Source: Rhodobacter sp. SGA-6-6 (lineage in GTDB: Bacteria > Pseudomonadota > Alphaproteobacteria > Rhodobacterales > Rhodobacteraceae). From it: a stretch of 64,000 bases of DNA. The notes under the pieces were generated by a model. It did no database searches. It was not told where the DNA came from and worked only from the letters and a program-made list of their open reading frames with translations. The position numbers were made by a program, and so were the translations under genes. Location: assembly GCF_011043545.1 (NCBI RefSeq), contig NZ_JAAKGP010000001.1, positions 248,001 to 312,000 on the forward strand, read 5' to 3'. This document shows, in pieces, positions 1 to 64,000 of this stretch (position 1 is the first letter of the stretch; each line of letters opens with the position of its first letter).

Positions 1-173
1 GCAAGCTGGGCATCCCGCTGGACGATGCCGAGGCGCAATACCTGGCCTATCACGAGGGCCGCACCGGCTATTCCAACCAGTCCTATCTGGGCAAGCCCTG
101 GCTGGTGGAAGTGGCGGCGAAGGTCGGCGCCCGGTCGGAGATGTATCGGGGTCAGCTGGCCTATTGCCGGTAG
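1..173 (+). CDS. C-terminal fragment of a lytic transglycosylase-like protein
   Basis: Open from the window edge in the frame beginning at base 3 and ending at TAG 171-173, so only the last 56 residues are visible. They read like the end of an SLT-type transglycosylase domain: a YHEGRTGY motif (equivalent to the conserved Tyr-rich segment near the active-site cleft), then KPWLVEVAAKV and a C-terminal Cys. Such proteins cleave the peptidoglycan glycan strand. The catalytic Glu would lie upstream of the window, so the family call is tentative. Confidence 0.55.
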   Translation, partial: KLGIPLDDAEAQYLAYHEGRTGYSNQSYLGKPWLVEVAAKVGARSEMYRGQLAYCR

Positions 174-231
174 GGGCGGGTTATCCTGCTGCTGCCGAGC
201 TTTCCCTGGGGCAGGAAAACCGGCTCTCCTC

Positions 232-440
232 GGGCGGGAACAGGCGAGGCACTGCCTCGCCCCCGCCCGTGCGGACGGTCTCACTCGGAAACGGTAGCGG
301 CACATAACCCCGAGAGGCCAGCGCCCGACCCGGCGGGCGAGAAGCGCCCGCCGAGGGCGGGGCGGGCGCTGGCCAGGACTTATGGTCCCGGCCGAACAAG
401 GTGAACCGTTGCGTGATGGCGAAGGCGATGGCCTTCGCCA
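232..440 (+). repeat. Dispersed structured element, copy 1
   Basis: First of six near-identical elements of about 210 bp. It fills most of the gene-free gap between the transglycosylase end and lolA, which converge here. Hairpins in order: GGCGAGGCA/TGCCTCGCC; a long outer stem GGCCAGCGCCCG/CGGGCGCTGGCC enclosing GGCGGGCG/CGCCCGCC with an AGAAG loop; GGCC-A-GGAC/GTCC-C-GGCC; and TGGCGAAGGC/GCCTTCGCCA at the 3' end. The third stem carries a C-G to A-T compensatory change relative to the other copies. Confidence 0.9.
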
Positions 441-503
441 AAGGCAAGCGCGACTGTCATCACGGGGATGGCGACAGGCTCCCTCCGCCTCGCAGGCAAG
501 GGA

Positions 504-1121
504 TCAGAGCCCCCGCTTGTTCTTCTCGTTGGTGATCGAGAACATCCCCTCGCCCAGCGAGCCGCCCTTCTTCATCGTCCCGAGGATCACCGTGGTCTGC
601 TGGCCCAGGTCGTCGGTGATCACCCATTGCCGCAGCTCCACCGGATCGGCCGAGAACACCAGCTCGATGGTGCCGTATTCCGGGTGCTCGGGGTCCTGCG
701 CCTTGACCCGGGTGGAGGTGGCGTCGGCGCTGTGGCCCACCACCATCTTCGCCCGGCCGAGGTCGATGTTGGCGGCGAGGATCAGGTTCAGCGGCGTGCG
801 CTTCAGCGGATACTGCTCGGGCGGGACGTTGGACTTGCCGTCGAAGATGGCGACCTGCTGGCCGCCCGCCAGCACCAGCGCCTTGTCCGGCGGGTTGTAT
901 TCGAAGCGCACCCGCCCCGGCCGCTTGATGAAGATCCGCCCGGTCGAGACCGAGCCGTCCGAGTTCACCTGGGTGAAGTCGGCTTCGACGGTGGTCAGGC
1001 CGTTGAGGTATTTCGACAGCGTGCCCAGCGAAAGCTTCTCGGCCAGGACGGGGGCCGAAAAGGCCAGCAAGGCGGCCGGTGTCAGAAGGGCGGGGGCGAG
1101 GAACAGGGTGCGACGGTTCAT
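504..1121 (-). CDS. lolA: Outer-membrane lipoprotein carrier protein LolA
   Basis: 205 aa. Periplasmic chaperone that takes lipoproteins from LolCDE to the outer membrane. The start MNRRTLFLAP was chosen because it gives a clean signal peptide (about residues 1-27, cleavage after PVLA). The mature part shows the LolA beta-strand pattern: VEADFTQVNSDG near the N-terminus, GRIFIKRPGRVRFEYNPP, then PLNLIL and a C-terminal strand with LGEGMFSI. A longer open frame runs upstream but overlaps pmtA on the other strand and has no coding character. In many related genomes lolA directly follows ftsK; here pmtA and phyH lie between them. Confidence 0.93.
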   Translation of the reverse strand: MNRRTLFLAPALLTPAALLAFSAPVLAEKLSLGTLSKYLNGLTTVEADFTQVNSDGSVSTGRIFIKRPGRVRFEYNPPDKALVLAGGQQVAIFDGKSNVPPEQYPLKRTPLNLILAANIDLGRAKMVVGHSADATSTRVKAQDPEHPEYGTIELVFSADPVELRQWVITDDLGQQTTVILGTMKKGGSLGEGMFSITNEKNKRGL

Positions 1122-1331
1122 GCCCCCTATATAAGTCACGCCTCCGCTTGCGGGAATCCCCCTGCAACAATGCTCGCGGCTTTGTGCCGGCGCCGTGACG
1201 CCGGGCGGTGCTTTGCCGTCCGGCCGCAACCCGGGGTTGACGCCGCGTCGCTTCGCCCCGAGATTTCGCCCGCGCTCCGGGGGCAGTCCCGCGACCGGAG
1301 CGCAGTCCAGTGCCAGCCTGTGGAGAACCAG

Positions 1332-1943
1332 ATGAAAGCCGCTGCCGTGACCGCCTCCTACAAACGCTGGGCGCCGGTCTATGATTCCGTCTTCGGACGG
1401 CTGTTGCAGGAGGGCCGGCTGCGCGCCGCCGCCCATGCCACCGCCCGCGGCGGCGAGGTGCTGGAGGTCGGCGTCGGCACCGGGCTGGCGCTGCCGCTCT
1501 ACGGCCCCGGGGTCAGGATCACCGGCATCGACTTCTCCGCCGAGATGCTGGCGCGGGCCGAAGAGAAGGTGCGCGAGCGGCGGATGGACAACGTCACCCT
1601 GCGGCAGATGGATGCGCAGGCGCTGGACTTCCCGGACGCCAGTTTCGACACGGTGTCGGCGATGCATGTGCTGTCGGTGGTGCCCGATCCCGAAAAGGCG
1701 CTGTCCGAGATCGCCCGGGTCTGCCGCCCCGGCGCGCATGTGCTGATCACCAACCATTTCGCCGCCGAGAAGGGCGCGCTGAAACTGGCCGAGCGGCTGA
1801 TCCACCCGCTGCGCCACCACCTGGGCTGGGAGGCGGATTTCCCCATCGCCCGGGTCCTGGGCGATCCGCGGCTGCGGATGGTGGACTGCCGGCCGCTGCC
1901 GCCGCTGGGGGTGATGACCTGGCTGGTGCTGGAGCGGGTCTGA
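1332..1943 (+). CDS. pmtA: Phosphatidylethanolamine N-methyltransferase (PmtA type)
   Basis: 203 aa, the size of the soluble Rhodobacter/Sinorhizobium-type PmtA that methylates phosphatidylethanolamine stepwise to phosphatidylcholine using SAM. The N-terminus YKRWAPVYDSVFGRLL is typical of this branch. The SAM-binding motif I is VLEVGVGTG (residues about 43-51), followed by an acidic DFSAEML and DAQALDFPDASFD. Start ATG at 1332 gives the usual N-terminus. Other class I SAM methyltransferases share the fold, so the substrate is inferred from length and N-terminal similarity. Confidence 0.82.
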   Translation: MKAAAVTASYKRWAPVYDSVFGRLLQEGRLRAAAHATARGGEVLEVGVGTGLALPLYGPGVRITGIDFSAEMLARAEEKVRERRMDNVTLRQMDAQALDFPDASFDTVSAMHVLSVVPDPEKALSEIARVCRPGAHVLITNHFAAEKGALKLAERLIHPLRHHLGWEADFPIARVLGDPRLRMVDCRPLPPLGVMTWLVLERV

Positions 1944-2189
1944 GGGAGGTCGCCGGCAGCCGGTGCCGAGGGAAGCCGGTCGCCGCCGAGCCGGATGACG
2001 GCCTTGCGGGAGGGGGCCGCCGTTCGCAGCCATGGTTGTGCCTCGCTTGCGCTCGCCGATTTTCATCCTAGATTGGTGCCATGATGTTCATGTCCACATT
2101 CTTCCCGCTGATCTGACCGGCCCAGCCGCTGGCGCGCCTGCGCCATCAGATCAACGCAAGGCGCCGCCGATGCGAGCGCCGGATGGAGA

Positions 2190-2984
2190 ATGGATATGCC
2201 GAATTCCACACAAGGCGGCCTGACCGGGGGTCAGGTCCAGGGTTTCATCGATGACGGCTTTGTCAGGATGGACAACGCCTTTCCTGCCGATCTGGCAAGA
2301 CGGTGCAGGGACGAGCTATGGGCCGCGACGGGTCTTTCCCCCGACGAACCGCAGCATTGGACGCAACCCGTCATACGGATCGCGTCGATGGCCACGCCCG
2401 CTTTCGTTCAGGCCGCCAATACGCCGCGTCTGCACCGGGCCTACGATCAGCTTGCCGGGCAGGGGCGCTGGATCGCTCCGCGGGGATTGGGAACTTTCCC
2501 GATCCGCTTCCCTTCGCCCGACGCTCCCGGCGACGATGGCTGGCATGTCGACATGAGTTTCGGCGACAGCGCCGATTTCATGGACTGGCGGGTCAACGTG
2601 AAAAGCAGCGGCCGGGCGTTGCTGATGCTGTTCCTGTTCTCGGATGTCGGCCCCGACGACGCTCCCACGCGGATCAGGAAAGGCTCGCACATGGCCATCG
2701 CCCGCGAACTGCTGCCCCATGGCGAAGCGGGCGCGACCCTGCGGCAGCTTTCGGCAGGAGGCTGGTCATCGACCGCCGGGTGCCCCCAGGAGCTTGCAAC
2801 CGGGGCGGCGGGCACGGTCTATCTGTGCCACCCGTTCCTCGTCCATGCAGCCCAGCCCCATCGGGGGACAAGGCCGCGCTTCATGGCGCAACCCCCGCTG
2901 CTGCCGAAGGCTGAATTCGACCCGGCCCTGCCGCCCTCGCCGGTCCAGATCGCGATCCGCAAAGCCTGCGGGTTGACGTTCTGA
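2190..2984 (+). CDS. Phytanoyl-CoA dioxygenase (PhyH) family protein
   Basis: 264 aa. Fe(II)/2-oxoglutarate-dependent dioxygenase fold. The iron-binding HxD is visible as WHVDMSF (His119, Asp121) and the distal His in HPFLVHAAQPH (His219), followed by the Arg (RGTRPRF) expected to hold 2-oxoglutarate. Substrate unknown; bacterial members act on small molecules, halogenated or not. ATG at 2196 sits 7 nt after GGAG and is an equally good start, 2 codons shorter. Its base composition appears lower in GC than the flanking ftsK and pmtA, consistent with acquisition. Confidence 0.8.
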   Translation: MDMPNSTQGGLTGGQVQGFIDDGFVRMDNAFPADLARRCRDELWAATGLSPDEPQHWTQPVIRIASMATPAFVQAANTPRLHRAYDQLAGQGRWIAPRGLGTFPIRFPSPDAPGDDGWHVDMSFGDSADFMDWRVNVKSSGRALLMLFLFSDVGPDDAPTRIRKGSHMAIARELLPHGEAGATLRQLSAGGWSSTAGCPQELATGAAGTVYLCHPFLVHAAQPHRGTRPRFMAQPPLLPKAEFDPALPPSPVQIAIRKACGLTF

Positions 2985-2997
2985 ACCCTGTAACCTT

Positions 2998-3022
2998 CCG
3001 GGGGCCGGGTGACGGCCCCCGG
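2998..3022. terminator. Intergenic hairpin between phyH and ftsK 3' ends
   Basis: Perfect 9-bp stem CCGGGGGCC/GGCCCCCGG with a 7-nt loop lies just after phyH and before the convergent end of ftsK. There is no T-run on either side, so it is a likely transcript-end stabiliser or weak bidirectional terminator. Confidence 0.5.
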
Positions 3023-3083
3023 TATCATCCGGAGACCGTCCGCAATCGGCTCCAGCCGCCCGGCAATCCGGGCGGCCCGTGCC

Positions 3084-6000
3084 TCACGTCTCCGGGACCA
3101 GAATTTCCCGCTTGCCGACGTGGTTCGCCGGCGTCACCACGCCCTGCTCCTCCATCTGCTCCACCAGCCTTGCGGCCTTGTTGTAGCCGATGCCCAGCTT
3201 GCGCTGGATGTAGCTGGTCGAGCACTTGCGGTCCTTCGCCACGATCGCCACCGCCTGGTCGTAGAGCGCGTCGTCGCCGCCCTCGCCCGACCCCAGCCCC
3301 AGCACCATGTCGATGTCCGAGGCCGCGTCCTCGTCCGGGCCTTCCACCACGCCGGACATATAGGTCGGCGGGCCGAAGCTCTTCAGGTGGTTGACGATCT
3401 CCTCGACCTCCTCGTCCGAGACGAAGGGCCCGTGGATGCGGGCGATGCGCTGGCCGTTGCCCATGTAGAGCATGTCGCCCTGGCCCAGAAGCTGCTCGGC
3501 CCCCTGCTCGCCCAGGATGGTGCGGCTGTCGATCTTGGACGTCACCTGGAAGGAGATCCGCGTCGGGAAGTTGGCCTTGATCGTGCCGGTGATCACGTCC
3601 ACCGAAGGCCGCTGCGTCGCCATGATCAGGTGGATGCCGGAGGCCCGCGCCATCTGCGCCAGCCGCTGGATGCAGGCCTCGATCTCCTTGCCGGCCACCA
3701 TCATCAGGTCGGCCATCTCGTCGACGATGACCACGATATAGGGGAAGGCGACGGGGGCATATTCCTCGGTCTCGAAGACCGGATCGCCGGTGTCCTCGTC
3801 GAAGCCGGTCTGGATGGTGCGCTTGAACAGTTCGTTCTTCGCCAGCGCCTCGCGCACCCGACCGTTGTAGCCCTCGATGTTGCGCACGCCCATCTTGGAC
3901 ATCTTGCGGTAGCGCTCCTCCATCTCGCCCACCACCCATTTCAGGGCGACCACCGCCTTCTTCGGGTCGGTGACGACGGGGGAGAGGAGATGCGGGATGC
4001 CGTCGTAGACCGACAGTTCCAGCATCTTCGGGTCGATCATGATCAGCCGGCATTCCTCGGGCGTCAGCTTGTAGAGGAGGCTCAGGATCATGGTGTTGAT
4101 GGCGACGGATTTGCCCGAGCCGGTGGTCCCGGCGATCAGCAGGTGGGGCATCTTGGCCAGGTTCGCCACGATGGGATCGCCGCCAATGTCCTTGCCGAGC
4201 GCCAAGGGCAGCCGCATCTGGCTGTCGCCGAAGTCGCGGGCGGCGAGGATTTCCTTCAGCACCACCTTCTCGCGGTGGGCATTCGGCAGCTCGATCCCGA
4301 TGACGCTGCGGCCGGGCACGGTGGAGACGCGGGCCGAAAGCGCCGACATGCTGCGGGCGATGTCGTCGGCCAGGCCGATCACCCGGCTGGCCTTCAGGCC
4401 CGGAGCGGGTTCCAGTTCATACATGGTGACCACCGGGCCGGGGCGGACCGAGACGATCTCGCCCTTCACGCCGTAGTCGTCCAGCACGGATTCCAGCATC
4501 CTTGCGTTTTCCTCCAGCGCCTCGTCGGACAGCTGGCTGCGCTGGATGCTGACCGGATTGGCCAAAAGCGACAGCGGCGGCAGTTCGTAAACCTGCGCCG
4601 GCTCGTCGAAGCGCAGGCGGGGCTGCGCTTCGGCCATGGCGCGGGTGGAGGGCTGGACCGGCTTCTTCGCCGGGGCCTGCACGATGGGACGGCGGTCCAG
4701 CGTCATCGGCGCCACCCGGGGGGCGACGGGGGCCGGGTCGTAGTCCGGCTCGTAATCCTCGTCCGGCTGCCAGTCGGCGGCGGTCTCGTCCCAGGGTTCC
4801 TGCCAGTCGGCCTCCTCGGCGGTGAACATGTTCTCCGGCGCGGGCTGCGGGGCCATGCGGGGATGGGCATGGAACCCGGGCACCGGGGCGACCAGCGGCG
4901 GCGGCTCCATCGCCGCGGGGGCGCGGGCGGCGGTCACCGGCGGCTCCATCGGCACGGTGCCGGGGCGGGTGTCGGCCAGAAGCGGCACGGGGCCGCGCGG
5001 GCGCATCACCGGCGGCTCGGCCCGGCGGGCGGCGACGGCGGCCTGCAGCGGGGTCAGCCCTGGGGCGATGGCCGGGCCGACGCCGCGGGCGCGGTTGCGG
5101 ATCACGTCCGAGATGCGGGCCTTGATCCGGTCCTCGGTCGGCAGGTCCGCCTCGGAGGCGGCCTCGGCCAGCATCGGCTCCACCAGTTCCGGCTCCGGCT
5201 CCACCACGCGGCGCAGGCGGGTCAGAAAGCCCAGCTTCTCCTTCGGCAGCTCGGCCGGCGCCTCGAAGCGACGCGGCTCGGCGCGCAGGGTGGAAGGCGC
5301 GTTCCAGGCCGGGGCGGCGGCCAGCGGCTCGGGCTCGTAGGCGTCGTAGCTTGGCTCCGCCGTCACCGGTGGCGCGGCACGGCGGACACGGGCGGCGGAG
5401 ACCAGCACCGGCGGCTCTTCCCAGCCGCCCTGGACCACCTCGGCGCTGCGGGCGGCCCGATGGGCGGCGGCGCGCTCCTGCAACCCGCGGGCGCCGCGCA
5501 TCGCGCCGGTCAGCGCCACGGCGCCGCCCTTGCCCATGGCGTTCATCGCCCAAGAATAACCCATCACCGAGCCGGTCAGCAGGAACCAGCGGATCGCCCG
5601 CAGTTCCGCCCGGTCGAAGCCGGTGACGTAGAGCATCATCGCCACCAGCCCGACGAAGGCCAGCACCGACAGCAGTTTCAGCCCGAAGCCCAGCGAGCCG
5701 GGGATCACCCCCACCAGCGCGCCTGCCACGGTATCGCCGAACAGCCCGCCCAGGCCGAAGGCGTGCGGCCAGTCGGAAGGCGTGGCCAGCGTGGCGGAAT
5801 AGGCCGAGGCCAGCGCCACCGCGATCACGGCAAAGACGATGCGGGCCAGCGCCCGTTCGCCGCCGCGATGCAGGATGAAGCGCATCCCCCAGGCCAGAAG
5901 GATCAGCGGGATGCACCAGGCCCCGCGCCCGATCAGGATGATCAGGGTCGAGGACACCGCCGCGCCGAAGCGGCCCAGCATGTTGCGGGCGGGTTCTTCC

Positions 6001-6173
6001 GTGGCGACCATCCAGCCCGGATCGTCGGGCGAGTAGCTGCCCAGCAGGACGGCGAAGGCCAGCCCGACCAGCACCAGGACGATGCCCAGCAACTCGCGCG
6101 AGCGGCGCTCCAGCATGGCCTGGGTGCCCTGGTCCAGAAGCGGATCGCGCTGCCGTGCCTGATAGGATGCCAT
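3084..6173 (-). CDS. ftsK: DNA translocase FtsK
   Basis: 1029 aa. Septum-anchored ATPase that pumps chromosome termini through the closing division site and activates XerCD at dif. Order: several N-terminal membrane helices (roughly residues 28-205), a long Pro/Ala-rich linker (about 230-560), the RecA-like motor with Walker A TTGSGKS near residue 685 and Walker [13 protein letters not shown] near 810, and the C-terminal winged-helix gamma domain containing [20 protein letters not shown], which reads KOPS motifs. The aminotransferase gene ends 12 nt upstream, so the two are probably cotranscribed. Confidence 0.97.
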
Positions 6174-6185
6174 TCTTCGCCGTCC

Positions 6186-7364
6186 TCAATCGTAAAGGCA
6201 GTCGCGGAGCCGGATCAGCCCGCGCTGCGTTTCTTCCCGTGGGGCCACCAAGGCGACCCTTATGTATCCCTTGCCGGGGTTCTGCCCCCCGGCCTCGCGC
6301 GACAGATAGGCGCCGGGCAGCACCCGGACGCCGGTCTGTTGCCACAGCTTCAGCGCCGCTTCCTCGCCGTCGTCCACCGGCAGCCAGAGGAAGAAGCCGC
6401 CGCCCGGGGGCTGGAAGCCCTGCATTCCGGCGAAGACCTGCTCGGCATCCGCGAATTTCTGCTGGTAGAGCGCGCGGGAGGCCGTCACATGCGCCTCGTC
6501 CTGCCAGACCGCCTCGGCCACCTTCTGCAAGGGCAGCGGCAAGGGCGCCCCGGCAAAGGCGCGCAGCTTGCGGATGCGCTCCATGCTGGCCGGGCCGGCG
6601 GCCACGAAGCCGGAGCGCAGGCCGGGCAGGTTCGACCGTTTGGACAGCGAATGGAAGGCCGCCACCCGCTCCGGGTCCGCGCCGATGGCCTGCGCCACCT
6701 CCAGGATGCCGGGGGGCGGGGTCTCGCGCCAGATCTCGGAATAGCATTCGTCGGCGAAGACGGTGAAGTCGTGCTTCTCGGCCAGCGCCAGCAGGTCGGC
6801 CAGATAGCCCTTCGGCGCCACCGCCCCCTGCGGGTTGGAGGGCGAGCAGATATAGGCCACCGCCACCCGGTCCAAGAGATCGGGGGCAAGCGAGGCGTAG
6901 TCGGGCAGGAAGCCGGTGGCCGCCGTGGCGGGAACGTAGACGGGTTCCGCGCCCAGGGTCAGGGCGGCGACGGCATAGACCTGGTAGAACGGGTTGGGGA
7001 TCAGCACCGCCGGGGTCTGCCCGCGCTTCCGTTCGGGACACAGCGCGATGAGGGCGTTGAACAGCCCCTCGCGGGTGCCGTTCAGCACCATCAGCCGGTT
7101 CTCGCCCACCGTCACCCCATAGCGCCGGGCGATCCAGCCGGAGATGGCGGCCAAGAGTTCCGGCGTGCCGTCGTTCGGCGGGTAGACGCCGAAGCCGGCA
7201 AGGTTCTCGGCCAGGATGCGGCCGACGAATTCCGGCATCTCGTGGCGCGGCTCGCCGATGGTCATGGCGATGGGTTCGCCGCCGGGGGCGTGCGCGTCGA
7301 GAAGTTTCCGCAGACGCGGAAACGCATAATCCGGCAGGTCCGAAAACCGCTCAGGAAACGCCAT
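6186..7364 (-). CDS. PLP-dependent aminotransferase, DapC-like
   Basis: 392 aa. Class I/II aminotransferase fold. The PLP-binding lysine is in SLSKRSNLPG (near residue 242), preceded by CSPSNPQGA, which contributes the conserved Asn-Pro, and ADECYSEIW with the cofactor-pairing Asp. The SLSKRSNLPGLRSGF block resembles the N-succinyldiaminopimelate transaminases (DapC) of the lysine/peptidoglycan pathway. MAFPERFSDLPDYAFPRL is the family-like start; a longer frame to 7613 would run into the amidase region. Substrate is inferred. Transcribed with ftsK downstream. Confidence 0.75.
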   Translation of the reverse strand: MAFPERFSDLPDYAFPRLRKLLDAHAPGGEPIAMTIGEPRHEMPEFVGRILAENLAGFGVYPPNDGTPELLAAISGWIARRYGVTVGENRLMVLNGTREGLFNALIALCPERKRGQTPAVLIPNPFYQVYAVAALTLGAEPVYVPATAATGFLPDYASLAPDLLDRVAVAYICSPSNPQGAVAPKGYLADLLALAEKHDFTVFADECYSEIWRETPPPGILEVAQAIGADPERVAAFHSLSKRSNLPGLRSGFVAAGPASMERIRKLRAFAGAPLPLPLQKVAEAVWQDEAHVTASRALYQQKFADAEQVFAGMQGFQPPGGGFFLWLPVDDGEEAALKLWQQTGVRVLPGAYLSREAGGQNPGKGYIRVALVAPREETQRGLIRLRDCLYD

Positions 7365-7495
7365 TGCTGCCTCAGGTCCGGGGTCCTTGGTGGCCCCGGT
7401 TTGCGCCAGATTAGCGCCGCCCTTTGCGCCGGTCCAGTTTTTCCCAACCATCCCTAGGGGTTGGAACGCGAAAATGTGGCTTTTTTGCCCCCGGC

Positions 7496-8827
7496 CTATC
7501 GCAACGCCCGTTCGGCGGCGGCGCCGAGCCGCAGGAGCCGCCCTTCGGCGAAGGCCGGGGCCAGCAGCGAGATGCCGCAGGAGGGCTGCGAGGTCGGCAG
7601 GGTCAGCCCGCAAACCCCCATCAGGTTGCCGATCCTCGTGTTGCGCAGCGCCAGCAGGTTCTCGGTCACGTAGTAGTCCTGGTCGGTCATCAGCCGGTCG
7701 GCATCGGGCGGCAGGATCGGCGAGGTGGGCAGGATCACCGCATCATAGCCCTTCACCCGGGCGGCCCATATCGCCCGCAGTTCCTCCAGCCGCCGCCAGC
7801 CGGAGATGTAGTCCATCGCCGACACCTGCGCCCCGGTGCGGAAGCGTTCGAGGATGCGGGGGAACATCTTCTCCGGCGCGGCCTCGATCGCCTCGCGCCA
7901 GATGCCGTAAGCCTCGGCGGCGAAAAGGATACCGGCCAGCCCCATCGCCTCGGCCACTTCGGGCGCGGCGAGGCGTTCCACCTTCGCCCCGGCGCGGGAC
8001 AGCCGCTGGCAGGCGTCGTCGAAGCCCTTCGCCGGCCGGTCCCGCAAGCCCTCCAGCGCCACCGTCTCCAGCACCGCCAGCCGCGCGCCGGAGAGGTCCG
8101 CCCCGGTCAGGTCCACCGCCCGGCCGCCCTGCAGGGCCGCCAGCAGCAAGGCGCAATCCTCGACCGAATGGGCCAGCGGGCCGATGCTGTCGAAGCGCTC
8201 GCAGAGCGGCACCACGCCCGTGGTGGGCAAGAGGCCGTGGCTGGCCTTCAGCCCGACCAGATCGTTCCAGGCCGCCGGAATCCGCACCGAGCCGCCGGTG
8301 TCCGACCCCACCGCCGCCGGCGCCAGCCCGAAGGCGACCGAGGCGGCGGCGCCCGAGGAGGACCCGCCCGAAACCGCCTTGTCGTCGTTCAGGCAGGGCG
8401 GCGTCGCCGTCACCGGGTTGAGGCCGAGGCCCGAGAAGGCCAGTTCCGACATATGGGTCTTGCCCAGGCAGACGGTGCCGGCCAGCGTCGCCTCGGCCAG
8501 CACCGCGGCATCGCGGTCCGGCACCCGCCCGCGCAGCAGCGCCGATCCGGCCTCGGTCGCCGTGCCCGCCGTGTCGAACAGGTCCTTCCAGCTGAGCGGC
8601 ACCCCGTCCAGCGGCCCGCGGCGGAAGCCGGTCTTGGCGCGGGTGGCGGCGCTGACCGCCTCTCCCCGCGCCCGGGCCGGGGTGAGGCGGGCGTAGATGC
8701 GGGCGGCCAGCGGGTGGCTTTCGATCCGGTCCAGCCAGGCCTCGGCCAGTTCGACCGGGTTGATCCGGCCGCGGTCGATCTCGCGCCCCAGATCGGCCGC
8801 CGTCATGTGGAACCAGGTCCCGCTCAT
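7496..8827 (-). CDS. Amidase signature family hydrolase
   Basis: 443 aa with start MSGTWFHM. The Ser-Ser-Lys triad is present: Lys in SWKDLFD (near residue 80), the cis-Ser in the SGGSSSGAAAS block (near 154), and the nucleophile in SDTGGSVRIPA (near 178). The fold is shared with GatA and acylamide hydrolases, but there is no gatB or gatC beside it, so this is more likely a stand-alone amidase. An upstream in-frame ATG at 8881 would add 18 residues; 8827 was preferred because it has a GGGGGTGAAG stretch immediately before it. Head-to-head with the ubiH-like gene. Confidence 0.85.
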   Translation of the reverse strand: MSGTWFHMTAADLGREIDRGRINPVELAEAWLDRIESHPLAARIYARLTPARARGEAVSAATRAKTGFRRGPLDGVPLSWKDLFDTAGTATEAGSALLRGRVPDRDAAVLAEATLAGTVCLGKTHMSELAFSGLGLNPVTATPPCLNDDKAVSGGSSSGAAASVAFGLAPAAVGSDTGGSVRIPAAWNDLVGLKASHGLLPTTGVVPLCERFDSIGPLAHSVEDCALLLAALQGGRAVDLTGADLSGARLAVLETVALEGLRDRPAKGFDDACQRLSRAGAKVERLAAPEVAEAMGLAGILFAAEAYGIWREAIEAAPEKMFPRILERFRTGAQVSAMDYISGWRRLEELRAIWAARVKGYDAVILPTSPILPPDADRLMTDQDYYVTENLLALRNTRIGNLMGVCGLTLPTSQPSCGISLLAPAFAEGRLLRLGAAAERALR

Positions 8828-8909
8828 CTTCACCCCCGCACCGCCGGGGGCGACGGTAGCGGCTGCAGAGCGCATGGACAATGGGGCCCGGCGGGCCTAG
8901 GTCAGGGGG

Positions 8910-10139
8910 ATGGAGCATGATGCCGACATCCTGATCGCGGGCGGCGGGCTGAACGGCCCGGCCCTGGCGCTGGCGCTGGCGCAGGGCGGCCTGCGGGTCG
9001 CGGTGATCGACGCCCGCCCGGCGCCGGCCCGGGCCGAGGCCGGCTTCGACGGCCGGGCCTATGCGCTGGCCATCGCCTCGAAGCGGCTGTTGCAGGCGGT
9101 GGGGGTCTGGGACCGGGTGGCGGCGCAGAGCCAGCCGATGCTGCGGATCGTCACCAGCGACGGCCATGCCGGCCGGGGCGCCTCGCCCTTCCACCTGTCC
9201 TTCGACAGCGCCGAGATCGAGGAAGGCCCGATGGGCTTCATGCTGGAGGACCGCTTCCTCTATGCCGCCTTCCTTGCGGCGATGGCCGCGGAGCCTGGGA
9301 TCGCGCTCTTGTCCGGCGAGACCGTGGTGGCGCAGGAGACCGGCCCGCAGGGGGTGACGGTGACGCTGGCCTCCGGCCGCCGGCTGGCGGGGCGGCTGCT
9401 GGTCGGCTGCGACGGCCGCGGCTCGGGCGTGGCCTTGCGGGCGGGGATAAGGCGGCAGGGCTGGGGCTACGGCCAGACCGCGCTGGTGACGGCCATCGCG
9501 CATGAAAAGCCCCACGAGGGCACGGCGCATCAGTTCTTCATGCCCTCCGGCCCGCTGGCGATCCTGCCCTTGCCGGGCGGCCGCCACTCCAGCATCGTCT
9601 GGAGCGAGACCGACGCGCAGGCGCAGGCGATCCAGGCGCTGGACGACGACGGCTATCTGGCGGCGCTGCGGCCGCGGTTCGGCGATTTCCTCGGGCAGAT
9701 CGCGCTGGCCGGCGCCCGCTTCACCTACCCGCTGAGCCTGTCGCTGGCCGAGCGCTTCGTCGCCGAACGGGTGGCGCTGGTCGGCGACGCGGCGCATGGG
9801 GTGCATCCCATCGCCGGGCAGGGGCTGAACCTCGGCCTGCGCGACGTGGCGGCGCTGGCCGAGGTGCTGATCCTGGCGCATCGCCGCGGCGAGGACATCG
9901 GCGGCGCGGTGCCGCTGGAGGACTACCAGCGCTGGCGCCGCTTCGACGCCACCACGCTGGCCCTGGGGATGGACGGGGTGAACCGGCTGTTCTCCAACGA
10001 CAATCCGCTGCTGCGGCTGGGGCGCGACCTCGGGATGGGACTGGTCAACGCCCTGCCCGGGCTGCGGCGGGGTTTCATCCGGCAGGCGGCCGGGTTGCAG
10101 GGGGAACTGCCGCGGCTGCTGGCCGGCAAGCGGGTGTGA
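8910..10139 (+). CDS. UbiH/UbiF/COQ6-family FAD-dependent hydroxylase
   Basis: 409 aa. Aromatic-ring hydroxylase of ubiquinone biosynthesis. Three family motifs are visible: the N-terminal dinucleotide motif ILIAGGGLNGPALA (about residues 7-20), the DG motif VGCDGRGSG, and the FAD-ribityl GD motif VALVGDAAHGVHPIAGQGLNLG near residue 300. Which ring position is hydroxylated cannot be told from sequence; alphaproteobacteria often use UbiL or UbiM at this step. coq9 elsewhere in the window (39998) fits the same pathway. Confidence 0.88.
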   Translation: MEHDADILIAGGGLNGPALALALAQGGLRVAVIDARPAPARAEAGFDGRAYALAIASKRLLQAVGVWDRVAAQSQPMLRIVTSDGHAGRGASPFHLSFDSAEIEEGPMGFMLEDRFLYAAFLAAMAAEPGIALLSGETVVAQETGPQGVTVTLASGRRLAGRLLVGCDGRGSGVALRAGIRRQGWGYGQTALVTAIAHEKPHEGTAHQFFMPSGPLAILPLPGGRHSSIVWSETDAQAQAIQALDDDGYLAALRPRFGDFLGQIALAGARFTYPLSLSLAERFVAERVALVGDAAHGVHPIAGQGLNLGLRDVAALAEVLILAHRRGEDIGGAVPLEDYQRWRRFDATTLALGMDGVNRLFSNDNPLLRLGRDLGMGLVNALPGLRRGFIRQAAGLQGELPRLLAGKRV

Positions 10140-10140
10140 G

Positions 10141-10217
10141 AGCGGCGGGGTGAACCCCGCCCTACACATGACCATCGGGTTCGGCGACAATCGTAGGGCG
10201 GGGTTCACCCCGCCGCT
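10141..10217. repeat. REPIN-like pair of inverted palindromic repeats
   Basis: Two copies of a short palindromic repeat with core GGCGGGGTTCACCCCGCC face each other: 10141-10165 and 10193-10217 are perfect reverse complements over 25 nt, separated by 27 nt. Each half is itself a hairpin, so the whole can fold either as two small hairpins or one long one. A third single copy lies at 10459-10480. The pattern matches REPIN elements: paired REPs lying in a gap at gene ends. Confidence 0.85.
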
Positions 10218-10232
10218 TCTCGCCGTTGTCGG

Positions 10233-10440
10233 CGGGCGGGAACAGGCGAGGCATTGCCTCGCCTCGCCCCTGCGCAGCGATTCAACCGGAGACGGATCAG
10301 CACATAAACCCGAGAGGCCAGCGCCCGACCCGGCGGGCGAGAAGCGCCCGCCGGGGGCGGGGCGGGCGCTGGCCGGGCCTTGAGGGCCCGGCCGGTCTGG
10401 TTGACATGGTGCGCGGTGGCGAAGGCACGCGCCTTCGCCA
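10233..10440 (+). repeat. Dispersed structured element, copy 2
   Basis: Same orientation and hairpin order as the other five copies. Here the third stem is perfect: GGCCGGGCC/GGCCCGGCC with a TTGAG loop. The final hairpin is TGGCGAAGGC-ACGC-GCCTTCGCCA. It is bracketed by short palindromic repeats (10141-10217 and 10459-10480). No other content is seen in the 10140-10500 gap, which separates two convergent genes. Confidence 0.9.
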
Positions 10441-10458
10441 AGGAAAGCCGGGTGGAAT

Positions 10459-10480
10459 GGCGGGGTGAACCCCGCCCTAC
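10459..10480. repeat. Short palindromic repeat, single copy
   Basis: Same 22-nt family as the pair at 10141-10217 (core GGCGGGGTGAACCCCGCC), placed just downstream of dispersed element copy 2 and before the 3' end of the Trm112-like gene. Confidence 0.8.
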
Positions 10481-10500
10481 GGTGCCAGAGCGGGCCCCCT

Positions 10501-10683
10501 TCACTCCACCTCCCGCGCCTCCGAGACCAGCATCACCGGGATGCCGTCCCTGACCGGAAAGGCCAGACCGGCGGATTTGGAGACCAGTTCCTGCCGCTCG
10601 GCATCCCAGCTCAGCACGGAATGCGTAACGGGGCAGACCAGCGCCTCCAGCATCCGGCGGTCGGCGGTCACTTCGTCGGTCAT
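10501..10683 (-). CDS. Trm112 family protein
   Basis: 60 aa, the full length for bacterial Trm112/YcaR-type proteins. Visible family features: [16 protein letters not shown] near the N-terminus, [20 protein letters not shown] at the C-terminus (the [10 protein letters not shown]-like signature). Eukaryotic Trm112 activates methyltransferases; the bacterial role is not settled. Only one Cys of the usual zinc site is present. Its ATG overlaps the stop of the upstream Lon-N-domain gene (ATGA), so translation is likely coupled. Confidence 0.85.
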
Positions 10684-11318
10684 TGCAGCACCTCGTCGTC
10701 CTCGCCGCCGCGCAGGGAGAATTCGATCAGCGTCACCAGCGTCTCGCGCCGCGTCACCAGGTCGGGCGCCTCCAGCAGCGCCTGCCGGTCCTCGGGCGTG
10801 AAGGGGGCCAGCTGCGACAGCGCGTTGATCAGCGGCTCCGGCTCGGCGCTGCGCAGGCTGTCCCAGTCCGAGGTCAGGCCGCGGGCGGCGAAGAACCGCG
10901 CCAGCAGGTCGAGAAATCCCTCGCGGTCGAAGCCGGGGTCCGCCTCGGCGGGGCCGAGGTCGCGGGCGAAGGGCGCCCAGTCGACCGAGGCGCGGCGGTA
11001 GGGGGCGAAGCCCTGCACCTCGTCGCGGATGCGGAAGCGGCTGATCCCGGCCAGCGTGATCATGTAGCGCCCGTCCGGGGTTTCCGAGAAGCCGACCATC
11101 CGCCCGGCGCAGCCGATGGCCTGCAGCCCCTCGGCCCCCTGGGTCTCGCGCGGCTGCACCATGCCGATCAGCCGGGCGGAGGTCTTCAGGCAATCCTCGA
11201 CCATCGCCAGATAGCGCGGCTCGAAGATGTGCAGCGGCAGGCGGGCGCGGGGCAGCAACAGCGCCCCGGACAGCGGGAAGACGGGAATCGTCTCGGGAAG
11301 GTCGGCGGCGCGGATCAT
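10680..11318 (-). CDS. LON N-terminal (substrate-binding) domain protein
   Basis: 212 aa. Carries only the Lon protease N-terminal domain ([26 protein letters not shown], residues about 11-36), with no AAA or protease domain, so it is a stand-alone LonN protein of unknown partner. [16 protein letters not shown] matches the usual family start; an upstream in-frame start (11399) would add an unrelated Arg/Cys-rich stretch. Transcribed with the thioredoxin-TPR gene upstream and the Trm112-like gene downstream. Confidence 0.88.
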
Positions 11319-11414
11319 GGCGGGATGGTAGGGGCAGCACCGGACGCGGGCAATCGTCCCGCGCGAAGGGCCCGGCGGGCAGGCAGCCGCCCGCCGCACC
11401 GGGCGGCCTGGGGA

Positions 11415-12320
11415 TCAGGCGAAGATCATCGAGGACAGCCGGCGGCGGCCCTTCAGCACGATCGGGTCCTGCGGCTTCAGCGCGTCGAAGATGGTGAAGA
11501 GCTGGGTCCGCGCGGCGCCGTCGTTCCATTCGCGGTCGCGGCGGAACAGGTCCAGCAGCTGGTCCACCGCCTCCTCCACCTTGCCGGCGGCGTTCAGCGC
11601 CACGGCGAGGTCGAAACGGGCCTGATGGTTCTGCGGATCGGCCTCCACCGCCGCGCGCAGCTCGGCCTCCGGCCCGGCATTGGCGGCCTGCCGCGCCAGA
11701 CCCAGCTGGGCGCGGGCGGCTTCCAGCTCCTTCGCCTTGGCGATGGCGGCGGGGGCGGCGTTCAGGAAGGCCTCGGCCTGGTCGAGGTTGCCCGCGGCGA
11801 CATGGGCGCGGGCGAGGCCGGCATAGGCGGCGGGGTTCTCCGGCTCCTCGCCCAGGATCGCGGCGAAGGTCTCGGTGGCATCGGCCAGCGCGCCCTGTTC
11901 CAGCATCTCCTCGGCCGCGGCAAGGGCATCGGCCAGCCCGCCGTCGCCGCCAAGCGCGGCCAGCTTGTCGATGAATTTCTTGATCTCCGACCCGGGCAGC
12001 GCGCCCTGGAAGCCGTCGACCGGCTGGCCCTGCCAGAAGGCATAGACGGTGGGGATCGACTGGATGCGCATCTGCGCGGCGATGGCCTGGTTCCGGTCGA
12101 CGTCGATCTTGACCAGCTTCACCTTGCCCTTCGCCGCAGTCACCGCCGCCTCCAGCGCCGGGCCGAGCTGCTTGCAGGGGCCGCACCAGGTGGCCCAGAA
12201 GTCCACGATCACCGGCACCTCGCGCGAGGCGTCGATGACGTCGGCCATGAAGCCGGCCTCGCTGCCGTCCTTGATCAGATCGCCCGCGGGGGCGGCGGAA
12301 GTGTCGCCAAGACCAAGCAT
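11415..12320 (-). CDS. Thioredoxin-domain/TPR co-chaperone, YbbN type
   Basis: 301 aa. N-terminal thioredoxin domain with active site WCGPC near residue 47 and the cis-Pro in [10 protein letters not shown], then a TPR-like helical C-terminus (about 120-301; repeated Ala-rich helices such as [28 protein letters not shown]). E. coli CnoX (YbbN) has the same layout and passes substrates to GroEL and DnaK; E. coli YbbN lacks redox activity because of SXXC, whereas here CGPC is intact, so oxidoreductase activity is expected. Confidence 0.88.
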
Positions 12321-12384
12321 GTCGTCCTCATCTTCAGGTTCGGGGCCTATATGAGCCTTCGGGGCGGGATCGCCAAGGGGGTCT

Positions 12385-12441
12385 GCTCATCGGTGCCTTC
12401 GGCCCTCTTCGCGCGATGAGCGGCCGAAGGCACGCGAAGAG
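12385..12441. repeat. Interleaved three-block inverted arrangement
   Basis: Three consecutive blocks are followed by their reverse complements in the same, not the reversed, order: A GCTCATCG (12385-12392), B GTGCCTTCGGCC (12393-12404), C CTCTTCGCG (12405-12413), then A' CGATGAGC (12414-12421), B' GGCCGAAGGCAC (12422-12433), C' CGCGAAGAG (12433-12441). It lies between the start of the thioredoxin-TPR gene and the end of tag, on a stretch with no gene. Confidence 0.8.
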
Positions 12442-12447
12442 CGCCTG

Positions 12448-13014
12448 TCACGCCATCGCGGCGCATTCGGCATGGGCGGGGCAGTCGACCATGTGGTCGT
12501 TCACCATGCCCACGGCCTGCATGAAGGCATAGGTGATGGTCGGGCCGCAGAACTTGAAGCCGCGGGCCTTCAGCGCCTTCGACATCGCGCGGGATTCGGC
12601 GGTCTCGGTCGGCACCCCGGCCATCGAGGTCAGCCGGTTCTGGATCGGCTTGCCGCCGACGAAGGACCAGAGGAAAGGCGAGAAGCCCTGTTCCGCCTCG
12701 ATCTCAAGGTAGGCGCGGGCCGAGGCGATGGTGCCCTCGATCTTGCCGCGGTGGCGGACGATGCCGGGATCGGCCAGCAGGCGCAGGACCTCCGGCTCGC
12801 CCCATGTGGCGATCTCCTCGGGGTGGAAGCCGCGGAAGGCGGCGCGGAAGGTCTCGCGCTTGCGCAGGATGGTGATCCAGGAAAGCCCGGCCTGGAAGCC
12901 GTCGAGGATCAGCTTCTCCCACAGCGCGCGGGGGTCGCGCTCGGGGCGGCCCCAGTCGGTGTCGTGGTAGGCGACGTAGAGCGGATCGGTGCCGCACCAG
13001 CTGCAACGTGTCAT
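12448..13014 (-). CDS. tag: DNA-3-methyladenine glycosylase I
   Basis: 188 aa, family length. Removes 3-methyladenine from alkylated DNA. Starts MTRCSWCGTDPLYVAYHDTDWGRP, which is the diagnostic N-terminus, and carries LSWITILRKRETFRAAFRGF and FKFCGPTITYAFMQAVGMVNDH. Zinc ligands expected in the family appear as Cys4, His17 and the C-terminal His/Cys in CPAHAEC. Divergent from the EAL-domain gene. Confidence 0.95.
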   Translation of the reverse strand: MTRCSWCGTDPLYVAYHDTDWGRPERDPRALWEKLILDGFQAGLSWITILRKRETFRAAFRGFHPEEIATWGEPEVLRLLADPGIVRHRGKIEGTIASARAYLEIEAEQGFSPFLWSFVGGKPIQNRLTSMAGVPTETAESRAMSKALKARGFKFCGPTITYAFMQAVGMVNDHMVDCPAHAECAAMA

Positions 13015-13119
13015 GGGACCCCCGGAAAATCGCGCGACTTCGAGGCAAATGCCGAAGCTTCAGCCGGGGTTTACCCTTCCCGGCGCAGCCTGTCACGCGA
13101 TGCCGCCGCGGGGGATGCG

Positions 13120-13968
13120 ATGAGTTTCATGTCGGGGCCGAAACGGCCGAGGTTCGAGATCGAGGCCGGGCTGGAAAATCCCCTGGCCGTCGCCGTCTCG
13201 GCGGCGGACCGCGAGGTGCTGGCGATGGTGCGGGCGGCGCTGTCGCTGCGGCGGATGCGGCTGGCCTTCCAGCCGGCGGTCTATGCGGCGGACCCGTCGA
13301 TCATCGGCTTCTACGAAGGCTATATCCGGCTTCTCGACCCGCAGGACCGGGTGATCCCCGCGCGCGACTTCATGGAGGTGGCCGAGACGCAGGAACTGGG
13401 GCGCGAGATCGACGTGGCCGCGCTGCAGCTGGGGCTGATCGCCCTGCAGAAGAACCCGGGCATCCGGGTGGCGGTGAACATGTCGGCGCGCTCGGTCGGC
13501 TACCGGAAATGGGTGCAGGTGCTGCGGCAGGCGCTGAAGACCCATCCCGGCCTCGGGCGCGGGCTGATCCTGGAGATCGGCGAGGCTTCGGCGATGCAGA
13601 TGCCCGACGTGCTGGTCCCCTTCATGAAGGAGCTGCGCGAGGAGGGGATCGCCTTCACGCTGGACGATTTCGGCGCCGGGGCGACATCGCTGCGGCTGCT
13701 GTCGGAATTCCGCTTCGACATCGCCAAGCTGGACGGAGGGTTCGTCCGCGGGATCGAGCGGGATGCGGGCAACCAGCCGATCCTGCGCGCCGCCATCGCC
13801 ATGGCGCGGGAGTTCGGCATGTTCCTCGTGGCCGAGGCGGTGGAGACCGCGGCCGAGGCCAACTGGCTGCGCGAGCAGGGGGTGGGATGTCTGCAAGGCT
13901 ATCTGTTCGGCGCGCCGGAGGTGACGCCGGATTTCAGCCGCTTCCGCAGGGGGCGGCAGGAGGGATAA
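13120..13968 (+). CDS. EAL domain protein (c-di-GMP phosphodiesterase family)
   Basis: 282 aa, a single EAL domain with no GGDEF or sensor domain attached. The signature is altered: EGY replaces EAL (in FYEGYIRLLDP), and LEIGEAS stands for LEITE. The metal-binding Asp pair is kept (LDDFGAGATSL), as are AKLDGGFV (Lys), VAEAVET and LQGYLFGAPE. NMSARS gives the conserved Asn. It could be active, weakly active or a c-di-GMP-binding effector. ATG 13120 is the first start in frame after the divergent tag promoter region. Confidence 0.83.
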   Translation: MSFMSGPKRPRFEIEAGLENPLAVAVSAADREVLAMVRAALSLRRMRLAFQPAVYAADPSIIGFYEGYIRLLDPQDRVIPARDFMEVAETQELGREIDVAALQLGLIALQKNPGIRVAVNMSARSVGYRKWVQVLRQALKTHPGLGRGLILEIGEASAMQMPDVLVPFMKELREEGIAFTLDDFGAGATSLRLLSEFRFDIAKLDGGFVRGIERDAGNQPILRAAIAMAREFGMFLVAEAVETAAEANWLREQGVGCLQGYLFGAPEVTPDFSRFRRGRQEG

Positions 13969-13973
13969 TGGCC

Positions 13974-14033
13974 GGCGGGGTGGACCCCGTCCTATGGGAT
14001 GACCCGGCATCGTAGGGCGGGGTTCACCCCGCC
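13974..14033. repeat. REPIN-like pair of short palindromic repeats
   Basis: A degenerate copy at 13974-13995 and a consensus copy at 14012-14033 (core GGCGGGGTTCACCCCGCC) face each other in opposite orientation, just after the EAL gene. Same family as 10141-10217 and, as there, immediately upstream of a copy of the large structured element. Confidence 0.75.
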
Positions 14034-14048
14034 ATTCCTTCGATATCC

Positions 14049-14260
14049 GCGGGCGGGATAAGGCGAGGCGCTGCCTCGCCCCCGCCCGTGCGCGGCGGTT
14101 GCTCCCGGAGACGGTGGCTGCACAAGACCCCGAGAGGCCAGCGCCCGACCCGGCGGGCGAGAAGCGCCCGCGAGGGCGGGGCGGGCGCTGGCCGGGCCTT
14201 TGGGGCCCGGCCGGGAAGGTTGCAACCGTTCCGCCATGGCGAAGGCACGCGCCTTCGCCA
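14049..14260 (+). repeat. Dispersed structured element, copy 3
   Basis: Same orientation as the other copies, in the gap between the EAL gene and phaA. First hairpin GGCGAGGCG/TGCCTCGCC keeps pairing with a G-U. The inner stem has lost a C (GCGCCCGCG instead of GCGCCCGCC), but the outer 12-bp stem is perfect. The remaining about 150 bp up to phaA must contain the phaA promoter. Confidence 0.88.
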
Positions 14261-14409
14261 AGGCAATCACGGCCAATGTTCCCCCCTCCCCCGCCATTAT
14301 CGGCAATGATGCCGCATCGCCGCGCAACTTTCTTGCGGTTGCGGCGCGAAAGTCCTAATCCCGAGTCAGGCGCGGATTGCGCGGACATCACCTTGAGGAG
14401 AGGGATCAC

Positions 14410-15585
14410 ATGACCAATGTCGTTATCGTCGCGGCGGGCCGCACCGCCGTGGGCAGTTTCAACGGTTCCTTCGCCAATACCCCCGCGCATGATCTCGGCG
14501 CCGCGGTGATCGAGGGCGTGGTCGCCCGCGCCGGCATCGACAAGGCGGAAGTCGAGGAAACCATCCTCGGCCAGGTGCTGACCGCCGGCCAGGGCCAGAA
14601 CCCGGCCCGCCAGGCCGCGATCAAGGCCGGCCTGCCGAAGGAGGCCAGCGCCTGGGGGCTGAACCAGGTCTGCGGCTCGGGCCTCCGCGCCGTGGCGCTC
14701 GGCGCGCAGCATGTCCAGCTGGGCGACGCGCGGATCGTCGTCGCCGGCGGGCAGGAAAGCATGAGCCTCTCGCCCCATGTCGCGCATCTGCGCGCCGGCC
14801 AGAAGATGGGCGACCTGAACTTCATCGATTCGATGATCAAGGACGGGCTCTGGGATGCCTTCAACGGCTATCACATGGGCCAGACCGCCGAGAACGTCGC
14901 CAACCAGTGGCAGATTTCCCGCGACATGCAGGACGAATTCGCGTTGGCCAGCCAGAACAAGGCCGAGGCCGCGCAGAAGGCCGGCAAGTTCAAGGACGAG
15001 ATCATCCCCTTCACCGTGAAGACCCGCAAGGGCGACACCGTGGTCGACGCCGACGAATACATCCGCCACGGAGCGACGATGGAGGCGATGCAGAAGCTGC
15101 GCCCCGCCTTCGTCAAGGACGGCTCGGTGACGGCGGCGAACGCCTCGGGCATCAACGACGGCGCGGCGGCGGTGCTGCTGATGTCCGAGGAAGAGGCGGC
15201 CAAGCGCGGGCTGAAGGTGCTGGCGCGGATCGCCAGCTACGCCACCGCCGGGCTGGACCCCTCGATCATGGGCGTCGGCCCGATCTACGCCAGCCGCAAG
15301 GCGCTGGAGAAGGCGGGCTGGAAGGTCGGCGACCTCGACCTGGTCGAGGCGAACGAGGCCTTCGCCGCCCAGGCCTGCGCGGTGAACAAGGACATGGGCT
15401 GGGACCCCGCCATCGTCAACGTCAACGGCGGCGCCATCGCCATCGGCCACCCGATCGGCGCCTCGGGCGCGCGCATCCTGAACACGCTGCTGTTCGAGAT
15501 GAACCGCTCGGACAAGAAGAAGGGCCTGGCGACGCTGTGCATCGGCGGCGGCATGGGCGTGGCGATGTGCCTCGAACGGGCCTGA
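14410..15585 (+). CDS. phaA: Acetyl-CoA C-acetyltransferase (beta-ketothiolase)
   Basis: 391 aa. Condenses two acetyl-CoA to acetoacetyl-CoA for polyhydroxybutyrate synthesis. Active-site Cys88 sits in [10 protein letters not shown]; the two C-terminal catalytic blocks are [14 protein letters not shown] (His) and CIGGGMG (Cys). A good ribosome site (TTGAGGAGAG) precedes the ATG. phaB follows 120 bp later, but a strong hairpin lies between them. Confidence 0.96.
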
Positions 15586-15621
15586 ACTGAGGCTGCATCC
15601 GCAGCATCCTTCTGCAAATGC

Positions 15622-15661
15622 AAAACCGGCGCGCAATAATGTTGCGCGCCGGTTTTCATTT
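15622..15661 (+). terminator. Rho-independent terminator between phaA and phaB
   Basis: A perfect 15-bp stem (AAAACCGGCGCGCAA at 15622-15636, its complement at 15642-15656) with a 5-nt loop and flanking A- and T-runs. The stem reads the same on both strands, so it can stop transcription in either direction. Its place inside the pha pair suggests that phaB has its own promoter or is reached by read-through only. Confidence 0.85.
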
Positions 15662-15705
15662 CGGTAACAGGATTTCAAGGCCAGAACACCCAGGAGGAGA
15701 ATCAC

Positions 15706-16431
15706 ATGGCACGGGTTGCACTTGTCACCGGCGGATCCCGCGGCATCGGCGCGGCGATCTCGGTCGCGCTGAAGGCGGCGGGCTACAAGGTGGCGGCGAA
15801 CTACGCCGGCAACGACGAGGCGGCGGCGGCCTTCACCAAGGAGACCGGCATCCCGACCTACAAGTGGTCGGTCGCGGATTACGACGCCTGCGCCGCCGGG
15901 ATCGCCAAGGTGGAGGCCGAGGTGGGGCCGGTGGACGTGCTGGTGAACAACGCCGGGATCACTCGGGATGCGATGTTCCACAAGATGACCCCGGGCCAGT
16001 GGAAAGAGGTGATCGACACCAACCTGACCGGGCTGTTCAACATGACCCATCCGCTGTGGTCGGGGATGCGCGACCGCAAGTTCGGCCGGGTGATCAACAT
16101 CTCCTCGATCAACGGCCAGAAGGGGCAGGCCGGGCAGGCGAACTATTCGGCGGCGAAGTCGGGCGACCTCGGCTTCACCAAGGCGCTGGCGCAGGAAGGC
16201 GCGCGGGCCGGCATCACCGTGAACGCGATCTGCCCGGGCTATATCGGCACCGAGATGGTGCGCGCCATCGACGAGAAGGTGCTGAACGAACGCATCATCC
16301 CGCAAATCCCGGTCGGCCGCTTGGGCGAGCCGGAGGAGATCGCCCGCTGCGTGGTGTTCCTGGCGGCCGAGGATGCCGGTTTTATCACCGGCGCGACGAT
16401 CAGCGCCAACGGCGGACAGTTCTTCGTCTGA
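15706..16431 (+). CDS. phaB: Acetoacetyl-CoA reductase
   Basis: 241 aa, short-chain dehydrogenase. Makes (R)-3-hydroxybutyryl-CoA, the PHB monomer, with NADPH. Rossmann motif TGGSRGIG at residues 8-15, NNAG at 81-84, catalytic Ser near 133, Tyr147 and Lys151 in YSAAKSG. The INGQKGQAGQANYSAAK stretch is characteristic of PhaB rather than FabG. Preceded by AGGAGAAT just before the ATG. Confidence 0.95.
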   Translation: MARVALVTGGSRGIGAAISVALKAAGYKVAANYAGNDEAAAAFTKETGIPTYKWSVADYDACAAGIAKVEAEVGPVDVLVNNAGITRDAMFHKMTPGQWKEVIDTNLTGLFNMTHPLWSGMRDRKFGRVINISSINGQKGQAGQANYSAAKSGDLGFTKALAQEGARAGITVNAICPGYIGTEMVRAIDEKVLNERIIPQIPVGRLGEPEEIARCVVFLAAEDAGFITGATISANGGQFFV

Positions 16432-16458
16432 ACCAGAGGCGCCGACACCATGCCCTGA

Positions 16459-16483
16459 GGCCCGCCGCCATGGCGGGCCTTTT
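16459..16483 (+). terminator. Terminator after phaB
   Basis: Stem GGCCCGCC/GGCGGGCC with a 5-nt loop (16459-16479) directly followed by TTTT. Confidence 0.7.
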
Positions 16484-16526
16484 CCCTTTCCCCGGCGCGG
16501 GCTACAGGGACAGGGGGAGGACAGGA

Positions 16527-17405
16527 ATGACACGCAACCGCGCCACCGCCATCGGCTTCACCGCGATCCTGATGTGGTCGGCTCTGGCATTGCTGACCAT
16601 CCGCTCGGCCCCGGTGCCGCCGCTGTTGCTGAACGCGCTGTGCTTCGCCGTGGGCGGCGTCCTCGGCCTGATCTGGACGGTGCGGCGCGGGGTCGCGGTG
16701 CTGCGCGGGGTGTCGTGGAAGGTCTATGCCTTCGGGGCCGCGGGCCTCTTCGGCTACCATTTCCTCTACTTCACCGCCTTCCGGCTGTCGCCCACGGCGG
16801 AGACCGGGCTGATCGCCTATCTCTGGCCGTTGTTCATCGTGCTGTTCTCGGGCCTGCTGCCCGGCGAAAGGCTGGCGGCGCGCCATATCCTCGGCGCGCT
16901 GGTCGCCTTTTCCGGCGCGGCGGTGATCCTGCTGGGCCGGGACAGCGAAGGGACGGGCACGGCGGCGGGCTTCGCGCTGGCCTTCGCCTGCGCGCTGACC
17001 TGGGCCGGCTATTCGGTGCTGTCGCGCCGCATGGGCGCGGTGCCGACCGAGGCGGTGACGGTGTTCTGCCTGGCCACCGCGATCCTGTCGGCGCTGGCCC
17101 ATCTGGCGGTGGAAGAGACCGCCTGGCCCGAAGACGCGGCCGGCTGGCTGGCGGTTCTGGGCCTCGGCCTCGGTCCGGTGGGGGCGGCCTTCTTCACCTG
17201 GGACGTGGGCATGAAGAAAGGCGACATCCAGGTGCTGGGTGTCGCCTCCTATGCAGCGCCGCTTCTGTCCACATTGGCCCTTGTCGCGGCAGGGATCGCC
17301 GAGGCCTCATGGACCATCGCTCTGGCCGCCCTGCTGATCACCGGCGGAGCGGCCATTGCTGCGCGCAAAGGTGCCGTCAGTGCGGACCCTGCGACAGGCG
17401 GGTGA
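16527..17405 (+). CDS. EamA/DMT superfamily transporter
   Basis: 292 aa with ten predicted membrane helices, built as two EamA repeats (about residues 8-135 and 150-280). The helix containing SPTAETGLIAYLWPLFIVLFSGLLPGERL and the FFTWDVGMKKGDIQVLGVASYAAPLLSTL block are typical of aromatic amino acid/metabolite exporter-like DMTs (YddG type). Substrate cannot be assigned. GGGGGAGGACAGGA precedes the ATG. Its 3' end overlaps the convergent DUF465 gene by 29 nt. Confidence 0.85.
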   Translation: MTRNRATAIGFTAILMWSALALLTIRSAPVPPLLLNALCFAVGGVLGLIWTVRRGVAVLRGVSWKVYAFGAAGLFGYHFLYFTAFRLSPTAETGLIAYLWPLFIVLFSGLLPGERLAARHILGALVAFSGAAVILLGRDSEGTGTAAGFALAFACALTWAGYSVLSRRMGAVPTEAVTVFCLATAILSALAHLAVEETAWPEDAAGWLAVLGLGLGPVGAAFFTWDVGMKKGDIQVLGVASYAAPLLSTLALVAAGIAEASWTIALAALLITGGAAIAARKGAVSADPATGG

Positions 17406-17550
17406 TCTCCTCTTTCAGCTTCAGCTTCTGCTTTTTCCATTCGGCGATCTGCAGGTCGTCGGATCCGGGACTGCGCTGCGCCTCTTCCACCATCGCAGCG
17501 AGGGCTTCGTGCTTCTTGCGCAGTTCCTGCAGATGCGAAGCAATCGTCAT
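17377..17550 (-). CDS. DUF465 (YdcH-like) small coiled protein
   Basis: 57 aa, MTIASHLQELRKKHEALAAM then a charged helix ending in LKEEITRLSQ. The heptad-like KHEALAAMVEEAQ and KKQKLKLKEEI segments match DUF465/YdcH proteins, small helical-hairpin proteins of unknown role. Two ATGs are possible; the second (17550) is 6 nt from AGGAGG and was chosen, the first (17556) directly touches it. Overlaps the 3' end of the EamA gene on the other strand. Confidence 0.8.
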   Translation of the reverse strand: MTIASHLQELRKKHEALAAMVEEAQRSPGSDDLQIAEWKKQKLKLKEEITRLSQGPH

Positions 17551-17650
17551 GTCCATCCTCCTGTGATTGTAACCTACGGGGCCAGTGCATCACGGAACCC
17601 GAGTCGTGTCACCCACAATCGGCCCCCCTGCGGCGGAATATCCCGACAGT

Positions 17651-18412
17651 TCAGGAAAAGAGCGGCAGGATGTCGCCGCCGCCGCGCAGCACCGCATTGG
17701 CCTGCGGGGTATAGCTTTCGCGGTCGCCGTCATGGGCATCGCCCTCGTGGATCACGAAGGGGGCCAGCAGGCGGAAAGGGGCGCGGCCGCCCTTCCTCGC
17801 CCGCAGGATCAGCCGCAGCGCCGGGCGGCCGGGGCGGGCGGCCAGCGGCAGCACGGCGGCGGAGCCGAGCTTGGGCGCCAGCGCCGACAGCAGCTCCGGC
17901 AGGCTGTCGGCGCCGGCGATCAGCGTCAGCCAGCTGCCGGGCGCCAGCCGCCGCGTCGCCGCCTGCACCCAGGCCGACAGCGGCAGCGCGACCTGCAAGG
18001 CGGTGGCCCGCCCCGGCACCGGCGAGGGCGTGCCGCCCGGCGGATACCAGGGCGGGTTGGCGATCACCTGATCGAAGTCGCGGCGCAGGGGGGACGGCAT
18101 CCGGGTCAGATCGCCCTCGTGCACCTGCATCGCCACCCCGTTGCGGTCCGCATTGCGGCGGGCGAGGTCGGCATAGCCCGGTTGCAGTTCCAGCCCCGCC
18201 AGATGCAGCCCCGGCACCCGGGCGGCGAGGCACAGCGACGCAGCCCCCGCCCCGCAGCCGAGGTCCAGCACCGACTGGCCGGGCGCGGCCGGGCAGGCCG
18301 CGGCCAACAGCACGGCATCGGTGGCGGCGCGGTAGCCCTTGACGGGTTGCAGAAGCCGCAGCCGTCCGCAGAGGAACTTGTCGTCGGACAGCTGATCTTC
18401 CTCGAAAATCAC
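17651..18412 (-). CDS. TrmN6-like N6-adenine methyltransferase
   Basis: 253 aa with a GTG start. SAM motif LDLGCGAGAASL (around residues 48-59) and the N6-adenine catalytic motif NPPWYPP (around 128) place it with tRNA1(Val) A37 methyltransferases. The N-terminus with FLCGRLRLLQPVKGYRAATDAVLLAA is the family signature. The GTG overlaps the upstream DUF2007 stop as GTGA, which decides the start. A longer in-frame extension to 18685 would overlap the whole DUF2007 gene. Confidence 0.85.
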   Translation of the reverse strand: MIFEEDQLSDDKFLCGRLRLLQPVKGYRAATDAVLLAAACPAAPGQSVLDLGCGAGAASLCLAARVPGLHLAGLELQPGYADLARRNADRNGVAMQVHEGDLTRMPSPLRRDFDQVIANPPWYPPGGTPSPVPGRATALQVALPLSAWVQAATRRLAPGSWLTLIAGADSLPELLSALAPKLGSAAVLPLAARPGRPALRLILRARKGGRAPFRLLAPFVIHEGDAHDGDRESYTPQANAVLRGGGDILPLFS

Positions 18413-18624
18413 GCGCTCGGCTCCACCCCGTTGTCGCGGCAGATAGCGCGGGCCATGAACAGGTCGCGGTCCGCCACCATCAGCCGCTGCGGCAGAAAGC
18501 CCAAGCTGCCGTCGAGGATGCTCATGTGGACGTCCAGGGCGAAGGAAGCTATACCCTCCCCGTCGAGAAGGGCCTGCGCGAAGGCGATCACGGTGGGGTC
18601 GGTGGTGCGCAGAAGTTCTTTCAT
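18409..18624 (-). CDS. DUF2007 domain protein
   Basis: 71 aa, MKELLRTTDPTVIAFAQALLDGEGI then VHMSILDGSLGFLPQRLMVADRDLFMARAI. Matches the small DUF2007 (putative signal-transducing, PII-like ferredoxin-like fold) family. It shares its last codon with the following methyltransferase start (GTGA). The divergent polyprenyl synthase starts 51 nt away, so promoters for both lie in 18625-18675. Confidence 0.8.
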   Translation of the reverse strand: MKELLRTTDPTVIAFAQALLDGEGIASFALDVHMSILDGSLGFLPQRLMVADRDLFMARAICRDNGVEPSA

Positions 18625-18675
18625 AAGCTGGAATTAGTCCTGCCCGCGCGATCGGGCAAGGCGGAAGGGTCGGGG

Positions 18676-19683
18676 ATGGACACACAGCCCGAGAAGCCGA
18701 AGGCGGGGCCGCAAGACCGACTGGCCGCCCATCTGGCCGAGGACATGGCGGCGGTGAACGCGCTGATCCGGGCGCGGATGGCCTCGGACCATGCCCCCCG
18801 CATCCCCGAGGTGACCGCCCACCTGATCGAGGCCGGCGGCAAGCGGCTGCGGCCGATGCTGACGCTGGCGGCGGCGCGGCTCTGCGGCTACGCCGGGACC
18901 GACCACCAGAAGCTGGCCGCGACGGTGGAGTTCATCCATACCGCCACGCTGCTGCATGACGATGTCGTGGACGAAAGCCAGCGGCGGCGGGGGCGGCCGA
19001 CGGCCAACCTGTTGTGGGACAACAAGTCCTCGGTGCTGGTGGGGGATTACCTCTTCGCCCGCAGCTTCCAGCTGATGGTCGAGACCGGGTCCTTGCGGGT
19101 GCTGGACATCCTGGCCAATGCCAGCGCCGTGATCGCCGAGGGCGAGGTGCTGCAACTGACGGCGGCGCAGGACCTTGGCACCACGGAAGACATCTACCTG
19201 AAGGTGATCCGCGGCAAGACCGCGGCGCTGTTCTCGGCGGCGACCGAGGTCGGCGGGGTGATCGCAGGGGTGCCGGAGGCGCAGGTGCGGGCGCTGCACA
19301 CCTATGGCGACGCGCTCGGCATCGCCTTCCAGATCGCCGACGACCTGCTGGATTACGGCGGCTCCTCGGCCACCATCGGCAAGAACACCGGCGACGACTT
19401 TCGCGAGCGCAAGCTGACCCTGCCGGTCATCAAGGCGGTGGCGGCGGCCAATGCGGAAGAGCGCGCTTTCTGGGTCCGGGTGATCGAGAAGGGCGACCAG
19501 CGCGAGGGCGATCTGGAGCAGGCGCTGGCGCTGATGGCGAGGCACGGCGCGATGGAAGCGGCGCGGGATCAGGCGCTGCGCTGGTCCGGCACCGCCCGCG
19601 CGGCGCTGGAGGTGCTGCCGGAGCATCCGCTGCGCGACATGCTGGCCGATCTGGCGGCCTATGTGGTCAGCCGGATCAGCTGA
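18676..19683 (+). CDS. Polyprenyl diphosphate synthase
   Basis: 335 aa. Trans-type prenyl chain elongase, likely making the octa- or decaprenyl tail for ubiquinone. First Asp-rich motif LLHDDVVDE (residues about 93-101) with no bulky residues shortening the chain, second [10 protein letters not shown] (about 218). GGKRLRP for isopentenyl-PP binding is present at 54-60. Its 3' end overlaps convergent ispE by 8 nt. Chain length cannot be fixed from sequence. Confidence 0.92.
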
Positions 19684-20497
19684 GCAGCGGGGCGGCGGCG
19701 ACCCACCACTCAGGTTGTCCGGCCGAGATCGCCCGAGCAGCGGCCTGCGCGGCCGCTTCCTCGGCGAAAAGCCCGAAGCAGGTGGCGCCCGACCCCGACA
19801 TCCGGGCCAGCAGGCATCCGGGTTGCGCGGCCAGCGCGGCGTGGGCCTCGGCGATGACCGGGGCCAGCGCGATGGCCGGCGGCTCCAGGTCGTTGCGCTG
19901 ACCTGCCAGCCATGCCGCCAGCCCGGCGGTGTCGCGCAAAGGCGGCAAGGGCGGCATCGGCGGGTTGTCGCGGCGGGCGAGGGCGCGGAAGACCTGCGGC
20001 GTCGGCACCGCCACGCCCGGGTTGGCCAGCACCAGCCAGCCCGGCGGCAGGGCGACCGGGGTCAGCACCTCGCCCACCCCCTGCATCCGCGCCGCGCGGC
20101 CGGCCAGGCAGACGGGCACGTCGGCGCCGAGCGCCAGCACCTCGGCCGGGCCGGGCAAGGGCCGGCCCATCCGCACCATCGCCCGCAGCACCGCCGCCGC
20201 ATCCGCCGAGCCGCCGCCGATGCCCGAGGCCACCGGCAGCACCTTCTCCAGCCGCACCGCCACCCCGCCGCCCATGGCGCGGGCGGCGCGCAGGCAGAGG
20301 TTGTCCTCGGACGGCTCCAGCGCCGCGGCCTGCGGGCCGGCGATCTCCAGCCCCTGCCCCGGCGAAACCGTCACCCGGTCGCCGACCCCGGCGAAGGCAA
20401 CCAGCCCGTCCAGCAGGTGATAGCCATCCGCCCTTTGCCCGGTGACATGCAGGCAGAGGTTCACCTTGGCGGGGGCGAATTCGCTCTCACTCGCCAT
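19676..20497 (-). CDS. ispE: 4-diphosphocytidyl-2-C-methyl-D-erythritol kinase
   Basis: 273 aa GHMP kinase of the MEP isoprenoid pathway. N-terminal [20 protein letters not shown] with the catalytic Lys, ATP-binding loop [15 protein letters not shown] (residues 87-101), and C-terminal [11 protein letters not shown]. Placed end to end with the polyprenyl synthase gene that uses its product downstream. Starts within the last codons of the upstream TPR gene, so the two are cotranscribed. Confidence 0.95.
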
Positions 20498-22271
20498 CGG
20501 GCGGCGGCGGGGCGGGCAGGACCGGGCTGCTTCCGGCCTCGTCCTTCATCACCTGGTCGAGGCCGACTTCCAGCTTCCTGCGGATGCGGATCGCGTCCTT
20601 CTCCTCCGGGCCGAAGGACAGCGCGCGGTGCCACTGGAACTCGGCCTCGCGCTTGCGGCCGACCATCCAGTAGACATCGCCGAGGTGATCCGTCACCACC
20701 GGGTCCACGGGTTCCAGCAGCGAGGCCTTCTCCATCGGCGCCAGCGCCTCCTCGTAGCGGCCGAGGCGGAAATAGGCCCAGGCGAGGCTGTCGATGATGT
20801 AGCCGGCATCGGGTTCGGCCCGCACCGCCTGCTGGATCAGCGCCAGCGCCTCGTCGAGGTTGATCCCGCGGTCCAGCATCGAATAGCCGAGGTAGTTCAG
20901 CACCTGCGGCTGGCCGGGGCGCAGTTCCAGCGCCTTGCGGAAATCCGCCTCGGCGCGGGGCCAGTCCTTCAGGCTTTCGTGGCAGACGCCGCGGCTGAAG
21001 AACAGCATCCAGTGACCCTGCTCCACCTCGGGCACCAGCGCCAGCGCGGCGTCGTAGGCGGGCACGGCCTCGGCGCAGCGCTCCTCGCGCCGCAGGATGT
21101 CGCCCAGGGCGCGCTGGACCACCACCAGGTCGGCATGGCTGCGCGACAGGGCCTGCAACACCTCGACCGCCGCCTCCTTCCTGCCGGCGGCATACAGCGC
21201 CTCGGACCGGCCGATCTCGGCGCTGTAGAAATAGGGGCTGTCCTTGGGGAAGCGGGCATAGGTCTCGCCCGCCAGGTCGTATTGGCCCAGTTCCTCCAGC
21301 GCCTGCGCGGTCAAGAGCAGCGCCTCGGCATTGGCCGGGTCCAGATGGTTGGCGATGCGGCTGTGGATCAGCACATAGGCCGGGTCGGCCTCGCCCTGCA
21401 GCAGGGTGCCGAGGGTGAAGAACACCTCGGCGATGCCGGCCTTCGCGCCGGGCACCATGTCGAAGGGCAGCGCCTCACCCGCCTGAAGCCGGGCGCGCAG
21501 CCCGTCCAGCATCGGCTCCGGCTGCGGGCCGAAGGTCTGGTCCAGCAGCGCCAGCGCGTCCTGGTTGCGCTCCAGCTGCGACAGGATCTGCACCCGGGCG
21601 ATGATGCCGCGGCGGTTGAGGTTGATCCTGCCCTCGGCGTTGCCGGCCAGGATGGCGTCGGCGCCCTCGAAGTCGCCCGCCGCCGCCAGCGCCAGCGCCT
21701 TGTGGTACAGCCCCACCGCCTCCATCCCGCCCATCTGCGCCACGGCGTCGAAATCCTTCAGCGCGTCCGACATCTTGCCGTCGCCGAAGCGGGCCCAGGC
21801 GAGGACCAGTTCGTCCAGCACCGGACCGACCTTGCGGCCCCCGGTCTTGGCCGCGATCAGCGCCGGCCAGTCCTCGGCCGCGGCCTCGCCGGCGTCATGG
21901 GCGAAGCCGGCCAGCTGGACCTCTTCGGCGGGGCTGGTGGTCAGCGCATCGGCCAGCGGTCCGGCGCGGTCGAAATCGCCAAGGGCGAGGGCGGCGTAGA
22001 GCGCGCCCTCGACCAGCGCGAGGTTGCCCGGATCGGCCTGCATCGCCGCGTCATACCAGCGCGCCGCCGCGCGGAAGTTGCTTTCCGATTCCGCCACCCG
22101 CGCGGCCAGATAGGCGCCCGACAGGCCCTCGGCCGGAAGAACGACGGTCTCGGCGGTGACTTCCGGCGCGGTCTCCGGCACGTCATCCTGGGCCCGGGCC
22201 GCCTGCGGCAGGGCCGCGGCAAGCGCCGCCGACAGAAAGGCGGCAAGGGCGGGGCGGGCGGTCGGGGGCAT
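20487..22271 (-). CDS. Secreted TPR-repeat protein
   Basis: 594 aa. A signal peptide ([27 protein letters not shown], about 27 residues) is followed by tandem TPR helices across nearly the entire protein, for example [47 protein letters not shown] and [25 protein letters not shown]. Full-length periplasmic or outer-membrane TPR scaffold; partner unknown. The start was set at the signal peptide; an ATG further up (22331) adds a non-signal extension. Overlaps ispE by 11 nt. Confidence 0.85.
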
Positions 22272-22388
22272 GGCGGGCCTTTTCACGAAGCACTTTCGCG
22301 CCACGCTATCCGCGCGGGGGCCGGAGGGCAACGTGCGGCGGGCCGGACCCGGCCCTCCGCCGCGCTGACAGTTGCGTGAGGCGGGGCC

Positions 22389-24035
22389 TCACATGTTCGG
22401 GTAGTTCGGCCCGCCGCCGCCCATCGGCGTGGTCCAGTTGATGTTCTGGCTGGGGTCCTTGATGTCGCAGGTCTTGCAGTGGACGCAGTTCTGGAAGTTG
22501 ATGCGGAAGGTTGCCTCGGCCCCTTCCCCCAGCACCTCGTAGACCCCGGCCGGACAATAGCGCTGCGCGGGTTCGGCATATTCCGGCAGGTTGACCCGGA
22601 TCGGGACCGAAGGGTCCTTCAGCTTCAGGTGGGCGGGCTGGTTCTCGTCGTGGTTGGTGAAGGAGAAGGCCACGTTGGTCAGCCGGTCGAACGACAGCTT
22701 GCCGTCGGGCTTCGGATAGTCGATCGGCTTGTAGTCCTTCGCCTTGCCGGTTGCAGCCGCATCGGTCTTGCCGTGCTTCAGCGTGCCGAACAGCGTCAGG
22801 CCGATGGTGTTCAGCCACATGTCCGCCCCGCCGCCCATCAGGCTGGCGACCAGGCCGTATTTCGACCACAGCGGCTTGACGTTGCGGACCTTCTTCAGGT
22901 CCTTGCCGATGGCGCCGGTGCGGACCTCGGTCTCGTAATCCGACAGTTCGTCGCCCATCCGGCCCGCCTTGATCGCGGCATGGGCGGCCTCGGCCGCGGC
23001 CTTGCCGGACAGCATGGCGTTGTGATTGCCCTTGATCCGCGGCACGTTGACCATGCCGACCGAGCAGCCGAGCAGCGCCACCCCCGGCGCCACCATCTTC
23101 GGCATCGACTGATAGCCGCCCTCGGAAATCGCCCGCGCGCCATAGGCCACGCGCTTGCCGCCCTCCAGCAGCGCGGCCACCATCGGGTGGTGCTTGAAGC
23201 GCTGGAATTCCATATAGGGGTAGAGATAGGGGTTCTTGTAGTTCAGGTGGACCACGAAGCCCACATAGACCTGATTGTTTTCAAGGTGATAGATGAAGCT
23301 GCCGCCGCCGGCGTTCGATCCCAGCGGCCAGCCCATCGTATGGGTGACCGTGCCCAGCTTGTGCTTCGCCGGGTCGATCTCCCAGATTTCCTTCATGCCG
23401 AGGCCGAATTTCTGCGGCTCGTGGCCCTTGGACAGGTCGTATTTGGCGATGATCTCCTTCGCCAAGGACCCGCGCACGCCCTCGCCCAGGAAGACGTATT
23501 TGCCGCGCAGTTCCATGCCGGGTTCGTAGGACGGCCCCGGCTCCCCGGTCTCGGGGTCGCGGCCGAATTCGCCGGCGACGACGCCGGCCACGCGGTCGCC
23601 GTCATAGACCAGTTCCGAACAGGACATGCCGGGGAAGATCTCCACCCCCAGCCCCTCGGCCACCTGCGCCATCCAGCGGCAGACGTTGGCCATCGAGACG
23701 ATGTATTTGCCGTGGTTGTTCATCAGGGGCGGCATCGGCCAGTTCGGGATGCGCACCTTGCCCGCCGGGCCGAGGATGTAGAAGTTGTCCTCCTTCACCG
23801 CGGTCTTGATCGGCGCATCCATCGTGCGCCACTCCGGCAGCAGCGCATCCAGCCCGCAGGTGTCCAGCACCGCGCCCGAAAGGATATGGGCGCCGACCTC
23901 GGAGCCCTTCTCCAGCACCACCACCGACAGGTCGGGGTCCAGCTGTTTCAGCCGGATCGCTGCGGACAGGCCCGAGGGCCCGGCGCCGACGATGACGACA
24001 TCGTATTCCATGCTTTCGCGCTGGACCTGGCTCAT
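22389..24035 (-). CDS. Electron transfer flavoprotein-ubiquinone oxidoreductase
   Basis: 548 aa. Passes electrons from ETF (fatty acid and amino acid oxidation) to ubiquinone at the membrane. FAD motif VVIVGAGPSGLSAAIRL at residues 13-29; the C-terminal 4Fe-4S cluster ligands are Cys494 (CPAGVY) and Cys517, 520, 523 (CVHCKTC), followed by the conserved NINWTTPMGGGGPNYPNM end. The acyl-CoA dehydrogenase at 32091 is a likely client in the same cell. Confidence 0.97.
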   Translation of the reverse strand: MSQVQRESMEYDVVIVGAGPSGLSAAIRLKQLDPDLSVVVLEKGSEVGAHILSGAVLDTCGLDALLPEWRTMDAPIKTAVKEDNFYILGPAGKVRIPNWPMPPLMNNHGKYIVSMANVCRWMAQVAEGLGVEIFPGMSCSELVYDGDRVAGVVAGEFGRDPETGEPGPSYEPGMELRGKYVFLGEGVRGSLAKEIIAKYDLSKGHEPQKFGLGMKEIWEIDPAKHKLGTVTHTMGWPLGSNAGGGSFIYHLENNQVYVGFVVHLNYKNPYLYPYMEFQRFKHHPMVAALLEGGKRVAYGARAISEGGYQSMPKMVAPGVALLGCSVGMVNVPRIKGNHNAMLSGKAAAEAAHAAIKAGRMGDELSDYETEVRTGAIGKDLKKVRNVKPLWSKYGLVASLMGGGADMWLNTIGLTLFGTLKHGKTDAAATGKAKDYKPIDYPKPDGKLSFDRLTNVAFSFTNHDENQPAHLKLKDPSVPIRVNLPEYAEPAQRYCPAGVYEVLGEGAEATFRINFQNCVHCKTCDIKDPSQNINWTTPMGGGGPNYPNM

Positions 24036-24299
24036 GGCTTTGTCTCGCCTCCCTGGCTGGCTCCCCTTGGCCCCGCTGATTGCCCCATGGGCAGGCCAAG
24101 GTCAACCATGACGCAACATCAAGTCGCTGCATTGCAGCAACGGCGTAATATTCTTGCCCGCAGGCGACAGGTCGCCGACCTGGGGCGGCATTCGCGCTTG
24201 CATTTCCTGCGGCCATGCGCTGATCTGGCCTTTGCAGAGGCGTGAAGTCATGGTCCGGGCAGCCCCCGGCCGTGGCTTCTCTTTTGACTGGTGAATGCA

Positions 24300-24770
24300 A
24301 TGGAAAAGATCCCGATGACCCAACGCGGCTTCGACGCGCTGGACGAAGAGCTGAAGCAGCTGAAGACCGAGGCCCGGCCCGCGGTGATCCGCGACATTGC
24401 CGAAGCCCGGGCGCATGGGGATCTGTCGGAGAACGCCGAATACCATGCCGCGCGCGAGAAACAGGGCTTCATCGAGGGCCGGATCAAGGAGCTGGAGGGC
24501 ATCCTGTCGCTGGCCGAGGTGATCGACCCGGCCAAGCTGTCCGGTCCGGTGAAGTTCGGCGCCACGGTGCAGCTGGTCGACGAGGAATCGGAGGAAGAGA
24601 AAACCTACCAGATCGTCGGCGAGGTCGAGGCCAATATCGAGGCCGGCCTGCTGAACATCCGCTCGCCGCTGGCGCGGGCGCTGATCGGCAAGGAAGAGGG
24701 CGACAGCGTCGATGTCGTCACCCCGGGCGGGCAGCGGTCCTACGAAATCCTCTCGGTGCGCTACATCTGA
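24300..24770 (+). CDS. greA: Transcription elongation factor GreA
   Basis: 156 aa. Rescues backtracked RNA polymerase by stimulating transcript cleavage. [22 protein letters not shown] starts the N-terminal coiled coil, with the acidic tip in [16 protein letters not shown]; the C-terminal FKBP-like domain ends [26 protein letters not shown] 24300 gives the family length; a GTG at 24291 would add three residues. Its stop is 2 nt before the next gene. Confidence 0.96.
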
Positions 24771-24772
24771 CC

Positions 24773-25810
24773 ATGGCGCAGGACCCAGGCCCCCAGACCG
24801 GCCGCCCTTCGGACCCCGGCCTCGCGCCGGGGATGGAACCGGCGCGCTCGGGCCGGGCGAGCGAAATCGTCGCGGGTCTGCTGTCGGTGATCTGGGTGGT
24901 GTCGGTGCTGGCCTATATCCTGACCTCGCCCCCCGGCGACGACGTCAAGACGCTGGGGCTGGTGATGACGCTGCTGATCGTCTTCCTGCCCCTGGCGCTG
25001 ATCTGGGTGGCGGTGATCACCCTGCGCTCGGTCCGCGAGCTGCGGGCCGAGGCGGCGCGGCTGCAGGCGGCGGTGGATGCGATGCGGGCGTCCTACGTGC
25101 AGACCTCCAGCCAGATGCAGGCGGCGGCGTTGAAACCCTCGGTCGAGAAGAAGCTGGACGAGATCGCCGCGGCGGCGAAGCAGGCCGAGACGGTGCTGGC
25201 CACCTTCTCCAGCCGCCGCGACACCGCGCTTTCGGTGCCCTCGGCCGACCGCAAGGCGGCGCTGGCGGTGCCGAAGACCGACCCCGAGGCCGAGGAGCCG
25301 CGGCTTGCCCTCGGCACCCCGGCCGAGGAGATGCGGCCGCCGCTCAGCGTGGCCGACTTCATCCGCGCGCTGAACTTCCCCGAGACGCCCGAGGACAAGG
25401 AGGGCTTCCGCGCCCTGCGGCTGGCGCTGGAGGACCGCTCGGTCGCCAAGCTGATCCGGGCGGCGCAGGACGTGCTGACTCTGCTGTCGCAGGAAGGCAT
25501 CTACATGGACGACCTGAAGCCCGAGATGGCTCGCCCCGACGTCTGGCGCCGCTTTGCTGCCGGCGAGCGCGGGCGGACCATCGCGGCGCTCGGCGGCATC
25601 CGCGACCGTTCCTCGCTGGCGCTGACCGCGGCGCGGATGCGCGAGGACACCATCTTCCGCGACGCCGCCCACCATTTCCTGCGCACCTTCGACCGCACCT
25701 TCGCCATCTTCGAGAAGAACGCCAGCGACGCGGAACTGGCCGATCTGGCCGACACCCGCACCGCACGCGCCTTCATGCTGTTCGGCCGGGTGGCGGGGGT
25801 GTTCGACTGA
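24773..25810 (+). CDS. Membrane-anchored conserved protein of unknown function
   Basis: 345 aa. Two closely spaced membrane helices near residues 32-49 and 60-83, then a coiled-coil stretch (VRELRAEAARLQAAVDAMRA) and a soluble, mostly helical C-terminal domain with charged repeats (FRALRLALEDRSVAKLIRAAQDVL; FLRTFDRTFAIFEK). Begins 2 nt after greA, so expression should follow it. I do not recognise a named family; orthologues appear to be restricted to relatives. Confidence 0.75.
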   Translation: MAQDPGPQTGRPSDPGLAPGMEPARSGRASEIVAGLLSVIWVVSVLAYILTSPPGDDVKTLGLVMTLLIVFLPLALIWVAVITLRSVRELRAEAARLQAAVDAMRASYVQTSSQMQAAALKPSVEKKLDEIAAAAKQAETVLATFSSRRDTALSVPSADRKAALAVPKTDPEAEEPRLALGTPAEEMRPPLSVADFIRALNFPETPEDKEGFRALRLALEDRSVAKLIRAAQDVLTLLSQEGIYMDDLKPEMARPDVWRRFAAGERGRTIAALGGIRDRSSLALTAARMREDTIFRDAAHHFLRTFDRTFAIFEKNASDAELADLADTRTARAFMLFGRVAGVFD

Positions 25811-25870
25811 GGGGACCGAGGTCCCTGCCTCGCGGGCGGACGCCGCGGGGTTCTGCTTGCTGATAGTTGA

Positions 25871-25900
25871 CATGGAAACTTCTTCAGGATAGTTTCCATG
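25871..25900. promoter_or_regulatory. Palindromic operator of the MarR gene
   Basis: CATGGAAACT (25871-25880), 10-nt spacer, AGTTTCCATG (25891-25900): perfect 10-bp arms, the geometry of a MarR-type dimer site. A TTGACA (25867-25872) fits a -35 box whose -10 would fall inside the palindrome, so binding would block the promoter. Predicted autoregulation. Confidence 0.65.
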
Positions 25901-25918
25901 GAAATCAGCGGGGCGGAA

Positions 25919-26371
25919 ATGACCGGAATCTCGGACCTGCAGGCCCATAGGGGATACTGGCTGCGGATGGTGTCGAACGCCGTCTCGCAAAGCTTTGCCC
26001 GGCAGATGGCGGATCAGGGCGTGACCGTGGCGGAATGGGTGTTCCTGCGGGTGCTCCACGATGCCGAGGCGATGGCGCCCTCCTCGGTGGCGGAGGCGAT
26101 GGCGATGACGCGGGGGGCGATCAGCAAGATTTCGACGCGGCTGGAGGCCAAGGGGCTGGTGCAGCGCACGGGGAATGCGCAGGACCGTCGCGGGCAGACC
26201 CTGTCGCTGACGGCCGAGGGGCGGGCCAAGGTGCCGGTGCTGGCCGGCATCGCGGACCGCAACGACGCCGATTTCTTCGGCGTGCTGACGGCGGAAGAGG
26301 CCGCGGCGCTGGACAGGGTCCTGGCGGCGCTGGTCGCGCGGCGGGGGCTGCGGGATGTGCCGGTGGACTGA
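25919..26371 (+). CDS. MarR family transcriptional regulator
   Basis: 150 aa from ATG 25919 (GGGGCGGAA just before it). Winged-helix dimer: GVTVAEWVFLRVLHDAEA, then VAEAMAMTRGAISKISTRLEAKGLVQRT as the recognition helix region and the wing AQDRRGQTLSLTAEG. An upstream ATG (25898) is in frame but lies inside the perfect palindrome and so is less likely to be the start. Ligand and targets unknown; the DUF1398-like gene downstream may be one target. Confidence 0.82.
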   Translation: MTGISDLQAHRGYWLRMVSNAVSQSFARQMADQGVTVAEWVFLRVLHDAEAMAPSSVAEAMAMTRGAISKISTRLEAKGLVQRTGNAQDRRGQTLSLTAEGRAKVPVLAGIADRNDADFFGVLTAEEAAALDRVLAALVARRGLRDVPVD

Positions 26372-26414
26372 CCCCGGCCCGATGGATCACGACAACCGGA
26401 AGAAGGAGCCCGCG

Positions 26415-26816
26415 ATGGACGCGGAAAAGATCGCCATTGCCGAAGCCTGCCTCCATGCGGCGCATGACGGCAGCCTGGATTTTCCCCGGATTCTCGGCCG
26501 GCTGATGGCGGCGGGGTTCGAGGGTTATGCCGTCGACTATCGGCTGGGGGTGCAGGTCTACTACCTGAACAGCGGGGAGGCGCTGTCGCTCGCCGCGCCT
26601 GCGACGCGTGGCGAAGTGGCCCCCGCCTTCGACGCCGCCGCCGTGGCGGAACTGATCCGCTGGGCGCAGGCGAACAGGCCCGACTACAGCTATGCGGCCT
26701 TCTGCACGCGGGTGAAGGCGGCCGGTTGTGCCGGCTATTTCGTCTCGCTGCCGGGGCGGCGGGTGGTCTATTTCGGCCGCACCGCCGAAACGCATGTCGA
26801 GCATTTTCCCGGATAA
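26415..26816 (+). CDS. DUF1398-like protein
   Basis: 133 aa. Opens with a helix carrying EACLHAAHDGSLDFPRI, followed by FEGYAVDYRLGVQVYYLNSGEAL and VAAGC-type Phe/Tyr-rich strands, resembling DUF1398 proteins of E. coli YbcV type. Function unknown. It follows the MarR gene by 43 nt on the same strand and is probably in its operon; a start 33 nt upstream is also in frame. Confidence 0.65.
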   Translation: MDAEKIAIAEACLHAAHDGSLDFPRILGRLMAAGFEGYAVDYRLGVQVYYLNSGEALSLAAPATRGEVAPAFDAAAVAELIRWAQANRPDYSYAAFCTRVKAAGCAGYFVSLPGRRVVYFGRTAETHVEHFPG

Positions 26817-26819
26817 GGG

Positions 26820-27401
26820 CTAAAGCGGCCGCACCATCGTGGTGGCGGCGGCGAAGCCGAAGACGTGGCGCAGCGGGCCGAGGGGTTCGGTGCGCACCGG
26901 CAGGAAGCCCTGCCGCTCATACAGCGCCCTTGCCCGCCAGTTGCTGTCGATCACCTCCAGCCGGATCGAGGCATAGCCGCGGGCGCGGCCCTCGGCGCAG
27001 AGCGCCTCCAGGAGCGCGGTGCCGATGCCCCGGCCGCGGGCGGCGCGGGTGACGGCGATGCCGTCGACCAGGAAGCGGTGGTTGTCCACCTCGTGCGACA
27101 GCATCCACAGCGCCGCGCTGCGCCAGGCGGCGCCGATCCGGCCATAGACCGCGCGCATCTCGGCGGAGGAGCCGCCGACGAAGGCCCCCTCGGGCGACTT
27201 GAAGCCGGCGATGCCGAGCAGGCGGCCCTCGGCATCAGTGGCGGTGAAGCAATGGTCCGGCCGCAGGGTGGCGGCGATGAAGCGCAGCGCCCGGTTGTCG
27301 GGGCCGAGGACGGTGCCCAGCTTGCCGCCGAACGCCTCCCAGTAAAGCGCCGCGGCCTGGGGGCGCTGGCTGACGGGGAAGCCCTTGGCGATAATGGTCA
27401 T
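26820..27401 (-). CDS. GNAT family N-acetyltransferase
   Basis: 193 aa. GNAT fold with acetyl-CoA binding motif ARGRGIGTALLEALCAEGRARG and the SIRLEVIDSNWRARALYERQGF motif B. Substrate unknown. Its ATG overlaps the stop of the mob-associated gene (ATGA), so it belongs to the mobA-mobB transcript. Confidence 0.85.
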   Translation of the reverse strand: MTIIAKGFPVSQRPQAAALYWEAFGGKLGTVLGPDNRALRFIAATLRPDHCFTATDAEGRLLGIAGFKSPEGAFVGGSSAEMRAVYGRIGAAWRSAALWMLSHEVDNHRFLVDGIAVTRAARGRGIGTALLEALCAEGRARGYASIRLEVIDSNWRARALYERQGFLPVRTEPLGPLRHVFGFAAATTMVRPL

Positions 27402-28276
27402 CGCAGCGCCCCCGCCAGCAGTAGGGGATCGTTGGCGCCGAGGATCCAGCCCTGTTCGGCGGCCTCGGGCGGGGCAGCCAGCAGCGGGGCCAGCGCCTCG
27501 GCTTGCGCCAGCCGCCACAGCGCCCGGGACAAGAGCCGCACCTGCGCCTGGTCGCGGGGAAGGGTGTGGCGGTTGGCCTCGATCGCCACCGGCCCGGCGA
27601 TCAGCGAGGGATAGACCTCTGCCAGCACCACCGCGGCCCCGGCCAGCGCCTCGGGCGGATCGAAGGGCCAGACCGCGGTGCCGGGGCGGGCGGCGAGGCG
27701 GTGGATCATCGGCAGGCCGAGCAGGGTCTGCGAGCCGACCGAGCCCGGGTTGAATAGCATCCAGGGCGATTTCGCGCCAGGAGTCATGGTCTCGGCCAGC
27801 CGATGCTCGGCGAGGCCCAAGGCGGCATAGTCGATGCCGCGGCGCAGGGCGGGGATGCCGGGCCAGTGCTGCTCGGAGGGGAAGCTCCAGAACGGACCGG
27901 GGCCTTCGGGGAACAGCGCGTTTACCGCCTGCGCCACGGCGAAGCGGTTGTTGCGGTTGTCCGGGGCGTCCTCGATGGCCCCGGCCAGCCAGCGCCACAG
28001 CGCCCGCGGCCCGGTCTCGCCAGTCAATCGGGCGGAGAAACCGGCGGGATAGGCCATGGCGAAGTCGAAGCCGACCAGGAGGCGCTGGCCTTGGGCGACA
28101 GCGGTCCCGATCAGGCCGTCCACCTGCTCCTCGGCGGAGGCGCGGGTGCGGTGGTGCCATTCCGCCCCGCCCTCGGCGTCGTGACAGCCCAGCCAGATGG
28201 CATTGGCCCGGTTGACCGCGCTGGTGGGCAGGTTCGCCGCCGACCAGTCGGCCACGATGACGCGGTCAAACCGCAA
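27398..28276 (-). CDS. Conserved protein of the mobAB cluster, function unknown
   Basis: 292 aa from a TTG start at 28276 preceded by GAGG. Opening RFDRVIVADWSAANLP looks like an RNase H-like or hydrolase-like acidic first strand (VxxxDWSA), and the protein carries FGFDFAMAYPAGF-like and ALFPEGPGPFWSFPSEQHW segments. Relatives are often annotated as molybdopterin-guanine dinucleotide synthesis proteins because they sit beside mobA and mobB; no activity is shown by the sequence. TTG at 28306 is the only other start in this stretch; it lies inside mobB. Confidence 0.7.
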   Translation of the reverse strand: MRFDRVIVADWSAANLPTSAVNRANAIWLGCHDAEGGAEWHHRTRASAEEQVDGLIGTAVAQGQRLLVGFDFAMAYPAGFSARLTGETGPRALWRWLAGAIEDAPDNRNNRFAVAQAVNALFPEGPGPFWSFPSEQHWPGIPALRRGIDYAALGLAEHRLAETMTPGAKSPWMLFNPGSVGSQTLLGLPMIHRLAARPGTAVWPFDPPEALAGAAVVLAEVYPSLIAGPVAIEANRHTLPRDQAQVRLLSRALWRLAQAEALAPLLAAPPEAAEQGWILGANDPLLLAGALR

Positions 28277-28760
28277 GCCCGGCCTCGCGCAGGATGAAAT
28301 CCGCAACGGCAGCGGTGTCGTTCAGGTCCAGCACCGGCACCGGCAGGGTCAGGGCGGCATCGGTGGCCACCGCCCGCACCAGCGGATCGCCGGGCTGGAT
28401 CAGCGGATGGCCGGTCTCGGCCCGCCAGACCTCCACCTTGGGATGGGCGTCGCGCTTGTAGCCCTCGACCAGCACCAGATCGACCGGGGCGAGGCGGGAC
28501 AGGATCTGCGGCAGCTCCGGCTCCGGCCCGCGGTGTTCGCGCATCAGCGCGAAACGGTGGGCGGAGGCCAGCACGGTCTCGGTCGCCCCCGCCTTGCGGT
28601 GGCGGAAGGTGTCCTTGCCGGGGATGTCGAGGTCCACGTCATGGTGGACATGCTTGACGGTGGAGACGGTGAAGCCCCGCCCGGTGATCTCGGCCACCAG
28701 CCGTTCCATCAGCCCGGTCTTGCCCGAGTTCTTCCAGCCGATGACGCCGTAGACCCTCAT
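28266..28760 (-). CDS. mobB: Molybdopterin-guanine dinucleotide biosynthesis adaptor MobB
   Basis: 164 aa. P-loop GWKNSGKT at residues 8-15, then TVSTVKHVHHD and VLVEGYKRDAHPKVEV, the MobB signature. Binds GTP and MobA; needed for efficient dinucleotide attachment to molybdopterin. Start overlaps mobA stop by four bases. Confidence 0.93.
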   Translation of the reverse strand: MRVYGVIGWKNSGKTGLMERLVAEITGRGFTVSTVKHVHHDVDLDIPGKDTFRHRKAGATETVLASAHRFALMREHRGPEPELPQILSRLAPVDLVLVEGYKRDAHPKVEVWRAETGHPLIQPGDPLVRAVATDAALTLPVPVLDLNDTAAVADFILREAGLAV

Positions 28761-29341
28761 GGCGCGCCCCCGAGCAGCGCCCCAGCGGCGGCGAGGTCCT
28801 GCGGCGTGTTCAGGTTGGCGAAGGCGCCGTCGTCGGGGAAGGCGGCAATGGCGGCATGGTGGGCGGCGGCGAAGTCCATCATCTTCGGCTTGGCGCCCGA
28901 GGCGAGGAAATCGGCGAGGGTCGGGGCCAGCGACACCGGCCAGAGGCCGAAGGCCGGGTGCAGTCGCTCCCCCGCGCGGGCGATGGCGAGGTGGGGACCA
29001 TCGGCGGCCAGGATCAGCCGCGGGGTCAGGTCGCCGGGCAGGAAGGGCGCATCGACCGGGGCCGAGACCAGCGCATCGGCCCCCTGCCCCGCAGCCCAGC
29101 GAAGCCCGGCGAGGATGCCGGACAGCGGACCGAGCGGCTGGTCGTCGGCCAGAACCGGCAGGCCGAAGCGCGCCAGCCGGGCCGGGTCGCCGTTGGCGGA
29201 GATCGCCAGCGCCTCCACCTGCGGCTCCAGCCGGTGGCGGACATGGGCCAGCAGCGGCCGGCCCGCCAGCGGCACCAGCGCCTTGTCGGCGCCCATGCGG
29301 CGGCCTTCACCCCCGGCCAGAATGATCCCGAAAATACGCAA
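28757..29341 (-). CDS. mobA: Molybdenum cofactor guanylyltransferase MobA
   Basis: 194 aa. Nucleotidyltransferase motif LAGGEGRRMGADKALVPL at residues 8-25, followed by DDQPLGPLSGILAGL. Adds GMP from GTP to molybdopterin. Supplies bis-MGD for enzymes such as DMSO reductase or nitrate reductase, none of which is encoded in this window. Confidence 0.93.
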   Translation of the reverse strand: MRIFGIILAGGEGRRMGADKALVPLAGRPLLAHVRHRLEPQVEALAISANGDPARLARFGLPVLADDQPLGPLSGILAGLRWAAGQGADALVSAPVDAPFLPGDLTPRLILAADGPHLAIARAGERLHPAFGLWPVSLAPTLADFLASGAKPKMMDFAAAHHAAIAAFPDDGAFANLNTPQDLAAAGALLGGAP

Positions 29342-29438
29342 GGCGAACCTCCGGCCCCAGCCCTAGGCGGGCGGGCGGACAAGGTAAAGACCCCAGTTGA
29401 GCGGGCGGGCGGCTTCCACATGCGGAGGGTCCGCAGAG

Positions 29439-29650
29439 GCGGGCGGGAACAGGCGAGGCACTGCCTCGCCCCCGCCCGTGCAGATGGATTCACCCGAAGA
29501 CGGTGGTCAGGAGAAACCCCGAGAGGCCAGCGCCCGACCGGGCGGGCGAGAAGCGCCCGCCAGGGGGCGGGCGGGCGCTGGCCGGGCCTTTGGGGCCCGG
29601 CCGGTCCCGGTTGATCGGTTGCGCTGTGGCGAAGGCAATGGCCTTCGCCA
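29439..29650 (+). repeat. Dispersed structured element, copy 4
   Basis: Same orientation as the others, here in the only site between two tandem minus-strand genes (mobA upstream, a lipoprotein gene ending 20 nt to the right). Outer stem GGCCAGCGCCCG/CGGGCGCTGGCC is perfect; the last hairpin has loop AATG. The 29342-29669 gap holds nothing else I can recognise except the mobA promoter. Confidence 0.9.
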
Positions 29651-29669
29651 AGGAAACCGCCTCCCGCCG

Positions 29670-30293
29670 TCAGACCCGGTTGCCCTTCTTGTCGACGAAG
29701 ATCACGTTGTGCTGGTCGCTGCCGTCGTTCTCTTCGGTCACGATGCGGGTGGTGACGCCCGGCAATTGCCCGAAGCCCTCGCCCAGCTTGATCGGGAACC
29801 AGGTCGAGGGGACCGACTCGAACCCGGGCACGCTGCGCAGGATGGCCGAGATCGAACTGGCGCATTGCGCCTTGGGCACGGCGCCGTTGGCTTGCACCTT
29901 GCGCAGGATCATCTCGGCCACCTCGGGCGAGACATAGAGCCTGCGCTCCACCACATGGAACTTCTCGGTGGCGGAATCGCGGGCGTGGTAGTCGAGGAAG
30001 GCGGCCAGCACGGAATCGGTGATGCCGTAATGCACGTCGCCCTGCACCGGCGCCCGCGGGTGGGTGAAGGTGCCGGCCGGATCGAACAGCACCCTTTGCG
30101 AGGCATTGACCAGCAGCGCCGAATGCGCGCCCGAGCCGTTGCGGTCGTTGATCCCGGTGTAAAGCACGATATAGGTCGGCGGCCCCTCGACGTAGCGGGC
30201 GGCATCCACCTCGGCCTGGGGCGCGAAGGTATGGTCCGCCCCGCAGGCGGCCAGGCCCAGAAGGGCCATCAGGGCAAGAGCCAGGCGCAGCAT
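29670..30293 (-). CDS. Predicted lipoprotein, function unknown
   Basis: 207 aa. Lipoprotein signal peptide MLRLALALMALLGLAAC with the lipobox Cys17. The rest has no motif I can name: GINDRNGSGAHSALLVN, FDPAGTFTHPRAP, and a C-terminal helix with CASSISAILRSV and two later Cys/His-poor stretches. The HSALLVN segment resembles DUF4105-like thiol-protease folds only vaguely. Follows the cytochrome oxidase subunit IV gene by 4 nt. Confidence 0.7.
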   Translation of the reverse strand: MLRLALALMALLGLAACGADHTFAPQAEVDAARYVEGPPTYIVLYTGINDRNGSGAHSALLVNASQRVLFDPAGTFTHPRAPVQGDVHYGITDSVLAAFLDYHARDSATEKFHVVERRLYVSPEVAEMILRKVQANGAVPKAQCASSISAILRSVPGFESVPSTWFPIKLGEGFGQLPGVTTRIVTEENDGSDQHNVIFVDKKGNRV

Positions 30294-30297
30294 CGGA

Positions 30298-30447
30298 TCA
30301 GGCGTTCGACAGCGCCAGCAGGATCAGCAGGAAGAGGATGACCACCACCGACCAGACGATCCAGCGGATGAAGCCCGCGAAGGTCCTTTCCTGCACACGG
30401 ATATCCATCGTGCCGTGCTGATGAGTGCTGTGGGAATGGTCGGCCAT
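30298..30447 (-). CDS. aa3-type cytochrome c oxidase subunit IV
   Basis: 49 aa from MADHSHSTHQHGTMDI. One membrane helix near the C-terminus (RWIVWSVVVILFLLILLALS) preceded by MDIRVQERTFAGFIRW, which is the alphaproteobacterial subunit IV signature. The protein binds between subunits of cytochrome aa3 oxidase; it is non-essential in relatives. The start was set by the MADH opening; an upstream Arg-rich extension is not conserved-looking. Confidence 0.88.
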   Translation of the reverse strand: MADHSHSTHQHGTMDIRVQERTFAGFIRWIVWSVVVILFLLILLALSNA

Positions 30448-30529
30448 CTGTCTTCGCGTCCCGTCTGCTGTTCGCTTTCGTCCTGCGATAGCCGATTCAC
30501 GCCGCGGTGTCACGAGGGGTTGGCGCCCG

Positions 30530-30970
30530 TCAGACCGAGCCGTCGCCGGATTCGCCGCCGACCCAGCCCGAGTTCAGGGCAAAGCCGATCCGCCGCGGCG
30601 GCTCCTCCTCGCGCACCTTGGGCACGGCGCGCAGGATCACCGAAAGCTGGCTGACATGCTGGACCAGCTGGGTCTTCACCCCGTCCTCGTCGCGGCCGTA
30701 GAAGGTCACGATGTCGGGATCGAAATAGCCCAGGCCCTCGATCTGCAGCACGCCGGCATCGCTGCCGGCGAAGCCCATGGCGATCTCCTGGCTGGCATCC
30801 AGCTGCGACTCGAAGTTGCGGATGTAGAGGACCAGCCGCTCATAGGCCCATTCGGCGGGGCTTTTCGGCCGGTCGGCCGCGGGGGCGACGGCGGTGCCGG
30901 TCTTCGGTTTGCGCTTCTTCGCCGGCGCTGCCGCCCGCGTTCCTGCCCTTGCCTTCGCCGTCTCCGCCAT
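30530..30970 (-). CDS. DUF6173-like conserved protein
   Basis: 146 aa. A disordered Lys/Ala/Pro-rich N-terminus (to about residue 38) followed by PKSPAEWAYERLVLYIRNFESQLDASQEIAMGFA and a beta-rich end with FDPDIVTFYGRDEDG and PRRIGFALNSGW. It appears to be the DUF6173 family of Rhodobacterales; function unknown. It starts 3 nt after the MBL-fold gene, on the same transcript. Confidence 0.65.
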   Translation of the reverse strand: MAETAKARAGTRAAAPAKKRKPKTGTAVAPAADRPKSPAEWAYERLVLYIRNFESQLDASQEIAMGFAGSDAGVLQIEGLGYFDPDIVTFYGRDEDGVKTQLVQHVSQLSVILRAVPKVREEEPPRRIGFALNSGWVGGESGDGSV

Positions 30971-30973
30971 CCG

Positions 30974-31996
30974 TCACAGCCTTTCCCAGAGATATGCGCC
31001 TGTTTCCCCAAGGGAACGGGAAACCTGCCCCCGGCGCAAGAGGCAGTTGAGATGCGCCATGGCCTCGACCAGCGCCAGCCCCTCCTCCGCCGGGCCGATG
31101 GGGCGCTTGAAGAGGACCGGGAAGCACTCCACCGCGGTGCGGGACGTGGCCAGGTGATCCAGCAGCCGGTCGAGGGCCGAGACATGGTTGTCGATCATCT
31201 GCTCCAGCCGGAACGGCAGGCCGGTGAAGGGCAGCTTGTGGCCCGGCAGGATCAGGTCGCCGTCGCGGGCATGGGGACGGAAGGCGGCGCAGCTGGCCAG
31301 CCATTCCGACAGCGGGTCGGCCTCGGGCTCGGTCGGGTAGACGCCGATGTTGGCCGAGATGCCGGGCAAAAGCTGGTCGCCGCCGAGGACGAGGCCCTGG
31401 GTCCAGAGCGTGGCATGGTCGGGCGCATGGCCTTGGCCCAGCCGGACGGTCCAGTCGCGGCCGGCAAGGTGCAGGCGGCCACCCTCCTGCATCCGGGTGA
31501 AGCCCTGCGGCATCGGATGGACCACATCGGCGAAGTTGAACGGCCGCTCGGCGGCGCGGGCGGCCAGCCTGTCGGGCGGCAACCCGGCGCGGGTCCAGAA
31601 GGCCATCGCCTCGGGCGTGGCCTGCGGCTGCAGGTCGAGGGTCAGCATCCTTGCATAGAGCCAGGCAGTGCGGGTGGCGTGCAGTTCCGCGCCCCGGGCC
31701 TGGAACCAGCCTGCCATGCCGACATGGTCGGGATGGTGGTGGGTCAGGATCACCCGCGTCACCGGCCGGCCGCGCAGCGGGCCTTGCAGGAGGCTTTCCC
31801 ACAGCGCCTCGCCCCGGCGCGACTTCAGCCCGGTGTCGACGATGGCCCAGCCGGACCCGTCCTCCAGCGCGTAGATGTTCACATGGTCCAGCGCCATCGG
31901 CAGCGGCAGGCGCAGCCAGAGGATGCCAGGCACGACCTCACGCGCCTCGCCAAGGGCGGGAGGTTCGGGAAAAGGGTGGTGGATGGCGTCGGTCAT
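30974..31996 (-). CDS. Metallo-beta-lactamase-fold hydrolase
   Basis: 340 aa. Metal-binding motif THHHPDHVG, further ligands in GQGHAPDHA, GGDQLLPG and ILPGHKLPF. A winged C-terminal helix set (FKRPIGPAEEGLALVEAMAHLNCLLRRG) resembles the LACTB2/RNase-like or hydroxyacylglutathione hydrolase-like members. Substrate unknown. Start MTDAIHHPF at 31996 was chosen; the frame extends further upstream into the acyl-CoA dehydrogenase with no conserved features. Confidence 0.83.
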   Translation of the reverse strand: MTDAIHHPFPEPPALGEAREVVPGILWLRLPLPMALDHVNIYALEDGSGWAIVDTGLKSRRGEALWESLLQGPLRGRPVTRVILTHHHPDHVGMAGWFQARGAELHATRTAWLYARMLTLDLQPQATPEAMAFWTRAGLPPDRLAARAAERPFNFADVVHPMPQGFTRMQEGGRLHLAGRDWTVRLGQGHAPDHATLWTQGLVLGGDQLLPGISANIGVYPTEPEADPLSEWLASCAAFRPHARDGDLILPGHKLPFTGLPFRLEQMIDNHVSALDRLLDHLATSRTAVECFPVLFKRPIGPAEEGLALVEAMAHLNCLLRRGQVSRSLGETGAYLWERL

Positions 31997-32090
31997 GGGG
32001 CAGTCCTCGCCGGTTCTGCCGCCGGTTTCAAGCCGGAGACGGGCGCGCCTGTCCCCAAGGTCGATTGGGCGCTTCGCCCCCGGTGCGGCA

Positions 32091-33791
32091 TCAGCCGGCA
32101 AGCGCCTCGGGCGGCAGGGCATAGAGGTCGGCCGCGCCTTGGCGGGAGCGGGCCAGCAGCGCGGCGTGTTCCGGCAGCAGCCGGCGGATCATCACCCGGG
32201 CCAGCGGCGCGCGCGCAGGGTCGGCCAGCGCAGCCTTCAAATGGAAGGCGCTGCCGAGGACCAGGGCGAAGGCGCGCAGGTAGGGCACGGCGCCGGCGAA
32301 GCGGTCGTTCAGGTCCTGGGCCAGCAGCGCCTCGGTCGCCTCGCGCAGGGTCTCGGCGGCCTGCCAGAGGTCGTTCGCCAGGTCGGGCAGGCGGGCGCGG
32401 GCGGCGGCGGCAAGGGTCTCGACCTCGCCGATCAGGCGGAAGGCGGCCTCGCCTCCGTCGGCCAGCTTGCGGCCCACCAGGTCCATCGCCTGGATGCCGT
32501 TGGTGCCCTCGTAGATCGCGGTGATGCGGGCGTCGCGCAGGAATTGCGCCGCGCCGGTCTCCTCGATGAAGCCCATGCCGCCGTGGACCTGCACGCCGGT
32601 ATCCGCCACCCGGCAGCCGGTGTCGGTGCCGTAGGCCTTGGCGATGGGGGTCAGGAAGGCGGCGCGGACCTGCCATGCCGCATCCCCGGTCGCGTTGCCC
32701 ATGTCGATCGCCACCGCACAGGCCAGCGCGATGGCGCGGGCGGCGAAGACCTCGGCCCGGGCCTCGGCCAGCATCCGGCGCACATCGGCATGGCCGATGA
32801 TGCCGGGCACGCCCTCGGCCGTCGGCCCCTGCACCCGGTCCTGCGCATAGGCCACCGCCTTCTGCAGCGCGGCCTCGGCCACGCCCACGCCCTGCGCGCC
32901 GACGCCGAGGCGGGCGTTGTTCATCATGGTGAACATCGCCGCCATCCCCTTGTGCGGCCCGCCCACCAGCCAGCCCTTCGCGCCGTCGAACTGCATCACA
33001 CAGGTCGGGCTGCCGTGGATGCCCAGCTTGTGTTCCAGGCTGACCACCTTCAGGCTGTTCGCCTGCCCTGGGTTGCCATCGGCATCGGGCAGCAGCTTCG
33101 GCACCATGAAGAGGGAAATCCCCTTCGTCCCCGGCGCGGCGTCGGGCAGGCGGGCCAGCACCAGGTGGCAGACATTGGCGGTGATGTCGCTGTCGCCCCA
33201 GGTGATGAAGATCTTCTGGCCGGTGATGGCATAGGTGCCGTCGCCCAGGGGCTCTGCCTTCGTGCGCAGTGCGCCCACGTCCGAGCCCGCCTGCGGCTCG
33301 GTCAGGTTCATCGTGCCGGACCATTCGCCCGAGATCAGCTTCGGCAGGTAGAGCGCCTTCAACTCGTCGGAAGCGTGATGCTCCAGCGCCTCGATCTGGC
33401 CCTGGGTCAAGAGCGGCTTCAACTGCAAGGCCAGGCAGGCGCCCGAGACCATCTCGTTCACCGCGGTGTTCAGCGCCATGGGCAGGCCCATGCCGCCGTG
33501 ATCCGGGCTGGCGGCCAGGCCGATCCAGCCGCCCGCCGCGATGGCGCGGTAGCCCTCGGCGAAGCCGGGGGAGGTGCGGACCACGCCGTTCTCCAGCCGG
33601 GAGGGGTGCAGGTCGCCGGCCTGGTTCAACGGCGCCAGAACGTCGTCGCAGAGCTTCGCCGCCTCCGACAGGATGGCGGCGGCGGTGTCGGGGGTGGCCT
33701 CGGCGAAGCGGTCGGTTCCGGCGACGGCCGCGAAATCCACCACATGTTCCAGGATGAACCGATGGTCTTCGGCGGGGGCGCGGTAGGTCAT
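32091..33791 (-). CDS. Acyl-CoA dehydrogenase with C-terminal domain
   Basis: 566 aa, longer than classic acyl-CoA dehydrogenases because of an extra C-terminal domain. FAD/substrate motif NLTEPQAGSDVGAL near residue 162 and the catalytic Glu in IYEGTNGIQAMDLVGRKL near 430. Same overall layout as 3-methylmercaptopropionyl-CoA dehydrogenase (DmdC) and its paralogues, which are abundant in roseobacters; the exact substrate is not decided by sequence. Electrons would pass to ETF and ETF-QO (22389). Confidence 0.88.
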   Translation of the reverse strand: MTYRAPAEDHRFILEHVVDFAAVAGTDRFAEATPDTAAAILSEAAKLCDDVLAPLNQAGDLHPSRLENGVVRTSPGFAEGYRAIAAGGWIGLAASPDHGGMGLPMALNTAVNEMVSGACLALQLKPLLTQGQIEALEHHASDELKALYLPKLISGEWSGTMNLTEPQAGSDVGALRTKAEPLGDGTYAITGQKIFITWGDSDITANVCHLVLARLPDAAPGTKGISLFMVPKLLPDADGNPGQANSLKVVSLEHKLGIHGSPTCVMQFDGAKGWLVGGPHKGMAAMFTMMNNARLGVGAQGVGVAEAALQKAVAYAQDRVQGPTAEGVPGIIGHADVRRMLAEARAEVFAARAIALACAVAIDMGNATGDAAWQVRAAFLTPIAKAYGTDTGCRVADTGVQVHGGMGFIEETGAAQFLRDARITAIYEGTNGIQAMDLVGRKLADGGEAAFRLIGEVETLAAAARARLPDLANDLWQAAETLREATEALLAQDLNDRFAGAVPYLRAFALVLGSAFHLKAALADPARAPLARVMIRRLLPEHAALLARSRQGAADLYALPPEALAG

Positions 33792-33895
33792 GGGGGCTCC
33801 GGGCGATGCGAGATGCGGCTTGTGAAACGGGGCTTCTTGCGACTAAGGGCAGGCTAGCGCAAGCTGCAACCCCTTCAAGACGGACGCTGCGTCAG

Positions 33896-34846
33896 ATGGA
33901 CCGCACCGAGACCCTGCCCGCCGACGATGCCGGCATCGCCCGCGCGGCGGCGCTGCTGCGCGAGGGGCGGCTGGTCGCCTTCCCGACCGAGACGGTCTAC
34001 GGCCTCGGCGGCGATGCCACCGACGACCGGGCGGTGGCGCGGATCTTCGAGGCCAAGGGGCGGCCGCGCTTCAACCCGCTGATCGTGCACCTGCCGGGGC
34101 TGGAGGAGGCCGAGGTGGTCGCCGTCTTCGACCATCGGGCGCGGGCGGTGGCCGGGGCGTTCTGGCCCGGGCCGCTGACGCTGGTGCTGCCCCTGCGCGA
34201 GGGCGCGGGGATTTCGCCGCTGGTCACCGCGGGCCTGCCGACGGTGGCGATAAGGGTGCCGGCGCATCCGGTGGCGCGGGCGCTGTTGCGTGCCGCGGGG
34301 AGGCCGGTGGCGGCGCCTTCCGCCAACCCTTCGGGCCGGGTGTCGCCGACGCGGGCGGCGCATGTGCTGGACGGGCTGGCCGGGCGGATCGCTGCGGTGG
34401 TGGACGGCGGCGCCTGCGCGGTGGGGGTGGAGTCGACGATCCTCGGGCTGGACGGGGAGCCGCGGCTGCTGCGCCCCGGCGGCATTCCGGCCGAGGCGCT
34501 GGAGGCCGCCTTGGGGCAGCCCCTGACCACCGGCGGCAGCGCGGCGAAGCCGAATGCGCCGGGCCAGCTCGCCTCGCATTACGCGCCGGGGGCAATGGTG
34601 CGGCTGAATGCGCGGGCGGCGGAGACCGGGGAGATTCTGGTCGGCTTCGGCCCGGTGAAGGGCGATCTGACGCTTTCGCCCGGCGGCGATCTGGTCGAGG
34701 CGGCGGCCAACCTGTTCCACATCCTGCGCGAGGCCGATGCGCTGGCGGGCCCGCAGGGCCGCATCGCCTTCGCCCCCATCCCCGGCCACGGCCTCGGCCG
34801 CGCGATCAACGACAGGCTGAGCCGGGCGGCGGCCCCGCGGGGGTAA
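33896..34846 (+). CDS. L-threonylcarbamoyladenylate synthase (Sua5 type)
   Basis: 316 aa. Makes the threonylcarbamoyl-AMP used for the t6A modification of tRNAs. The YrdC domain shows FPTETVYGLGGDA, KGRPRFNPL and PSANPSGRVSPTRA; the extra C-terminal Sua5 domain (from about residue 210, containing APGQLASHYAPGA) makes it Sua5 rather than the short TsaC. Divergent from the acyl-CoA dehydrogenase. Confidence 0.93.
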   Translation: MDRTETLPADDAGIARAAALLREGRLVAFPTETVYGLGGDATDDRAVARIFEAKGRPRFNPLIVHLPGLEEAEVVAVFDHRARAVAGAFWPGPLTLVLPLREGAGISPLVTAGLPTVAIRVPAHPVARALLRAAGRPVAAPSANPSGRVSPTRAAHVLDGLAGRIAAVVDGGACAVGVESTILGLDGEPRLLRPGGIPAEALEAALGQPLTTGGSAAKPNAPGQLASHYAPGAMVRLNARAAETGEILVGFGPVKGDLTLSPGGDLVEAAANLFHILREADALAGPQGRIAFAPIPGHGLGRAINDRLSRAAAPRG

Positions 34847-34872
34847 GGCAACCGACATTTTGCACGGCGAGG

Positions 34873-35084
34873 CCGGGCGGGATCAGGCGAGGCACTGCCT
34901 CGCCCCCGCCCGTGCGCGGCGGGTCAACCGGAGACGGCAGTCACGAGAACCCCGGGAGGCCAGCGCCCGACCCGGCGGGCGAGAAGCGCCTGGCCCAAGG
35001 GCGGGGCGGGCGCTGGCCGGGCCTTGAGGGCCCGGCCGGACAAGGGGAGCCGTTGCACGGTGGCGAAGGCACGCGGCTTCGCCA
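34873..35084 (+). repeat. Dispersed structured element, copy 5
   Basis: Same orientation, in the gap between sua5 and mscL. Most divergent copy: the inner stem has changed (GCGCCTGGCCC in place of GCGCCCGCC) and the final hairpin has one mismatch (GGCTTCGCCA), but the outer 12-bp stem and first hairpin are intact. It leaves about 170 bp before mscL. Confidence 0.88.
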
Positions 35085-35162
35085 AGGAAACCGGGTGGAA
35101 CGGCGCGAAATGCTGCCCCCCGGTCCGGCATCCCGCAGCAGCGCCGCGACTTTTCCCCGTTA

Positions 35163-35189
35163 AATCATCGGGAATTCTATGCGATGATT
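35163..35189. promoter_or_regulatory. Inverted repeat upstream of mscL
   Basis: AATCATCG (35163-35170) and CGATGATT (35182-35189) pair across an 11-nt AT-rich spacer 70 bp before mscL. Could be an operator for a dimeric regulator or an mRNA hairpin. Confidence 0.4.
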
Positions 35190-35258
35190 CCCCCGCGCAG
35201 CGGAGCGCGGGCAAGGCCACCGCCCGGCAAGAGGCGGGCCGAGAAAGGGAACCTGGAG

Positions 35259-35630
35259 ATGCTTAACGAATTCAAGACTTTCATCGCACGCGGCAACGTG
35301 TTGGATCTGGCCGTCGGTATCATCATCGGCGCGGCCTTCACCGCCATCGTCACCTCGCTGGTGGACGACCTGATCAACCCGCTGATCGGCCTGGTCATCG
35401 GCGGCGTCGATTTCAGCGCGCTCAGCTTCGGCCTCGGCGATGCCCAGTTCATGTATGGCAACTTCATCAACGCGGTGATCAAGTTCCTGATCGTGGCCTG
35501 GGTGGTGTTCCTGCTGGTCAAGGCGGTGAACCGGCTGCTGCCGAAGAAGGAAGAGGCCCCGGCGGCGCCTGCCGGCCCCTCGGACAACGACCTGCTGAAA
35601 GAGATCCTGATCGAGCTGAAGAAGAAATAG
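35259..35630 (+). CDS. mscL: Large-conductance mechanosensitive channel MscL
   Basis: 123 aa. Homopentameric membrane channel that opens on hypo-osmotic shock. [26 protein letters not shown] is TM1 with the gate, TM2 is [17 protein letters not shown], and the cytoplasmic helical bundle ends in [12 protein letters not shown]. Start ATG 35259 after CCTGGAG. Confidence 0.96.
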
Positions 35631-35641
35631 CCAGGGAAGAA

Positions 35642-35667
35642 CGGCCCGCAGTCCCGGCTGCGGGCCG
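35642..35667. terminator. Hairpin between mscL and convergent gene
   Basis: CGGCCCGCAG/CTGCGGGCCG perfect stem with a 6-nt loop just after mscL and before the convergent YedZ-like stop. No T-run. Confidence 0.6.
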
Positions 35668-35673
35668 CCGATA

Positions 35674-36279
35674 TCAGGCCGCGGCGGCCGGGCGCGGCCG
35701 GAAGTTCCAATACCAGATCCGATAGGCCCAGAGGGCGAGCAGAGGGCCGAAGTGGATCAGGGCAGGGGTCCAGCCGCCCCAGTCGTGAAGGGCAGCCCAG
35801 TGGATCAGCACCAGCACGGCCGCCGGCCAGGCCAGGCGCTGCAGCCCCTTCCATCCCCCGCGCAGCCAGCGCTGCGACAGGCCGTTCGAGGTCAGCCCCA
35901 GCGGCAGGAACAGCAGCATCGCCAGCCAGCCGGTCCAGATGAAGGTTTCGGGCAGGGCGGCGACGATCCGGTCGAGCGAGCCGCGGTCGATGACATAGAC
36001 CGCCGTATGCAGCGCAGCGTAGAGGAAGGCCGCCACCTCGATGTCGCGGCGGTGGTGCATCAGCCAGCGCGGCCACTGGCGGCCCCGGAACAGCAGCATC
36101 AGGCCGGAGGCCATCATGCCGACGATCATGAAGCGCGCAGCCCATTCGCCGGTGGGATGCAGCAGGCGGTGGAAGGCCCGCGCGTCGTCGCCCGTCAACG
36201 GGCCGATCATCGACATCGCCGGCAGCGCAAGGACGACCCACAGCACGAGGGTCGACGGACTGTAACCAAGAATTTTCAT
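35674..36279 (-). CDS. YedZ/MsrQ-like haem-binding membrane protein
   Basis: 201 aa with about five membrane helices and conserved histidines in them (ARAFHRLLH, WLMHHRRDIEVAAFLYAALHTAVY, LIHWAALHDWG), the ferric-reductase-like transmembrane pattern. MsrQ supplies electrons to MsrP; no msrP is next to it, so it is an orphan or a different haem protein. A hairpin sits immediately in front of the ATG (36280-36303). Confidence 0.7.
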   Translation of the reverse strand: MKILGYSPSTLVLWVVLALPAMSMIGPLTGDDARAFHRLLHPTGEWAARFMIVGMMASGLMLLFRGRQWPRWLMHHRRDIEVAAFLYAALHTAVYVIDRGSLDRIVAALPETFIWTGWLAMLLFLPLGLTSNGLSQRWLRGGWKGLQRLAWPAAVLVLIHWAALHDWGGWTPALIHFGPLLALWAYRIWYWNFRPRPAAAA

Positions 36280-36303
36280 GGGGCACCTTCGGTCTGGTGC
36301 CCC
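36280..36303 (-). promoter_or_regulatory. Hairpin touching the start codon of the YedZ-like gene
   Basis: On the minus strand GGGGCACC-AGACCGAA-GGTGCCCC-ATG: an 8-bp perfect stem whose 3' arm directly abuts the start codon. The likely ribosome site GAAGG lies across loop and stem, so folding would mask it. Confidence 0.55.
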
Positions 36304-36333
36304 ATATACGCCGCGGCGCGGCGGTTCCGTCGT

Positions 36334-37452
36334 TCAGAGCGCCAGCGCCTCGGCCGCGGGGATCGAGGGCAGGTTCAGCGCCGCGCCCACCGCCTCGTAG
36401 GTCAGCTTGCCGGCATGGACGTTCAGCCCGGCCAGCAGGTGCCGGTCCTCGGCGCAGGCGCGTTTCCAGCCCTTGTCGGCCAGGGCCAGCATGAAGGGCA
36501 TGGTGGCGTTGCCCAGCGCCTGGGTCGAGGTGCGGGCCACCGCGCCGGGCATGTTGGCGACGCAGTAGTGCATCACCCCGTCGACCTCGTAGATCGGGTC
36601 CTGGTGGGTGGTGGCGCGGCTGGTCTCGAAACAGCCGCCCTGGTCGATCGCCACGTCGACCAGCGCCGAGCCCGGCTTCATCTCCTTCAGCTGCGCCCGG
36701 GTGACCAACTTGGGCGCCGCCGCGCCGGGGATCAGCACCGCGCCGACCACCATGTCGGCCGTCCTGATCAGTTCGGCCAGCGCGCCGGCGCTGGAATATT
36801 GCGTCACCAGCTTGCCGTGGAAGATGTCGTCCAGATAGCTCAGCCGGGGGACCGAGCGGTCCAGCACCGTCACCCGCGCGCCCATGCCGACGGCGACCCG
36901 CGCCGCCGCGGTGCCGACCACGCCGCCGCCGACGATCACCACATTGGCCGGCGCCACGCCGGGCACCCCGCCCAGCAGGACGCCGGAGCCGCCGTTGGCC
37001 TTCTGCAAGGTCCAGGCGCCGACCTGCGGCGCCAGCCGGCCCGCCACCTCGGACATCGGCGCCAGAAGGGGCAGGCCGCCGCGGGCATCGGTCACCGTCT
37101 CGTAGGCGATGCAGGTCGCGCCCGAGGCCAGCAGGTCGCGGGTCTGGTCGGGGTCCGGCGCAAGGTGCAGGTAGGTGAACAGCACCTGCCCCTCGCGCAG
37201 GCGCTTGCGCTCCGCCGCCTGCGGCTCCTTCACCTTCACGATCATCTCCGACCGCGAGAACACCTCCTCGGCGGTATCGACGATCCGCGCCCCGGCGGCG
37301 ATGTAATCGGCATCGGTGAAGCCCGCGCCGAGACCGGCGTTCTTCTCGATCACCACCTCATGGCCATGGGCGATGGCCTCGCGCGCCGCGTCGGGAGTCA
37401 TCCCGACGCGGAACTCCTGCGGTTTGATTTCTTTCGGACATCCGATCTTCAT
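36334..37452 (-). CDS. ald: Alanine dehydrogenase
   Basis: 372 aa. Interconverts alanine and pyruvate with [29 protein letters not shown] is the diagnostic N-terminus; Lys and His of the active site lie in VKVKEPQ and YLHLAPD. Rossmann motif [18 protein letters not shown] near residue 178. Divergent from the Lrp regulator, which likely controls it. Confidence 0.96.
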
Positions 37453-37593
37453 TCTTCTCTCCCTGTCGGCCTTCGCGGCCTGTGGGGGCAGGGTGCGGCA
37501 GAATCGCCGCCGATGTTTTGATTTTTGTCTGGCGCAGGGTCCGCGATGCGGTAGAAATTTCGCAGAAACCTTGCCCGTGCAGGAAAAATCGCC

Positions 37594-38058
37594 GTGGACA
37601 GTGCCCTTGACGCGACCGACCGCAGGATTCTTGCAGCCTTACAGAAGGAAGGCCGCATCACCAATGCCGAGTTGAGCGAGCGGGTGAACCTCTCCCCCTC
37701 CGCCTGCCACCGCCGGGTGCAGCGGCTGGAGGAAGAGGGCTTCATCGCCGGCTACGTGGCGCTGGTCGATGCCCGGAGGCTGGGCAAGCCGACCACCGTC
37801 TTCGTCGAGATCACGCTGGAATCCCAGGCCGAGGAACTGCTGGACGCCTTCGAGCGGGCGGTGGCGAAGGTGCCGGACATCCTGGAATGCCACCTGATGG
37901 CGGGGACGGCCGACTATCTGCTGAAGATCGTCGCCGAGGACACCGAGGATTTCGCCCGCATCCACCGCCAGCGCCTCAGCCGCCTGCCCGGGGTGCGGCA
38001 GATGCAGTCCAGCTTCGCCCTGCGCGAGGTGGTGCGGACCACGGCGCTGCCGGTGTAG
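37594..38058 (+). CDS. Lrp/AsnC family regulator, probable AldR
   Basis: 154 aa with GTG start. N-terminal HTH DATDRRILAALQKEGRITNAELSERVNLSPSACHRRVQRLEEEGFI, C-terminal RAM ligand-binding domain ending MQSSFALREVVRTT. Divergent from ald across 141 bp, the arrangement of AldR regulators that activate ald in response to alanine. The palindrome GAAATTTC (37554-37561) lies in between and is a possible binding core. Confidence 0.88.
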   Translation: MDSALDATDRRILAALQKEGRITNAELSERVNLSPSACHRRVQRLEEEGFIAGYVALVDARRLGKPTTVFVEITLESQAEELLDAFERAVAKVPDILECHLMAGTADYLLKIVAEDTEDFARIHRQRLSRLPGVRQMQSSFALREVVRTTALPV

Positions 38059-38099
38059 GACGGGTTGCGGCCGAGGGCCGGCCGGCCTATCTTTCGCCC

Positions 38100-38217
38100 G
38101 TGCCGCAAGGCACGCATGGAGTGTGGATGTCCGAGCTTGCATGACAGGGCTCTCCGGAACCCGGAGAGCCGCGTGAACCGTTAGTCGCCCGCCGCATTGC
38201 GGTCGGGTGGGGTTTTC
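38100..38217 (+). ncRNA. Candidate structured RNA between lrp and yjhX
   Basis: Three hairpins in a row in a gap with no gene: GTGCC-GCAA-GGCAC (38100-38113, a GNRA tetraloop), GGCTCTCCGG-AAC-CCGGAGAGCC (38148-38170), and CCCGCCGC-ATT-GCGGTCGGG (38188-38207) followed by TGGGGTTTT. The last looks like a terminator. Could be a small RNA or a leader controlling yjhX, whose ATG is 22 nt downstream. Confidence 0.4.
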
Positions 38218-38238
38218 GTCTGTCATCCACGAGCATCC

Positions 38239-38499
38239 ATGAACATCTCGCGTTCCGAACAGCGTGCCCTGCACGTTCTGGCCCTTGGCGGCCATATCCT
38301 CCACAGCCGCAGCAAGGGCCGCAAGGTCACCGAAATCCTCTGCCTGACACGCGAGGGGCTGGTCCTGTCGGACTGCACCCTGAGCATCTTCCAGTCGCTG
38401 CGCCGCAAGGGGTTGATCGAATCCCGCGCGGGATCGCCCTACCGGATCTCGCTTGCGGGCCGCCGGGCGGTGCGGGCGCAACTGGACAACCAAGGCTGA
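38239..38499 (+). CDS. YjhX family protein (UPF0386)
   Basis: 86 aa, aligns end to end with E. coli YjhX: MNISRSEQRALHVLALGGHI, CLTREGLVLSDCTLSIFQSLRRKGLIESR, and GSPYRISLAGRRAVRAQLDN. YjhX was reported as a toxin acting on topoisomerase I, neutralised by the GNAT protein YjhQ. No yjhQ lies beside it here. Could instead serve as a small regulator; toxicity is not established. Confidence 0.88.
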   Translation: MNISRSEQRALHVLALGGHILHSRSKGRKVTEILCLTREGLVLSDCTLSIFQSLRRKGLIESRAGSPYRISLAGRRAVRAQLDNQG

Positions 38500-38613
38500 G
38501 CGCGCAGCGGAGCGGCAGTTGCCCCCTTGAACTTGCCGCGCCGCCGCGACAGGTTCTGCAACCGCCGTCGCGTGGACGGGCATATCGGGCGGTCGGCCCG
38601 GGAAAGGTCGGGG

Positions 38614-39282
38614 ATGGAGGCGGGGCGCAAACTGCTGGCCGAAGGTCTGGGGACGGCGTTTCTGGCCGCGGCGGTGATCGGCGCCGGGATCATGGCGGGC
38701 GGGCTGACCGACAATGCCGCGCTGGCGCTGCTGGTGACGGCGGCGACATCGGCGCTGGCGCTCTACGTGATGATCACGGTGATGATGCCGGTCTCGGGCG
38801 GGCATCTGAACCCGGCGGTGACGCTGGCCTTCGCCCTGCGGCGCGAGATCGCCCCCGCGCAGGCGGTGGCCTATGTCGCGGCGCAGGTTGCGGGCGGGAT
38901 GGCCGGCATCCTGCTGACCCATGCGATGTTCGGGCTGCCGCTGGCGCAGGTGTCGCAGACCGCGCGGAGCGGCGGCGGGCTCTGGCTGGCCGAGGGGGTG
39001 GCGACGTTCGGGCTGATCCTCGTCATCCTCGGCGCGCTGAACGCGCGGGCGAACGTGGCCGCCATCGTCGCCGCCTTCATCGGCGCGGCCTACTGGTTCA
39101 CCGCCTCCAGCGGCTTCGCCAATCCCGCGCTGACGCTGGTGCGCGCCTTCACCGACACGCCGGGCGGCATCCGGCCGGCCGACGTGCCGGGCTTCCTGAT
39201 CGGCGAGACCCTGGGGGCGCTGCTTGCCGTCGCCCTTGGCGGCTGGCTGTTCAGCAGGACTGGCGCCGCTAGGGAAAGCTGA
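38614..39282 (+). CDS. Aquaporin-family channel (MIP)
   Basis: 222 aa with six membrane helices and two NPA boxes: GGHLNPAVT and SGFANPALT. The Arg expected after the second NPA is present as NPALTLVR. Length and spacing resemble the aquaglyceroporin-like MIPs associated with arsenic or small-solute efflux (AqpS/AqpZ-like), but no ars gene is nearby, so water, glycerol or metalloid specificity is open. Confidence 0.85.
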   Translation: MEAGRKLLAEGLGTAFLAAAVIGAGIMAGGLTDNAALALLVTAATSALALYVMITVMMPVSGGHLNPAVTLAFALRREIAPAQAVAYVAAQVAGGMAGILLTHAMFGLPLAQVSQTARSGGGLWLAEGVATFGLILVILGALNARANVAAIVAAFIGAAYWFTASSGFANPALTLVRAFTDTPGGIRPADVPGFLIGETLGALLAVALGGWLFSRTGAARES

Positions 39283-39401
39283 CCCTTCGGCCTTGCGCGA
39301 AACGCAGGGCGGGCTTGCGGCGCCGGGACTTGTCGGCAGGGCACCGCAGGCCCAGCTTGGGGACGAGCAGGACATGCCTGCCCGGCAACCGGGAGGTTCC
39401 C

Positions 39402-39596
39402 ATGGAACGCAACTTCACCCCCCTGTCCACCCTGCGCCGGATCGCGGCGAATGTCGCCGAGGCGCTGGACCTGATGTTCAACGCCGGCCCCCGCCTGGCC
39501 GAGCTTCGCCATCTGGCCACCGCCAGCGACAACCGGCTGTCCGCCCGCGGGCTGACCCGGCAGGGCGAACTGGCGCGCATCCTCGGCCGCCGCTGA
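39402..39596 (+). CDS. Small conserved protein, function unknown
   Basis: 64 aa, MERNFTPLSTLRRIAANVAEALDLMFNAGPRL then HLATASDNRLSARGLTRQGELARILGRR. GGGAGG ends 6 nt before the ATG, and the fold is likely a helical DUF1127-like type with a basic C-terminus. Coding is supported by the ribosome site and by the absence of a longer alternative frame. Function unknown. Confidence 0.6.
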   Translation: MERNFTPLSTLRRIAANVAEALDLMFNAGPRLAELRHLATASDNRLSARGLTRQGELARILGRR

Positions 39597-39617
39597 TCCC
39601 CTCTGCACCCAAAGGAA

Positions 39618-39643
39618 AACCCCCGGCCGATGGCGCGGGGGTT
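39618..39643. terminator. Hairpin after the small gene
   Basis: AACCCCCG/CGGGGGTT around a 10-nt loop, 20 nt after the small gene and ahead of convergent rpsU. Confidence 0.5.
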
Positions 39644-39683
39644 GACCTTGTATGGACCTCGCGGTCCCAGCTTCGCTAACGCC

Positions 39684-39890
39684 TCAGAGTGCGCCTTCGC
39701 GTTGAGCCTTCTTGCGGGCGAGTTTACGGGCGCGGCGGATCGCCTCGGCCTGTTCGCGCGCTTTCTTGACCGACGGTTTCTCGAAATGCTGCTTGAGCTT
39801 CATTTCGCGGAACACGCCTTCACGCTGAAGTTTCTTCTTCAGGGCCCGGAGGGCCTGTTCGACGTTGTTGTCGCGGACGCTGACCTGCAT
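39684..39890 (-). CDS. rpsU: 30S ribosomal protein S21
   Basis: 68 aa. [31 protein letters not shown] and a Lys/Arg-rich tail ([21 protein letters not shown]) are the S21 hallmark. Needed for translation initiation on natural mRNAs. Transcribed alone, opposite to its neighbours. Confidence 0.97.
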
Positions 39891-39997
39891 GTGGTTGTCA
39901 CCACCTTCCTAAGCTAGAGTTGCACTGATGTGCAGGCTGGCGGCCTATAGCAAAGGCCGCCGGTCCTGTCCACCGTTCCGGCGGAAAGGAGGTCGAC

Positions 39998-40666
39998 ATG
40001 CCCGAAGACGCAACGCGCAAGGCGATTTTGCAGGCCGCATTGGCCCATGTGCCCTTCGACGGCTGGTCCGAGGCCACGCTGCGGGCGGCGGCCACCGATT
40101 CGGCCGTGCCCCTCGCGCTGGCCCGGGCGCTGTTCCCGCGCGGCGGGCTGGACCTGGCGCTGGACTACCACCGGGCCGGCGACCGGGCGATGGCAGAGGC
40201 GCTGGCGGCCGATGACCTGTCGGCCCTGCGCTTCCGCGACCGGGTGGCGCGGGCGGTGATGCTGCGGCTGGAAGGCGCCGACCGCGAACTGGTCCGCCGC
40301 GGCGCCGCGCTCTTCGCCCTGCCGCAGAATGCCGCCGCCGGGGCGCGGGCGGTCTGGGGCACCGCGGATGCGATCTGGGCCGCGCTCGGCGATACCGCCG
40401 ACGACATCAACTGGTATTCCAAGCGCGCCAGCCTCTCGGCCGTCTACGGCGCCACGGTGCTGTTCTGGCTGGGCGACGAATCGACCGGCCATCAGGCCAC
40501 CCGCGATTTCCTCGACCGCCGCATCGAGGGGGTGATGCGGTTCGAGAAGGCCAAGGCCGCCTTTGCCGCCAATCCGCTGGGCAAGGCCTTGCTTTCCGGG
40601 CCGTTCAAGGTTCTGGAAAGGATTCATGCGCCAAAAGCCGCGGACGACCTGCCGGGCCGGAACTGA
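39998..40666 (+). CDS. COQ9-family ubiquinone biosynthesis protein
   Basis: 222 aa. COQ9 acts as a lipid-binding accessory to the COQ7 hydroxylase. Residues WYSKRASLSAVYGATVLFWLGD (around 142-163) match the family's C-terminal domain and FDGWSEATLRAAA its TetR-like N-terminal helices. Ribosome site AAAGGAGGTCGAC precedes the ATG. Start of the quinone reductase gene is 10 nt downstream. Confidence 0.87.
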   Translation: MPEDATRKAILQAALAHVPFDGWSEATLRAAATDSAVPLALARALFPRGGLDLALDYHRAGDRAMAEALAADDLSALRFRDRVARAVMLRLEGADRELVRRGAALFALPQNAAAGARAVWGTADAIWAALGDTADDINWYSKRASLSAVYGATVLFWLGDESTGHQATRDFLDRRIEGVMRFEKAKAAFAANPLGKALLSGPFKVLERIHAPKAADDLPGRN

Positions 40667-40675
40667 GGGGAAGAG

Positions 40676-41668
40676 ATGACACTTTCGCATTCGATGCTGG
40701 CGATGGAGATCGTCGCCCCCGGCGGGCCGGACGTGCTGAAACCCTGCTCGATGCCGGTGCCGGTGCCGGGCCATGGCCAGATCGTGATCCGGGTGGCCTT
40801 TGCCGGGGTGAACCGCCCCGACGCCCTGCAACGCGCCGGGGCCTATGCGCCGCCGCCCGACGCCTCGCCGCTGCCGGGGCTGGAATGTTCCGGCACGGTG
40901 GTGGAATGCGGGCCGGGGGTGACGCGCTGGTCGATCGGCGACAAGGTCTGCGCCCTGCTGCCGGGCGGCGGCTATGCCGAATATGCGGTGACGCACGAAA
41001 GCCACGCCCTGCCGCTGCCCGACGGGATGTCGCTGAAGGAGGCCGCCTGCCTGCCGGAGACCTGCTTCACCGTCTGGTCCAACGTGGTGATGCGCGGGCG
41101 GCTGGAGGCGGGGCAGAAGCTCTTGGTCCATGGCGGCACCAGCGGCATCGGCACCACGGCAATCCAGATCGCCAAGGCGCTCGGCGCAAGGGTCTTCGCC
41201 ACCGCGGGGTCGGACGACAAGGTGAAGTTCTGCAAGGATCTGGGCGCCGAGGAGGCCTGGAACTACCGCGACCGCGACTGGTCGCAACTGATGGCGCAGG
41301 CCGGCGGGGCGGATGTGATCCTCGACATGGTGGGCGGGTCCTATATCCCGCGCAACATCAAGGCGCTGGCCAATGACGGCCGGTTGGTGCAGATCGCCTT
41401 CCTGCAAGGCGCGAAGGCCGAGCTGAACTTCGCCGAGGTGATGACCCGGCGGCTGACCATCACCGGCTCGACCCTGCGGCCGCAGAGCGAGCAGGCCAAG
41501 GCCCGGATCGCCGCGCAGGTGGAGGCGCAGGTCTGGCCGATGATCGCCCGCGGCGCGCTGAAGGTGGTGCTGGACAGCGAATTCGCCCTGACCGAGGCCC
41601 CGCAGGCGCATTGGCGGATCGAATCCTCCGGCCATATCGGCAAGATCGTGCTGAAGGTGGAGGAATAG
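40676..41668 (+). CDS. NAD(P)H-quinone oxidoreductase (PIG3/QOR family)
   Basis: 330 aa medium-chain dehydrogenase without structural zinc. N-terminal GroES-like domain (VAFAGVNRPDALQRAGAYAPPP), then Rossmann LVHGGTSGIGTTAIQIAKALGARVFATAGSDDKV. This sequence is typical of the TP53I3/PIG3-like quinone reductase subgroup. A second ATG (40694) could be used. Cotranscribed with the coq9 gene 10 nt upstream. Confidence 0.88.
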   Translation: MTLSHSMLAMEIVAPGGPDVLKPCSMPVPVPGHGQIVIRVAFAGVNRPDALQRAGAYAPPPDASPLPGLECSGTVVECGPGVTRWSIGDKVCALLPGGGYAEYAVTHESHALPLPDGMSLKEAACLPETCFTVWSNVVMRGRLEAGQKLLVHGGTSGIGTTAIQIAKALGARVFATAGSDDKVKFCKDLGAEEAWNYRDRDWSQLMAQAGGADVILDMVGGSYIPRNIKALANDGRLVQIAFLQGAKAELNFAEVMTRRLTITGSTLRPQSEQAKARIAAQVEAQVWPMIARGALKVVLDSEFALTEAPQAHWRIESSGHIGKIVLKVEE

Positions 41669-41679
41669 AGGCGGCGAGT

Positions 41680-41700
41680 GGCGGGGTGAACCCCGCCACT
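41680..41700. repeat. Short palindromic repeat, single copy
   Basis: GGCGGGGTGAACCCCGCC, one unit of the same family as 10459-10480, 11 nt after the quinone reductase stop and just upstream of structured element copy 6. Confidence 0.75.
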
Positions 41701-41712
41701 CCTTCGGTATCC

Positions 41713-41923
41713 GCGGGCGGGAGAAGGCGAGGCACTGCCTCGCCCCTGCCCGTGCGGACGGGTTCAACCGGAGACCTGTCGGCACGAGACCGGATGAGGC
41801 CAGCGCCCGACCCGGCGGGCGAGAAGCGCCCGCCGAGGGCGGGGCGGGCGCTGGCCGGGCCTTGGGGGCCCGGCCGGTCCCGGTTGATCCGTTACGCCAT
41901 GGCGAAGGCACGCGCCTTCGCCA
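41713..41923 (+). repeat. Dispersed structured element, copy 6
   Basis: Same orientation; between the ends of the quinone reductase gene and the convergent RNase T2 gene. All four hairpin groups are intact, including the 12-bp outer stem and the final TGGCGAAGGC-ACGC-GCCTTCGCCA. Confidence 0.9.
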
Positions 41924-41949
41924 AATCATGCCGGAAAAAACGGACCCGC

Positions 41950-42585
41950 CTACCGCACCGCCTCCAACACCGCGTCCTGCAGCTTGCAGTCGCGGATCGT
42001 GTCGGCGCCGCAGCGGCGGGGCTCCAGGTCTTTCGTCAGGCACAACCGGACCTCCTGGATCATCCCGTCCTGGCAGGTGACGGTGATCTGGTCGCGCTTC
42101 AGCCCGGGGTTCGACTCGAGGAACGCCCCCTCGATCACCGAGGCCGGAACCTCCAGCGTCTTCGACATCCGGGCGAAGACCGGCGGGATGACGATGCCCT
42201 CATAAGCCCGCCGGGCGGTGCGGAAATAGTCCTCCGGCGCCAGGCCCGAACAGCGGCCGTGCTTCTTCCACTGGTAGAAGGCCAGCCCTGCGCCGCCCAT
42301 CACATCGGCCATCGCCGCGGTCTCGCCCCTTGTCGGATCGCGCTCGGCCGTGCGGCAATACTGCGGCCAGCCCCTTTCGTGCTGCGGCCAGAGGCCGTGC
42401 AGCACGAAGGTCAGCCCCCTGCCCCGGTTGCATTGCGGATCGTCGCGGGCATCGCCCTCCAGCGCGCACCAGGCCGAGGACCAGGACAGCGACAGGACAT
42501 AATAGTCGAAGTCCCCCGCCCGCTCGCCATCGGCCTGCACCGGCCCGGCCAGCAGCGCCGCGAGGAACGCGAAAGCCCAACGCAT
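41950..42585 (-). CDS. Secreted ribonuclease T2
   Basis: 211 aa. A signal peptide (MRWAFAFLAALLAGPVQA) precedes an RNase T2 domain; catalytic blocks FVLHGLWPQ (His) and FYQWKKHGRC (Lys and His) are both present, and disulphide Cys residues are conserved. Cleaves single-stranded RNA to 2',3'-cyclic then 3'-phosphates, probably in the periplasm to use external RNA as nutrient. Divergent from trcR. Confidence 0.93.
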   Translation of the reverse strand: MRWAFAFLAALLAGPVQADGERAGDFDYYVLSLSWSSAWCALEGDARDDPQCNRGRGLTFVLHGLWPQHERGWPQYCRTAERDPTRGETAAMADVMGGAGLAFYQWKKHGRCSGLAPEDYFRTARRAYEGIVIPPVFARMSKTLEVPASVIEGAFLESNPGLKRDQITVTCQDGMIQEVRLCLTKDLEPRRCGADTIRDCKLQDAVLEAVR

Positions 42586-42707
42586 TTTGACTTTTCCTTC
42601 ACCCGGATTGGCACTATATGGACGGGGAATTCCCCGACATGGAGAACTCGCGGGCCAGGCCCGCAGCCGTTTTCCCGGCCCGGGAGAGATTTGTAAAGGA
42701 GCCAGAG

Positions 42708-43466
42708 ATGAACAAGCCGATCATGGCGCGCGCGACCGCTGTCTGGCTGGTGGACAACACCACGCTGACCTTCCGGCAGATCGCCGAATTCTGCGGGATG
42801 CACGAGCTGGAAGTGCAGGGCATCGCCGACGGCGACGTGGGCGGCGGGGTGAAGGGCTTCGATCCCATCGCCAACAACCAGCTGGACCCGATCGAGATCG
42901 AACGCGGCCAGGCCGATCCGCTCTACAAGCTGAAGCTGAAATACAACGCCGCCGCCGTGGGCGAGGACAAGCGCCGCGGCCCGCGCTACACGCCGCTCTC
43001 CAAGCGGCAGGACCGGCCGAACGCCATCCTCTGGCTGGTCAAGTTCCACCCCGAGCTGTCGGACGGCGCCATCGGCAAGCTGGTCGGCACCACCAAGCCC
43101 ACCATCCAGTCGATCCGCGAGCGCACGCACTGGAACATCCAGAGCATGACGCCGATCGACCCGGTGGCGCTCGGCCTGTGCAAGCAGTCGGAGCTGGACG
43201 CCGCGGTGCAGGCCGCCGCCCGCAAGAAGGCCGCCGAGGGCACGGTGATGAGCGACGACGAACGCCGCAAGCTGGTGTCGACCGAACAGTCGCTGGGCAT
43301 GGCGCCGGAAGAACCGAAGATGCCCTCGGGCCTGACGGGGCTGGAGGTCTTCGGCGACGAGGAGAAGGACGACAGCCCGGCCTCGGACTTCTCGGACGCC
43401 GACAGCTTCTTCAACCTGCCCGGCGGGCAGGACGACGACGAGGACGAGGAAGACCACCGCCGCTGA
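42708..43466 (+). CDS. Cell-cycle transcriptional regulator TrcR (DUF1013)
   Basis: 252 aa. N-terminal two-thirds fits DUF1013: MNKPIMARATAVWLVDNTTLTFRQIAEFCGMHELEVQGIADG, later RPNAILWLVKFHPELSDGAIGKLVGTTKPTIQSIRERTHWNI, which carries an HTH-like helix pair. An acidic, disordered tail (DDDEDEEDH) follows. In alphaproteobacteria TrcR binds DNA at many sites and is linked to CtrA-related cell-cycle control. Start ATG 42708 after AAAGGAGCCAGAG; the longer frame upstream has no features. Confidence 0.88.
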   Translation: MNKPIMARATAVWLVDNTTLTFRQIAEFCGMHELEVQGIADGDVGGGVKGFDPIANNQLDPIEIERGQADPLYKLKLKYNAAAVGEDKRRGPRYTPLSKRQDRPNAILWLVKFHPELSDGAIGKLVGTTKPTIQSIRERTHWNIQSMTPIDPVALGLCKQSELDAAVQAAARKKAAEGTVMSDDERRKLVSTEQSLGMAPEEPKMPSGLTGLEVFGDEEKDDSPASDFSDADSFFNLPGGQDDDEDEEDHRR

Positions 43467-43492
43467 GCGCCGGCTCGATTGCCGAGACGAAG

Positions 43493-43521
43493 ACCCCGGG
43501 ACCGCCAGTCCCGGGGTTTTT
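43493..43521 (+). terminator. Terminator of trcR
   Basis: ACCCCGGGAC/GTCCCGGGGT perfect 10-bp stem, 5-nt loop, then TTTT, 27 nt after the trcR stop. Confidence 0.85.
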
Positions 43522-43529
43522 CCTTGATG

Positions 43530-43708
43530 ACGGGCTTTGTCATTGGACCCGGGCGCCGGGGCCGGGCATGATCAGCGGCATCGAAAGACCTTTCAACCCT
43601 CTGATCCTACGGTCCTTTTTCATCACGCTGGCGGCGATTGCCGCCGACCAGGTTCCTCCCGGTGCCTCCGCCCCGGTCCGGCAAGTCCCCCGCCGGACCG
43701 GGGTTTTT
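43530..43708 (+). ncRNA. Candidate small RNA ending in a strong terminator
   Basis: The 150 bp after the trcR terminator has no recognisable gene yet ends in a second excellent terminator: CCCCGGTCCGGC (43671-43682), 9-nt loop, GCCGGACCGGGG (43692-43703), TTTTT. An internal stem GGCGGC-GATT-GCCGCC and a pyrimidine motif TCCTCCC lie in between. The latter could pair with Shine-Dalgarno sequences. No promoter is clear. Confidence 0.4.
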
Positions 43709-43751
43709 CCTTTCGTGGCACCGCTTGCAAAATCCGATAGCATCGCTAGAT

Positions 43752-43772
43752 TGCTTGCATGAACAGCAAGCA
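43752..43772. promoter_or_regulatory. Palindrome overlapping the hicA start
   Basis: TGCTTGC-ATGAACA-GCAAGCA: 7-bp perfect arms around the hicA start codon. HicB proteins bind such sites near the promoter and repress the operon. Confidence 0.5.
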
Positions 43773-44013
43773 TCGCCGCACACTGGAGACCGTCTTCACC
43801 GATCCGGTCTCGGGCACGATCAACTGGTCGGATGTGGAGGCGCTGCTGATCTGGGCCGGGGCGACGCTGGTCTAAGGGCGCGGCTCGCGCGTCCGCTTCG
43901 TCTGCGGGCAGGAGGTGGAGACCTTCCACCGCCCGCATCCGGCGAAGGAGGCGAAACGCTATCAGGTCCGCGCGGCGCGGGACTTTCTGGAACGCATCGG
44001 GGTAAGGCCATGA
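43759..44013 (+). pseudogene. HicA-type toxin interrupted by a nonsense codon
   Basis: The frame reads as a typical HicA mRNA interferase of about 84 residues, broken by TAA (43873-43875) at codon 39 within ATLV-stop-GRGSRVRF. Both sides continue in the same frame, so the change is a single substitution (probably GAA to TAA, the usual GluGlyArg). The conserved catalytic His, in ETFHRPHPAKEAKRY, lies beyond the stop, so the 38-residue product should be inactive. The final TGA overlaps the hicB ATG. Confidence 0.78.
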
Positions 44014-44342
44014 ATTCCATGAGCTACAAGGGCTATTCGGCCCGCATCGACTATGACGACGAGGACGGCCTCTTCGTCGGCCGGATCGCCGGCATCCGCG
44101 ACGGGGTAGGCTTCCACGCCGACACGGTGGAGGGGCTGCGCGAAGCCTTTCACGAAGCCGTCGAGGATTATCTGGAGACCTGCGTCAGGGTGGGGAAGGA
44201 GCCGCAGCGGTCCTTCTCGGGCCAGATGATGTTCCGGGTGGACCCGGAGGTGCACCGCAAGGCGGCGCTGGCGGCGGAACTGGCGGGGAAAAGCCTGAAC
44301 GCCTGGGCGGAAGAGGTGCTGGAGAAGGCGGCGGAGCAGTAA
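44010..44342 (+). CDS. HicB-type antitoxin
   Basis: 110 aa. N-terminal partial RNase H-like domain (YKGYSARIDYDDEDGLFVGRIAGI), C-terminal ribbon-helix-helix (FRVDPEVHRKAALAAELAGKSLNAWAEEVLEK) that binds the operator. Intact. It overlaps the hicA stop as ATGA, as is standard. Without a working hicA it may survive as a repressor or as an immunity factor against related toxins. A good ATG sits at 44010; another at 44019. Confidence 0.88.
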   Translation: MNSMSYKGYSARIDYDDEDGLFVGRIAGIRDGVGFHADTVEGLREAFHEAVEDYLETCVRVGKEPQRSFSGQMMFRVDPEVHRKAALAAELAGKSLNAWAEEVLEKAAEQ

Positions 44343-44364
44343 CTACTATTTTTTCTTAAATATC

Positions 44365-44393
44365 TTTACTCGAATCAGAGGGCGCTTTATATG
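44365..44393 (+). promoter_or_regulatory. Putative promoter of the RHH-RAMA gene
   Basis: TTTACT (44365-44370) and TTATAT or TATATG about 16-17 nt later, in an AT-rich stretch (44343-44393) that contrasts with the GC-rich surroundings. Sigma-70-like. Confidence 0.4.
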
Positions 44394-44432
44394 GAGGATA
44401 CGGATAGCATCTCCACCACAAGGAGTTACCCA

Positions 44433-44873
44433 ATGAAAACCATCGAGATTGATTTCGATGTCCACCGCCTCATTGAGCTTGAACGACAAGGCTTCGACGA
44501 ACCCGAGAATTCCGCTCTGCGCAGATTGCTGAAGCTTCCCACCTCCAACGCTCCGTCTACCCCGACCAAGGCGGCAGCCGGCTCAGAGGGTCCGGAAGAA
44601 ACGACGGATGCGGGCATGGCTTGGTCGTGGAAGGGAGTAGTGCTTCCGCATGGCACTCAACTCCGCATGGAATATCGAGGGCAAATGGTGCGGGGGCAAG
44701 TTCAGAACGGAAAATGGGTGGTGGCGGGTAAGCCCTACACCAGCCCTTCGGACGCTGCTGGATCATCTGTAAAAACTAAGCGTGGCGACAGGCCAAGCTT
44801 GAATGGCTGGGTCTATTGGGAGGTCAAGCGACCCACCGATACTTCTTGGCGCAAGCTCAATAGTCTTAAATGA
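44433..44873 (+). CDS. Two-domain RHH plus RAMA-like protein
   Basis: 146 aa. N-terminal ribbon-helix-helix-like motif KTIEIDFDVHRLIELERQGFDEPENSALRRLLKL (residues 2-35), a Ser/Thr/Pro linker, then a C-terminal RAMA-like domain (about 63-146) with SWKGVVLPHGTQLRMEYRGQ, GQVQNGKWVVAGKPYTSPSDAAGS and NGWVYWEVKRP. RAMA domains are associated with restriction-modification and DNA-processing proteins. GC content and codon use are clearly lower than in neighbours, pointing to recent acquisition. ATG 44433 follows AAGGAG; a start at 44391 adds 14 residues. Confidence 0.72.
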   Translation: MKTIEIDFDVHRLIELERQGFDEPENSALRRLLKLPTSNAPSTPTKAAAGSEGPEETTDAGMAWSWKGVVLPHGTQLRMEYRGQMVRGQVQNGKWVVAGKPYTSPSDAAGSSVKTKRGDRPSLNGWVYWEVKRPTDTSWRKLNSLK

Positions 44874-44906
44874 GGGCCAACGGACGGCGGCTGGACTCTT
44901 GAGACT

Positions 44907-46334
44907 TCAGCCGCCGTGCTTCACCATCACATGCCTTACCACCGTATAGTCCTCCAGCGCATAGGAACTCATGTCCTTGCCGTAGCCGCTTTGCTTCAGG
45001 CCGCCGTGGGGCATCTCGTTCACCAGCATGAAATGGGTGTTGATCCAGGTGCAGCCGTAGCGCAGCCGCGCCGCGGTGGCCATGGCGCGGCCGACGTCGC
45101 GGGTCCAGACCGAGGAGGCGAGGCCGTAGTCGCTGTCGTTGGCCCAGGCGACGGCCTGGTCCACCTCGGAGAAGGGCGTGACCGAGACGACGGGGCCGAA
45201 GACCTCGCGGCGGACGATCTCGTCCTCCTGCCTTGCGCCGGCCACCACGGTGGGGCGGTAGTAGAAGCCCTGCTCCATCGCCTCGCCGCCGGTGGTGACC
45301 TGGACATGCGGCAGTTCGCGGGCGCGGTTGACGAAGCTGGCCACCCGGTCGCGCTGGCGTTGGCTGATCAGCGGGCCGATCTCGTTCGTGCTGTCGTCCT
45401 CGGCCGCAAGGGTGATCGAGGCGGCGGCGGCGGTCAGGTCGGCCACCAAGTTGTCGTAGATCTTGCGGCCGGCGTAGACCCGGCAGGCGGCGGTGCAGTC
45501 CTGCCCGGCGTTGTAGAAAGAAAATGCCCGCAGCCCCTCGACCACCGCTTCAAGGTCGGCGTCATCGAAGACCACCACCGGGGCCTTGCCGCCGAGTTCC
45601 AGATGGGTGCGCTTCACCGTCTTCGCCGCGGCGTCCAGCATCTTGCGGCCCGTCGCCACGTCGCCGGTCAGCGAGATCATGTCCACCTGCGGATGATGGA
45701 TCAGGTGATTTCCCACCGTCTGCCCGCGCCCGGCGACGACGCTGACCACGCCCTCGGGCAGTTCCTCGGCCAGGATTCTCGCCAGCTTCAAGGCGGTCAG
45801 CGGCGTCTGTTCCGAAGGCTTGAACACCACGGTATTGCCGCCGCCGAGGGCCGGGCACAGCTTCCAGGCCATCATCATCAGCGGGTAGTTCCAGGGCGCG
45901 ATGGAGGCGACCACCCCGACCGGATCGCGGCGGATCATGCTGGTGTGGCCGGGCAGGTATTCGCCGGCCAGCGCGCCGGTCATGCAGCGGACGGCGCCGG
46001 CGAAGTAGCGGAAGCAGTCGACGGTGGCCGGGAGTTCATCCCCCTTCGCGGCGTTGATCGGCTTGCCGCAGTTCAGCGCCTCCAGCGCGGCGAAATCCTC
46101 CGCCTCGGCCTCGATCCGGTCGGCGATGCGCAGAAGCGCGGCCGAGCGTTCGCCGGGCGTGGTGCGGGACCAGCTGTCGAAAGCCTTGCGGGCGGCGGCG
46201 ACGGCGCGGTCCACCTGCGCAGTGGAGGCCTCGGGAATGTCCACGATCAGCGCGCCGGTGCGGGGGTTCAGGATCGGCTCCGGCGTCTCCTGTCCGGGCT
46301 CGAAGGCAGAGCCGATGAGAAGCTGGCTGTCCAT
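44907..46334 (-). CDS. patD: Gamma-aminobutyraldehyde dehydrogenase
   Basis: 475 aa aldehyde dehydrogenase. Catalytic Cys in [11 protein letters not shown], general base Glu in [10 protein letters not shown], and the [33 protein letters not shown] region. Located at the end of the ABC operon, exactly as E. coli patD (ydcW) follows ydcSTUV. It oxidises 4-aminobutanal, from putrescine, to GABA. Family-level identification is certain; substrate is inferred from context. Confidence 0.85.
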
Positions 46335-46345
46335 GTCTCACTCCC

Positions 46346-47158
46346 TCATTTGCCCGCGCCGGCGGTGTCGGAGCCGCCGCGGGTCAGGTAATAGGCTGCA
46401 AGGATCGGCAGGAAGGTGGCCGCGAAGACGACGATGGCGACCACGTTGGTGACCGGCCGCTGCCGGGGCCGGATCAGTTCGTTATACATCCAGATCGGCA
46501 GGGTGGATTGCTGACCGGCGGTGAAGGTGGTGACGATCACCTCGTCGAAGGACAGGGCGAAGGCCAGCATCCCGCCCGCCAGCAGGGCGGAGCCGAGGTT
46601 GGGCAAGAGGATATGGCGGAAGGTCTGGAAGGCATTGGCGCCGAGGTCGGCGCTGGCCTCCATGATGCCGCCGGACAGCCGGCGCAGGCGGGCCACCGCG
46701 TTGTTGTAGACGATGACGATGCAGAAGGTGGCGTGGCCCAGGACGATGGTCCAGGTGCTGAAGGGGATGTCCATGACGCCGAAGGCGCTGCGCAGCGACA
46801 TGCCGGTGATCACTCCGGGCAGGGCGATCGGCAGGATGACCAGCAGGCTGAGCTGGTCGCGGCCGAAGAAGCGGGCACGGGCCATGGCCCCGGCGATCAG
46901 GGTGCCGAGGATCATCGCCAGCACGGTGGAGATGGCGGCAACCCGCAGCGACAGCCAGAGCGGCGGCCAGATGTCCTCGCGCCCCCAGGCGACGCCGAAC
47001 CATTGCGTGGTCAGGCCGGGGGGCGGGAACTGGTAGGTGCGTTCCTCGGTGGTGAAGGCATAGAGAAAGATCAGCAGGATCGGCAGGTGCAGGAACAAGA
47101 GCCCGCCGAGCGCGGCGATCTTCAGGCCGAGGGGGGCGCGGGGGGCATCAGAGCGCAT
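46346..47158 (-). CDS. Polyamine-type ABC transporter permease (YdcV/PotI-like)
   Basis: 270 aa with about six membrane helices. Contains the EAA loop ASADLGANAFQTFRHILLPNLG. Starts with MRSDAPRAPLGLKIAA and ends before patD. Overlaps the partner permease by 11 nt. Confidence 0.87.
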   Translation of the reverse strand: MRSDAPRAPLGLKIAALGGLLFLHLPILLIFLYAFTTEERTYQFPPPGLTTQWFGVAWGREDIWPPLWLSLRVAAISTVLAMILGTLIAGAMARARFFGRDQLSLLVILPIALPGVITGMSLRSAFGVMDIPFSTWTIVLGHATFCIVIVYNNAVARLRRLSGGIMEASADLGANAFQTFRHILLPNLGSALLAGGMLAFALSFDEVIVTTFTAGQQSTLPIWMYNELIRPRQRPVTNVVAIVVFAATFLPILAAYYLTRGGSDTAGAGK

Positions 47159-48083
47159 CGAAGGCCCCCGCCCGCTTGGCGGCCGTCAGATAGGCCAGCA
47201 TGATCAGGATCGGCACCACAGCGAAGGCCGCCGCCAGCGGGATGTTCCCGGCGGTGCCCTGCAACTGGTAGACCGCCATGCCGATGAAATTGGCCGAATT
47301 CCCCACGATCTGCGGGATGATGTAGTCGCCCAGCGTCAGCGAGAATGTGAAGATCGACCCGGCGATCACCCCGGGCATCGCCAGCGGCAGCACCACGCTG
47401 CGGAAGGTCTGGGCGCGGGTGGCGCCAAGGTCGGCGCTGGCCTCCAGCATCGAGACCGGCACCCGCTCCAGCGCCGCCTGCATCGGCAGGATCATGTAGG
47501 GCAGCCAGACATAGACGAAGACCGCGAAGGTGCCGACGGGCGAGGTGGAGAGCGAGGAGCTTTCCAGCCCGGGCACGGAGAGGATGCCGTCGATGATCCA
47601 ACTCGTATGCGTCCGCTCGGCGGCCCAGGTCAGGATGCCCTCCTTCGCCAGGATCAGCTTCCAGGCATAGACCTTGACCAGGTAGCTGGACCACAGCGGC
47701 AGCATGACGCCCAGGTAGAAGGCGGCCTTCCAGGGGCCTTTCGCATAGCGGGCGGCGAAATAGGCGATGGGGAAGGCCAGCGCGGCGGAGGCCAGGGTGA
47801 CGGCGGCGGCCATCAGCACGGTGCGGGTGATGATGTCCAGGTTCTGCGCCCGGAACAGCTCGGCATAGGTCTTGAGGGTGAATTCCTCCTTCACCACGCC
47901 GGAGAATTCGTCGATCGAGTAGAAGCTTTGCAGCAGCAGCGCCGCCAGCGAGCCGAGGTAGACCACCCCCAGCCACAGGAGCGGCGGGCTGACCAGCAGC
48001 AGCAGGAGCACCCAGGGCCGCCGCCAGAACAGCGCCGTCAGCCGGTCGCCCGGGCCGCGGGCGGGAAGGATCGCGCCGCTCAT
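47148..48083 (-). CDS. Polyamine-type ABC transporter permease (YdcU/PotH-like)
   Basis: 311 aa. Six or so membrane helices; EAA loop EASADLGATRAQTFRSVVLPLAMPG. Together with the gene just downstream it forms the transmembrane pair of the importer. The segment before it (48084-48261) holds inverted repeats rather than a gene, so a longer open frame upstream is spurious. Confidence 0.87.
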   Translation of the reverse strand: MSGAILPARGPGDRLTALFWRRPWVLLLLLVSPPLLWLGVVYLGSLAALLLQSFYSIDEFSGVVKEEFTLKTYAELFRAQNLDIITRTVLMAAAVTLASAALAFPIAYFAARYAKGPWKAAFYLGVMLPLWSSYLVKVYAWKLILAKEGILTWAAERTHTSWIIDGILSVPGLESSSLSTSPVGTFAVFVYVWLPYMILPMQAALERVPVSMLEASADLGATRAQTFRSVVLPLAMPGVIAGSIFTFSLTLGDYIIPQIVGNSANFIGMAVYQLQGTAGNIPLAAAFAVVPILIMLAYLTAAKRAGAFDAL

Positions 48084-48108
48084 GCCGCAAGTCCTTGGCT
48101 GGCCGGGC

Positions 48109-48230
48109 CGGGGGCCAGCCCCCGGACCCCCGGAGTATTTCCGTCAAGAGGAAGCCGCAAAGGTCCAGTGAACTTCCTCTTGATCCAAATACTCCGGGGG
48201 GAGCCGGAGGCGGGGGGCAGCGCCCCCCTC
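48109..48230. repeat. Inverted pair of AAATACTCCGGGGG-type repeats
   Basis: CCCCCGGAGTATTT (48127-48140) and TCAAGAGGAAG (48144-48154) face their complements CTTCCTCTTGA (48173-48183) and AAATACTCCGGGGG (48187-48200). The left arm extends through CGGGGGCCAGCCCCCGGACC (48109-48128). The motif AAATA(CT/TC)CCGGGGGT(C/G)CGGGGGC recurs at 57842-57873 with few mismatches. Lies within the ABC operon between ydcT- and ydcU-like genes. Confidence 0.75.
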
Positions 48231-48261
48231 TGCGGGTGCGGCAAGGCGGCAAGGGCGGCCA

Positions 48262-49248
48262 TCACGCGCCCTCCATCAGGTGCAGCGCGCTCGGGTCGAA
48301 GGCGATGCTGCGGGTCTCCCCCTCCGCCGGCAGCGGCTGGCCGGCGGGGACCAGGGCGGCGACTTCGGTCTCGGCCACGCGGATCACCACCCGGGTGGCG
48401 GCGCCGAGGTAGCGCAGCGCGGTCACCGGGCCGGAGACCGGGCCGGTGACCGCGAGCCGCACTGTCTCGGGGCGGAGCGAGGACCAGCGGGCGGGGCCGC
48501 CGAGGGCCTGGGTCAGCGCCGGCGGCAGCACGTTGGACGATCCGACGAAATCGGCGACGAAGCGGCTGGCCGGACGGTCGTAGATCTCCTGCGGGGTGCC
48601 GATCTGGGCGATCTTCCCCTCGTTGAACACCGCAAGGCTGTCGGCCATCGACAAAGCCTCGTGCTGGTCGTGGGTGACAAAGACGAAGGTCAGCCCCAGC
48701 TTCACCTGCAGCGCCTTCAACTCGTCCTGCATCGCCTCGCGCAGCTTCAGGTCCAGCGCGCCGAGCGGCTCGTCCAACAGCAGCACTCGCGGCTCGTTCA
48801 CCAGCGCCCGGGCCAGCGCGACCCGCTGGCGCTGGCCGCCGGACAGCTGCGCCGGCTTGCGGTCGCCGTAGCCTTCCAGATGGACAAGCGCCAGCATCTC
48901 CTCGGCCTTCGCATAGCGCGGCGCCCGGGCCATGCCCTTGACCATCAGCCCGTAGGCCACGTTGTCGCGGACGTTCAGGTGCGGGAACAGCGCATAATCC
49001 TGGAAGACGGTGTTGACCGCCCGCAGATGCGGCGGCGTGGTCGAGACATCCTCGCCGAAGATGCGGATCGCGCCCCCCGTCGGCTGTTCGAAGCCCGAGA
49101 TCAGCCGCAGGCAGGTGGTCTTGCCCGAGCCGGAGGGGCCGAGCATGGCGAAGAACGACCCCTCGGCGATGGTCAGGTCCACGCCGTCGACCGCCTTCAC
49201 GGCGCCGAAGTGACGGGATACGTTGAGGAATTCGACGGCTGCGGTCAT
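48262..49248 (-). CDS. Polyamine-type ABC transporter ATPase (YdcT/PotG-like)
   Basis: 328 aa. Walker [10 protein letters not shown] near residue 38, ABC signature [15 protein letters not shown], Walker [13 protein letters not shown], then a C-terminal TOBE-type regulatory region (about 245-328). Start [15 protein letters not shown] at 49248 is favoured over a start further upstream (49275). Confidence 0.93.
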
Positions 49249-49262
49249 GGGACAGGCATTCC

Positions 49263-49328
49263 GTAGGGTGCGCATCCCTGCGCACCGCCGGTTGCGGAAA
49301 GCGGGTGCGCCGGGCGGCGCACCCTGCG
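49263..49328. repeat. Two palindromic hairpins between ydcS- and ydcT-like genes
   Basis: GGTGCGCA-TCCC-TGCGCACC (49267-49286) and GGGTGCGCC-GGGC-GGCGCACCC (49303-49324), both perfect. Flanked by GTAGGG and CTGCGGGG, giving a REP-like unit. Placement just after the binding-protein gene recalls malE-malF REP stabilisation. Confidence 0.7.
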
Positions 49329-49336
49329 GGGCGAAG

Positions 49337-50494
49337 TCAGCGGCCGCCGATCACGCCGATATAGTCCGAGACCCAGCGGTAATAGGGCACGCAGGCGCCC
49401 TCGCCCAGCGAGCAGTTGGCGACCGGGGTGGTCCAGAACCGGATCTTGTCGAAGTCGTCCATGCCGTTGGCGTGGCAGCTTTCCGCCGTCGACATGCCCG
49501 ACCCGTCGGTGCAGGCCGCGGGGACCGAGGGGTTGGCGCCGAACCAGACCGCGAGGTCGGATTGCAGGTTCGACGACAGCGTGTGCTCCATCCACATGTA
49601 GGCGCAGTTCGGGTTCTGCGAGTCGACATGCATCATTGTGGTGTCGGCCCAGCCGGTCGCGCCCTCCTCGGGGATCACGCTGGCGACGGGCTGGCCGTCG
49701 GCCTTCAGCAGGTTGACCTGGAACGGCCAGGAGCCGGAGGCGACCATGCCCTCGTTCTTGAAGTCGTCGATCTGGATGAAGGCGTCGTGCCAGTAGCGGC
49801 TGACCAGCCCGCGCTGGCCGCGCAGCAGGTCCAGCGCGGCCTTGTATTGGTCCTCGGTCAGTTCGTAGGGGTTCTTGATCCCCAGTTCCGGCTTGTGCGC
49901 CATCAGGTATTGCGCGGCGTCGGCGATGTGGATCGGCCCGTCATAGGCCTGCACCCGGCCCTTGTTCGACTGGCCGTCGGGCAGGGTCTGCTCCTCGAAC
50001 ACCACCGACCAGGAAGTGGGCGCCTCCTTGAACACCTCGGTGTTGTAGAGGAGGACGTTCGGCCCCCACATGTAGGGCACGCCGTAATGCACCCCGTCCA
50101 CCGTGTGCCAGGAGGCATCCTTCAGCCGGTCGTCCAGGTTCTTCCAGGACGGCACCAGGTCGATGTTCACCGGCTGGACCTTGCCGCCCGCCACCAGCCG
50201 CAGCGAGGCGTCGCCGCTGGCCGTCACCAGGTCGAAGCCGCCCTCGTTCATCAGCGCCACCATCTCGTCCGAGGTGGCGGCGACCTTGACGCTGACCTTG
50301 CAGCCGGTCTTCTCCTCGAATTTCGTCACCCAGTCAAAGGCCGGGTCGGTCTCGCCGCGCTCGACATAGCCGGCCCAGGCGACGATGTTCAGCGCGCCCT
50401 CGCCGGCGCCGATCTCGGTCATCTGGGCGAAAGCGGGCGAAAGGCCGGTCAGGACGCCAAGCGCCGTGGTGGCCATGAGCTTCATGGTTTTCAT
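49337..50494 (-). CDS. Polyamine-type ABC transporter substrate-binding protein (YdcS/PotF-like)
   Basis: 385 aa. Signal peptide [23 protein letters not shown] then [17 protein letters not shown]-type start of the fold, with [39 protein letters not shown] and [13 protein letters not shown]. Matches PotD/PotF-family binders of spermidine or putrescine; YdcS also functions in poly-hydroxybutyrate synthesis in E. coli. First gene of the operon. ATG 50494 after GGGAG; the leader carries tandem hairpins. Confidence 0.85.
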
Positions 50495-50506
50495 CTCGAA
50501 CTCCCT

Positions 50507-50561
50507 GTTCTGTGGCCCGCGGCGGCGCGGGACGTTCTGTGGCCCGCGGCAGCTGCGGGAC
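50507..50561 (-). repeat. Tandem hairpin units in the ydcS leader
   Basis: Two direct repeats of 27 and 28 nt (50507-50533 and 50534-50561) sharing GTTCTGTGGCCCGCGGC. On the mRNA strand each unit folds as GTCCCGC ... GCGGGCC. They end a few bases before the ribosome site. Confidence 0.6.
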
Positions 50562-50717
50562 GCCGGATTTCCGGTCATGCGGGAAGGTTAGGAAAGGCGG
50601 CAGTTTTCGCAATAACAAAACGTGGATGCCTGCAATCGGTTTTCCCGATGAGAAATTCCGGTCTCCCCGGCGGCGCGGGATGTGCTAGGCTGCAAGCGAC
50701 ACTTGCGGGAGGGCGCC

Positions 50718-51188
50718 ATGAAAGCCTTGTTCGGTGCGGTGTTCATGGTGACCGTGGTGATGACGGGCGGGGCGGCGCTGGCCTGCAGCCAGCCCGCGGG
50801 GGCGGCCGGGATCGAGGCCGATCTGGCCGGCTGGATCAACGCCGAGCGGACGAAGAAGGGCCTGTCGAAGCTGGGCAACTCGGGCAGCCTGAAGAAGGCG
50901 GCGCTGGCCCATGCCTGCGACATGATCAAGCGCGGCTTCTTCTCGCACGAGGGGCCGGGCGGGCCGAACCTGCAGAAGCGGCTGCGCACGGCCGGCTATT
51001 CCTACAAGGCGGCGGTCGAGAACATCGCCAAAAGCTCGGCCGGGGGCGCCGAGCCGGCGAAACGGCTGTGGCGGAAATCCAGCGGGCACTGGAACAACGT
51101 GCTGAACCGCAAGATCGACGAGATGGGCGTCGCGGTTGCGACGGACGGGACCAGCGTCTTCTACGTCTTCGTCGGCGGCAGGAACTGA
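50718..51188 (+). CDS. CAP (SCP/PR1) superfamily secreted protein
   Basis: 156 aa. A signal peptide (about residues 1-22, ending GGAALA before Cys) precedes the CAP fold: INAERTKKGLSKL, ALAHACDMIKRGFFSHEGPGG and VENIAKSSAGGAEPAKRLWRKSSGHWNNVLNRKIDEMGVAV. The CAP cavity histidines (ALAHACDM, FFSHEG, SGHWNN) are present. Bacterial members are mostly of unknown role. Converges on the LysR gene with 3 bp in between. Confidence 0.88.
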   Translation: MKALFGAVFMVTVVMTGGAALACSQPAGAAGIEADLAGWINAERTKKGLSKLGNSGSLKKAALAHACDMIKRGFFSHEGPGGPNLQKRLRTAGYSYKAAVENIAKSSAGGAEPAKRLWRKSSGHWNNVLNRKIDEMGVAVATDGTSVFYVFVGGRN

Positions 51189-51191
51189 CCG

Positions 51192-52094
51192 CTAGCGGCT
51201 GGCAATGGCGGACTGGGCCGAGCGGATGAAGTTGTGCGCCGGGCGCGACAAGGGCGTGCCGCGGCGCCAGGCCAGCCCCACCTGCACCGAGGGCAGGTCG
51301 CCCGAAACGTCGCGGATCTCGATCCGGTCGCCTTCCAGCGACCAGGGCCGGTAGACCAGGCTGGGCAGAATGGCGAGGCCGGCGCCGGTGGCGACAAGGC
51401 TGCGCACCGCCTCGACGCTGCGGGTGCGGAAGGCGATCTCGGGCTTCACCGGCAGGGCGGCGGTCAGGCGGCGGGTCGATTCCTCGATCTCGTCCACCAT
51501 CAGCTGGATCAGCGGCTGGCCGGCCACATCCTCCAGCGCGATGGCCTCCTGCTGCGCCAGCGGATGGCCGAGCGGCAGCCAGAGCCGATAGGGCGAGACC
51601 AGCAGCGTCTCGACATGCAGCGCGGTGCGGTCGCGCACCGACGAGGTCAGCATCACCGCCACGTCCAGCTCGCCGCCGATCAGCAGGTGCTGCAGGTAGT
51701 CGCCGTTGTCCTCGATCACGTTCAGCTCCACCCGCGGATGGGCGCGGCGGAAGCGGGACAGGATGTCGGACAGCACATAGCCGGCAACCAGCGAGGTAAC
51801 GCCCAGCGACAGCCGGCCGCGGGCGGTTTCGGCCTCGTCGCGGAAGGCAGACCGGGCGGTGGCGACATCGGCGAGGATCTGGCGGGCGTGGCGCAGGAAG
51901 GCGCTGCCCTTGTGGGTGATCTCCAGCCCCCGTGCCTGCCGGTCGAACAGCGAGACGCCGAGGTCGTCCTCCAGCGCCCGGATCGCCTCGGTGACCGAGG
52001 ATTGCGAGATGGAAAGGGCGCGGGCGGCCCCGGTGACCGATCCCGCCTCGGCCGCGGCGATGAAGAACTGCAACTGGCGCAGGGTGAAGGCCAT
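51192..52094 (-). CDS. LysR-family transcriptional regulator
   Basis: 300 aa. N-terminal wHTH TLRQLQFFIAAAEAGSVTGAARALSISQSSVTEAIRALEDDLGVSLFDRQARG, then the periplasmic-binding-like effector domain ending SRPAHNFIRSAQSAIASR. The divergent target gene is not obvious; the HPP-CBS gene precedes it by 2 nt on the same strand. Regulates an unknown process. Confidence 0.93.
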   Translation of the reverse strand: MAFTLRQLQFFIAAAEAGSVTGAARALSISQSSVTEAIRALEDDLGVSLFDRQARGLEITHKGSAFLRHARQILADVATARSAFRDEAETARGRLSLGVTSLVAGYVLSDILSRFRRAHPRVELNVIEDNGDYLQHLLIGGELDVAVMLTSSVRDRTALHVETLLVSPYRLWLPLGHPLAQQEAIALEDVAGQPLIQLMVDEIEESTRRLTAALPVKPEIAFRTRSVEAVRSLVATGAGLAILPSLVYRPWSLEGDRIEIRDVSGDLPSVQVGLAWRRGTPLSRPAHNFIRSAQSAIASR

Positions 52095-52096
52095 GG

Positions 52097-53200
52097 TCAG
52101 GCGGGGCGGGACAGGGTCATGTCCTGATCCTGACTCCGAATCTTGGCGGCGAGAAGGGTGATCAGGTCGGACCGCGTGACGATCCCGGTCAAGAGCCCGC
52201 CCTCGACGATCGGCACGCTTTGCTGGTGGCCGTCGGACAAGAGCGGCAGCAGGTCGACCAGGCCCGCCGTGGGCGGCAGGGCGACGGCAGGTTGCGCAAA
52301 GTCGGTGGCGGTCAAGGAGGGGTCGGCCTCGATCAGGTCGCGGTCCTGGATGATGCCGAGGAAATGGCCGGCGGCATCGCGCACCGGCAGGGTGTTGAAG
52401 CCGTGGCGGCGGAAGGCCAGCGCGATCTCGTGCTCGGAGGCGCCGGGAGACATGGCGATCACGTCGCGCGACATCACGTCGGCGGCGGTCAGCCCGCCCA
52501 GATGGCGGGCGGTGGCCTCGGCCTCAGCCGCCTCCAGCGCGCGGCCGAGGTCTTCGGGGCCGAGGTTGGGCGACAGCCGCAGCCGGGTCAGGATGGTCTG
52601 CAGGTCCTCGGCTCGCAGGCCGAGACGGCGCTCGGCCGCCGGGTCGGCGGTGCCGTGGGGGCTGGCGGACTGCCGGAACGGATAGACCCGGCCGGTCAGC
52701 CGGTTCCAGACCAGCCCGCAGATCACCAGCAGCACCGCGCCGTCCGCCACTGGCGACAGCGCGTAAAGCGGCCCGGGCAGCGCGGCGGGATCGGCGGTCA
52801 GCGCGATCAGCAGCGCCAGCGCGCCGGCGGGCGGGTGCATGGCGCGGAACAGCGCCATCATCAGAATCGCCCCGCAGACCGCCAGTCCGGCGGCCAGAAG
52901 CTGCGCCGCCGGCAGGCCCTGCGGCACGGCATGGACCGCCGCCACCGCCACCAGCGCCGAGACCACGCTGCCCGCCACCACCGACCAGGGCTGCGCCAGC
53001 GGAGAACTCGGCACCGCGAAGATCAGGAAGACCGAGGCGCCGAAGGGCGCGATCAGCGCCGGCACCGGCCCGCCCGGCAGTTGCCCGAGCAGCAGCCCGG
53101 TCAGCAGCAGCGCCAGCCCTGCCCCCAGGGCGGCGCGCAGGATGTCGCCCGCGCCGGGGCGCGGCATGGCGGGCCCGAGGCCGCGGAGGATGCGGTTCAT
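52097..53200 (-). CDS. HPP-family membrane protein with tandem CBS domains
   Basis: 367 aa. Four hydrophobic helices in the N-terminal HPP domain (residues about 21-165, with ALIAPFGASVFLIFAVPSSPLAQPWSVVAGSVVSALV and RAMHPPAGALALL) are followed by two CBS domains (about 235-355: LTAADVMSRDVIAMSPGASEHEIALAFRRHGFNTLPV and SVPIVEGGLLTGIVTRSDLITLL). HPP members may transport nitrite or small anions; the CBS pair would sense adenylates. Start overlaps the upstream gene's stop (ATGA). Confidence 0.88.
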   Translation of the reverse strand: MNRILRGLGPAMPRPGAGDILRAALGAGLALLLTGLLLGQLPGGPVPALIAPFGASVFLIFAVPSSPLAQPWSVVAGSVVSALVAVAAVHAVPQGLPAAQLLAAGLAVCGAILMMALFRAMHPPAGALALLIALTADPAALPGPLYALSPVADGAVLLVICGLVWNRLTGRVYPFRQSASPHGTADPAAERRLGLRAEDLQTILTRLRLSPNLGPEDLGRALEAAEAEATARHLGGLTAADVMSRDVIAMSPGASEHEIALAFRRHGFNTLPVRDAAGHFLGIIQDRDLIEADPSLTATDFAQPAVALPPTAGLVDLLPLLSDGHQQSVPIVEGGLLTGIVTRSDLITLLAAKIRSQDQDMTLSRPA

Positions 53201-53547
53201 GCCGCGGCCCCTTCGGGCCAGACGCCACGGTCCAGCAGCACCCACCCCTCGCCCGGCGGCGGAGGCGGGTCCGCGCCCTCCTCCCAGAGCCAGAGCTGCA
53301 CATGGTCGGGCCGCGCGGGGGCATCGGCGGCGGCGAGGATGCGCCAGTCCAGCCGAAAGCCCTCATCCAGCAGCCCCTCGGCGTAGAAGGCGATTTCCTC
53401 GGCCTCCAGTTCCTCGGTCGGCTCACTTGGCCAGCCGCCGGCTTCCCAGAACACCAGCGCCTCCACCTCCGGGTCGCGCTGCGCCAGCCGGGCGAGCGGG
53501 GCAAGGAAGGCCTGGGCGGGGGTGGGCACGGGACGGACAGCGGCCAT
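53197..53547 (-). CDS. Small acidic protein, function unknown
   Basis: 116 aa. No named family recognised: AQAFLAPLARLAQRDPEVEALVFWEAGGWP, then acidic EPTEELEAEEIAFYAEGLLDEGFRLDW and a Trp-rich end (LWLWEEGAD, GWVLLDRGVWPEGA). Stop overlaps the HPP-CBS gene start, which argues that it is real and cotranscribed. Confidence 0.6.
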   Translation of the reverse strand: MAAVRPVPTPAQAFLAPLARLAQRDPEVEALVFWEAGGWPSEPTEELEAEEIAFYAEGLLDEGFRLDWRILAAADAPARPDHVQLWLWEEGADPPPPPGEGWVLLDRGVWPEGAAA

Positions 53548-53644
53548 GGGGCATCCTTCGGAATCGGGCGCGCAAATTGTGGGGAGGGACGGTTTGCGTC
53601 AAGGCCGGGATATGACGGAAATCCCGCGGTTTCCGACATCCGCC

Positions 53645-54658
53645 TCAGCGGCGGGTCAGGGCGATGCGCAGCAGGCAGCGCTCCATCAGCGCCATGCCCG
53701 GCGCGCGGGAGGACGACCGCAGCGTCAGGTCGGCCTCGACCAGCTGGGCGATGGCGCCTTCCAGCGCCTTCAGCGGCCAGCCCTTCGCCTGCGCCTGCAT
53801 CTGGTCGCGCCGGGGGCCGAAGGCGCGGGCCTTCATCAGCCCGGATTGCAGCCCGCCCGGATCGGTGACGGCGATGTGCAGGCCGCGGAAGTGCCGCAGC
53901 GCGCCGATGCAGATGGTGACCGGCAGCACCCCCTGCCCCTCGATCCGCCGCATCAGCAGGCCGAGGTCCCGCGCCCGCCCCTCGGCGGCGGCGCGGATCA
54001 GCTCGTCCACCTGGGTGTCGATGGTGGCGGGGGCCATGGCGGCGACTTCCGCCGGGGTCAGCTCGGTCTCGTCGCCGTGCTTGTAGAGCGCGATCTTCTC
54101 CAGAGTCTGGCGGAAGTCGCCCGGATCCAGCGCGCGGGAAAGCGTGGTAAGGTCGGCCATGGCGGGGCCGGAGATGCGGGTCAGGCCGGCCTTGCGCAGC
54201 TCCGCCTCGATCTCCTCGCGCGAGGGCGGCTCGTCGTAAAGCCCGATGCAGACCGCGTTCGGCGCCTTCTCGAACAGGCCTTTCAGGCTGTTCTTGCCCG
54301 GCAGCGCCCCGGCCGCGACGACGATGTTGGCGTCGCCCGGCTTCCATTCGGCCAAAGCGGTGGCGATGGTCTCGGTCAGCCCCTCGGTCGCATCCTCGAC
54401 GAAGGCGACGCGGGGGCCGGGGAAGAAGCCGACCTCCTTGATCGCGTCCAAGAGCAGCGAGGCATCCTTGCGCAGGTCGGCGGCGGCGATGCGGGACAGC
54501 CGCATCTCGCCCTCGCCCGCCGGGCCGATCAGGGCGGCCACGGCCTCCTGCCGCTTCAGCGCCACCCGCATCGGATCGGCGCCGAAGATCAAGAGGCCCG
54601 CGCGCGCCGGATCGGGCCGGGCGCAATAGCGCGCGGCCTCGGCGCCCTTCAGGATCAC
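53645..54658 (-). CDS. holA: DNA polymerase III subunit delta
   Basis: 337 aa. Clamp-loader wrench subunit that opens the beta clamp. [40 protein letters not shown] and the three-domain layout including FFPGPRVAFVEDATEGL, IGLYDEPPSREEIEAELRKAGLTRI are delta hallmarks. Its ATG overlaps the lptE stop. Confidence 0.93.
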   Translation of the reverse strand: MILKGAEAARYCARPDPARAGLLIFGADPMRVALKRQEAVAALIGPAGEGEMRLSRIAAADLRKDASLLLDAIKEVGFFPGPRVAFVEDATEGLTETIATALAEWKPGDANIVVAAGALPGKNSLKGLFEKAPNAVCIGLYDEPPSREEIEAELRKAGLTRISGPAMADLTTLSRALDPGDFRQTLEKIALYKHGDETELTPAEVAAMAPATIDTQVDELIRAAAEGRARDLGLLMRRIEGQGVLPVTICIGALRHFRGLHIAVTDPGGLQSGLMKARAFGPRRDQMQAQAKGWPLKALEGAIAQLVEADLTLRSSSRAPGMALMERCLLRIALTRR

Positions 54659-55140
54659 GGCAGTTTCGCCGCCTCGGCGATCAGCCGGGCGACGACCTGA
54701 TCGGCCAAGAGCCGCATCAGCCGGAAGGCCGCGTCTTCCTCCGCCGCCAGCCCGGCGACGGTGGACCCGGTGGCGGCATAGGCGGTGAAGCTCTGCACCC
54801 GCCCGCCGGTGATCCGCTGCCCGGTCGCGGCGTCGGAAAGCGTCCAGTCGATGGCGCCCTTCAGGTTGTAGCGGGTGATCCGGTTGTCCGGGGTGATGCC
54901 GACGCCCACCGATTCCGTGGCGATGGAATAGGCCAGGTCGTAGCGGTGCACCTCGGTCCGGCCGAGGCGTTCCTCGATCCGCTCCACGAAGTCGAAGCCG
55001 TTCTTGTCGGAAGGATCGGCCGCCCGCACCGCGCCGGTCAGCCGCGTCGCCGCGCCGCCCGGCGCATAGGCCGGGGTGAAGCCGCAGGCGGCAAGGGCCA
55101 GCGGCATCAGGAGAAGGCTGCGGCGGCTATGCGACGACAT
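54655..55140 (-). CDS. lptE: LPS-assembly lipoprotein LptE
   Basis: 161 aa. Lipoprotein signal with lipobox [11 protein letters not shown] (Cys19). [11 protein letters not shown] and the long amphipathic region [21 protein letters not shown] match alphaproteobacterial LptE, which plugs LptD in the outer membrane. Gene order leuS-lptE-holA is typical of the class. Its start overlaps leuS by 14 nt. Confidence 0.92.
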
Positions 55141-57760
55141 TGATGATGCGCCCCGGCACGACGATGATCTTCTTCACCGGGTTTCCGGCAAGGAACTTGA
55201 TCACATCCTCGTTCGCCAGCGCCAGCTTTTCAACCTCCGCCCCGGGCATGTCCTTCGGCACGCTGATTTCCGCCCGCCGCTTGCCGTTGATCTGGATCGG
55301 CAGCGTCACGCTGTCGTCCACCAGCAGCGCCGGGTCGGCCTTGGGCCAGGGCGCCTTGGCGCAAAGCCCCTCGCCGCCCTGATGGGCCCAGATCGATTCC
55401 GCGATATGCGGGGTCATCGGCGACATCAGCCGGGCGAGGGTGCGGATCGCCTCCTTCATCACCGGGGTGGAGGCATCGGCACGGGCGATGGTGTTGGTGA
55501 AGGCATACAGCGCGGCGATGGCCTTGTTGAAGGCGAAGCCGTCGATGCTGCGGGTGACCTCGTCGACGGCCCGGGCGGTGGCCCGGCGCAGGTCGTCGTC
55601 CGCCGCGCCCTTGTGGTCGGCCGGCATCTGGCCGATGCGGTCGCAGAGGCCCCAGACGCGGGACAGGTGCTTGTAGGCGGCTTCCGCTCCGCTGGCGGTC
55701 CATTCCACGTCGCGCTCGGGCGGGCTGTCGGACAGCACGAACCAGCGCGCGGTGTCGGCGCCGAAGCGGGCGATGATGTTCATCGGATCGACGACGTTCT
55801 TCTTCGACTTCGACATCTTGGCCGAGGGCACGACCTCGACCAGAAGTCCCTCGTCACTCAGGCCCTGGATCCAGGCATCCACGTCGGCGATCGTGTCGGC
55901 CTCGGGCGGCGGCACATCGCCCAGCACGACGACCCTGCGGTCGGCCACGGCAAGAACCGTCACGTCCTCGGGCAGGTGATAGACCGGGCGGCCCTTGTCG
56001 TCGGTGGTCCTGTAGATCTCGTGCGTCACCATGCCTTGGGTGAACAGCGCATCGAAGGGCTCGATAGCCTTCTGCGGCAGGTGGCCGGTCTTGTGCATCG
56101 CCCGGGCGAAGAAGCGGGAATAGAGCAGGTGCAGGATCGCGTGCTCGATGCCGCCGATATACTGGTCGACGTTCATCCAGTAGGCGGCATCCTCGGCCAC
56201 GGTCGGAGTGGCCGCGCGGGGCGCGGTGAAGCGGGCGTAATACCAGGACGAATCCACGAAGGTGTCCATGGTGTCGGTCTCGCGCTTCGCCGGCGTGCCG
56301 CAGGCCGGGCAGGGCACGTCGCGCCAGGTGGGATGGCGGTCCAGAGGATTGCCGGGCTGGTCGAAGCTGACGTCATACGGGAGTTCGACCGGCAGGTTCT
56401 GCTTCTTCTCCGGCACCACGCCGCAGGCGGGGCAATGCACAACCGGGATCGGGCAGCCCCAGTAGCGTTGCCGCGAAATCCCCCAGTCGCGCAGGCGGAA
56501 CTTGGTGACGCCCTTGCCGTAGCCGTTCGCTTCGGCATGGGCGATGGCGGCGGCGACGCCCTCGTCGCCGGTCTGCACCTCCGGTCCGGCGAAGCCGCGG
56601 ACGTAGCGGACGCGCTCGGATTTCATCGGCACGTAGGCCTCGGCCAGCGGCGCCTCCTCGGTGCCTTCGGCGACGAAGACCGGCGGGATCGGCAGCCCGT
56701 ATTTGCTGGCGAAGTCGAAGTCGCGCTGGTCATGCGCCGGGCAGCCGAAGATGGCGCCGGTGCCGTAGTCCATCAGGATGAAGTTGGCGATCCAGACCGG
56801 CAGTTCCCGATCCGGGTCCAGCGGGTGTTTCACCCGGATGCCGGTGTCGTAGCCGATCTTCTCCGCCGTCTCGATCTCCTCGGCCGAGGTGCCGCCGCGG
56901 CGGCATTCCGCCACGAAGGCCGCGACCTTGGGGTCGCCCTCCAAAGCCTTCGCCAAGGGGTGATCCGGCGAGATCGCCGCGAAGCTGGCCCCCATCAGCG
57001 TGTCCGGCCGGGTGGTGTAGACCTCCAGCCGCTCGAATCCCTCCGGCGCCCCCACCGTCTCGAACGCGAATTGCAAACCGCGCGACTTGCCGATCCAGTT
57101 GGCCTGCATCAGCCGCACCTTCTCGGGCCAGTTCGCCAGCCCGTCCAGCGCCGACAGCAGCTCCTCGGAATAGTCGGAGATACGGAAGAACCACTGCGTC
57201 AGTTCCCGCCGCTCCACCGGAGCGCCCGACCGCCAGCCCTTGCCGTCGATCACCTGCTCGTTGGCCAGCACGGTCATGTCCACCGGGTCCCAGTTGACCA
57301 CCGCCGCCTTGCGGTAGACCAGCCCGGCCTCCAGCATGTCGAGGAACATCGCCTGCTGCTGGCCGTAGTATTCCGGGTCGCAGGTCGCCAGCTCGCGCGA
57401 CCAATCGATGCTCAGCCCCAGGGGCCGCATCTGCGCCTTCATGTCGGCGATGTTGCCGTAGGTCCAGTCCTTCGGATGGCCCCCCCGCTCCATCGCCGCG
57501 TTCTCGGCCGGCATCCCGAAGGCGTCCCAGCCCATCGGGTGCAGCACAGAGAAGCCGCAGCTGGCCTTGTAGCGCGCCACCACGTCGCCCATGGTGTAGT
57601 TGCGCACATGCCCCATGTGGATGCGGCCCGAGGGATAGGGGAACATCTCCAGCACGTAATACTTCGGCTTCGACGGATCGCGGCGCGCGGTGAAGGCCCC
57701 GGCCTCCTCCCATGCGCTCTGCCATTTGGGTTCGATCACCGAGGGATCATAACGCGACAT
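55127..57760 (-). CDS. leuS: Leucyl-tRNA synthetase
   Basis: 877 aa. Class I synthetase. HIGH motif as [11 protein letters not shown] at about residues 41-51, KMSKS near 648 ([11 protein letters not shown]), editing CP1 insertion between about 220 and 420, a zinc-knuckle-like [15 protein letters not shown] region, and the anticodon-binding end. First gene of leuS-lptE-holA. Confidence 0.98.
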
Positions 57761-57841
57761 CGACGGGCCTCATGCAGGATTCAGCGGCCGGATTACACCG
57801 GCTGAACAGGCAAGGTCCACCCCTGCCCATTTTCTGTCTCC

Positions 57842-57873
57842 AAATATCCCGGGGGTGCGGGGGCTGGCCCCCG
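57842..57873. repeat. Single copy of the AAATA-CCGGGGG repeat
   Basis: AAATATCCCGGGGGTGCGG then GGGCTGGCCCCCG, a match with about three differences to the reverse complement of 48109-48140. Lies just before the end of the DUF3576 gene. Confidence 0.7.
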
Positions 57874-57881
57874 CTGCGCCG

Positions 57882-58424
57882 TCAGAGCTTGGAATCGCGG
57901 ATGCGCAGCTGCCGCGCGCGGGTCAGGATCGCGTCCTCGACCGCCCGCTGGGTTTCCACCGAGACCGGCCCGCCGCCCCGCGACTGCAGGGCGACCTTCA
58001 GGCTGCGGGCGTCCAGCGCCGGATCCTGCACATAGATCGTCGCGCGATAGGCGCGGCCGCCGCCAGGGGGGGTGCCGTAGCCGGTGACGATGACGCCGGT
58101 GAAGGGGTCCACCGATTCGATGGGCAGGAAGTTCAGCACTTCCAGGCTGGCCTGCCAGAGATACTTGTTCACCTCGACCGTGGTGTTCGGGTCGTCGGCG
58201 TTGGAGAACAGGTCCCAGATCGTGCTGCGCCGCTTGTCCTCGCCGCTCGCCTTGGCGATGGCGGCGCGCTTCTCGTCGGCGGCCTGCCGGCTTTCGAACT
58301 CGCCCTCGGTGATCACGCCGTCGCGCGCGCCGCCGAACAGGCCCGAGCCGCCGCCGCCGCAGCCCGCAAGAACCAGAAGAACGGCCATCGCCAGGGGTGC
58401 GCTGACAAGGTTCGACAGGGACAT
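57882..58424 (-). CDS. DUF3576 lipoprotein
   Basis: 180 aa. Lipoprotein signal ending in LVLAGCGGGGSG (Cys near 22). The core, NADDPNTTVEVNKYLWQASLEVLNFLPIESVDPFTGVIVTGY then PALDARSLKVALQ, is DUF3576, an outer-membrane-associated family of unknown role found throughout alphaproteobacteria. MSLSNLV start chosen for the signal peptide; a much longer upstream frame is not coding. Confidence 0.88.
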   Translation of the reverse strand: MSLSNLVSAPLAMAVLLVLAGCGGGGSGLFGGARDGVITEGEFESRQAADEKRAAIAKASGEDKRRSTIWDLFSNADDPNTTVEVNKYLWQASLEVLNFLPIESVDPFTGVIVTGYGTPPGGGRAYRATIYVQDPALDARSLKVALQSRGGGPVSVETQRAVEDAILTRARQLRIRDSKL

Positions 58425-58700
58425 GCGGCCTCCGAGTGCTTTCCGGCTGTCTAGCCCGTCCGCCGCAGGCGAACAAGGCTTTTCCCCAGCAGCGTTACGC
58501 GCGGGCGCGGGCGCGTTGGCCCGTATAGACGGCCCGGCGGTGGGGGAAACCCGACTGTGACATGTCTGCACCATCGCCCGCGGGATTCCCGGCAGCCCCG
58601 GCCGTCGCCGTTGCAATCCCGGCGGCATCGGACGAAATACGACCCATACCCAATTCGGATTCCCCTGAGTTGGGCATCCTTGAATCAACGAGGGAAAACG

Positions 58701-59627
58701 ATGAAGAAAGTTCTTCTTGCTACCACGATGCTGGCGGGCACCGCCGGCTTCGCTTCCGCCGAAGTGGCGATCTCGGGCTACGCCGAAATCGGTATCTGGG
58801 ACAACGGCGTTACCGACGTGCAGTTCTGGCATGACCTTGACGTGACCTTCACCATGACCGGCACCACCGACGGCGGCCTGGAATTCGGTGCCACGGTCGA
58901 CCTGGACGAAGCTGGCAACCTGGGTTCGTCGACCCATGACAACGGCGGCGAAGTCTGGGTTTCGGGTGCGTTCGGCAAGCTGACCATGGGTGACACCGAT
59001 GGCGCGCTGGACTGGGCCCTGGCCGACATGGACGGCGGCATGACCTCGATCGCCGACGACCACTCCACCTACACCGCCTGGTTCGGCGGCTCGGATATGG
59101 ACGGCAATGGCGCCCACGACAACCAAGTCGTCCGCTACGAGAACACCTTCGGCAATGTCGGCTTCGCGATCTCGCTGGAGCAGAACGATAACGGCCTGGT
59201 CGTCGGCGCTCTGGACCCGACCATCGGCGTCGGTGTGAAATACACCGCCGACATGGGTGGCACCGACGTGGCTCTCGGCCTCGGCTACCAGCAGACCGAA
59301 GACGCTGGCGGCAAATTCTCCGCCGTCGGTGTGTCGGCTGCGGCGCAGATGGCTGGCGGCTTCGGCGGCAAGATCGGCTACATCAAGTTCAACGACTCGA
59401 ACTGGGACAGCCACCTCGGCCTGGAAGTTTCCTACAAGTCGGGCCCGATCGGCGTTGCCGTCAACTACGGTAAAATCGATTATACCGCTGGCGGCGACGT
59501 CGACGGTTGGGGCGCTGTCGCCAACTACGATCTGGGCGGCGGTGCCGTCGCGATGTTCGGCTACGGCGACGACGAAGATGCCGGCGGTGTCCGCACCTGG
59601 TCGCTGGGTCTCGGCCTGTCGTTCTAA
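58701..59627 (+). CDS. Outer-membrane porin, Rhodobacter type
   Basis: 308 aa. Signal peptide MKKVLLATTMLAGTAGFASA, then alternating beta strands (EVAISGYAEIGIW, FWHDLDVTFTMTGTTDGGLEFGATVDL) ending in the terminal Phe (LGLGLSF) needed for BAM recognition. Acidic mature protein, 16-stranded trimeric porin type known from R. capsulatus. Codon use appears more T/C-balanced at third positions (AAGTTC-type) than neighbouring genes, as in highly expressed genes. Confidence 0.9.
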   Translation: MKKVLLATTMLAGTAGFASAEVAISGYAEIGIWDNGVTDVQFWHDLDVTFTMTGTTDGGLEFGATVDLDEAGNLGSSTHDNGGEVWVSGAFGKLTMGDTDGALDWALADMDGGMTSIADDHSTYTAWFGGSDMDGNGAHDNQVVRYENTFGNVGFAISLEQNDNGLVVGALDPTIGVGVKYTADMGGTDVALGLGYQQTEDAGGKFSAVGVSAAAQMAGGFGGKIGYIKFNDSNWDSHLGLEVSYKSGPIGVAVNYGKIDYTAGGDVDGWGAVANYDLGGGAVAMFGYGDDEDAGGVRTWSLGLGLSF

Positions 59628-59649
59628 GTCGAACGATCACCTGATCGGG

Positions 59650-59680
59650 AAAGGGCGGGCCATTGGCTCGCCCTTTTCCT
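59650..59680 (+). terminator. Terminator after the porin gene
   Basis: AAAGGGCG-G-GCC ATTGGC-T-CGCCCTTTT: imperfect stem with one G-T step, ending in a T-run. Confidence 0.75.
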
Positions 59681-59751
59681 TTCCGGCGCTTGCTTTCCTT
59701 TGCCCGCGCGCCCCGCTAGGGTGCGGCCGAGCAGAAAAGGACGGATGGCAC

Positions 59752-61830
59752 ATGCCCAAGGCCCCCACCCACGCCCCCTCGGCCCGGGACATCAAGGACA
59801 GCTATGCCCGCGGCATGGCGGCGATGCAGGCGGGCAAGCCGGGCGAGGCCCTGCAGATCTTCGGGGCGATCCACGACGCCAACCCCCGCATCCCGGAGGT
59901 GGAGTTCCAGATCGCCCGCCTGTTCACCGCCACCGACCGCATCGACCGCGCCCTGTCCCATGCCGCCGCCGCCGCCGCGCTGGCCCCCGCGCAACCCGCG
60001 GTCTGGGCCGCTTTCGCCGAAGCCGTGGCGCTGGACGGCGGGACCGAGCCGCGCAGGGAGTTCCTGCGGTTGCTGAACGCCTCTCCCCTGCCGCCGCCGC
60101 AGAAGGCCGCGCTGGCCGACCGTTTCGGCGCCGGGGCCAAGGGCACCGTCCCGGCCGGCGGGCAGCCGGTGAAACAGGCGCTGGCGCGGATGACCAGCCT
60201 TTTCAACGGCGGCAAGGCCAAGGAAGCCGAGGCCGAGGCCGCCCGTCTGCTGGCCCAACATCCCGATTGCGCTATGGCCCACAGCATCCGCGGCTCCGCC
60301 CTCGCCGCCCTCGGCCGGGCCGAGGAGGCGCGCAAATCCTGGCGCGCCGCCGTCGCCCGCGCGCCAGACCTGTTGCAGGCGCTGGCCGGTCTCGGTCTCC
60401 AGGCGGTGACCGACGGCAAGCCCGCCGCCGCCCTGCGCTGGCTGGACCGCGCGCTGGCACTGGCGCCCGACTCGGTCGAGGTGCAGCGGGCGCGCGGCAA
60501 TGCGCTGACCGCGCTCCGCGACTATCCCGCCGCCCATGCCGCCTTCGCCGAAGTGGCGCGGCTGACCAGGCGCAAGGCCGCCCTGCCGCTGATGATGCTG
60601 GCGCAGGCCGCCAGCCACCTTGGCCGCGACGACGAGGCCGAGGCCACCTACCGCGAGGCGCTGGCGCTGGAGCCGGGCAATGCCGCCATCCGCGGCGCCT
60701 TCGCGGTGTTCCTGCAGGGCCTCGGCCGCTTCCCCGAAAGCGAGGAGCAGCTTCTCGCCGCCATCGCCGCCGCCCCGGGGATGGGAGAGCCCTACCGGCT
60801 CTACTACGCCTCGCACAAGGCGCAGGCCGGGGAGCCGATGCTGGCCGAGATGGAGCGCCATTTCGCCGATCCGGCGACCGGCGACACCGACCGCCGCTCC
60901 TTCGGCTTCGCCATCGCCAAGGCGCTGGAGGACGTGAAGGACCACGCCCGGGTCTTCGACTTCCTCGACCCCGCCAACGCCCTGATGCGGAAGGCGCACC
61001 CCTACGACATCGCCGAGCGCGAGCGTCAGGTCGAGCAGCTGATGGCGGCCATGGAGGGGATGGACTGGACCCGCCGGGTCGAGGGCACGACCGACGCCGC
61101 GCCGATCTTCGTCACCGGGATGCCGCGCTCCGGCACCACGCTGGTGGAGCAGATCATCGCCAGCCACTCCCGTGTGACCGGGGCGGGGGAACTGGCGGAC
61201 AATACCATCTCGGCCATGCGGCTGCTGCCGGGAGCGGGCGGCAGGCTGCGGCCGGCCACCGCGATCCCCGACGAGGACTTCGCCCGGCTGGGGCAGGACT
61301 ACGCCGCGATGATGCGCGAGCGGTTCCCCGAGACGCCGCAGATCACCGACAAGTCGATCCAGACCTACCTGACGCTCGGCCTGATGAAGCTGGCGATGCC
61401 GAACGCCCGTTTCATCGTGGTCCGCCGCGACCCGCGCGACACCCTGCTGTCGATCTACAAGAACGTCTTCCCGGAAGGCACGCATCTCTACGGCTACGAC
61501 CAGGTGGACCTTGCGCGGCATTACACCACCTTCACCCGCATGGTGGAATTCTGGCGCAAAAGGGTGCCGGGCTGGTTCTACGAAGTGCAATACGAGGCGC
61601 TGGTGGAAGAGCCGGAGGCGCAGAGCCGCGCGCTGATCGCCGCCTGCGGGCTGGAGTGGGAGGATGCCTGCCTGAACTTCCATCAGAACACCCGCAAGGT
61701 GGAAACCCTGTCGGTGTTCCAGGTGCGCCAGCCGATCTCGAAAGGCTCGGTCAAGGCCTGGGAACGCTACGGCGACCGGCTGAAGCCGATGCTGGACCAG
61801 CTGCGGCGCGACGGGCATATCGGGGAGTGA
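59752..61830 (+). CDS. TPR-sulfotransferase fusion protein
   Basis: 692 aa. N-terminal TPR helices (about residues 15-420; GKPGEALQIFGAIHDANPRI and DDEAEATYREALALEPGNAAIRGAF) joined to a sulfotransferase domain (about 440-690) with the PAPS-binding loop IFVTGMPRSGTTLVEQ and the 3'-phosphate motif FIVVRRDPRDTLLSIYKN. Relatives transfer sulfate to exopolysaccharide, glycan or peptide substrates; target unknown. Cotranscribed with yggS, 2 nt downstream. Confidence 0.85.
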   Translation: MPKAPTHAPSARDIKDSYARGMAAMQAGKPGEALQIFGAIHDANPRIPEVEFQIARLFTATDRIDRALSHAAAAAALAPAQPAVWAAFAEAVALDGGTEPRREFLRLLNASPLPPPQKAALADRFGAGAKGTVPAGGQPVKQALARMTSLFNGGKAKEAEAEAARLLAQHPDCAMAHSIRGSALAALGRAEEARKSWRAAVARAPDLLQALAGLGLQAVTDGKPAAALRWLDRALALAPDSVEVQRARGNALTALRDYPAAHAAFAEVARLTRRKAALPLMMLAQAASHLGRDDEAEATYREALALEPGNAAIRGAFAVFLQGLGRFPESEEQLLAAIAAAPGMGEPYRLYYASHKAQAGEPMLAEMERHFADPATGDTDRRSFGFAIAKALEDVKDHARVFDFLDPANALMRKAHPYDIAERERQVEQLMAAMEGMDWTRRVEGTTDAAPIFVTGMPRSGTTLVEQIIASHSRVTGAGELADNTISAMRLLPGAGGRLRPATAIPDEDFARLGQDYAAMMRERFPETPQITDKSIQTYLTLGLMKLAMPNARFIVVRRDPRDTLLSIYKNVFPEGTHLYGYDQVDLARHYTTFTRMVEFWRKRVPGWFYEVQYEALVEEPEAQSRALIAACGLEWEDACLNFHQNTRKVETLSVFQVRQPISKGSVKAWERYGDRLKPMLDQLRRDGHIGE

Positions 61831-61832
61831 CG

Positions 61833-62489
61833 ATGGGACTGGCGGAAATCGCGGCCCGGATGCGGGCGGCCGAAGCGGCGGCGGGGCGGGCGGAAGGCTC
61901 GGTCCGGCTGATCGCGGTGTCGAAGGTGCAGCCGGCGGAGCGGGTGGAGGCGGTGCTGGACGCCGGCCATCGCCTGTTCGGCGAGAACTACGTGCAGGAG
62001 GCGGCCGGGAAGTGGCCGGCCTGGAAGGCGCGGTTCCCGGGGGTGGAGCTGCACATGATCGGCCCCTTGCAGACCAACAAGGCCAAGGTGGCGGTGGAAC
62101 TGTTCGACGTCCTCCATACCGTCGACCGGCCCTCGCTGGCCGAGAAGCTGGCCCGGCTGGCCGATTCCCGCGGGGTCTCGCCGCAGTTGTTCGTGCAGGT
62201 GAACACCGGGGAGGAGCCGCAGAAGGCCGGCGTGCTGCCCGCCGACGCCGATGCCTTCGTGGCCGCCTGCCGCGGCATGGGCCTGCCGGTGGTTGGCCTG
62301 ATGTGCATCCCGCCCGAGGGCGAGGACTCCGCCCCCCATTTCGCCCTGCTGAAAGCGATGGCCGAGCGGAACGGGTTGACCGGCCTGTCGATGGGGATGA
62401 GCGGGGATTTCGAAAGCGCCATCGCCCATGGCGCGACGCATGTCCGGGTGGGCAGCGCCATCTTCGGGGAACGGGATTACGCCCGGTAG
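61833..62489 (+). CDS. YggS-family pyridoxal phosphate homeostasis protein
   Basis: 218 aa. PLP-binding Lys in VSKVQPAERV (residue about 30); HRLFGENYVQEAAGKW and SMGMSGDFESAIAHGATHVRVGSAIFG complete the COG0325 pattern. Controls free PLP. Its stop TAG (62487-62489) lies inside a palindromic repeat. Confidence 0.95.
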   Translation: MGLAEIAARMRAAEAAAGRAEGSVRLIAVSKVQPAERVEAVLDAGHRLFGENYVQEAAGKWPAWKARFPGVELHMIGPLQTNKAKVAVELFDVLHTVDRPSLAEKLARLADSRGVSPQLFVQVNTGEEPQKAGVLPADADAFVAACRGMGLPVVGLMCIPPEGEDSAPHFALLKAMAERNGLTGLSMGMSGDFESAIAHGATHVRVGSAIFGERDYAR

Positions 62490-62510
62490 GGCGGGGTTCA
62501 CCCCGCCTAC
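62486..62510. repeat. Palindromic repeat shared by two convergent gene ends
   Basis: Same family as 10459-10480. The outer GTAG/CTAC arms provide TAG stops on both strands: 62487-62489 for YggS (+) and 62507-62509 for the L,D-transpeptidase (-). Confidence 0.8.
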
Positions 62511-63007
62511 GCCCGGACCACCAGCCGGCACCCCGGCGCGATCCGCCGGGCGATCCACAGCAGGTCCTCGCGCGCAAACGCCACGCAACCCGCCGTGGGC
62601 GCTCCCGGGCGGCGCCAGATGTGGACGAAGATCGCCGAGCCGCGGCCGGGAACCGCCCGGGGGAAGTTCCAGTCGGTGTAGAGCACCAGATCGTATTGCG
62701 GATCGGCCCGCCGCAGCGCCTCGTGCGAGAAGCGGTGCGGCGCCCGGACCGGGTGGTTGTAGCGCGGATCGGCCGGATCGTCCGACCACAGGTCGCGCGG
62801 CCCGATGGGCCGCAGCCAGCCCGGCACCTGCCGCCGCGCCAGCCGGTCGGGCCGGTAGAAGCCGCCGAGGATGCGGTGCACCCCGGCCGGGGTGGCGCCG
62901 TCGCCCTCGCGCTTGTCGCAGGTGGTGCCGGAGCGGCCGATGGAACAGGGAAACCGGCGGCCGAGGAACAGCGCGCCCATCGGCGTGACCACCAGGTCGC
63001 CCCTCAC
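62507..63007 (-). CDS. L,D-transpeptidase (YkuD domain)
   Basis: 166 aa. YkuD-type signature in compact form: HIWRRPGAPTAGCVAF with the nucleophile Cys (about 142) and His just before. No signal peptide visible at the first residues (MRGDLVVTPMGALFLGRRF). Forms 3-3 crosslinks or attaches proteins to peptidoglycan. Its start overlaps the ribA stop as ATGA. Confidence 0.87.
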   Translation of the reverse strand: MRGDLVVTPMGALFLGRRFPCSIGRSGTTCDKREGDGATPAGVHRILGGFYRPDRLARRQVPGWLRPIGPRDLWSDDPADPRYNHPVRAPHRFSHEALRRADPQYDLVLYTDWNFPRAVPGRGSAIFVHIWRRPGAPTAGCVAFAREDLLWIARRIAPGCRLVVRA

Positions 63008-64000
63008 AGCAGATGCCCGGATTTCGCCGCCTTCACCGCCAGATAACCGGCGTTCTCGGCCGTCAGGCCCACCTTCAGCGGCACCCGCTCCACCACCTTC
63101 AGCCCGCAGCTTTCCAGCATCGCCACCTTGCGCGGGTTGTTGGTCAAGAGCCGCACCTGTGCGAAGCCCATCTTGCGCAGGATCTCGGCGCCGATGCGGA
63201 AGTCGCGCTCGTCGTCCTCGAACCCCAGGCGGTGGTTGGCCTCAACCGTGTCGAAGCCCTGGTCCTGCAGGGAATAGGCGCGCATCTTGTTGGCCAGGCC
63301 GATGCCGCGGCCCTCTTGGTTGAGGTAAAGCAGCACCCCCGCCCCCGCCTCGCCCATCTGCGCCAGCGCCGCGCGCAGCTGCGGGCCGCAGTCGCATTTC
63401 AGGCTGCCGAGGACATCGCCGGTGAAACAGGCCGAATGCAGCCGCGCCAGCACCGGGGCGGCGCGGTCGGGCCGGCCGACCTCGATGGCGTAATGCTCGT
63501 CGCCGCCGTCCTCGGGCCGGAAGATGTGGACGCGGCCGGCGCCGGCGGCGGCCATCGGCAGGCGGGCGGCGACCACTTCCTCCAGCGGCGACAGCCGCGC
63601 CAGTTCGGCCGCGATCTCGTCCAGCCGCAGGAAGGTGAGGCCGTGGTCAGCGGCCAGCGCCAGCGGATGCTCCACCCGCACCAGCAGGGCGGCGGGCAAG
63701 AGCCGGGCCGATTTCGCCAGCAGCAGCGCGGCGCGGTGCAGCGCGGGTGAGCCATCGCGCAGCGGCCGCAGCGGGCCCTTCATCGGCACCCGCAGGTCGT
63801 CGGCCGGATCGGCCAGCGCCGACAGCCAGTCCAGCGCCGCGCGCTCGGGCAGGGCGACGCGCAGCAGGTCGCCGTCATAGGGCGGGGTCTTCAGCGTCTC
63901 GGCCCTCCGGGCGGTCAGCGCCAGCTCGGGCTGGCCGAAGCCGCGCAGCGCATCCAGCCGTGCCGGGTCCAGGGACTCCACCGCCACCGCCAACGCGGAC
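63004..64000 (-). CDS. ribA: GTP cyclohydrolase II (partial at window edge)
   Basis: 332 visible codons, open to base 64000, so the true start is outside the window. RibA catalytic domain: zinc ligands CFTGDVLGSLKCDCGPQL, then GRGIGLANKMRAYSLQDQGFDTVEANHRLGF and the conserved C-terminal LLTNNPRKVAMLESCGL. First step of riboflavin synthesis from GTP. An N-terminal extension (about 170 residues) precedes the catalytic part and is typical of alphaproteobacterial RibA. Confidence 0.93.
   Translation of the reverse strand, partial: SALAVAVESLDPARLDALRGFGQPELALTARRAETLKTPPYDGDLLRVALPERAALDWLSALADPADDLRVPMKGPLRPLRDGSPALHRAALLLAKSARLLPAALLVRVEHPLALAADHGLTFLRLDEIAAELARLSPLEEVVAARLPMAAAGAGRVHIFRPEDGGDEHYAIEVGRPDRAAPVLARLHSACFTGDVLGSLKCDCGPQLRAALAQMGEAGAGVLLYLNQEGRGIGLANKMRAYSLQDQGFDTVEANHRLGFEDDERDFRIGAEILRKMGFAQVRLLTNNPRKVAMLESCGLKVVERVPLKVGLTAENAGYLAVKAAKSGHLL

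Follow-up and report, generated by a model that had tools for sequence, protein, structure and literature searches.

The draft genome of Rhodobacter sp. SGA-6-6 contains an intergenic element of about 211 bp, composed of four hairpins and present in an estimated 190 copies, whose orientation follows replication (the direction of replication itself being inferred from KOPS, skew, and gene strand), whose copies sit at the 3' ends of genes, and whose stems are nearly invariant among copies with strongly drifted linkers. We tentatively explain these properties, with somewhat less than even confidence, by fork-coupled dispersal of an old non-autonomous REP/MITE-like element followed by selection on its fold. 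A sequence-only reading of the window (the whole 64-kb stretch of DNA analyzed here, which was given because of its copies) had described a structured repeat of 210 bp; the replication polarity, the preference for convergent gaps, and the frozen stems with drifting linkers are new beyond that reading.

All six copies proposed in the window were found on the + strand, each within 1-2 nt of where the sequence-only reading had placed it, with sizes of 208-211 bp and sharp ends (Table 1). Alignment of 56 seed copies from the same genome yielded a unit of ~211 bp that starts with CGGGCGGGAnnAGGCGAGGCA and ends with GCCTTCGCCA, and the information content of this alignment fell steeply beyond both ends. 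In the sequence read, hairpin 1 occurred 134 times inside the element and once outside, and hairpin 4 occurred 140 times inside and never outside; because these two hairpins are nearly confined to the unit, we regard it as one element rather than a chance run of palindromes. The order of the hairpins was as previously described, with hairpin 1 being larger than had been noted (consensus CGGGCGGG/CCCGCCCG around GGCGAGGCA/TGCCTCGCC). In copy 2, hairpin 3 overlaps the 3' arm of hairpin 2 by its first four bases, which makes the full hairpin 3 stem an alternative pairing; among the copies, this hairpin exhibited the paired variants GGGCC/GGCCC, GGGTG/CACCC, and GGGAC/GTCCC. When copy 2 was folded as DNA, the written strand lay 8.6 s.d. 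below dinucleotide shuffles and its complement lay 8.0 s.d. below them.

Table 1. Copies of the element, hairpins of the reported copy, and GTAG-tagged palindromes in the window
Feature	Position	Strand	Description
Copy 1	231..440	+	Profile match of 187 bits; flanked by a + reading frame ending at 173 and by a - gene (504-1139) of the LolA family (Pfam)
Copy 2 (reported copy)	10233..10440	+	Convergent gap
Hairpin 1 of copy 2	10234..10269	+	GGGCG/CGCCC closes GGCGAGGC/GCCTCGCC; from sequence and fold
Hairpin 2 (core) of copy 2	10316..10374	+	Outer GGCCAGCGCCCG/CGGGCGCTGGCC around GGCGGGCG-AGAAG-CGCCCGCC; homologous to the family-wide core
Hairpin 3 of copy 2	10371..10393	+	GGCCGGGCC/GGCCCGGCC; from sequence and fold
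Hairpin 4 of copy 2	10417..10440	+	TGGCGAAGGC/GCCTTCGCCA; right boundary
Copy 3	14050..14260	+	Between tandem + genes: EAL-domain gene (ends at 13968) and thiolase (from 14377)
Copy 4	29440..29650	+	Between two - genes, hence antisense to both
Copy 5	34874..35084	+	After a + gene (33896-34846) of the Sua5/YrdC family
Copy 6	41714..41923	+	Convergent gap, flanked by genes for a zinc-binding dehydrogenase (ends at 41668) and a ribonuclease T2 (41950-42585, -)
GTAG-tagged palindrome GTAGGGCGGGGTTCACCCCGCC	10193..10214	+	Adjoins copy 2
GTAG palindrome, same type	10144..10165	-	Near copy 2
GTAG palindrome, same type	10459..10480	-	Near copy 2
GTAG palindrome GTAGGGCGGGGTTCACCCCGCC	14012..14033	+	Left of copy 3
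GTAG palindrome GTAGGGCGGGGTTCACCCCGCC	62486..62507	+	In window

The sequence-only reading had proposed a genome-wide count and a covariance-model search of related genomes, and both were made. A gapped exact core pattern had 141 matches in the whole genome (a 4.29-Mb draft in 67 contigs), with none for the reversed control. A profile search of the ~2.0 Mb that were read (~47% of the genome, in stretches partly picked for known copies) revealed 165 distinct copies, and the strict core pattern was satisfied by 122 of 164 copies, from which we estimate ~190 copies in the whole genome. The claimed density of one copy per 10 kb held locally, with 27 copies in 264 kb, and failed in some sampled stretches that were empty (e.g., 580-620 and 640-674 kb of contig C1 and five stretches of contig C44 below 130 kb); the first 200 kb of C1 were read gap-free, but after the core pattern had placed copies there. 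For one protein of this genome, the nearest named relative returned was Xinfangfangia sp. CPCC 101601 (90% identity).

The full element is specific to this lineage, in which it has expanded. A covariance model (R1) had at least 150 matches in the own genome (all 150 candidates scored) compared to three in one congener (G011), one in a second (G010), and none in ten others, among 150 candidates scored for each; BLAST gave short matches to the core in a few additional congeners. No element was present in the loci of 80 relatives around the orthologue of the gene beside copy 6, a set that includes contigs of metagenome-assembled genomes and loci cut by contig ends. The full-length copy in G011 (L009) is a single gene away from the orthologue of a copy-bordering gene in the own genome (L275, C23:174 kb), the two proteins being 87% identical; the other flank differs, and a shared old insertion is possible.

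An ~85-nt core, consisting of the central hairpin and its neighbor, reaches further. It had 2-25 matches in each of ten genomes from other genera, which were chosen because earlier searches had matched them, and a strict core pattern matched 15 of 149 genomes of the family, the own genome included. Among 27 cores, 95.6% of the cells pair, the cells with both sides changed numbered 52 versus 16.1 in shuffled alignments and 1-9 with slid partners, and the covariation score was 0.251 versus 0.094; these cell counts are inflated by relatedness, and in the same 27 cores the pairs with a double change (7 versus 6.2) and the further pair types (19 versus 17.0) did not exceed the shuffles. Taken together, the alignments provide good evidence that the core fold matters across genera, and such compensatory change counters the objection, named in the sequence-only reading, that the structure might reflect nothing beyond shared ancestry. 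The claim of an unnamed family also stood: Rfam gave no match at the gathering score in the window, with only sub-threshold matches in five loci at relaxed thresholds, BLAST searches of plasmid and phage collections gave no match, and the element was not found in the literature as far as one collection and the chosen terms reach. The core shared across the family thus seems to represent a structured element of the Rhodobacteraceae that has no name as yet. Low-scoring core matches of ~141-143 nt with a long insert in the hairpin, seen in G015 (C1) and G021 (C3), perhaps represent a second repeat family.

KOPS and other polar chromosome motifs display a genome-wide strand polarity. As a marker of the replication strand we used the KOPS motif GGGNAGGG, counted with the elements masked; in the 67-contig draft, the leading strand was read from KOPS with support from skew and gene strand. 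GC skew alone was too noisy per 20 kb and was positive in the window, so KOPS was used instead. The KOPS strand was the G-richer one and carried ~60% of the gene bases (elements masked). On each of nine contigs KOPS leaned opposite to the elements, most weakly on C1 (82:50). Across 16 contigs, 133 of 165 copies opposed the majority KOPS strand of their contig, and 15 of the contigs agreed by majority, some of them holding 1-5 copies. When the KOPS sites within 20 kb of each copy were used, 130 copies opposed them, 32 agreed, and 3 tied. The window itself is balanced in KOPS (11:12) with a positive GC skew, so its strand call rests on the remainder of C1. The bias was alike in the three score tertiles (43/55, 44/55, and 46/55) and weaker in variant B, a core with GGGGCGGGCGGGCGC, than in the others (29/43 versus 104/122, p = 0.015).

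Gene orientation was considered as the cause of this polarity and ruled out, since the share of opposing copies was equal in all gap types: 55/68 in convergent, 68/83 in tandem, and 8/10 in divergent gaps. Transcription made a smaller contribution. In tandem gaps, with C44 left out, 42 of 45 copies beside leading-strand genes opposed KOPS versus 22 of 30 beside lagging-strand genes (Fisher p = 0.02), and a logistic fit on the same basis (n = 144) gave coefficients of -1.80 (SE 0.25) for replication and -0.80 (SE 0.35) for transcription. Targeting of exposed single strands would be expected to produce such additive effects of replication and transcription. PMC5371812 describes transposons whose orientation is biased with respect to replication. 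Contig C44 is the exception, with 8 of its 18 copies opposite to the KOPS strand and 10 on it, and with 6 of 7 elements on that strand between 280 and 330 kb, where KOPS itself does not flip (C44 stays at 108:18). This anomaly could be due to a zone of varying fork direction near the terminus; a search for a dif-like site to place the terminus gave only a poor match, on C2. The cores of two other genera exhibited no overall polarity signal, with a ratio of 11 of 20 copies (7/9 in G085 and 4/11 in G021), five of the 20 resting on three or fewer KOPS.

With genes called by our own codon-bias script rather than a standard gene finder, none of the 161 copies with called neighbors lay inside a gene (overlaps of up to 60 nt being allowed); 68 were in convergent, 83 in tandem, and 10 in divergent gaps. 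Among gaps of at least 30 bp in the first 200 kb of C1 and the window, occupancy by the element was 14/26 for convergent, 12/75 for tandem, and 0/34 for divergent ones. The corresponding numbers for gaps of at least 60 bp in all long stretches, which were partly selected for copies, were 64/140, 79/468, and 10/236. The copies therefore sit at gene 3' ends. According to PMC3733652, REP elements likewise prefer convergent and unidirectional gaps at gene 3' ends, so the gap preference alone does not indicate a special function.

Whether high-copy intergenic palindromes simply persist or are selected by the host is an old question, and this genome allows a direct comparison of stems with linkers within the same copies. 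The stems were 25 times less changed. Among 164 copies, 131 of 16302 cells (0.8%) were off consensus in the 100 paired columns versus 3594 of 17893 (20%) in the 110 unpaired columns; 85 copies had perfect consensus stems, and only one copy had more than four stem changes. The constraint was equal in wrong-way copies (0.72%) and in every type of gap, and so is not tied to direction or gene arrangement. In the unpaired columns, the distance of each copy to its nearest neighbor had a minimum of 8.3% and a median of 15.6%, versus 19.4% after column shuffling. The copies are related in a nearly star-like fashion, those read include no recent duplicates, and the minimum of 8.3% gives no sign of recent jumping. 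Weak profile matches (15-140 bits) were few, comprising 20 rows, of which two were full-length copies, three were one opposite-strand self-match in three loci, one was cut by the end of its locus, and the rest were partial and not all classified; decayed copies are thus rare at this sensitivity. The copies have neither the decayed stems expected of an old neutral family nor the near-identical pairs expected of a young one, and the simplest reading is that selection maintains the fold of most copies, with rapid removal of broken copies as the alternative.

The mispairs within the stems point to one strand. On the written strand, G-T mispairs exceeded A-C mispairs (60 versus 21 cells, p = 1.7e-5); the excess arose in hairpins 1 and 2, the counts in hairpins 3 and 4 being 5 versus 8. 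The conserved unpaired columns contained 206 G>A and 142 C>T changes, counts that are not normalized for base content. In the family core there were 20 G-U cells without the column pair 26-43, which is often U-G, and 37 with it, versus 4 of the A-C type. These sequence comparisons suggest that it is the fold of the written strand that matters, either as RNA or as single-stranded DNA. The earlier proposal of an RNA-level element receives indirect support from the G-T excess on the written strand, in which hairpins 3 and 4 do not share. Of 164 copies folded as DNA, 147 had a written strand more stable than the complementary one (means of -85.4 versus -81.9 kcal/mol). By the KOPS reading, the written strand of most copies lies off the lagging-strand template, which speaks against a plain IS608-like peel-and-paste mechanism. 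Within the own genome, the only pairs that covaried were a single one in hairpin 2 and the distal ones in hairpin 3. A long-range stem between linkers, seen in folds of single sequences, was rejected for lack of covariation support among the 164 copies. A G-quadruplex motif on the written strand occurred in 19 of 165 copies and is not general.

No mobilizing enzyme came to light in the searches made. The Y1 transposase profile (Y1_Tnp, PF01797) had no match in the own genome or in 12 congeners, whereas the control search matched 5 of 14 control genomes, including E. coli. The reverse transcriptase profile (RVT_1, PF00078) identified a single protein in the own genome (L319:1174-2469 (-), on contig C13), which resembles DRT2: its best match was Drt2 at 382 bits (cut-off 390), compared to 66 bits for group II reverse transcriptases (cut-off 300), and its 3.6-kb locus holds no element. 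A group II intron-derived element was rejected on this basis, there being no group II maturase reverse transcriptase. The statement in the sequence-only reading that the element lacks a transposase agrees with our scan of ten flanking proteins, which found none, and extends to those ten. Its "MITE-like" label, taken strictly, did not survive. Target-site duplications were sought as flank matches of 2-9 nt at offsets of 0-3 and were no commoner than in shuffled flank pairs, and neither a PF01797 nor a PF00078 partner was found. The element shares with MITEs a short, non-coding, dispersed, and gene-free nature, but we found neither target-site duplications nor terminal inverted repeats pairing within individual copies, nor a parent transposon. 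The flanks contain only a weak inverted consensus, and no copy split by a long insert was noticed in the part read; a variable closing stem formed by the flanks was rejected because the symmetric consensus came without complementarity in individual copies.

Other known systems are similarly close in some respects and distant in others. The IS200/IS605 elements (IS608), as described in PMC5371812 and PMC6006769, are alike in lacking target duplications, in their hairpins, and in an orientation that follows replication. The present element differs in that no Y1 transposase was found and no fixed tetranucleotide occurs at its ends, and its apparently selected strand lies, by the KOPS reading, off the lagging-strand template. 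REP, BIME, and REPIN sequences are likewise intergenic GC-rich palindromes of high copy number at gene 3' ends (PMC3733652). Their GTAG-tagged palindromes have counterparts beside a subset of the copies; their unit is 20-40 bp, whereas the element comprises four hairpins over 210 bp, is without GTAG near most copies and without a Y1 transposase found in the genome, and exhibits strong replication polarity and frozen stems. It resembles the REP/BIME/MITE group in its working, short of a demonstrated membership.

In the explanation that we favor, the ~85-nt core, which is low in copy number in other Rhodobacteraceae genera, would have been enlarged by hairpins 1 and 4, and the enlarged element would then have been dispersed to ~190 sites in this lineage. 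Insertion would have been coupled to the passage of replication forks and, to a lesser degree, to transcription, in the manner of elements that enter DNA while it is briefly single-stranded or that bind the sliding clamp. This coupling would have fixed the orientation, and the polarity would have been set by insertion rather than by selection. Copies would have survived only outside genes, mainly at gene 3' ends. Jumping would since have ended or become rare, the spread presumably being finished, and purifying selection would keep the fold of each copy by virtue of a host function, of which the simplest would be a structured gene end (terminator, 3'-end barrier, or topological or protein site).

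The strand polarity and the stem constraint together make an insertion bias testable against a selected direction. In the latter case, the fold of the written strand would act at the RNA level and in one direction, for example by blocking or terminating RNA polymerases that travel head-on against replication at the ends of genes. The stems frozen in nearly all copies, the G-T excess among written-strand mispairs with a similar G-U excess in the family core, the occupation of 14 of 26 convergent gaps, and the fact that a head-on gene would transcribe the written strand all agree with this proposal. It nevertheless seems unlikely to us, because the polarity was weakest at tandem lagging-strand genes, where a head-on effect should peak, and strongest at leading-strand genes, because neither the element consensus nor the flank logos contain the T-run of an intrinsic terminator after a hairpin, and because wrong-way copies are equally conserved. 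In its wider form, which we rate as fairly unlikely, the ~190 elements would constitute a one-way device at gene ends, with the written-strand fold selected and its direction relative to the fork functional; if true, such a device would serve transcription-replication traffic or chromosome polarity and would have been taken up by one lineage from an ancient hairpin family of the Rhodobacteraceae. Alternatively, insertion may have been random, with deletion or counterselection of those copies whose stabler strand fell on the lagging-strand template or the non-template strand. This orientation-dependent loss accommodates the additive replication and transcription effects and the placement, in most copies, of the stabler written strand on the less exposed strand, but we consider it quite unlikely given that stability was no lower in wrong-way copies (p = 0.65 for all copies, 0.53 with C44 left out) and that the difference between their strands was not clearly reduced (p = 0.36 and 0.066, respectively).

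The palindromes tagged with GTAG raise a further alternative, that of a REP/REPIN-type unit mobilized by a RAYT and consisting of a 212-bp body with flanking inverted GTAG palindromes. The exact palindrome occurs in 74 copies in the own genome, often as inverted pairs, compared to three in 12 congeners together, and in the sequence read (stretches partly chosen for elements) 30 of 42 lay within 80 bp of an element. GTAG was present 15-60 nt to the left of 42 of 164 copies, CTAC 8-55 nt to the right of 61, and both at 18. Most copies are thus without tags, the left and right flanks do not covary, 3 of the 67 copies examined first begin either no more than 10 nt from a stop codon or slightly before the called gene ends, and the own genome and the 12 congeners lack a detectable Y1 transposase, all of which make RAYT mobilization improbable; the tags may be remains of ancestral ends or mere neighbors in the same gaps. 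Highly improbable, in our view, is a polarity signal of the KOPS/AIMS type, selected as a mark of direction for segregation. The genome-wide ratio of 133:32 is comparable to the 601:154 counted for GGGNAGGG by contig majority, but the element is a 210-bp structured intergenic unit of the opposite sense, it is unpolarized on C44 (8 versus 10), where KOPS is strongly one-sided, and, unlike a pure polarity mark, it prefers gene ends and has no copy inside a called gene.

As a separate observation on strand-biased motifs in this genome, the octamer GCGCTGGG was strongly polar in the contigs read, with 49 occurrences on the KOPS-majority strand versus 4 on the other (overlaps removed). The contexts seen look coding, and the octamer could be a further chromosome-polarity motif or an avoided one.
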